Shown here: positions 1 through 26,368 of the stretch, piece by piece
How positions within the stretch are numbered: position 1 is the stretch's first letter
How the letters are laid out: every line of letters begins with the position of its first letter
Virus record (IMG/VR): IMGVR_UViG_3300025879_000855
Coordinates: 1-26,368 of that record
DNA: 26,368 nt
Direction: 5' to 3' (one strand)
Origin: a virus
The notes under the pieces: generated by a model
Told to the model about the DNA's origin: nothing
The model's input: the letters and a program-made list of their open reading frames with translations, nothing else
Databases searched by the model: none
Position numbers and translations under genes: made by a program

Positions 1-250
1 TCTGTGGAGTAGGCGCACAGATAAAGACCACGTGAGGTTTCTCTGTGATTAGATTGTCAACTGTAGTATCATAGATAGGATCTATAATACAATGCTTGAC
101 CATATCATGTAGGAATGCATACTCAACTGCTTTGCCTACAAATCCATGACCAACAATCCCCATGACCAGAGGATTGTTGATACTAATAGGTTCGGGTGTC
201 GCTTCTCCTGTAGGTTTCTCAGGAACGTAATCATCAAAATCATCTGCCAT
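1..250 (-). CDS. Nucleotide-sugar dehydrogenase (UDP-glucose/GDP-mannose dehydrogenase family), N-terminal part
   Basis: Only the first 83 codons are present; the gene runs off the left edge. After a polar leader of about 30 residues comes a Rossmann NAD-binding start, GIVGHGFVGKAVEYAF, followed by a strand ending in VVFICAPTP, the usual N-terminal pattern of the UDP-glucose/GDP-mannose dehydrogenases. Such enzymes oxidise a sugar nucleotide to the uronic acid with two NAD+. The ATG at 250 overlaps the end of the upstream epimerase gene by 11 bases, so the two are probably co-translated and act in the same sugar-nucleotide pathway. The catalytic Cys lies outside the window, so substrate and activity cannot be judged. 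Confidence 0.8.
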   Translation of the reverse strand, partial: MADDFDDYVPEKPTGEATPEPISINNPLVMGIVGHGFVGKAVEYAFLHDMVKHCIIDPIYDTTVDNLITEKPHVVFICAPTPQ

Positions 251-1181
251 TATGATACTCCACATACCAATCGTAAAAATTCTTAATACCAACACTTACA
301 TCTGTTGATGGTTTATATCCAAGTGCTTCAAGTTTACTGGTGTTAGACCAAGTTTCTTGAGTGTCTGCAGGATGCTTAGGCACAAGGTTCTTGATTGCAT
401 CCTTACCTGTGTTCTTCTCAATCTCTGATATGAACTCCATCAACGGCACAGGTTTACCCCGTCCGATATTGAAGATCTCTCCTGCGTCTACGTCATTCCA
501 AATTACACACTCGATACCGTCAAGGATATCTTCTACGTAAGTGAAATCACGCTTCATATCCCCATAATTATACACGGTAATCTCTTCTTCTGCAAGTATC
601 TTTTTCGTAAAGTCAAAGAGTGCCATATCAGGTCTACCCCACGGGCCATATACAGTAAAGAAACGTAGACCAATAGTATGAAGACCCGATGACTGGAACT
701 GACACTCATTTGCCCACTTAGTCCAACCATAAGGGTTTAATTGCTTACCAGTCTCTTTACCTTCTGTCCAAGGTAGTTCACTACCCGCAAATACACAAGA
801 GGTCGATGCATAGATGATACGTGCTTCGGGCGCATGTTTCTTACACATGTCAATCAAGTTCTGAGTAGCATCGATATTATTTGCATGATACTGCTTCTCT
901 TTACCGAACGAGTCGCGCACACCCGCGTGTGCAGCGAGATGGATAATATCCGTAGGTCTGTGCACCATTAGTGCTAATTGAACCGCCTCTTCTTTACGTA
1001 AGTCAGCATAGCGAACATCAATATCAAAATGATCTACTCGATCTTGTTTTAGTTTGGGTTCATACAAATGATCATTAAAGTTGTCGTACCCAACTACGTA
1101 ATGTCCCTGTTTCTTCAGACGGTTCATCAACTGTGATCCGATAAACCCTGCCGCCCCTGTTATTAAAAATTTTCTATCCAT
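240..1181 (-). CDS. NAD-dependent sugar-nucleotide epimerase/dehydratase (extended SDR)
   Basis: A 313-residue extended short-chain dehydrogenase. It opens with the Rossmann motif TGAAGFIG (residues 8-15), then has DxD-type NAD contacts, an ASTSCVFAG segment supplying the catalytic Ser/Thr, and the catalytic YGWTK (YxxxK). Full length matches UDP-glucuronate/UDP-glucose 4-epimerases, which is the closest family by eye, though a dehydratase or another epimerase cannot be excluded. The ATG at 1181 overlaps the stop of the upstream primase-like gene (TAATG) and has an AGGA ribosome site. The next gene is a nucleotide-sugar dehydrogenase, so the pair probably makes an activated uronic acid or epimerised sugar for glycan or virion decoration. 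Confidence 0.88.
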   Translation of the reverse strand: MDRKFLITGAAGFIGSQLMNRLKKQGHYVVGYDNFNDHLYEPKLKQDRVDHFDIDVRYADLRKEEAVQLALMVHRPTDIIHLAAHAGVRDSFGKEKQYHANNIDATQNLIDMCKKHAPEARIIYASTSCVFAGSELPWTEGKETGKQLNPYGWTKWANECQFQSSGLHTIGLRFFTVYGPWGRPDMALFDFTKKILAEEEITVYNYGDMKRDFTYVEDILDGIECVIWNDVDAGEIFNIGRGKPVPLMEFISEIEKNTGKDAIKNLVPKHPADTQETWSNTSKLEALGYKPSTDVSVGIKNFYDWYVEYHNGR

Positions 1182-2125
1182 TATCCGTTCCTGTATATGT
1201 ACTCTAGTGCGCGATCTGCTTCTACCGTAAGAGGACGGTTGTCATACCAATTACCAGTCTCACGATCAAATTCCTTACACATGTCTGCGATTTGTTGTGC
1301 AGTGATGGGATACCCCTTCTCGTATGCACGTCCTGCAAGTGCTACCATAATCTGATACATCTTTGAGTACCAACCCGTACCAGTAATCTGTTGATATTCC
1401 GCTCCCAGTTTCCTAGGCCAGAACGGACAGTCGTGATATGATACCCAATTGATGTCGGTGTTATTTAGACTGTTCTTACGATACTCAACTATTTGCTTCT
1501 GCATCTCTGGTGGTAGTCTATCTAGGAAACTGTTACCTGTTTTTTCTACATATGGATAACTTGCAATAAGTTCAGATACATTAAGAGCAGAACCGCCCCT
1601 ATGATCGAAAATAAAATGAAACGCATTAGGATAACTCGCAGGAACATAATACATTCGTGCAAGATCCTTAGTTTGGGGATCACCGATTTCTCCAAGGTGG
1701 GTGTTGAGAGCATACCAAAACTTTTTAATACGGTCGGACTCGATAACTTCATCAGTACGAAAGACAATCCTAAACTTAGGATGTTCAGTACGAGAAGAGG
1801 CAGTAGAGTATACAACAAAATCATATTTAGAAAATCTGGCAATAAGTTCATTTTTTAAAGATACCAGATCAGGAGAAAAAACATGATCATCCACATCAAC
1901 AGCGCACCAACCACCCCAATATAAAGTAGACTTATTAGAACGCGTGCTATTGGTTTCAAAAATAGCAGGAGTAATAAGAGGACTAGAATTATTTCCACCT
2001 TTCTCACCTTTTTGTTCAGACAGACCATACAGCAGTTCAACAAACTTATCCCACGTAGGAAGAGATACCTTCCTGTGGGTCTTGTTATCAAACTGAGATT
2101 TAAATATAGTTAATTCATAATTCAT
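1181..2125 (-). CDS. AEP primase-like (PrimPol/PriCT-type) protein
   Basis: 314 residues. Residues 74-81 (CAVDVDDH) fit the DxD metal motif of archaeo-eukaryotic primases. Residues 106-122 (YSTASSRTEHPKFRIVF) resemble the 'STxSHTPExPRxRxV' segment of phage AEP primases. DPQTKDLARMYYVP (149-162) resembles their 'D.xxKDxxRxxYxP' segment. The C-terminal third (about 250-312) looks like the helical PriCT region. No helicase domain is fused. T4 itself uses the TOPRIM primase gp61, so a stand-alone AEP-like protein is unexpected; it may be a primase-like or replication-regulatory protein. There is no clear ribosome site before the ATG; a promoter -10 lies about 7 bases upstream, suggesting a leaderless message. 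The family call comes from motif recognition only. Confidence 0.6.
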   Translation of the reverse strand: MNYELTIFKSQFDNKTHRKVSLPTWDKFVELLYGLSEQKGEKGGNNSSPLITPAIFETNSTRSNKSTLYWGGWCAVDVDDHVFSPDLVSLKNELIARFSKYDFVVYSTASSRTEHPKFRIVFRTDEVIESDRIKKFWYALNTHLGEIGDPQTKDLARMYYVPASYPNAFHFIFDHRGGSALNVSELIASYPYVEKTGNSFLDRLPPEMQKQIVEYRKNSLNNTDINWVSYHDCPFWPRKLGAEYQQITGTGWYSKMYQIMVALAGRAYEKGYPITAQQIADMCKEFDRETGNWYDNRPLTVEADRALEYIYRNG

Positions 2126-2131
2126 AGATAC

Positions 2132-2160
2132 ATGCTATCATAACAATAGTCACTTGTCAA
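2132..2160 (-). promoter_or_regulatory. Sigma70-type promoter before the AEP-like gene
   Basis: On the minus strand, TTGACA (2160-2155) is separated by 17 bases from TAGCAT (2137-2132). An overlapping extended -10, TGTTATGAT, is also present. It overlaps the end of the upstream methyltransferase gene. Transcription would start within a few bases of the ATG at 2125. Confidence 0.6.
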
Positions 2161-2710
2161 CCTTTACGAGAGTCATTCTATTGGTCTGTTGAACACCCTT
2201 GAATGTAGACAGATACTCAAACTCTTTTGCTATGCTATAATATCCTGCAGACACGAATTTATTAACACATCGTCTAACTTCATCTAACTCAGTATTGTCG
2301 TACATAACATAATCTGCATTTACTACAAATGCTGCCAGCGTATCTTCGTATGCGTTGCTGTATGTATGATTACCATCGATATAAACTAAATCGAATTTAC
2401 GCTTAGGAAACTCGGTGACGATCTCCGGAGATGCCTTACATATGACCTTCACATTAGAATATATTGATTCTATTCGAGGGCCATGCTTATCTCCACGTGG
2501 ATGATTGGTGGGATAGCAAGATACGATATCAACATCCTTTTCAAGCAACTCTGCCCAGTAAGTCGTTGAGTGACCCGCATAGAACCCGATCTCAAGCAGA
2601 GACGTGGGTTGAGCAATATCAATAGTCTCTTGTAATATATTAAAGAGTTCATCTGTGGCGGGCAGATATCCCCACCCCGTCTCGTCCCATATCAAGTGGT
2701 CTAATTTCAT
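2150..2710 (-). CDS. Class I SAM-dependent methyltransferase (Methyltransf_24-like)
   Basis: 186 residues with a SAM-binding motif [13 protein letters not shown] (about 38-49), and a later [12 protein letters not shown] segment followed by an acidic residue pattern. This is the arrangement of the Methyltransf_24 group, which often acts on sugars or small molecules in glycan clusters. A YVMYDN strand follows as the usual strand 5. The ATG overlaps the DNA polymerase stop (ATGA), so expression is coupled to gene 43. The substrate is unknown; sugar-nucleotide genes two and three places downstream make a sugar O-methyltransferase a reasonable guess. Confidence 0.75.
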
Positions 2711-5178
2711 CCGAAGAAATCTTCCAATGTCGCCTTAGGTTCAGCGACCCAACCCACCGCATCAAGAATAGGTGTGAGTGGGTCAATGAATGTCTTCTCG
2801 AACATCAGGTCATAATTGATGTGGCCATGTAGTCCTAACTCGGGCGGTAGATACTGAGGAAAAGATATCACGTTCTCCCCCAATAGGTTCGGCATCTTCA
2901 GGTAGACAAACTTGATCTTCTCACCGTTCTGTACTAGTTCGTATTTCTTGGTGAGAGATTTTTCTTTGACACCCTTATTATACATCAAGGCACCACGCAC
3001 ATGGATAGGTGTACCTTTCTTGTACGTCATTTTGCGGTCAGACCATTTACTAACCTCAGATACTCCACGAGGAAACGAGATGTCTTCGGGTGGTAAGTTC
3101 TTGAAATGGGACTTAAAGTCGGAAATGTATCGCTGTGTATCTGATTCGGTACCTTGTATGATGACTCGGAATATCTCCTTCATCTTGTCACGGACGACAG
3201 AAGGAGTCGATGACTTGATCGCTTCGATGCCCATCATCTTGAGTTTGGGTTGCGAGTACTGGACACCCTCGTTGTTGTGGACGTTCAGGATGTAACGCTT
3301 CTTCGCCATCCAGATACCACGGTCTGCGATAACCTCACGACCCATCTCCATACGATTGCTATACGCATTAGTTATGGTTGCGAACTCTGCATATGATTTC
3401 TCCAGAACCTTCTCGAAGTGCTCAGACGAAATCTTATCAAGAAACTTAACAGGATCTTTGGGATTGAACTTCTTTACCAGATCGCCCATGCGGATATACA
3501 GAGAGTCGGTGTCGATCGCAACAACATAATCTTCATCAGTTTTGAGAAGTTTCTGCATCTCATCGTTGACTGCACGTTCTGCCCATTTGATAGATAACTG
3601 ACCCGCAAGAGTGATCGACTCAGCAACACGTTGATCAAAGTAACGGAAGAACCGATTGCCCAGTGCACCATAGAGAGAGTTCATAAGAATCTTAATGGCC
3701 ATCTGCTGGTTGTTGAGCGAGGTGATACGATACTCAAGTTCCTTAGATGGATTGTTCTGCATTGCTTGCTGTGCATCCAACATCTGCGTCTTGATGATTC
3801 GACGTTCAGAATAGTACTGCTCAATGATAGAGGGAACCACACCTTTACGATCTTTCGCAAATCGAATGCCAGTAGGAGCGAGCGTGTAGTCTTTATCTGA
3901 CACGTCAACCTCTCGGTTCAGAAACTTATCTACGGACACATCGTTATGGAATCCATCGAGTACAGTCTCCGGAGACATGTTGTACTGGACAATGATATTG
4001 GGATACAGAGAGTTCAGGTCAAAGGATGTTACCCAGTCGTGTGAACCTACCTGTGGGTCTTTCACATACGCGCCTGGATATGAAGTCTTGGGTTTCTCGG
4101 TCTTGGGTGGTACCACGATCTTCTTCTGGTTCAGCATTCGATAGATGATCGAATCCCAGATAGCAGTAGTACCAAGGGTATCGGTATAGTTCACACCTGC
4201 CTTGTAGGCCATAGTCAAGATGAGAGAGATCAGGTCAAGTTTCTCGTCTAAGAGGTGAACCAGTTCTACGTCTCGAATGTTATAGTCAATGAACTTCTGA
4301 TAGTCTTCCTTATACAAAGTATGCAGGTTACCGTGCTCTTCGTAGGATAGTTTGTTCTTACCCAGTTCCACATATGCGATATGATCGAGACGATACGACT
4401 CTTGTTGCGTATAGGTAAACTTCTTGTAAACCTCAAGGTAGTCAAGGATCTCGACGCCTTCTAGAATCCACCGCTGATTGGTCTTGCCGTGCAGGGTGAA
4501 GTTCCGCTCACGGATGAGACCCCACGGAGACATACGCTTCGCCATAGTCTGCTCGCCCGTCAGTTTAGTCATACGGTTGACCAGATACGGGATATCGAAA
4601 CCAGACACGTTCCAACCAGTTACGATATCAGGAGTATGGGTAGACCAGTATTGGACAAACTTCTGAAGTAGGTCGAACTCGTTATCGCACGTGATATAGA
4701 GTACATTGTCTTGAGTAGGAGTATACTGCCCCAATCCCCAGACCCAATACTCACCGTTGTTCCGACGAATAGCAATAGAGATAACTGGATGCTCTGCGCT
4801 CTCGGGTTGAGGGAATCCAGAGTCGGACGCAACCTCGATATCGATATTCATCACGTCAACCATACTACGGTCAAACGGAATATCGTTCGGGAACTTTTCA
4901 GTAATAAACTGAGCGACATAGTTGGTGTTACCGTGTATGGCAACGTTCGAGACACCAGAATATCGCTTCTCGAAATCCTTGGCCTCGTCTATGGAGTCGA
5001 ACTGACACTCGGTCACGGGTAGACCATCGAGTGTAGTCCACCCTGTCGCACCTTGTCCAGAAATGTAAAGTTTGGGTTTGAACGCGACACGCTCGGTAAT
5101 TTTTTCACCGTCACGATATCCACGATACAAAATCTTGTTGCCGTATCGCACGGCAGAGGTATAGAATTCTTTAGTCAT
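2707..5178 (-). CDS. 43: DNA polymerase, family B (T4 gp43)
   Basis: The replicative polymerase with 3'-5' exonuclease. Visible are Exo I NIDIEVAS, Exo [15 protein letters not shown], Exo [11 protein letters not shown], polymerase motif [11 protein letters not shown], motif [14 protein letters not shown] and motif C AIDTDSLY. The C-terminus, ATLEDFFG, resembles the sliding-clamp-binding tail of T4 gp43 (SLDDFLF). I chose the ATG at 5178 (823 residues) because MTKEFY aligns with the MKEFY start of T4 gp43; an in-frame ATG at 5187 and a TTG at 5214 are alternatives. The protein is shorter than T4 gp43 (898). Its gene has its own promoter, which overlaps the terminator of the preceding gene. Confidence 0.97.
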
Positions 5179-5185
5179 GTGATCC

Positions 5186-5214
5186 ATTATAATTGAAAAG
5201 GGGGTTGTTGTCAA
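5186..5214 (-). promoter_or_regulatory. Sigma70-type promoter of the DNA polymerase gene, overlapping a terminator
   Basis: Minus-strand TTGACA (5214-5209), 17-base spacer, TATAAT (5191-5186). The -35 lies in the loop and 3' arm of the hairpin listed at 5196-5219. The predicted start point is at 5178-5179, on the ATG chosen for gene 43, so this promoter would give a leaderless message. Confidence 0.75.
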
Positions 5215-5219
5215 CCCCC
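5196..5219 (-). terminator. Intrinsic terminator after the ParB-like gene
   Basis: On the minus strand GGGGGTTG pairs perfectly with CAACCCCC around an ACAA loop, followed by TTTT. It sits just after the stop of the ParB-like gene and shares bases with the gene 43 promoter. Confidence 0.8.
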
Positions 5220-5227
5220 GTGTAATA

Positions 5228-6112
5228 TTATATATTTTGTGGATTCTCTAGGAACTTACGATAGAATCCTTTTTTGGAGAGTCGTGCATGGTCGAAGTGA
5301 CTAATATTTACTCCCAGTTCAGTCTCGCCATCACCAGACTTATCTAGACGATCACTTGCAACACATAGTAACTGATACATGAATGTTGCACGTCCCGCAT
5401 TACTCATTTCCCATGAGTTTTTAGCAAAGAATTTATAAAAGTCGTCACTAAGTGTGCACGGAGTATTTCGCAAAATGTGATCTGCAAGTATAGTTAGGAA
5501 ATCATTTACGATGTCTGCTCGATCATTCATGACCATGAGGGCGGCCCAACACGCAAAGTTTCTGCGATAGGGAGAGTACTGCGCCACGTTATCGAAGAAT
5601 TCATCGATCAGTGTATTTCCTTCCTTCACATACACCGAGAACCTTTCCCAGTAATCAATAGCATTACCCATATTCAAGGCAGGCATACCACGGCGCTTAA
5701 CAAACTCACTGAGAGTGGTAATTTCACTTGACAACGCGTGTGGGTACTTGCGTTGGATCTCATCACCCGCAGTACGTTTACGTGCCTCTGCACCTTTTGT
5801 AAACGAGTCTGGTAAAACTCCCGTGACTACAGGAACTTCTACAGTCAAACCCATGTCTACGATTACCTGCAATCTATGTTGATATTCAGTAATATTTCCA
5901 TTGGTGTTAAAGCGCAATGCATCACCGTCCCAAATGAAACCTTCTTTTAGTACGGATTTTTTGATAGCACGTACCTGTGATTGCTTCATCAGACGGTTAT
6001 CCTTGTTGTGATTATCAAGGATATACTTTGCTAGTTCAGGCGTCATTATAATAATGAACGTCTGCCTCTCTTTTGTTTTAGGATCAAATCCTAAGTCTAC
6101 TTTCATTGCCAT
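5228..6112 (-). CDS. ParB/DGQHR-like domain protein
   Basis: 294 residues. The N-terminal 100 residues follow the pattern of phage ParB-like proteins: [10 protein letters not shown], an 'NR' segment ([16 protein letters not shown]), '[11 protein letters not shown]', then [15 protein letters not shown] where the family usually has '(D)GQHRL'. The Gly of GQHR is replaced by Tyr here, so catalytic activity is uncertain. The rest is helical with no motif I recognise. The start at 6112 has a good ribosome site (GGAGAG). It follows the CmoA-like gene by 63 bases and ends at a terminator. ParB-like domains recur beside phage DNA-modification genes, so a role in the neighbouring modification system is possible but unproven. 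Confidence 0.65.
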
Positions 6113-6175
6113 ATTTCGTCTCTCCTATTCTATGACATTTGTGATATAGTATCAGAACAACCAATAGTTCATCAA

Positions 6176-6880
6176 CTATTTTATTGCAATCGCACCAACG
6201 AATTGATGGTTTTGCCAGAACGGTTGAATATCTTGAAAACCCGCAGTCAACAATAGATTGCGCAGTTCATTCCAAGTATTCGGTTTCAACATGGATCGAA
6301 GTTCTTGCTCTTTGTCCATGATGTCTTCTGCAGTGAAGTTCTGTCTCTTGTAATCATAATGAGAAAAGGTAAGTATCTGTTGCATTCTCGCAGACTCAGC
6401 AACAGTCTTCTCTGCAAATATAAAAGCACCGCCGTCAATCAGTGCTTGGTAGATCTCTTGTACCACGGACTGTCTAGATTGACGTGGCATGAATTGTAGG
6501 GTGAATATAGATGTAACTAGACTACAGTCACATGGCCACGAGAAGTCGCGTATATCTTCAATAAAGAACTCTGCTTTCAGGTCTTCATTAGCACACTGAG
6601 TTTGACGCTCTGCAAGAGCATTCTCAAATCCCACTGCATACTCTACCCCGTAGATCCTTGCATTAGGGGATGTCGCTTTATTGTACTTCGCCATTTCATA
6701 AATGGTCTTACCAGTAGAACAACCAATATCAACAACAGACGTATTATCTTCAATGAAGTATTTGCTCATTGAAATTATGTCTTTATGTAGATCAGAATAA
6801 CCTCGTATACTCTGATCAATGTGATTGTCGAACCCTTCTTCACGATGCGCGAAAGAAAAGTCAGGTTTATGCCCGTTCAT
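6176..6880 (-). CDS. cmoA: CmoA homologue (carboxy-SAM synthase-like)
   Basis: 234 residues, alignable by eye with E. coli CmoA (247) over nearly its whole length. Shared are FDNHIDQSIRGYSDLHKDII (17-36) against FPDMIQRSVPGYSNII, the SAM loop DIGCSTG (51-57), EDIRD (108-112), FTLQF (126-130), IYQALIDGGAFIFAEK (143-158), HYDYKRQN (174-181) and a final AGF...FW...F.GAIAIK. CmoA converts SAM plus prephenate to carboxy-S-adenosylmethionine (Cx-SAM), normally used by CmoB on tRNA U34. The Cx-SAM-binding Arg199 of E. coli has no certain partner: R195 (in RSML) matches if a gap is allowed, but a gapless alignment puts Glu there. The start at 6880 (AAAGG site) overlaps the cytosine methyltransferase gene by 14 bases, so the two are coupled. 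No CmoB is visible here. Confidence 0.85.
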   Translation of the reverse strand: MNGHKPDFSFAHREEGFDNHIDQSIRGYSDLHKDIISMSKYFIEDNTSVVDIGCSTGKTIYEMAKYNKATSPNARIYGVEYAVGFENALAERQTQCANEDLKAEFFIEDIRDFSWPCDCSLVTSIFTLQFMPRQSRQSVVQEIYQALIDGGAFIFAEKTVAESARMQQILTFSHYDYKRQNFTAEDIMDKEQELRSMLKPNTWNELRNLLLTAGFQDIQPFWQNHQFVGAIAIK

Positions 6881-8015
6881 TATATACCTTTAATATGTTC
6901 TCATATACTGCTTCAGCGACAGACTTCATCAATAATGGGGGAACCATGCGACCGATACGCTCTGCCTTCTGATCCCATTTACCAGTCAACTTATAATCAT
7001 CTGGTAAAGACATTATACGTTTTAATTCACCCAATGTCAACTTTCTTGGTTCGCACCAGTGGAATACCCCCGCAGTTGTAGCACCAGATCCCATAGCAGT
7101 CAGAGTAGGTGACGGGTGATTAAGAGATGCTCGCTTCAGGTTGAAGTGGTGTTTCTTGGGGTGATAATCATATCCATGCAATACCTTCTCAGGGAAAGTC
7201 GGCATTGCAGAACCAGTGACAGACCAGTACTTTGTTTTCATAAACTTCTCGGTAAGCAAGTCAACCTCTTCTTGATCATACTCTAGACCATCGATAACAT
7301 CCTTTATAGGAACAACAGTCTTACCCGCTTCGGGAAAATAGTTAGGTAGATTCATGAAGTTGATGCCAACTACATCTGCTACGTCTTGACGTACCCCAAT
7401 AAAAATTACACGAGAACGAGTTTGGGATACCCCATAGTAACGAGAGTCTAATACTTCTGCGTGTACCTCATACCCAATCTTCGTAAAGGTGTTGTTGATC
7501 TTATTGAAATACTGCTTGGCCTCACCAATAGTTAGACCCTTGACATTCTCTGCAACAATAACCTTTGGACGAATAACATCTGCGACACGAAGAAACTCAA
7601 AGAACAGATCTTCAATGTTTTCAACCATCTTGCCATCAGAGTACTTCTTGGTTTGACCCCACCCATCCGAGTGAGTGTTACCTTTAGTTTGTGCTAATTT
7701 GCCCGACACAGAGAATGCCGAGCATGGAGGTGACCCGTCTAGGATATCCAACTCTCCAGACTTGAGTCCCGAAATTTCTAGGAACTCTTCTCCACTCAAC
7801 TCTTTGATGTCGTCGGGGATGATTGGAGTGTCTGGATAATTCTCAGCGTAGGTGTTACGCGCCTCTTCTACAAACTCATTAATACAGAGGATTTTACCAC
7901 CAGCGAGACGGTATCCAGTAGACGAGCCACCCCCACCTGCAAAGGTAGAAATGACATTAAACTTATTTTGATTTGACGCATCTAGTACGTCAGATATTGT
8001 ATATGGGGTATACAT
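6867..8015 (-). CDS. C5-cytosine DNA methyltransferase with Arg in motif X; candidate DNA carboxymethyltransferase
   Basis: 382 residues with the C5-MTase motifs in order: I STFAGGGGSSTGY (23-35); IV DGSPPCSAFS with nucleophile C98; VI AENV (155-158); VIII QTRSRVIFIG (198-207); a target-recognition region of about 210-320; IX around RKLTLGELKRIMSLP; and X ERIGRMVPPLLM (352-363). Motif X is normally 'GN': here Asn is replaced by Arg356 (codon CGC, bases 6950-6948, two changes from any Asn codon). The equivalent Asn in M.HhaI (N304) and M.MpeI (N374) lies at the SAM pocket, and M.MpeI N374K is known to accept carboxy-SAM. With the CmoA homologue overlapping downstream, I infer transfer of a carboxymethyl group to cytosine. 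An ordinary m5C enzyme remains possible. The start has a good ribosome site (AGGTGAAG) and a consensus promoter. Confidence 0.93.
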   Translation of the reverse strand: MYTPYTISDVLDASNQNKFNVISTFAGGGGSSTGYRLAGGKILCINEFVEEARNTYAENYPDTPIIPDDIKELSGEEFLEISGLKSGELDILDGSPPCSAFSVSGKLAQTKGNTHSDGWGQTKKYSDGKMVENIEDLFFEFLRVADVIRPKVIVAENVKGLTIGEAKQYFNKINNTFTKIGYEVHAEVLDSRYYGVSQTRSRVIFIGVRQDVADVVGINFMNLPNYFPEAGKTVVPIKDVIDGLEYDQEEVDLLTEKFMKTKYWSVTGSAMPTFPEKVLHGYDYHPKKHHFNLKRASLNHPSPTLTAMGSGATTAGVFHWCEPRKLTLGELKRIMSLPDDYKLTGKWDQKAERIGRMVPPLLMKSVAEAVYENILKVYNERA

Positions 8016-8040
8016 GCTTCACCTGTCATCATTTATAAAC

Positions 8041-8069
8041 ATTATACTACAATGAATGTGGGTTGTCAA
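8041..8069 (-). promoter_or_regulatory. Consensus sigma70 promoter for the methyltransferase-CmoA pair
   Basis: Minus-strand TTGACA (8069-8064), 17-base spacer, TATAAT (8046-8041): a perfect consensus. Start point is predicted near 8034, giving a leader of about 20 bases with an AGGTGAAG site before the ATG at 8015. This separates the pair from the glycosyltransferase genes upstream and suggests host-polymerase-driven early expression. Confidence 0.85.
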
Positions 8070-8878
8070 TCAATTACTTTCATATAATTATGTCTAGTCC
8101 AAGGTTCATTGATATGACTCTGTTGATATCCATGATGATCTTGAGTTACCATAAGTCGCTTCGACACAACTTGAGTGGTGGGAGTTTTCCACTTATTGTT
8201 GACAGGATCACTATCATGTTCATTAAAGGGTACTTGAACTCTGCGTCCAAACCATAGTGTATCACATCCGTGATATGGATGTATACAAGTTTCTTTACCT
8301 GCAGGTAAATCCATGTAGTTATTTTTCTTTAACCAATCAGTCGTGTAGGTACGGAACAGTCGTTGTAGTGTGCAGTAAGGCCCACAGTTGATAGGGAAGT
8401 CACCCTCTGTCAATATGTCATACATCCATCGAGCAGTGTGTGGGTGTATGGAATAACACCCCATGAAAAGACCTATATTGGCATAGAGAGTGTCTTCTCT
8501 TTCAATGTGCTCTATTAATTCAGCAAAGACACCAAAATGTTCTGGTAACAATACTGTGTCGTGTTCTAGTACCAAAACACGCTCATCGGACTCTGCTGCA
8601 ATACGGAGCAGATCCCAGTGTGAGCACATACCTGCTTTCTCGGTAGGTGAATGATCGTCAGGATTACTGCCCAGTAGATCTCCAACCATCAAAGAAGATT
8701 CCCATTTATATAGATTGACGTGCTCCTCAAAGTCTTCTCGCTCGGGAGTCACTGCATCATAAGTCGTAATGTCTGGTAAGACACCTTCCGCTATAGCAGA
8801 TTCAAAGGATTCACGAGAGATTCTTGCGTATTCCTCAGATCGCTCATCACCCTTCATTACGATTTGATATACCTTCAA
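8066..8878 (-). CDS. Glycosyltransferase, GT25-like
   Basis: About 270 residues. The start (KVYQIVMKGDERSEEY) and the later SPTEKAGMCSHWDLLRIA and VLVLEHDTVLL segments follow the pattern of GT25/LPS-type and phage glycosyltransferases, where 'E.D/EHD' takes the role of the metal-binding acidic cluster. I placed the start at TTG 8878 because the protein would then begin MKVY, GGGAGG lies just upstream, and TTGA overlaps the previous stop; an ATG at 8893 without a ribosome site is the alternative. Donor and acceptor are unknown: capsule or LPS-like glycans, virion proteins and DNA bases are all possible. It is coupled to a second glycosyltransferase upstream. Confidence 0.7.
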   Translation of the reverse strand: MKVYQIVMKGDERSEEYARISRESFESAIAEGVLPDITTYDAVTPEREDFEEHVNLYKWESSLMVGDLLGSNPDDHSPTEKAGMCSHWDLLRIAAESDERVLVLEHDTVLLPEHFGVFAELIEHIEREDTLYANIGLFMGCYSIHPHTARWMYDILTEGDFPINCGPYCTLQRLFRTYTTDWLKKNNYMDLPAGKETCIHPYHGCDTLWFGRRVQVPFNEHDSDPVNNKWKTPTTQVVSKRLMVTQDHHGYQQSHINEPWTRHNYMKVID

Positions 8879-9690
8879 ACGTGTGCCTCCCATTGATCAC
8901 GTGGCAGATTTACAATTCTCCAGTGCGTCTCTGCATCGAGATTATCTGCACCCGCAAACTGAACATGAACAAACTTAGTCTCTTCGTTTCTCCAGTCGCA
9001 CAAGTATCTATCCGCATGATGAATATCACGAGTGTAATGTATGTATGAGTTCCATCCGTTGTTCATGCGTTGCACATCGAAGTTACACACAAACATCATT
9101 GCATGGAGGTACGGTTGATCGCATGTATAGAACGCATCAAGACCCTTTGACCGAACAAGAGAAACATAAGTCTGTGGATCTATCCATTCTTTACGTGCTT
9201 TGATTCGTGCTTTTTTTGAATACAAGACCATACCAGTATTGAAGACTTCTACTAATTTGTCTTCGGTACGTGGCACTTCGGTGCCCCAAGTCTCAAGTAC
9301 CATTTTCGCCCACCTCTCGTCTTGCTGTGAAGTGATACGTCCCTTGGTAATGGTTCGTTGTTTTGGTTGAAATGGTTCATTGCAGATACCGATCTCACCA
9401 GTGAACTCATCAAAGATATTAGTCTCTAGTCCATCAATAGGAAATACATCAGTATCGCAGAATAAAATTTTGTCGAAGTTGTCAAAGAACTTATCATAGA
9501 TAGGACGGAACGCACCGTAGTGCGGAGAATATTTGCCGAAATCATACTTAAAGTGAGTCTTCAAAAAGTTGGGATTATCATCAAAGATGTACTCAGCACC
9601 AATAATCTTTGCATATTCGCGCATGGCCTCAACACCTGCTCTACACGAATCGCGTACTTCTCCATCCCAATACTGATAAATCAAATTCAT
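8875..9690 (-). CDS. Glycosyltransferase, GT-A fold (GT8-like)
   Basis: 271 residues. ILFCDTDVFP holds the DxD that binds the sugar-nucleotide metal, preceded by YGAFRPIYDKFFDNFDK. VFNTGMVLYSKKA is the typical GT8-like segment after it, and FVHVQFAGADN is a late His-containing motif. It is soluble, with no membrane segment. It starts 21 bases after the 2OG oxygenase gene ends and its own end overlaps the next glycosyltransferase start. The two probably act in sequence on one acceptor, but the acceptor cannot be read from the sequence. Confidence 0.75.
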   Translation of the reverse strand: MNLIYQYWDGEVRDSCRAGVEAMREYAKIIGAEYIFDDNPNFLKTHFKYDFGKYSPHYGAFRPIYDKFFDNFDKILFCDTDVFPIDGLETNIFDEFTGEIGICNEPFQPKQRTITKGRITSQQDERWAKMVLETWGTEVPRTEDKLVEVFNTGMVLYSKKARIKARKEWIDPQTYVSLVRSKGLDAFYTCDQPYLHAMMFVCNFDVQRMNNGWNSYIHYTRDIHHADRYLCDWRNEETKFVHVQFAGADNLDAETHWRIVNLPRDQWEAHV

Positions 9691-9711
9691 TTTTTATGTG
9701 CCCTTTACATA

Positions 9712-10224
9712 TCATTTAGCGAAAATAGTTAAAGTAAGACGAGGTTTTGCTTCAGAAGAAAATGCATTTTCAACACGATGTAATATGTTCGAATTATAAA
9801 ATACGAGTCTGTTGAATTTGTTTTCAATAGCAATAACTTCACCTTCGATATTAAGCAAAGTGCCGCTATTAGACTCAGGAGTTTTGTTCAAGTATACAAC
9901 TCCAGCACAATTATATCCAATGTCATCATGCCAAGCCATAGTTTTAATATCATACCCCTTCTCGAAATGTCCTACATAAAGTTTATGTAGGAATAAATCA
10001 AAATGATTTACTGCAGAAAAAACGTCCAAGGATTGAATTTTTTTAATTATTTTACTTGAAGTGATCGGTACAATAGAATTTAGTCGTTTGCTTCTACGCC
10101 CACGTATAGCAGTTGTAGAACTTAGGTCGCGAAAATGAAAACTTTCTGAACACATAATTAACGCGGTTAAGAGTTCTTCATCTAAAAAATCATCAATAAC
10201 TATATAATTAGAAGACAGTATCAT
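9712..10224 (-). CDS. 2-oxoglutarate/Fe(II)-dependent oxygenase
   Basis: 170 residues, the length of a bare double-stranded beta-helix domain. MAWHDDIGYNCAGVVYLN supplies the HxD iron ligands, ILHRVENAF the distal His, and KPRLTLTIFA the Arg for 2-oxoglutarate. The N-terminus (VIDDFLDEELL) is typical of prolyl-4-hydroxylase-like phage enzymes. It would hydroxylate a protein side chain, a sugar or a base; which one is not visible. The ATG overlaps the stop of the tiny zinc-ribbon gene upstream (ATGA). Its base composition looks more AT-rich than the replication genes, which may point to a recent arrival. Confidence 0.78.
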   Translation of the reverse strand: MILSSNYIVIDDFLDEELLTALIMCSESFHFRDLSSTTAIRGRRSKRLNSIVPITSSKIIKKIQSLDVFSAVNHFDLFLHKLYVGHFEKGYDIKTMAWHDDIGYNCAGVVYLNKTPESNSGTLLNIEGEVIAIENKFNRLVFYNSNILHRVENAFSSEAKPRLTLTIFAK

Positions 10225-10325
10225 TTGTTATGTGCCTTTTTTTCACATTCACCACTGCAATAGTGACACCAAATTATAACTGCTTTAAATTCCTTACCGC
10301 AATACTTACACTTACGTATTTCCAT
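10221..10325 (-). CDS. 34-residue zinc-ribbon peptide
   Basis: A very short gene encoding MEIRKCKYCGKEF...CHYCSGEC...AHNK, with CxxC, and then CxxCxxxC about 11 residues later: a classic small treble-clef/zinc-ribbon metal site. Its stop overlaps the start of the 2OG oxygenase (ATGA), a junction that supports it being a real, translated gene. It sits just downstream of a terminator, so it heads the accessory transcription unit or relies on readthrough. Function unknown; nucleic-acid or protein binding is likely. Confidence 0.65.
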   Translation of the reverse strand: MEIRKCKYCGKEFKAVIIWCHYCSGECEKKAHNK

Positions 10326-10341
10326 CTATCTCGCCTATTAG

Positions 10342-10362
10342 AAAAGGGGTCTTTCGACCCCT
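10342..10362 (-). terminator. Intrinsic terminator after the small exported-protein gene
   Basis: On the minus strand AGGGGTC pairs with GACCCCT around a GAAA tetraloop, followed by TTTT. It separates the Hsp20/exported-protein unit from the accessory module. Confidence 0.85.
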
Positions 10363-10366
10363 CTGA

Positions 10367-10600
10367 TTATGCGTTATGGTCTGCTTTCACAACCACTGCA
10401 ACATCGTTATCTACTTTGATAGTTTTTACTGGTTCTGCAACATAGTGCCAGTTACCAGTAATAGGGTTTTGTCGATGATGCTTACTAAAATCCTCTATGA
10501 GAATTTCAATTCTACGTGCAACGACAAGCACCTCTTCAACTTCAGTAGAATGTGCAAGTGATGAAAGCAAACACAATGCTGCAAGAACAATGTGTTTCAT
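10367..10600 (-). CDS. Small exported protein with signal peptide
   Basis: 77 residues. I chose the ATG at 10600, where a GAGGAG ribosome site stands at good distance; an earlier in-frame ATG at 10669 lies inside the Hsp20 gene. The N-terminus MKHIVLAALCLLSSLAHS is a clear signal peptide (K, hydrophobic core, AHS cleavage region). The mature part, about 58 residues, contains VVARRIEILIEDFSKHH and a Val-rich end and matches no family I know. It would act in the periplasm or envelope, perhaps in superinfection exclusion or host-envelope change, but that is a guess. Confidence 0.7.
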   Translation of the reverse strand: MKHIVLAALCLLSSLAHSTEVEEVLVVARRIEILIEDFSKHHRQNPITGNWHYVAEPVKTIKVDNDVAVVVKADHNA

Positions 10601-10622
10601 TCGTTTCTCCTCGAAAAAAAGA

Positions 10623-11045
10623 TTAGATGATATCGATTTTACGAGGTCGCTTCTCTTCTGGAAGTTCAAACTTCAAATCAATTGACAGAATTCCATCCTT
10701 TAGGGAAGCACCGTCCACAAAGACATACTCGGACAGTCTAAACACTCTCTTGAACTTCTTCTGCGAGATGCCCTTATGAATATACTCAGCACCTTCAAGG
10801 TCAGATTTTTCTTTCTCACCCTTTACGGTTAAAGTACGTTCATCTTGTTCAATCTCCAGATCGTCCAGAGTAAATCCCGCCACTGCGATTTCGATCTGAT
10901 AATCGTTCTCACCAACCTTCACAACATTGTGTGGAGGATAAGTATCCGTTGCGTGTCGTGCCACCCAGTCTAGATCATGAAACAGGTGGTCGAAACCAAC
11001 AAACGAAGAGCGAGGGAAAAGTGTATTTGCTTTAAGATTAGTCAT
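10623..11045 (-). CDS. Small heat shock protein, Hsp20/IbpA family
   Basis: 140 residues with an alpha-crystallin domain of about 38-130. It contains YQIEIAVAGFTLDDLEIEQD, LTVKGEK, FKRVFRLSEYV and GASLKDGILSIDL, all family landmarks, and ends with the IxI-like KIDII tail used for oligomer assembly. Hsp20 genes are common in marine T4-like phages, where they probably hold virion or host proteins against aggregation late in infection. A T4-type late promoter and a leader with a hairpin precede it, and an AAGGAG ribosome site stands before the ATG. Confidence 0.95.
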   Translation of the reverse strand: MTNLKANTLFPRSSFVGFDHLFHDLDWVARHATDTYPPHNVVKVGENDYQIEIAVAGFTLDDLEIEQDERTLTVKGEKEKSDLEGAEYIHKGISQKKFKRVFRLSEYVFVDGASLKDGILSIDLKFELPEEKRPRKIDII

Positions 11046-11105
11046 GTGTTCTCCTTAGTTAAAAGCAAGATAAATGGGAACCCGACCATCGGCATTCCCG
11101 AGACT

Positions 11106-11113
11106 TATTTATA
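11106..11113 (-). promoter_or_regulatory. T4-type late promoter for hsp20
   Basis: Minus-strand TATAAATA, the exact T4 late consensus read by gp55-bound polymerase. It is just past the JmjC-like stop and about 60 bases before the hsp20 ATG. The leader has a GGGAA...TTCCC hairpin with an inner CCGA/TCGG stem. Confidence 0.7.
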
Positions 11114-11647
11114 CTAAAAGTATATTGAGGGATCCGGATTTCCTTCGACACCGAAAGAAAAAGTCGCCCTACTAATGGTGGGAAATATCTGATGATAATT
11201 CCCCCGAGGGATCCAGTAGTAATCCCCCGGCTTGAATGGTACAGGTTCGTCATGCAACCCGTCCACACAAATCTGAATCTCGCCAAGCACTTGAACTAGA
11301 AAGACATCCATCGAGTCTTTGTGACGAGGGTAACTATCACTCTTAGGCCCGAAACCAGTGAACGCAATGTTGGTAATCTTATTACCATGAAGTGCAAAGA
11401 CTTCTTGCATTGCACTTTCTATATCCTTCGCGAACTGTGGAGCAGAAAGTCTACCGTGAAATCCATTCAAACCTATCCGCATCTTACTTGTATTGGTATC
11501 AAGTTGTTTCTCGGGATGAGTATCCAACATATGCATGTGGATGTCCCAGTTATAGTCTTTCAAAAGTTCTTGAGGAATCTTGCCGTGATACGGAATCTTC
11601 TCCGCAATCTTCTCAACATTATCCTCAAAGATGTCAATCATATTCAT
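11114..11647 (-). CDS. JmjC/cupin-like 2OG oxygenase domain protein
   Basis: 177 residues from the ATG at 11647; a longer reading to 11821 would run through regA and is not credible. PRHKDSMDVFLVQVLGEIQI gives HxD and the 'DVFL.Q..G' strand of JmjC/Cupin_8 proteins. FKPGDYYWIPRGNYHQI supplies the 'GD..yiPrG..H' strand with the distal His. This is a bacterial/phage hydroxylase pattern, probably acting on a protein residue; the substrate is unknown. The gene begins two bases after the regA stop, so it is the last gene of the clamp-loader/regA operon. Confidence 0.7.
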   Translation of the reverse strand: MNMIDIFEDNVEKIAEKIPYHGKIPQELLKDYNWDIHMHMLDTHPEKQLDTNTSKMRIGLNGFHGRLSAPQFAKDIESAMQEVFALHGNKITNIAFTGFGPKSDSYPRHKDSMDVFLVQVLGEIQICVDGLHDEPVPFKPGDYYWIPRGNYHQIFPTISRATFSFGVEGNPDPSIYF

Positions 11648-11648
11648 A

Positions 11649-12059
11649 TCACTTGTTTCCGATATTGTACTTTGGACAAAGCTCCCACTGATCCTTATCT
11701 TTGTATCCGATAATTTTGATCTGGCGCATAGGTGCACAGTCTTTTGCAACCTCTTTATTTTGAATCTCCACAAGACCCCAGTCCTGCAGAAGAGTCGCAA
11801 TGGTGTTGCGTCTTTGCACATCGCTCTCTTCTAGATTAGACTTCTTACCATCTAACATAAAGAGTTCTTTAAAATGTACTATGAAGTATCGACCTTGCTT
11901 ATGTAGGATATGACACGATTGGTATAACTTATTATCTCTTCGAGATGCAATACCAATCCGAGTTAAAGTTTCCTTGACTTTTAAAAAATCATCAGGTTCG
12001 GCCAGAGTGACTTCCAACATCATCCCCGAGTTCCATTCTACTAAATTATTTTCTTCCAC
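11649..12059 (-). CDS. regA: RegA translational repressor
   Basis: 136 residues. The run FLKVKETLTRIGIASR, then LYQSCHILHKQGRYFIVHFKELF, RRNTIATLLQDWGLVEI and CPKYNIGNK match T4 RegA (122 residues) over the full length. The N-terminus is extended by about 12 residues. RegA binds early mRNAs at initiation regions and represses translation, including those of the clamp and clamp-loader genes in T4. Position between 62 and 43 is as in T4, although 43 is displaced by several kilobases here. Its ATG overlaps the gp62 stop. Confidence 0.97.
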   Translation of the reverse strand: MEENNLVEWNSGMMLEVTLAEPDDFLKVKETLTRIGIASRRDNKLYQSCHILHKQGRYFIVHFKELFMLDGKKSNLEESDVQRRNTIATLLQDWGLVEIQNKEVAKDCAPMRQIKIIGYKDKDQWELCPKYNIGNK

Positions 12060-12441
12060 CTTTATACACCTTGTCTCTAATTCTTGTTATTTGGTCAGAA
12101 GAGAGTAAGGAGAGTACTTGACGTGCTTTGTCATTGCTATATCCATAATACTCTTTTACCGCTTCAATGTCATTTTCTATTTCGGGTTTCGCCCATTTAG
12201 AGAACCGCTTACGTGTTCTAACTATATTTAGTAAAAAATGATATTGTAACTTTTCGTCAAGGTGGTGATAACGATTCATCTCATTTGCCAACAGCACCGT
12301 GTCGTTGAAGTACGACAGACTACGGTTGACAACGAAGGGAACATAACCCTTCTCGTTACCTTGGAAAATGTCATTTTTGGTGACGTTTATTGTTTGTAAA
12401 AAATCAAACGGTGATACGGTCTTCGATTTTACACCAACCAT
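12046..12441 (-). CDS. 62: Clamp-loader small subunit (T4 gp62)
   Basis: 131 residues from the ATG at 12441 (AAGGA site 8 bases upstream). Longer in-frame starts up to 12501 exist, but they lie deeper inside the upstream gene. The body, SPFDFLQTINVTKNDIF, PFVVNRSLSYFNDTVLLANE and FSKWAK followed by EAVKEYYGYS, matches the marine T4-like type of gp62, which differs much from T4 itself (187 residues). With gp44 it forms the loader that opens the gp45 ring. The first 38 bases overlap the sulfotransferase gene; the last bases overlap regA. Confidence 0.88.
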   Translation of the reverse strand: MVGVKSKTVSPFDFLQTINVTKNDIFQGNEKGYVPFVVNRSLSYFNDTVLLANEMNRYHHLDEKLQYHFLLNIVRTRKRFSKWAKPEIENDIEAVKEYYGYSNDKARQVLSLLSSDQITRIRDKVYKGGRK

Positions 12442-13105
12442 TTTTAAAATCCTTCGCATACAAATCATATAGTTGTTGCATCTGTTCTTCGCAAATTGCA
12501 TCGGTGTACAATTTCAGATGCGTCTTGTTTTCGTGCAATTTGATCAAGGTGTTGCTTGCATCAACTTCACATGCTTCTTGGATAAACCCAAGTGCTTGAT
12601 CTAACTCACTAATATGCACGACCATATCATAGTCTTCGGGTACACCCATGTACCAAGATTGTGAATAGAAGTGATTGTTTTTGACTGTACCATTATATAC
12701 TGATTTGATCACCTCGTCAAGAAGTTCTGATATTTCAGGTAAATCATTTGCGCGGCCATGTTTAATAAAATAAGCACGTTCTTGCAAAATAAACTTACAC
12801 GCAGACTTAAATCGATCTATTGGATCGCGTCTTACAGCAATTCTAAACGATCCTTTTCTAAATGGTAAATCACCGAGATAACCGTGTTGACGTACATTAT
12901 TATATCGATCAACATAGTTACCATAGATTAAACCAGTTTTAGAGTCACCCTCACGTCCTTTGACTATGCGGTATGCTTTCTTGAGACTGCTCATCCCATT
13001 CTTAGGACATATTCGCACATCAATATTATTGGGGAAATACAGAACATTATCTACAGGCGATATCTCATGAGATACCGTGTTTCTTAAATCAGGTGTTTGC
13101 TTCAT
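12404..13105 (-). CDS. Sulfotransferase family protein
   Basis: 233 residues. ICPKNGMSSLKKAYR (32-46) fits the 5'-phosphosulfate loop (P-K-x-G-x-S-S), and RIAVRRDPIDRFKSA (88-102) fits the 3'-phosphate-binding 'VRDPxxRxxS' segment of PAPS-dependent sulfotransferases (Sulfotransfer_2 type). Such enzymes transfer sulfate to carbohydrates or, more rarely, proteins. A sulfotransferase between dCMP deaminase and gp62 is foreign to the T4 order; overlap with both neighbours shows it has been absorbed into the operon. Target is unknown, with phage or host glycans most likely given the sugar genes nearby. Confidence 0.75.
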   Translation of the reverse strand: MKQTPDLRNTVSHEISPVDNVLYFPNNIDVRICPKNGMSSLKKAYRIVKGREGDSKTGLIYGNYVDRYNNVRQHGYLGDLPFRKGSFRIAVRRDPIDRFKSACKFILQERAYFIKHGRANDLPEISELLDEVIKSVYNGTVKNNHFYSQSWYMGVPEDYDMVVHISELDQALGFIQEACEVDASNTLIKLHENKTHLKLYTDAICEEQMQQLYDLYAKDFKNGWCKIEDRITV

Positions 13106-13529
13106 AGGGTTCTACCAATACGCAACATCTCTCCAAAAACTCCAACCCCGCTGTGCCCCTCGGATAGGAATCTCTGTAGACTACTCTTTTAATCCCCGCC
13201 TGATAAATTAGTTTAGCACAGTCTAAACAGGGGAGCATCGTAGTATATAGCGTAGAGCCTTCTGACGACTCTGTACTGCGAGCAACCTTAGTAATCGCAT
13301 TCGCTTCTGCGTGAAGAACTTCTGGTTTGGTTTTTAGTTCAGTACCCCCATCTTCATAGAGATATTCATCTTCACATTCATTATCCCAACCAGAAGGCAT
13401 CCCATTGTACCCAACACTAAGTATACGGTTATCTTTTACAATAACCGCACCAACCTTCGCACGTCTAGCACTGCTTAATTGTGAGAAGATTTGTGCGGTC
13501 TGCACATATGCGTCATCCCATTTAGTCAT
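13089..13529 (-). CDS. cd: dCMP deaminase
   Basis: 146 residues with the zinc deaminase signature HAEANAI (73-79, catalytic Glu75) and PCLDCAKLI (100-108), plus the substrate segment VGYNGMPSGWDNECED typical of dCMP deaminases. It turns dCMP to dUMP, feeding thymidylate synthesis and balancing the C:T pool. It is shorter than T4 Cd (193). No dCMP hydroxymethylase (gp42) is in the window. The end overlaps the sulfotransferase start by 17 bases. The ATG has no strong ribosome site. Confidence 0.93.
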   Translation of the reverse strand: MTKWDDAYVQTAQIFSQLSSARRAKVGAVIVKDNRILSVGYNGMPSGWDNECEDEYLYEDGGTELKTKPEVLHAEANAITKVARSTESSEGSTLYTTMLPCLDCAKLIYQAGIKRVVYRDSYPRGTAGLEFLERCCVLVEPYEANT

Positions 13530-13547
13530 TACTAAAACAACACCGCA

Positions 13548-14114
13548 TTATCGATAGTCCTCAATGAACGACTGTATTTCGCAAATTACCGAGTTCATAA
13601 CATCCCAACGCATATCATTCAACTCTTCGTCTTCTTCGTCGTCCAGTTCACCTTCCTGTTCTTTCATGAGAAGTTCATGACAACGAGGATCAATATATTG
13701 AACGCCTTCAAGGATTTCATCGTCGTCATCTTCTCGACAGTCAATCATTTCCCCATCTTCCCAAACTTCCCCACCCGCAAAGTTGGGCATCTCATCTTCA
13801 TAGCGAGTGAAGACTTTGAAGTTATCTTGGTGCTGCAGAATAAAGTCGTTCAAGTTCGAAACGAACCGTTCAGGATAAGACCATGCAGAGACGGTCATGA
13901 TGTTAACATAGTCGTCCCCATAGTCAAAGTCTTCTAGGTTACACCACTTCGCACCGATATGCTCGTAGAAGAACTCATGAGTGAATTCAACATTATCGAA
14001 GAAGTCCCCGACAGAGTTTCCGATTTCGATACCAGAGAAACGTTCCTTCAGTTTCTCTACCGTTTCCTTTTTGAGGTTTATGATCTCAATATTTGTGTTT
14101 ACATGATTTGCCAT
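13548..14114 (-). CDS. YubB/DUF1281-like acidic protein
   Basis: 188 residues. MANHVNTNIEI at the start and GAKWCNLEDFDYGDDYVNIMTVSAWSYPERF in the middle (written here as seen in pieces: GAKWCN, then VSAWSYPERF) resemble the 'GTKW...TAWSPP' pattern of the ferredoxin-like YubB/DUF1281 domain. The second half is strongly acidic (a run of D/E near 128-133 and again near 155-165). It follows gene 44 with one-base spacing. Function is not known; an acidic DNA-mimic or a clamp-loader-associated role would be speculation. Confidence 0.55.
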   Translation of the reverse strand: MANHVNTNIEIINLKKETVEKLKERFSGIEIGNSVGDFFDNVEFTHEFFYEHIGAKWCNLEDFDYGDDYVNIMTVSAWSYPERFVSNLNDFILQHQDNFKVFTRYEDEMPNFAGGEVWEDGEMIDCREDDDDEILEGVQYIDPRCHELLMKEQEGELDDEEDEELNDMRWDVMNSVICEIQSFIEDYR

Positions 14115-15053
14115 TTACTTGATCTCCACGTTTGCCATGATCTCAGTCATACATGCTACTAGGTTAAGTTCGTGATCGGCCACGAACGCATTCTTGTATT
14201 GATAGTCAGCGAGAATCAATACCAGTTGAGGAATCGAATGTGGTTGAACATGATCATACATCACATCATAAATTCCACGAAACACTGTGGCAGGTTCCAC
14301 GTCCATATTGTTCACCACCCAAGAACGCATCTTCTTAAAGTCTTTGTCCTTGAGAGATTTAAACAGTACACTATAGTTATCATTTGCGTTATTTAAGATA
14401 ACTGTAGTTTCTAACTGACCAGAAATGGAGTGACGCTGCAACTCATTTAATACACGTCTCCAGTCCGGAGAGTGACGCATGATCACCTGTGCAAGAGTGT
14501 CCGGATTGAATGCGACTTCTTCGTGATTTAAAATGAACGAAGCACGTTCCATGAACTGAGCACAGAGTTGCGCCTGAGTCTTCTTGTTGAAGTTAAACTC
14601 ATAATTAGAACACCGAGAGTGTAATGGTTCGATAACACGGTTCTTGAAGTTACATGTCAGGATGAACCGACAGTTCTTCGAGAACTCTTCGATGAACCCA
14701 CGCAGGGCGGGTTGAGTAGATTGGGGATTAAGGTAGTCCGCTTCGTCTAGGATGACAACTTTATAACCACCCGAGAGAGAGATAGACGAAGCGAACTGTT
14801 TGATCTTACCACGAAGGGTATCAATATTACCCTCTTCAGAACCGTTGATGACGATATAGTCAAGACCCAGTTCTTCGCACATGGCACGTGCGACAGTAGT
14901 TTTCCCAGTACCAGCCGTACCAGAGAACAGCATGTTGGGTAATTCACCACCCTCAACAATCTTCTGAAACGTAGTCTTCAGTTCCTTGGGGAGTATAGTC
15001 TCATTAACATTAGTAGGTCGATACTTCTCAACCCACAAAAATTCATCTTGCAT
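14115..15053 (-). CDS. 44: Clamp-loader large subunit, AAA+ ATPase (T4 gp44)
   Basis: 312 residues (T4 319). FLWVEKYRP opens as in all RFC-type loaders. Walker A GTAGTGKTT (45-53), Walker B VILDEADYLN (100-109), sensor/arginine finger LHSRC (144-148, the SRC motif). The C-terminal collar domain is complete. Four gp44 and one gp62 load the gp45 clamp using ATP. The gene has its own promoter and a GGAG ribosome site. It is separated from gene 45 by a small gene and a terminator, so clamp and loader are controlled apart. Confidence 0.97.
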   Translation of the reverse strand: MQDEFLWVEKYRPTNVNETILPKELKTTFQKIVEGGELPNMLFSGTAGTGKTTVARAMCEELGLDYIVINGSEEGNIDTLRGKIKQFASSISLSGGYKVVILDEADYLNPQSTQPALRGFIEEFSKNCRFILTCNFKNRVIEPLHSRCSNYEFNFNKKTQAQLCAQFMERASFILNHEEVAFNPDTLAQVIMRHSPDWRRVLNELQRHSISGQLETTVILNNANDNYSVLFKSLKDKDFKKMRSWVVNNMDVEPATVFRGIYDVMYDHVQPHSIPQLVLILADYQYKNAFVADHELNLVACMTEIMANVEIK

Positions 15054-15084
15054 TCATTCAACTCCATAATTTAGTTTATAGGTA

Positions 15085-15113
15085 AGTATAACACACACCC
15101 ATAATATTTGCAA
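15085..15113 (-). promoter_or_regulatory. Sigma70-type promoter of gene 44
   Basis: Minus-strand TTGCAA (15113-15108), 17-base spacer, TATACT (15090-15085), just after the terminator at 15117-15141. It gives a leader of about 25 bases before the ATG at 15053. Confidence 0.75.
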
Positions 15114-15116
15114 CAT

Positions 15117-15141
15117 AAAAAAACCCCCTTTCGGGGGGTTT
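15117..15141 (-). terminator. Intrinsic terminator after the gene 45 operon
   Basis: On the minus strand a C-run pairs with a G-run around a GAAA-type loop, flanked by AA/TT and followed by seven T. It lies 15 bases after the stop of the 69-residue gene. Confidence 0.9.
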
Positions 15142-15155
15142 CTATAGAACAGTCT

Positions 15156-15365
15156 TTAGTCGGCATTCTGCAACTGTTCTACCAACTGGATAATCTCAAT
15201 TGCCTGATCACGCAATCCACCAATAGTAGATAACTCCTCACCTTTGAATCCACCACGTTGTACTACGGTATCTATTACCGCAACTGTAGAACGTGCGACT
15301 CGGTTAGCGAGATCTTGAAGTACTGCGATCTGCTCTGCGTTTTCGGTCTTTTCTTTAGACATCAT
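15156..15365 (-). CDS. Small helical protein downstream of the clamp gene
   Basis: 69 residues, soluble and predicted all-helical (VLQDLANRVARSTVAVIDTV, IGGLRDQAIEIIQLVEQLQ), with no cysteines and no known motif. The ATG overlaps the gene 45 stop (TAATG), and the gene ends right before a terminator, so it is co-transcribed with the clamp. I do not recognise it. The placement suggests a clamp- or replisome-associated role, but the sequence itself gives no evidence for that. Confidence 0.75.
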   Translation of the reverse strand: MMSKEKTENAEQIAVLQDLANRVARSTVAVIDTVVQRGGFKGEELSTIGGLRDQAIEIIQLVEQLQNAD

Positions 15366-16042
15366 TATGCTCCATAAGTTGATGATTTTTCAAGTGCAAT
15401 AAAATATTCAATTGACGATTGCTTAGACTTGAAGTTTGAAATCAGTTTAGATGAAATGCTCACCTCGAAGTCTTCGTTAACAATCTTTAAATTGTTCACA
15501 TTGAGGATAAACTTGAAGTCAACCCCCTCTTGGAACTCTCCCTCTACCAATGAGAAGAATCTATTAGACGTTGCGTCTTCATTGTCCGTAACAGTCAAGC
15601 GAACAGAACTACCATCAGGAACAATGGAAATCTCATCGTGACCAAGAACAGATGCAGCCCTCTTGATTCGACTCAGCGTGTCAGTATCTAGTGTAAACTT
15701 AACTTCGGCATCTGGCATAACTACGTCTTTACTAGGAGAAGACAACATGTCTACATCCGAGAAGTAGTACGTGTTACCACGTAAACCAGTGGCATCAGAA
15801 ATTGTCACACTCTTGTCATCGAAGTTCAGCGTAGGACTCTCGACAAGACTCATAACATTCAAAAACTCGTGGAGATCATATATACCAAACTCTGTTGGGA
15901 TTTGTTCATCCAGAGTTGCTCTTGCTAAAATGTTCTTAGCGGCAGAGATAGTCTTCAGTTCATTACCTTCACGGAACACAATATTAGAATTGATGTTTGC
16001 GAAGTTTTTAAGTACCGATAAAGTACGATCAGATAGTTCCAT
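15365..16042 (-). CDS. 45: Sliding clamp (T4 gp45)
   Basis: 225 residues (T4 228), full length by position and overall pattern: MELSDRTLSVLKNFANINSN, FREGNELKTISAAKNILARA, FGIYDLHEFLNVMSLVESP and the C-terminal half ending in YFIALEKSSTYGA. The trimeric ring tethers gp43 and also activates late transcription through gp55. It has a perfect sigma70-type promoter and an AAGAGAG ribosome site. The position between 46 and 44 is as in T4. Confidence 0.95.
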   Translation of the reverse strand: MELSDRTLSVLKNFANINSNIVFREGNELKTISAAKNILARATLDEQIPTEFGIYDLHEFLNVMSLVESPTLNFDDKSVTISDATGLRGNTYYFSDVDMLSSPSKDVVMPDAEVKFTLDTDTLSRIKRAASVLGHDEISIVPDGSSVRLTVTDNEDATSNRFFSLVEGEFQEGVDFKFILNVNNLKIVNEDFEVSISSKLISNFKSKQSSIEYFIALEKSSTYGA

Positions 16043-16078
16043 AATTTAGTCTCTCTTAATTTGATTAACAATACACAT

Positions 16079-16107
16079 ATTATAACCCAATACTAGGGTG
16101 TTGTCAA
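16079..16107 (-). promoter_or_regulatory. Consensus sigma70 promoter of gene 45
   Basis: Minus-strand TTGACA (16107-16102), 17-base spacer, TATAAT (16084-16079). It overlaps the last codons of gene 46 and leaves a leader of about 30 bases before the ATG at 16042. Confidence 0.85.
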
Positions 16108-17828
16108 GCAGCAATCTTCAACTTAGAGAAGTTTTTCTCCTTCACAAATTCTAGTCTACGTTGAAACTGAGCATCCTCAAGTTCTGCCTTATGAGAGATA
16201 ACAAACACGTTTGTCTCTTCCCCTAGACTATACAGGATTTTCATCAGGTTGTCAACACCATCATCATCCAAAGACGAATCGAATGTTTCATCGAGGATCA
16301 ACAGGTTAGTGGCAACCGAGTTCTTCATCTTCGCAATCTGTCTCCACGTGAACAGCAGGGACAAATCGATACGTTGTTTCTCACCCTCAGAGAATGAGTC
16401 ATACGAGAAGTTGTCACGGAACCTAGAACGGATAGTCTCGTTGAAACTTTCGTCTAGATCAAAGTGTACAAAGAAATCAAGGATCTGTAGGTACTGGTTA
16501 GTCAACTGGTTGATGACTGGAATGTACTGCTTGATGATCTTAGTCTTAATGCCAGTATCCCGCAACAACTCAGCACTCACTTGATTGTACGAGAACTGCT
16601 CGTTCAACTTATACTTATTATCTTGTTTTGAATGTAACTCTTGATTCAGATTCTCTAACTCGGTATTCGCCTCTGCAAACTGTGAGTTAGTGTCTGACAT
16701 ATTCTCAATCTCTGATCGAATACGTTCAATGTTCTTGTAGAGTCTACCCACAGTATTGATATTGTTATTAATCTCGTTCTGTATCTTAGATATCTCACCC
16801 ATCTCGGTATTCAGTTCAGCAATTTCAGCATTGAACTTATCCATCTGAGCATTGGACTTTGACATTGCATCATTGAGTTCCTTCGCACGTGCATACGCAT
16901 CTGACTTTTTAGTCTCACGTAAATCACCTGCGATGTTCTGATCGCATGTAGGACAGTGTTCATTCTCATCGAAGAACTTGGCCTGCTTAACCACAGACTT
17001 TATCTCAGATTTAAATGATGATTGATAATCAACCAACTTCTCACGTAATGTGTTTACCTTTTCTATTTTTTTAGACACATCATCATTACGTGTTGATACG
17101 ATCGACGTATTATCTTCGTTGAACTTATTCAGTTCCTCAATCTCCGCAAGAAGTACAGAGATCTCATTCTCCTTCTCCGCACGGTATGCGGTGTTCAGTG
17201 CAGACAACTCGCGCAGATGTTTCTTCTGTGCGTTTATTTTGGTTTTAGTTACCTCAATCTCATGTCCATTATCTTTAATTTCTTCGCGAAGGATAGACAT
17301 CTTCTCCTTCAGCAACCCATTCATTTTAGAGAATATATTGATATCCAGTAAGTCTTCAATAACCTCTCGACGCGCACCGCCACCCAACTGCATGAATGGT
17401 ACAAACGAACTTGATCCCAGAACAACAATCTGGTGAAACGACTTGTGGGTCAGTTTCAGAATATTCTTCTCTAGAACCTGCTGATACTCTTTTGCATGAG
17501 AGTTCTGGTTGATCATATTACCACCCGCCCAGATCTCAAAGATGTTGGGTTTTATACCACGAACAATCTTGTACTCAGTAGAACCGATAGTAAACTCGAC
17601 CTCAACCACAGTACCTTTATTGTTAATGGAATTTACCAACTGAGGTTTAGAGATCTTACGGTGAGGTTTACCAAATAAACCAAACGACAATGCGTCCAAC
17701 ATAGTGGACTTACCTGCACCATTATGACCCACTACCAAGGTAGTAGGGGATATAGTAAAATCTATTACGGTGAACGCATTCCCCGATGACAAGAAATTCT
17801 TGTATCGGAGAGTAGAAAATTTTATCAT
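16104..17828 (-). CDS. 46: Recombination nuclease subunit, Rad50/SbcC-like ATPase (T4 gp46)
   Basis: 574 residues (T4 560). Walker A GHNGAGKST (34-42), Q-loop region near 140-150, two long coiled coils around the zinc hook CPTCDQ (292-297), ABC signature SEGEKQRIDLS, Walker B LLILDETFDSSLDDDG and an H-loop VISHK. With gp47 it resects DNA ends for recombination-dependent replication. The start at 17828 overlaps the stop of the zinc-ribbon gene, which in turn overlaps gene 47, so all three are translationally linked. Confidence 0.97.
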   Translation of the reverse strand: MIKFSTLRYKNFLSSGNAFTVIDFTISPTTLVVGHNGAGKSTMLDALSFGLFGKPHRKISKPQLVNSINNKGTVVEVEFTIGSTEYKIVRGIKPNIFEIWAGGNMINQNSHAKEYQQVLEKNILKLTHKSFHQIVVLGSSSFVPFMQLGGGARREVIEDLLDINIFSKMNGLLKEKMSILREEIKDNGHEIEVTKTKINAQKKHLRELSALNTAYRAEKENEISVLLAEIEELNKFNEDNTSIVSTRNDDVSKKIEKVNTLREKLVDYQSSFKSEIKSVVKQAKFFDENEHCPTCDQNIAGDLRETKKSDAYARAKELNDAMSKSNAQMDKFNAEIAELNTEMGEISKIQNEINNNINTVGRLYKNIERIRSEIENMSDTNSQFAEANTELENLNQELHSKQDNKYKLNEQFSYNQVSAELLRDTGIKTKIIKQYIPVINQLTNQYLQILDFFVHFDLDESFNETIRSRFRDNFSYDSFSEGEKQRIDLSLLFTWRQIAKMKNSVATNLLILDETFDSSLDDDGVDNLMKILYSLGEETNVFVISHKAELEDAQFQRRLEFVKEKNFSKLKIAA

Positions 17829-18043
17829 TAGTCTAGACTTCCGTCCTCTTTAATCCCACACCAGTTACAGGCCTCGCCTTTAGCGACAACTGATTCTCCA
17901 TCATGTTTACACTTATGATACCAAAACATGTTATCATTGTCAACTTGTTTCTTACGAAAGATTGCATCATAGTTATCACGGTATGCACTAGACGATGCTC
18001 TGCTTGAAATCGAGTCACCAGTAATATCATTCTTTGTTGCCAC
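17828..18043 (-). CDS. Small zinc-ribbon protein between genes 47 and 46
   Basis: 71 residues. The N-terminal 35 are polar; the C-terminal half has WYHKCKHDGESVVAKGEACNWCG, noted here as H-x-C...H...C-x-x-C, a one-zinc site. A small gene of this kind in the 46-47 gap is common in T4-like marine phages. The overlap with both neighbours (start on the gene 47 stop, stop on the gene 46 start) suggests stoichiometric production with the gp46/47 nuclease. Function is not established. Confidence 0.8.
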   Translation of the reverse strand: MATKNDITGDSISSRASSSAYRDNYDAIFRKKQVDNDNMFWYHKCKHDGESVVAKGEACNWCGIKEDGSLD

Positions 18044-19107
18044 TATACAACCTCCGTCAATTGTGCTTCTGTCATGAGAGCAGATATCTCCTGCTTGATT
18101 CTATCTTTGTCCAGATCAGTTTGAACATTGTCGATATAATCATAAACCAATGTCTGTGTATCGTCAACCATCAGATTTTCATCGTTAACGTTCTCGCCAA
18201 GAAAGTCTTTAAAGTCTTCGGCAATCTTGAGTTCATGGATCTTCTGTTGTTGAATTCGATCTACGAATCGCTCAAACTCTATGGGGTTACCCTTATTAAC
18301 CACAATGATCTTAACAAACTTGTTATCCAAATAACGAAGGTCTTTAAACTTCCAGTCACCTAGATTCTCATGGTCATAGTAAATCTTCTCGTAAATGGTT
18401 ACCGGATTTTGTATTGCGGTCAATTCACGTGTATCTGTATCGAACACATGGAAGTGCTTCTTATCACCACAGTCATTCCAGAAGAACTCCATCTGTGCTC
18501 CAAGATAGTGCACGTTACCCTTAGATGACTTGGCATGGAAGTGTCCGGTCATGACCATCTCAAACTTATCGAAATGCTTCTTATCCATACCGTCTTTGCA
18601 GATCAGACCACGATCCATTTCGAATCCGGCCAACTCAAGGTGAGCACCAACAACAGGAGACTTAGATTTAGAAAGAAATTCAAGTGTTGCTTTCTGGTTC
18701 TCTTGGTTGATCCAAGGGACTAAAGCAATTGATAAGTTGCCATACTGCATGTCCGTAGGTTTTTCGATAATGCTAACCTCATTCATGTAGTGACCCTGCA
18801 ACTCTTTCAGTGCATTCAGTTCATTAGTGTTTTTGAAGTAAACATCATGGTTGCCTGGAATGATATCCATATGAATACCATACTCTCGCAACCTGTCTAG
18901 AAAGATTCGACGATTATGATTCAGTGCTTTGAAGTTTATGGTCTTGCGATTATCGTAATAATCCCCGAGGTGAAGAATGGTCTTGATGTCATTCTCCAAC
19001 AGGTATGGAAAAAACACATCCCGATAGAAACGTTCCTGATAATCCATAAAAATGTCAGACGAATTGCGGATACCACAATGCGTATCGTTCAGTATGGCGA
19101 GTTTCAT
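18043..19107 (-). CDS. 47: Recombination nuclease subunit, Mre11/SbcD-like (T4 gp47)
   Basis: 354 residues (T4 339). Metallophosphoesterase motifs in order: ILNDTHCG (5-12), HLGDYYDNR (46-54), IIPGNHDVY, and MTGHFHAKS, giving the dimetal site. It forms the nuclease half of the gp46/47 complex. A TTGACA-17-TATGAT promoter lies upstream, with an ATAGGT ribosome site before the ATG at 19107. Positions 46-47 and the promoter keep the T4 early-recombination unit together. Confidence 0.97.
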   Translation of the reverse strand: MKLAILNDTHCGIRNSSDIFMDYQERFYRDVFFPYLLENDIKTILHLGDYYDNRKTINFKALNHNRRIFLDRLREYGIHMDIIPGNHDVYFKNTNELNALKELQGHYMNEVSIIEKPTDMQYGNLSIALVPWINQENQKATLEFLSKSKSPVVGAHLELAGFEMDRGLICKDGMDKKHFDKFEMVMTGHFHAKSSKGNVHYLGAQMEFFWNDCGDKKHFHVFDTDTRELTAIQNPVTIYEKIYYDHENLGDWKFKDLRYLDNKFVKIIVVNKGNPIEFERFVDRIQQQKIHELKIAEDFKDFLGENVNDENLMVDDTQTLVYDYIDNVQTDLDKDRIKQEISALMTEAQLTEVV

Positions 19108-19138
19108 AATATACCTATTTCACTAATATACTTCACAC

Positions 19139-19167
19139 ATCATATCAAAATACAATGCTGTTGTCAA
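19139..19167 (-). promoter_or_regulatory. Sigma70-type promoter of genes 47-46
   Basis: Minus-strand TTGACA (19167-19162), 17-base spacer, TATGAT (19144-19139), about 30 bases before the gene 47 ATG. Confidence 0.8.
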
Positions 19168-19175
19168 GTATTACT

Positions 19176-19772
19176 TCATCTCAAAAAGTCGGTAAGATCC
19201 GAATCAACATTTACTGCCCTGCGCTTCCTTTGCTTTTTCTCTTCCTTCATGTATTCTTTGAAGTGAGAGTCTGCACCATTCTTCTGGTCAATACGCAGTC
19301 GCAATTGCTCAACAAATGGTTGTGAGTTATTGTAGTCACCATAACCACCTTCGGTATTTTCTTCCATAAACTCAGACATATCTGCTTCTGCGATATACTT
19401 CATCTTAATGTCTTGTTGCTTCTTCTCCTTCTGAATACGACGAAGGAAAGCATACCAAGATATCTGAGTGAAATACGCAAACGCATTAGGATTACCCGAT
19501 CGAGTGGCTGCTTCAATATCATAGTTCTCAATCGCTTTGAGACAGTTCTCTACCGCATCCATCACCATCTCTTCACGATAGGTATAACGGACAAAGTTAG
19601 ATTTATGAGAAAGACCCTCTGCAATCTTGAGAAAGCAAGACGCAACATAATCTGTTACCACCGGAAGTGCTTCATCAGAGTCTCTCGCTTCTTGTAGCGT
19701 CTTACAGTAGTTCACTACCGCTTGAGAGAACTGCTTGTTATTAACGTAATGTGGTTTTTCTTTGGGTTTCAT
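19176..19772 (-). CDS. 55: Late-transcription sigma factor (T4 gp55)
   Basis: 198 residues (T4 185). The sigma-region-2-like core is visible: FVRYTYREEMVMDAVENCLKA, then FAYFTQISWYAFLRRIQKEKK, the pattern of gp55 in T4-like phages. The C-terminus DLTDFLR is a clamp-binding tail of the same kind as gp43's, as expected since gp45 activates gp55-polymerase. It should read the TATAAATA late promoters found before hsp20, the tail tube gene and the HNH gene. It has its own consensus promoter and a GAGAG ribosome site. Confidence 0.95.
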   Translation of the reverse strand: MKPKEKPHYVNNKQFSQAVVNYCKTLQEARDSDEALPVVTDYVASCFLKIAEGLSHKSNFVRYTYREEMVMDAVENCLKAIENYDIEAATRSGNPNAFAYFTQISWYAFLRRIQKEKKQQDIKMKYIAEADMSEFMEENTEGGYGDYNNSQPFVEQLRLRIDQKNGADSHFKEYMKEEKKQRKRRAVNVDSDLTDFLR

Positions 19773-19798
19773 GTTAAACTCTCAGTTTTGATATATCA

Positions 19799-19827
19799 AT
19801 TATACTAAACTACACGGTCTATGTCAA
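19799..19827 (-). promoter_or_regulatory. Consensus sigma70 promoter of gene 55
   Basis: Minus-strand TTGACA (19827-19822), 17-base spacer, TATAAT (19804-19799). The -35 overlaps the stop of the cytidylyltransferase gene. Confidence 0.85.
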
Positions 19828-20237
19828 GTATCGCTACACACTCGATTGCGAAGTTCTGACGAAGAAAACCTATGTGCTCTCTCATTGAAGTATAGATCAA
19901 TGTCTCTCTTACGACAAATGTCGCGACCCGTGAAGTCCTTATCTCGGTACTCTTCTCCAAGAATGCGCACATGGATATTGTACATTGCGAGAATGTCCTC
20001 TAAATCTTCTTCCGTAGAATATGGGATAATTTCATCGACATACCCTATGGCCTTCAACTGAGTGTACCTCTCCACAATGGTCTGTATTGGTTTGTTCTTG
20101 GCATTTGGTCTATCTAAGGTAGGATCGACTTGAAGACCGCATATGAGGTAATCACACTGCTCTTTGGCGGTGCGCAACATCTGCACATGACCCGAGTGCA
20201 ACAAATCAAATGCTGAACAGGTAAAACCAACTTTCAT
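19824..20237 (-). CDS. Cytidylyltransferase-family nucleotidyltransferase (TagD/RfaE-like)
   Basis: 137 residues, the size of a glycerol-3-phosphate cytidylyltransferase (about 130). GFTCSAFDLLHSGHVQML holds the HxGH nucleotide motif. Later, the 'RxSSxxLR'-like signature appears as HRFSSSELRNR. It would transfer CMP or AMP from the NTP to a phospho-alcohol or sugar phosphate, making an activated building block for surface glycans. It stands between gp55 and the Sm-like gene, away from the sugar genes at the left end. The ATG at 20237 is preceded by AAGAGA. Substrate not determined. Confidence 0.85.
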   Translation of the reverse strand: MKVGFTCSAFDLLHSGHVQMLRTAKEQCDYLICGLQVDPTLDRPNAKNKPIQTIVERYTQLKAIGYVDEIIPYSTEEDLEDILAMYNIHVRILGEEYRDKDFTGRDICRKRDIDLYFNERAHRFSSSELRNRVCSDT

Positions 20238-20247
20238 AAAAAATCTC

Positions 20248-20276
20248 TTGACAAACTAAAACTCTCATGATATAAT
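20248..20276 (+). promoter_or_regulatory. Consensus sigma70 promoter on the plus strand, no gene downstream
   Basis: TTGACA (20248-20253), 17-base spacer, TATAAT (20271-20276): a perfect consensus pointing right, against all neighbouring genes. Transcription from about 20283 would be antisense to the Sm-like gene. I see no convincing plus-strand reading frame after it, only an 18-codon one at 20313. Confidence 0.65.
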
Positions 20277-20309
20277 CTGATCTAAGGTCAGGCGCCAATA
20301 ATATAAGAA

Positions 20310-20714
20310 TTAATGTACAGTGGGAAACTTGATAATATTGCTCTCATCACTATCATTAGACTTGGTTAGTTGTTCATATTCTTCTAGAAACCCATCATCA
20401 TTTGCCCCAACAGAGTGCTCGTCCAACATATAAGAAATAGCACCGTTGTACTGATGGAGTAATTCGTCACTTGGTTTCGCTACAGCAACAATCTTATCAA
20501 CCTTAATTAAAGTAAATTTTTCAGGGTCATCTTGGTAACACATGAAATAACGAAATGACCAAGCACGGTGACCTTCATCTGTTAGATTGAAGTTGATGCT
20601 TAACGCGTTTCTAACAATCAAATCAGTTGAATCTTCCTCGATTATATCACACAACACTTCATCGCCAGTTACAAGTCGCAACTGTTTTATATTGGGGTTG
20701 TCATACATCTTCAC
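20310..20714 (-). CDS. Sm-like (LSm-type) protein
   Basis: 134 residues. The N-terminal segment IKQLRLVTGDEVLCDIIEED, followed by DLIVRNALSINFNL and later IKVDKIVAVAKPSDELLHQY, follows the Sm1/Sm2 pattern seen in small proteins of marine T4-like phages. The C-terminal 40 residues are acidic and disordered. The stop region is in a 72-base gap; the start overlaps uvsW by 14 bases. An RNA-binding role (as for Hfq/LSm) is suggested by the fold only. Confidence 0.6.
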   Translation of the reverse strand: MKMYDNPNIKQLRLVTGDEVLCDIIEEDSTDLIVRNALSINFNLTDEGHRAWSFRYFMCYQDDPEKFTLIKVDKIVAVAKPSDELLHQYNGAISYMLDEHSVGANDDGFLEEYEQLTKSNDSDESNIIKFPTVH

Positions 20715-22212
20715 TATGTTGGGTACCTTTTAGGTTGATAGGATATACTTTGTATTTAAAACCTTCACGAGTATATATCTTAATCCTTTCTCCGGAATGA
20801 GTGAGAGTAAAGTTGCGGTGACCTTTCACAGAAAGATCATCAGCAATATCAAATAACTGAGTAGTCTTCCCGTTATCACTTTTTCTAAGGCCTCGACCAA
20901 TTGACTGCAGCACCTTGACTTGAGATTTAGATGGTGTAGCAAAAACAATATTGTGCAAATTACGAATATTGATACCAGTACTAAAGGTGCCGAGCGATGC
21001 AACAATAATTGCATCGTTTTCTTTCTCTACTATTCCGCGTATCTTCTCGCGATCAGTTGCGTCTACCTCACCAGACACATAGAACACCTTTCGACTTTCG
21101 GGTGCCATGTTCCTGATGATCTCGTATAGCACTTTACCGTGCTTCTCTACAAACTGGAACATAACAAGAGTGTTACCTTCCTGATCGAGTGCTAACTTTG
21201 AAACAAATGTATTCCTTCGTTTGTTGGTTACTATGTAGTCGATCTCTTGCTGATACGTCCACTCTTCCAACTTTGCTTTATTACACACGTCTGAGTGATA
21301 CTTCAAGAGCAGAACAGATATATCAAGATCTGCTAGTTGTTTGTTTTTCTGTAGTTCCACGGTGCTAGTCACCGTAAACACAGGCCCAAACAAACCCTCA
21401 AGTACTAGTTTGTTAGTCTCGGTACCATCCAATGTACCCGTAAGTCCAAACCGATATTCAGCGTTAATACACTTGTCCATCATGGTAGACAGGGATTTTG
21501 CTTTAAATAAATGAACTTCATCACCAAATATACATTGGAACTGCTCGAACCACTCCGAACCAAACTTGTAGATGGACTGCCAAGTAGATATAATCACTCG
21601 CTTATCTGTGACCTTCTCTTTACCCGAGTAGATCCTATGTACCTTACTCTCTACGTCATATCCATAGTCGTCGAAGTCCTTGTACATCTGCTCAACCAGA
21701 CTCGTTGTGGGAACAACAACCAAGATCTTACCCTCGGTCTGTTCAAGCGTCCACCGCATAAGGTCGTATATTATAAATGACTTACCAGATCCCGTGGGAG
21801 AGAGAAGAAGACAGCGTTTATTTTCTATGCCATGCGAGATAGCATCATACTGGTAGTCCCGAGGTTCGAATGGTGCACCAAGTCCCCCCAGAAATTTAAC
21901 CAACTCGGGGTGATTGATTTTGTTTGTAGCATTAGGTATACCATACTCTTCATGCTCGATAATCTGCAGTGGATAAAACCTATCTCCGCAAAACTTACGC
22001 AAGTGATGGTACAGACCAACATTCATTTGTTTGGTCACCATATTGTATAACTTTATCTTACCATCCCAAACCTTACGCTTAAATGCTGGCATGTACCGAT
22101 GGCCAGGAACGAAGAACGAGAAGTAGTCTCTCAGTTCTTGTTCTTGCGCGGGGTTAGATTCAATCGCCATGTACGAATGACTAAGCATTCGCACACGTAT
22201 AGTGTTATCCAT
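20701..22212 (-). CDS. uvsW: UvsW-type recombination helicase (SF2)
   Basis: 503 residues, the length of T4 UvsW. Q-rich 'EPRDYQYDAI' precedes Walker A SPTGSGKS (138-145). Motif II is DEVH (231-234), motif III LTGTLDG, and motif VI QSIGRGLRKS. UvsW unwinds branched and R-loop structures and shuts off origin-driven replication in favour of recombination-dependent replication. The ATG overlaps the uvsY stop; the uvsY-uvsW pairing is as in T4. Confidence 0.96.
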   Translation of the reverse strand: MDNTIRVRMLSHSYMAIESNPAQEQELRDYFSFFVPGHRYMPAFKRKVWDGKIKLYNMVTKQMNVGLYHHLRKFCGDRFYPLQIIEHEEYGIPNATNKINHPELVKFLGGLGAPFEPRDYQYDAISHGIENKRCLLLSPTGSGKSFIIYDLMRWTLEQTEGKILVVVPTTSLVEQMYKDFDDYGYDVESKVHRIYSGKEKVTDKRVIISTWQSIYKFGSEWFEQFQCIFGDEVHLFKAKSLSTMMDKCINAEYRFGLTGTLDGTETNKLVLEGLFGPVFTVTSTVELQKNKQLADLDISVLLLKYHSDVCNKAKLEEWTYQQEIDYIVTNKRRNTFVSKLALDQEGNTLVMFQFVEKHGKVLYEIIRNMAPESRKVFYVSGEVDATDREKIRGIVEKENDAIIVASLGTFSTGINIRNLHNIVFATPSKSQVKVLQSIGRGLRKSDNGKTTQLFDIADDLSVKGHRNFTLTHSGERIKIYTREGFKYKVYPINLKGTQHSEDV

Positions 22213-22661
22213 TAAGCACCTGATTCGAATTTACGATACTCTAAAATATTTTTGATGGTTTGGTGTCGCCACTTTAGGTTATCTATAATTTCCGTAAGTG
22301 TCTCTATGATGGTCTTCAGATATGCAATCTTTTCTTCTGACTTTTGGATCTCTGGATCAGAGTCATAGTAGTAATTCATGTCACCCTTCATAACCTTCAA
22401 TCCATCGAACGGATCAAAGTTCCACCCTTTAGAGCGAAGAGTTTGTTCATCCATCTTACCGTTGTAGTATAACCACTTATCTTTTAATAGATTGTGTTGC
22501 GCATGTTCTGCGCGTTTGAGATTTAGTTTGGTTAACGACAAGTACTGCAAGTACTTTGCATGTAGTTTAGGGGTATTGCGTTGAGTTTCATCTAGTTGAT
22601 GCTGAGGGATTTGGCAATCGTCTTTCCATTCATTAAGTATTGATTCAAGGTCTAATAACAT
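22212..22661 (-). CDS. uvsY: Recombination mediator UvsY
   Basis: 149 residues (T4 137). The pattern YLQYLSLTKLNLKRAEH, LLKDKWLYYNGKM, and the conserved end IIDNLKWRHQTIKNILEYRKFESGA (the tail in T4 ends MRAFEAGK) identify UvsY. It loads the UvsX recombinase on gp32-covered ssDNA. A GGAG ribosome site precedes the ATG. UvsX itself is not in the window. Confidence 0.93.
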   Translation of the reverse strand: MLLDLESILNEWKDDCQIPQHQLDETQRNTPKLHAKYLQYLSLTKLNLKRAEHAQHNLLKDKWLYYNGKMDEQTLRSKGWNFDPFDGLKVMKGDMNYYYDSDPEIQKSEEKIAYLKTIIETLTEIIDNLKWRHQTIKNILEYRKFESGA

Positions 22662-22671
22662 AGTATCTCCG

Positions 22672-23301
22672 TCAAGGTGTCATAATTTGTTTAACACAGT
22701 CTTCCCAATAGTCATAGTTGAAACCCATTGTAAAACTAAGGGTAATTCTTTTACAGTTGGTTTTAGCACAGTGCCAAATTATTTTATCCGGTTCATCTAA
22801 AGAACCAAAGTATCCGGCCTTGCATGTCCAACCTTTTTTATCATGCATCCTGATGACATCATCAGTCTTAGGATCTATATATTCAAAGTAACCATCACCT
22901 GTCTCTGACCAAGTGAAAATCAAATTATATGCGGATGCATTTGCGTTATTGTGCCATGAGATAAAGCCACCGGCCGGATAAAACTGACTAAGGGCGCTGC
23001 ACTGCAAACCAAGTTCAAGTCTCATTCGCATATCTAGAGCAAAAAAATCTAACTCATAATCTATTTTTTGATCGCCGGAATAGTGATGGGGTTTCAATCC
23101 ATATGAGTGCGCGGACTCTGGACTACCATCATGATCGTCTCTGATAGATTCTAGATAGTCCTTACTAGTATACCACCCATCTACGTCAATGTCACCCATT
23201 TTTTCATTTGTTTTGGTGACATCGTACTTGACATTATATGTGGACAGACAATCGTGCAATATATTCTGCACGTTTCTGTTCTCAATTGGAACTGATTGCA
23301 T
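22672..23301 (-). CDS. 2OG-Fe(II) oxygenase-like protein
   Basis: 209 residues. FYPAGGFISWHNNANASAYN gives the first ligand region and DKIIWHCAKTNCKRITLSFT the distal His and the Arg that would bind 2-oxoglutarate. The usual HxD reads HNN here (Asn in place of the acid), so iron binding may be altered or supported by another residue. The type is known beside structural and uvsY genes in marine T4-like phages; the target is not known. The ATG overlaps the tail tube stop (TAATG), so it may be made together with a late gene. Confidence 0.65.
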   Translation of the reverse strand: MQSVPIENRNVQNILHDCLSTYNVKYDVTKTNEKMGDIDVDGWYTSKDYLESIRDDHDGSPESAHSYGLKPHHYSGDQKIDYELDFFALDMRMRLELGLQCSALSQFYPAGGFISWHNNANASAYNLIFTWSETGDGYFEYIDPKTDDVIRMHDKKGWTCKAGYFGSLDEPDKIIWHCAKTNCKRITLSFTMGFNYDYWEDCVKQIMTP

Positions 23302-23798
23302 TACGATATCTCGAAGTGACTAAACCTAAATGATGCTGAGTATGTTGGGTATGTTAAATCACCTGTGTTAGATGCAAGTTGTATGCTACCTAAATTTGTT
23401 GGTACACAATCATAATACTTAATCTGAACATTCTTGTTGTTATGAGAAGACAGGATTAGTATCGCGATGTCTGCATATGTTGATGTGCGACCATCGCCAG
23501 GCAGTGCGTTTACTTGACCATCATTGACAATACGCTCTAACCACGCCTGCATTTCCTTGTAGGACTCCATATCCTCATCCAACAACACATCTATGCTCAT
23601 CTCACCGTAGTTGATCTTGTCACCCGCTAAAGGAACAGACGTTACGCGCTTCACCGGAAGTTCTGTAGGGTTGACAGACGCGCCTGGATGTGTTATTGCT
23701 TGTGCAAAGTATTCTAGGTTGCTATAGTTATCACGATTAATGATTATCTTGAACCCTGTAGGTTGCAAGTAATTCTTGTTCGATGTTAAAGTACTCAT
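23301..23798 (-). CDS. 19: Tail tube protein (T4 gp19)
   Basis: 165 residues (T4 163) from the ATG at 23798, where GGAG stands at the right distance; an in-frame TTG at 23810 is less likely. PTGFKIIINR, LEYFAQAITHPGASVNP, PLAGDKINYGEMSIDVLLDE and the ending YPTYSASFRFSHFEIS match the T4 gp19 family. It stacks as hexameric rings to form the inner tube of a contractile tail. A T4-type late promoter precedes it. Confidence 0.93.
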   Translation of the reverse strand: MSTLTSNKNYLQPTGFKIIINRDNYSNLEYFAQAITHPGASVNPTELPVKRVTSVPLAGDKINYGEMSIDVLLDEDMESYKEMQAWLERIVNDGQVNALPGDGRTSTYADIAILILSSHNNKNVQIKYYDCVPTNLGSIQLASNTGDLTYPTYSASFRFSHFEIS

Positions 23799-23822
23799 GC
23801 TGATCTCCAAAAGTTCTGCATA

Positions 23823-23830
23823 TATTTATA
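23823..23830 (-). promoter_or_regulatory. T4-type late promoter of the tail tube gene
   Basis: Minus-strand TATAAATA, exact late consensus, about 25 bases before the ATG at 23798, leaving a short leader with a GGAG site. Confidence 0.8.
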
Positions 23831-23844
23831 CGGAAGATAAATTG

Positions 23845-24762
23845 CTATCTGCAGAATTCCACATCATCCTCATAAACATAGTTAACATCTAGGTCTCGCT
23901 GTTGGTCTAACTCGTATGCGAGTGCTCTTCCTGCCAACACCTCGTTTATCCAAGTGACGGCATCTGAGTTCTCATCACCTAGTGGCAATCCATCATACTT
24001 GAACTTTGCGTTTGAAAAGAAAGGTACTCGATCTCGTGTGTAAGACATGATAGTGCCCTTCCTGCATGATTCGAAATTACCAGCATTGCCTTCTATGCAA
24101 TAACCTTTATTGGCATCCTCGGCAGTTTCAAAGTCATGCTCCAAACCAAAGTTGTGTCCAAGTTCGTGCGCAAGTGTTTCTGGGCCACAACGAGTCATTG
24201 ACTTGATAGAACCACCATAGTAGTTGTATCTTCCCATGTTTGCAATACCACAAAGGCTATCACCGTATTTGTCAGTCATCAATCCAACCGTCATATCAGC
24301 GCCGCTGTCGGGATAACCATAAGTGGGTGCCCTTGGAGTCATGTCATAAAATGCTGACCTAACACTGTTCGGCATGTCTGGATCAATCTCAATAGACTCA
24401 ATGATAAATCTTACCGGAACACCACTGTTACGAAAGATTTGTTCTGCTTCCCGCACCCAATTAATCGCCTTTCTCCACGGTTCATTTTCATCAAATTCTG
24501 GATGTAATACAAGTGCAATGCTGAGAGGTACTTCGCCTGCAATAGAGTAAGTACCATTTTCATTTTCTCTTACATCGGTGTTGGTGCTAGGGTTGCTCCA
24601 GAACAGATCACCTTTCATAGTACGCAAAGTATACCAATGACCCTTACCCCCTATTTCGCCAGGCGGTGCATCCAAAGGAATCATTCCTGCTTCATCAGCA
24701 AACACCATACCCATAAAACCTAAAAGTGAACATACTGCCGCAAACCTTAATAAATTAAGCAT
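23845..24762 (-). CDS. Secreted zinc metalloprotease, reprolysin/metzincin-like
   Basis: 305 residues. Signal peptide MLNLLRFAAVCSLLGFMGMVFA. The catalytic zinc motif HELGHNFGLEH (199-209, HExxHxxGxxH) and a following Met-turn IMSY (238-241) define a metzincin, closest by eye to reprolysin (M12B)-like phage and bacterial proteins. Cysteines at 171, 192, 222 and 233 could form disulphides, consistent with export. It lies between the tail tube gene and the capsid-side HNH gene. It could trim host envelope proteins or act at lysis or release, but no target can be read. A 7/8 late promoter match precedes it. Confidence 0.85.
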   Translation of the reverse strand: MLNLLRFAAVCSLLGFMGMVFADEAGMIPLDAPPGEIGGKGHWYTLRTMKGDLFWSNPSTNTDVRENENGTYSIAGEVPLSIALVLHPEFDENEPWRKAINWVREAEQIFRNSGVPVRFIIESIEIDPDMPNSVRSAFYDMTPRAPTYGYPDSGADMTVGLMTDKYGDSLCGIANMGRYNYYGGSIKSMTRCGPETLAHELGHNFGLEHDFETAEDANKGYCIEGNAGNFESCRKGTIMSYTRDRVPFFSNAKFKYDGLPLGDENSDAVTWINEVLAGRALAYELDQQRDLDVNYVYEDDVEFCR

Positions 24763-24787
24763 CTTCTATAATTCCCTGTTAAAATTG

Positions 24788-24795
24788 TATTTATT
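24788..24795 (-). promoter_or_regulatory. Possible late promoter of the metalloprotease gene
   Basis: Minus-strand AATAAATA, 7 of 8 bases of the T4 late consensus, about 26 bases before the ATG at 24762. An exact TATAAATA also occurs at 24871-24864 on this strand, but it lies in the HNH coding start. Confidence 0.4.
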
Positions 24796-24802
24796 ATAAA
24801 TA
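24795..24802 (+). promoter_or_regulatory. T4-type late promoter of the HNH endonuclease gene
   Basis: Plus-strand TATAAATA, an exact late consensus, about 60 bases before the ATG at 24861. Confidence 0.65.
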
Positions 24803-24860
24803 GATGTGTATCGCGGGATTGCCGTCCCCATACACACTAACACTATACAGGAGTGCCAGC

Positions 24861-25397
24861 ATGACTATTTATACACATAAACATCACATCATTCCACGCC
24901 ATATGGGTGGATCAGATGACCCTTCAAATCTAGTAGAACTATCAATAGAAGACCACGCACAGGCGCACCTCGACCTATACGAGAAGTACGGGTACGAACA
25001 AGACCTTGTTGCGCACCGTATGTTACTAGGTCAAATAGATAGAGCAGAAGCAATCAAAGTCCTACAGAAAGCACCTAAGTCAGAACGTTGGAAACAAACT
25101 ATGTCCAAACGTATGACTGGCGAAGACAATCCGCAGTACGGTAAACCTACCTCTGACAAACAGAAAGAGGCCGTAGGTAAATCTGCAAAGGAAAGATTCA
25201 CTGGTGTACCTAAGAACTACAAGGTCATCAATCCTGTAATGTACGGTAAAGACAATCCTCGGTCACGTGTAGTGATTGCGGATGGTGTGCAATACGAAAC
25301 TTTACGTTCTGCGTGTGATGCACACGGACTCAAGAATCATAACGCAGGTGCATATAGAATCAAGTCGGATAAGTGGGATTGGAGATATGAAGACTAA
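24861..25397 (+). CDS. HNH homing-type endonuclease with NUMOD motifs
   Basis: 178 residues from the ATG at 24861 (AGGAG site); a longer frame to 24804 has no ribosome site. HKHHIIPRHMGGSDDPSNLV and then EDHAQAHLDLY form the HNH metal-finger. GEDNPQYGK and YGKDNPRSR are NUMOD3-like repeats, and YETLRSACDAHGL...KWDWRY is a NUMOD1-like DNA-binding end, the layout of free-standing phage homing endonucleases. It is on the strand opposite to the capsid gene and near its 3' end, the usual position for a homing insert. It has its own late promoter. Confidence 0.9.
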   Translation: MTIYTHKHHIIPRHMGGSDDPSNLVELSIEDHAQAHLDLYEKYGYEQDLVAHRMLLGQIDRAEAIKVLQKAPKSERWKQTMSKRMTGEDNPQYGKPTSDKQKEAVGKSAKERFTGVPKNYKVINPVMYGKDNPRSRVVIADGVQYETLRSACDAHGLKNHNAGAYRIKSDKWDWRYED

Positions 25398-25536
25398 CCA
25401 AGAATATAAAGATGAAGCATATGAACACGCAAGACTTCTTATCGAGCGTGAGTATGTCACGGATGTTGATCTAGAAACCCTCGCAAAGAAAATCTACAGA
25501 CAAAAAAAGGGGGACTCGAAAGTCCCCCCAAAATGA
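25387..25536 (+). CDS. 49-residue protein overlapping the HNH gene
   Basis: Starts at the ATG in GGAGATATG, whose GGAG serves as ribosome site; the first 11 bases overlap the HNH stop. MKTNQEYKDEAYEHARLLIE is helical and charged, and LETLAKKIYRQKK follows. I recognise no family; it could be a small partner or a repressor of the endonuclease. Its last codons lie in the hairpin that terminates the opposing capsid gene, so the protein end (KGDSKVPPK) is constrained by it. Confidence 0.6.
   Translation: MKTNQEYKDEAYEHARLLIEREYVTDVDLETLAKKIYRQKKGDSKVPPK
25502..25528 (-). terminator. Intrinsic terminator of the major capsid gene
   Basis: On the minus strand GGGGGACT pairs perfectly with AGTCCCCC around a TTCG tetraloop, followed by seven T. 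It lies about 57 bases after the capsid stop and inside the opposing 49-codon gene. Confidence 0.88.
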
Positions 25537-25556
25537 TCACTAAAGTGATTCTTTTT
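25535..25556 (+). terminator. Weak plus-strand terminator after the HNH unit
   Basis: GATCAC and GTGATT pair around TAAA (one G-T pair), followed by CTTTTT. It starts inside the stop codon of the 49-codon gene and faces the capsid gene. Confidence 0.5.
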
Positions 25557-25584
25557 ATATTACTACCTTTTCAGGTAATATCCC

Positions 25585-26368
25585 TTATGCAAGGATATTG
25601 TCAACCCTGAAGATTCTGTAATATTGATTGCTCTTAGCAGCAGCAAGACCGTCAGCAGGAGTTGCACCCACAAATGGGTTAGACGCCATACCGTAGCGAG
25701 TCTTGAATCCAATTTTTGGTTGGAAAGTATCTTCACCAACTGCTTTAACCATCTGTAGAGGTACGTATGGGCAGTAGAATACACCTGCGTCATATGCGTT
25801 AGTACCTTTGTAACCTACAGTGATGTAGTCAGCAGATGCATAAGGATCGATGTATACTTTAACACGACCGTTCAAAGTACCAGCAAATGTGTTACCAGTG
25901 TCATCTACTTGCAAGTTAGTGCTCATTGCAGGTGAGTAGTCAAGCATACCAGATGCAGCAAGTGCAGTAGCAACGTCAGAAGAACAGATAACTACGTTAC
26001 CCTTACCACGACGAGTTTCTTTTGCAATTACGTTACACTCACGGTCAATCTGTACAACAAGACCCTTGAACTTCTCTGCAGACCAACGGCCGTCAGCATC
26101 AGTAGTCAAGTTGAAGATACCTTGAATAGCAACGTTAGACTGAAGACAACCAGTCTTTGCTTGCGAGTTGATAGTACGGATAACTTCACGGTTGATTTCC
26201 GCAAGGATTTCAGTACTCAAGATGTTCGCAAGTTCAGTCTCAGCGTCAAGACCGTGGATTGCTTTCAGGTCTTGAGCAAGTTCAAGCGAGTATTCCGCTT
26301 TCAATGCACGAGACTTCGCAGTCACAGTTGCTTTCTCGATGGTGAAACCCATTTCTGCGAAAGGAGCA
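25585..26368 (-). CDS. 23: Major capsid protein (T4 gp23), C-terminal part
   Basis: The reading frame enters from the right edge, so the N-terminus is missing; about 261 residues are visible. FAEMGFTIEKATVTAKSRAL, EYSLELAQDLKAIHGLDAE, TEILAEINREV, RVKVYIDPYASADYITVGYK and FQPKIGFKTRYGMASNPF are the well-known conserved stretches of T4 gp23. It forms the hexameric capsid lattice. There is no gp24 gene after it; instead an opposing HNH gene follows. A strong terminator ends the unit. Confidence 0.97.
   Translation of the reverse strand, partial: APFAEMGFTIEKATVTAKSRALKAEYSLELAQDLKAIHGLDAETELANILSTEILAEINREVIRTINSQAKTGCLQSNVAIQGIFNLTTDADGRWSAEKFKGLVVQIDRECNVIAKETRRGKGNVVICSSDVATALAASGMLDYSPAMSTNLQVDDTGNTFAGTLNGRVKVYIDPYASADYITVGYKGTNAYDAGVFYCPYVPLQMVKAVGEDTFQPKIGFKTRYGMASNPFVGATPADGLAAAKSNQYYRIFRVDNILA

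Follow-up and report, generated by a model that had tools for sequence, protein, structure and literature searches.

A predicted exported reprolysin-like metzincin in the gp23-gp3 gap of a T4-like phage

The window analysed here, a virus contig of 26,368 bases (IMG/VR record IMGVR_UViG_3300025879_000855), encodes a metzincin protein, P0001, which represents a new subfamily among T4-like phages, marked by an N-terminal segment of its own (Table 1). According to our preferred reading, to which we give about an even chance, P0001 would be a late, Sec-exported protease encoded by an accessory gene of the hypervariable gp23-gp3 slot, which cuts the host envelope and most likely helps lysis. Most of the phage enzymes known to attack the envelope of the host are lysins, spanins or depolymerases. 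Exported phage metzincins are already known from two quite different settings, the Listeria and the Maribacter phages. No description of a metzincin from a T4-like phage, including the lipoprotein family reported below, was found in searches of the open-access literature.

Table 1. Positions of the metzincin gene, its motifs and its surroundings in the window (a slash marks the predicted end of the signal peptide).
Feature	Positions	Strand	Remarks
gp3-type tail completion / tail tube protein	23301..23810	-	phrog_45 E 8e-29; cyanophage gp3 matches
Predicted exported metzincin protease gene	23845..24762	-	305 aa, ATG start
Met-turn TIMSY, residues 237-241	24040..24054	-	M239 invariant, 35 rows
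Zinc site HELGHNFGLEH, residues 199-209	24136..24168	-	H/E/H/H invariant, 35 rows
Predicted Sec signal peptide, residues 1-22, VFA/DEAG	24697..24762	-	read from translation
AATAAATA, near-match to T4 late promoter	24788..24795	-	33 b upstream of metzincin start
TATAAATA, late-promoter-like octamer	24795..24802	+	upstream of HNH gene
TATAAATA, late-promoter-like octamer	24866..24873	-	111 b upstream of metzincin start, within HNH gene
HNH homing-type endonuclease	24862..25397	+	PF01844 23.0 bits (cut-off 21.4); phrog_655 E 4e-20
Terminator-like hairpin after gp23	25508..25529	-	9 pairs, 6 GC, then TTTTTT
gp23 major capsid gene, cut by window end	25585..26368	-	PF07068 E 2e-114; whole in L002

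Motifs, family assignment and predicted fold of P0001

The initial annotation had described a phage-encoded exported metzincin with a complete signal peptide, an HExxHxxGxxH motif and a Met-turn. This description is supported by the exact open reading frame, by matches to the Pfam Reprolysin families and by a metzincin fold model, and the three sequence elements were all located in the translation. The N-terminus, read by eye as MLNLLRFAAVCSLLGFMGMVFA/DEAG, corresponds to a signal peptide of the SPI type with valine at position -3 and alanine at position -1; it has no lipobox because its sole cysteine, C11, comes after a valine. Residues 2-20 form a helix in the AlphaFold model. In an alignment of 35 rows, H199, E200, G202, H203, G206, H209 and M239 are invariant. 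Judged from its sequence, P0001 is probably a catalytically active zinc endopeptidase that would be exported by the Sec pathway.

P0001 scores above the Pfam cut-offs of Reprolysin_5 (E 9.4e-11, 42.7 bits, cut-off 27), Reprolysin_4 (E 9.8e-10, 38.9 bits, cut-off 22), Reprolysin_3 (E 1.2e-9, 39.2 bits, cut-off 22.4) and Reprolysin_2 (27.9 bits, cut-off 27), which by score places the predicted protein in the reprolysin-like M12B group; by zinc site, Met-turn and modelled fold it is assigned to the metzincin superfamily. NCBIfam ranks Mep72 first (E 3.3e-9) and CpaA next, with P0001 far under both cut-offs (35.9 vs 645 bits for the Mep72 model NF052434; 30.7 vs 750 bits for the CpaA model NF033511).

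The AlphaFold2 model of P0001, built on the 35 alignment rows, has a mean pLDDT of 74; its core, residues 78-290, is confident, and the N-terminal linker and the C-terminal tail are poor. A Foldseek search of the PDB with this model yielded 113 matches with E <= 0.001, and the best 50 of the 113 are all of the metzincin fold. Among the matches listed, CpaA (PDB 6o38), a protease that Acinetobacter secretes, comes first with E 1.8e-13, followed by ADAM33 with 1.1e-8. The VIA comparison gave CpaA a Z of 23.8 (rmsd 4.1, 219 residues aligned, 19% identity) and the next entry a Z of 16.4, residues 18-285 of the model being matched to the catalytic domain at the C-terminus of CpaA. In the viral library the top structural match (E 1.4e-5) is A0A8E4XY18 from Maribacter phage Colly_1, annotated as Matrixin family. 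The single P0001 sequence finds weak metzincin matches in the PDB (best E 0.061). A chance motif or a pseudogene was ruled out by the Pfam scores, the kept orthologues, the invariant residues and the metzincin fold model.

P0001 and CpaA share the cysteine pair CG.A....C before the zinc helix. However, CpaA, with about 580 amino acids, carries additional domains at its N-terminus and has a chaperone as partner (the structure 6o38 shows a chaperone-substrate complex), whereas P0001 corresponds to the catalytic module alone plus a phage-specific N-terminal segment. Mep72, a metzincin from the Gram-negative Pseudomonas aeruginosa and the best NCBIfam profile, is likewise secreted, but it is described with two carbohydrate-binding domains and a partner, BamI (PMC4334185). 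P0001 ends in VEFCR, and the distance of C304 to the zinc was examined in the AlphaFold model, in which the tail around this residue is of low confidence. The ADAM proteases and the snake-venom adamalysins possess a prodomain carrying an N-terminal cysteine switch. P0001 has no cysteine from the signal peptide to C171 and therefore lacks a switch of this adamalysin type.

Genomic setting and orthologues in the gp23-gp3 gap

The T4-like setting is supported by gp23, gp3 and UvsY, found by profile, and by a gene order as in C48C1, the nearest named phage by gp23 (78% identity over the window part). The order is gp23, HNH, metzincin, gp3, a 209-aa protein, UvsY and UvsW. The location between structural genes, as initially annotated, was confirmed, gp23 and gp3 flanking the metzincin gene on its own strand; the HNH gene, which separates gp23 from the metzincin gene, had been missing from that annotation. 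Its ATG is preceded by AGGAG, and the longest open reading frame begins at 24804. A further contig (L002) overlaps the window, is identical across the metzincin gene and adds the complete gp23 as well as portal, protease and scaffold genes, which were named from the gene order in C48C1. Elsewhere in the window, an open reading frame at 6867-8015 has an SPPCSAFS motif and by eye resembles a DNA cytosine methyltransferase; PADLOC found no system.

In C48C1 only 88 bases lie between gp23 and gp3, and its whole genome gave no match to Reprolysin_5 or to the phage lipoprotein-metzincin profile. Both searches were also negative for DLP_6, likewise among the nearest named phages, in which an "exonuclease" gene occupies the gap. 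The metzincin is therefore dispensable. A survey covered 80 viral loci whose gp23 has an identity of 71% or more, and in 59 of them the gap could be scored. It measures less than 200 bases in 30 loci, 200-599 bases in 11 and at least 600 bases in 18, so that it represents an insertion hotspot in which genes come and go. A metzincin (L124) and an HNH gene like that of the window (L174) were each present in one of the 59 scored gaps. Since the slot takes HNH and other unrelated genes, position tells little about function. The HNH gene at L174:7470-7868 closely resembles that of the window and lies in a gap without a metzincin. Small exported proteins are also encoded in the gap, with or without a metzincin (L119:7497-7979, L122:3956-4399 and L068:1941-2384); those of L119 and L122 have a signal peptide followed by ETVINYDDGST and gave no Pfam, NCBIfam or PHROG match, and the L068 reading frame groups by blastp with a similar protein.

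True orthologues of 328 amino acids were found in three more contigs (L124/L200, which is one contig, L199 and L201), being 43-44% identical to P0001 over the full length and 46% over aligned positions. L200 and L201 are one residue apart and L199 is 95% identical to both, so that they amount to about two alleles. They are located in the same gp23-gp3 gap without an HNH gene and run in the reverse orientation to gp23 and gp3, so that the gene cannot be regarded simply as a member of the structural operon. The zinc ligands, loss of which in close relatives had been named by the initial annotation as evidence against its proposal, are intact in L199, L200 and L201, as are the catalytic glutamate, the Met-turn and the cysteines C171, C192, C222, C233 and C304. 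The pattern EAGMIPLD..PG..GGKGHWY.LRTMKG following the signal peptide is also kept. The residue following the third zinc histidine is serine in the orthologues and aspartate in the window, and L199 has its own, cysteine-free signal peptide. Between the window and the orthologues pN is 0.39 and pS about 0.78, with synonymous sites saturated; dN is 0.026 and dS 0.069 between L199 and L200. These substitution rates point to a maintained function of the metzincin.

The T4 late promoter is given as TATAAAT (PMC3037559). The octamer TATAAATA occurs four times on both strands of the window (1.5 expected) and three times in the 1,774-base gap (0.11 expected), a number reached in none of 3000 shuffles, with one copy each upstream of gp3, HNH and metzincin. 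In L199 and L201 it also precedes the metzincin reading frame, at a distance of about 36 b, and in L069, a carrier of the lipoprotein family described below, at about 34 b. Of seven more loci examined in that family, two (L085 and L097) carry the shorter ATAAATA no more than 30 b upstream, and L072, L077, L082, L094 and L103 have no late-promoter-like motif within the 90 b tested. Moreover, the window gene at 19176-19772 matches in position a C48C1 gene annotated as late sigma transcription factor. The clustered octamers and the gp23 and gp3 neighbours bear out the initial assignment to a late block; late expression would be a fair assumption for the window gene but not a general one for the lipoprotein family.

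A second family of phage metzincins

A scan seeded with distant relatives resulted in 40 viral loci encoding 35 distinct proteins (the L068-L106 set), which are 19-23% identical to P0001 in the 35-row alignment. HExxHxxGxxH is present in all 40 loci; a strict regular expression found the Met-turn in 31 of the 40, and its methionine is invariant in an alignment of 21 selected rows. A lipobox-like motif was identified in 34 of the 35 members with the start codon inside the contig, and of the 39 with the stop inside it 38 end in C-x-[FY], L012 being the exception to both. P0001 shares with these lipoproteins the catalytic domain and the T4-like group, yet it differs in its SPI-type signal peptide without a lipobox and in the lack of the C-x-[FY] end, and it belongs to a separate clade. 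The metzincin of L015/L102 has about 160 extra residues before its CLF end, which are missing in the 94%-identical L016/L099.

A search of the records of 29 of the 40 loci found gp23 (PF07068) in 12, small fragments included, and in all five records above 130 kb. Several carriers keep the gene order of the window, with homologues of gp44, 12046-12501, 11649-12059 and polB. The lipoprotein gene occupies the gp23-gp3 gap in L068-L070, as in the window; L079, L081, L082, L089, L090, L092 and L095 have it between gp44 and the homologue of 12046-12501, and other carriers have it elsewhere. Where checked, each carrier record has one metzincin gene, extra matches being, by position, pieces of the same gene. 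Taken together, the orthologues and the 40 lipoprotein loci show that exported metzincins recur as accessory genes within this T4-like group.

A first tree contained 55 rows: the window, 31 phage rows (the 40 loci minus duplicates and short ones), one plasmid row and 22 cellular rows, from 49 loci of which 26 were extracted and four dropped. In a second tree 12 rows were removed, and two orthologues and six cellular rows were added. The lipoprotein family and the P0001 type form separate clades, each with a support of 100/99; a grouping of both under a shared phage ancestor has a support of 79/38 with long branches. No close bacterial relative was found in the scan of genome contigs, in which the best of the 49 loci reached 44% over 81 catalytic-core residues; P0001 matched four of 369 genomes of one class and three of 198 of one phylum, all partially. 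The genomes searched gave only partial or catalytic-core matches and hence no sign of a recent capture from a bacterium with a close living relative. A tblastn search with P0001 and two lipoprotein metzincins found no relatives among 50,697 phage records, and phrog_18894 indicates that some phage members exist. A different metzincin, encoded at L005:5863-7059 (minus strand), starts with a twin-arginine-like sequence (SRRSYLQ) and contains acidic repeats resembling EF-hands; the acidic proteins of L005 suggest, as a guess, a virus of an archaeal halophile.

Proposed role and alternative explanations

In the mechanism we favour, a T4-like phage would express the stand-alone reprolysin-like metzincin late in infection, and the host Sec pathway would export it into the periplasm, a compartment assumed because the nearest named relatives infect Gram-negative bacteria. 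There it would cut envelope proteins of the infected cell itself, and the weakened envelope would allow lysis by holin, endolysin and spanin to free virions better, as with Mtz and Tim. The envelope target and the lysis benefit are proposed by analogy only. In Listeria, Mtz with its cleaved partner Tim is reported to sensitise cells to phage lysis; together the two raised phage lysis and the release of virions about 5-fold, and Tim with catalytically inactive Mtz gave no lysis (PMC8235301). As described there, Mtz is likewise an SPI-exported metzincin encoded by an accessory gene on phage elements with a role in phage lysis. However, it requires a TIMP-like lipoprotein partner, acts in a Gram-positive host and is located in a prophage lysis region, and it is likened to P0001 by role, not by homology. 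No TIMP-like lipoprotein is encoded beside the metzincin, its neighbours being HNH, gp23 and gp3 in the window and gp23 and gp3 in L199-L201; the analogy is therefore partial. The lipoboxes of the sister family indicate a phage metzincin placed in the host envelope. Of the three roles proposed by the initial annotation, our best reading ranks help in lysis as likeliest, a block of re-adsorption or superinfection as the main rival and virion decoration as least supported.

According to this main rival, which we consider possible but clearly the less probable, the exported protease trims the receptor of the phage or another outer-membrane protein, thereby blocking superinfection and keeping virions off debris. 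Late expression would suit such a protection of the progeny, and the predicted lipoproteins of the sister family resemble Llp of T5, described as a small phage lipoprotein that binds FhuA and works on the outer membrane from its periplasmic side (PMC9586334). Similarly, the lipoprotein metallopeptidase of Maribacter phage Molly was proposed to aid in reaching cells or in the escape of progeny from debris or matrix (PMC8776804). The zinc metallopeptidase of Molly and Colly_1 is, like P0001, a phage-encoded exported metzincin, but it is described with 199 amino acids and a lipoprotein domain (PMC8776804), comes from another phage group and has 15% identity. However, the known exclusion lipoproteins are small binders rather than enzymes, and the window protein has no lipid anchor.

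A wider and rather unlikely reading is that envelope proteolysis is a regular late stage of infection by the T4-like phages of this group, that at least two diverged lineages of exported metzincins, one soluble in the periplasm and one lipid-anchored, enter and leave their genomes by exchange, and that a C-terminal cysteine may hold the enzyme latent until lysis. C304, or the cysteine of C-x-[FY]-stop in the lipoproteins, may then work as a cysteine switch located at the opposite end of the protein. Compact lipoprotein metzincins have five cysteines beyond the lipid cysteine, but others have even numbers, so that the argument from an odd cysteine count is weak.

It is doubtful that P0001 is an O-glycoprotease like CpaA, which would recognise glycosylated envelope or surface-layer proteins and clear a glycoprotein coat for release or spread. 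In structure, both phage models match CpaA best and by a wide margin, the lipoprotein-metzincin model giving the same CpaA-first order (VIA Z 21.7 vs 14.7), and CpaA is the best PDB match of the profile of 35 relatives (E 1.4e-13, adamalysins after it). Against this, specificity does not follow from a common fold, P0001 has no carbohydrate-binding domains and falls far short of the NCBIfam CpaA cut-off, and CpaA is absent from the best PDB matches of a profile made from the lipoproteins only. The glycan specificity reported for CpaA (PMC6299215) may thus serve as a lead for substrates of P0001 and not as a result.

A virion-associated protease on capsid or tail that is used at entry, the decoration considered by the initial annotation, is very unlikely: the gene does lie between gp23 and gp3, but the protein has a Sec signal peptide, the slot holds unrelated genes, and the lipid anchor predicted for 34 of the 35 complete N-termini of the sister family fits the host membrane rather than the capsid. 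Hardly more credible is a passenger gene, a recently captured bacterial protease without phage function riding with the adjoining HNH gene in an insertion hotspot, as the orthologues in L199 and L201 lack HNH, L174 has HNH without a metzincin, the protein is full length with all catalytic residues kept at 46% identity, and no close cellular relative was found; a single mobile unit of metzincin and HNH was ruled out, each occurring in the gap alone (L199-L201 vs L174).

A recurrent exported protease would add a step in which envelope proteins are cut to the late infection of T4-like phages, and this step may influence when lysis occurs, how progeny are released or whether superinfection is excluded. 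Moreover, these small, self-contained metzincins of bacterial type would be material for biochemistry, and the gp23-gp3 slot offers a practical hunting ground for further accessory genes.
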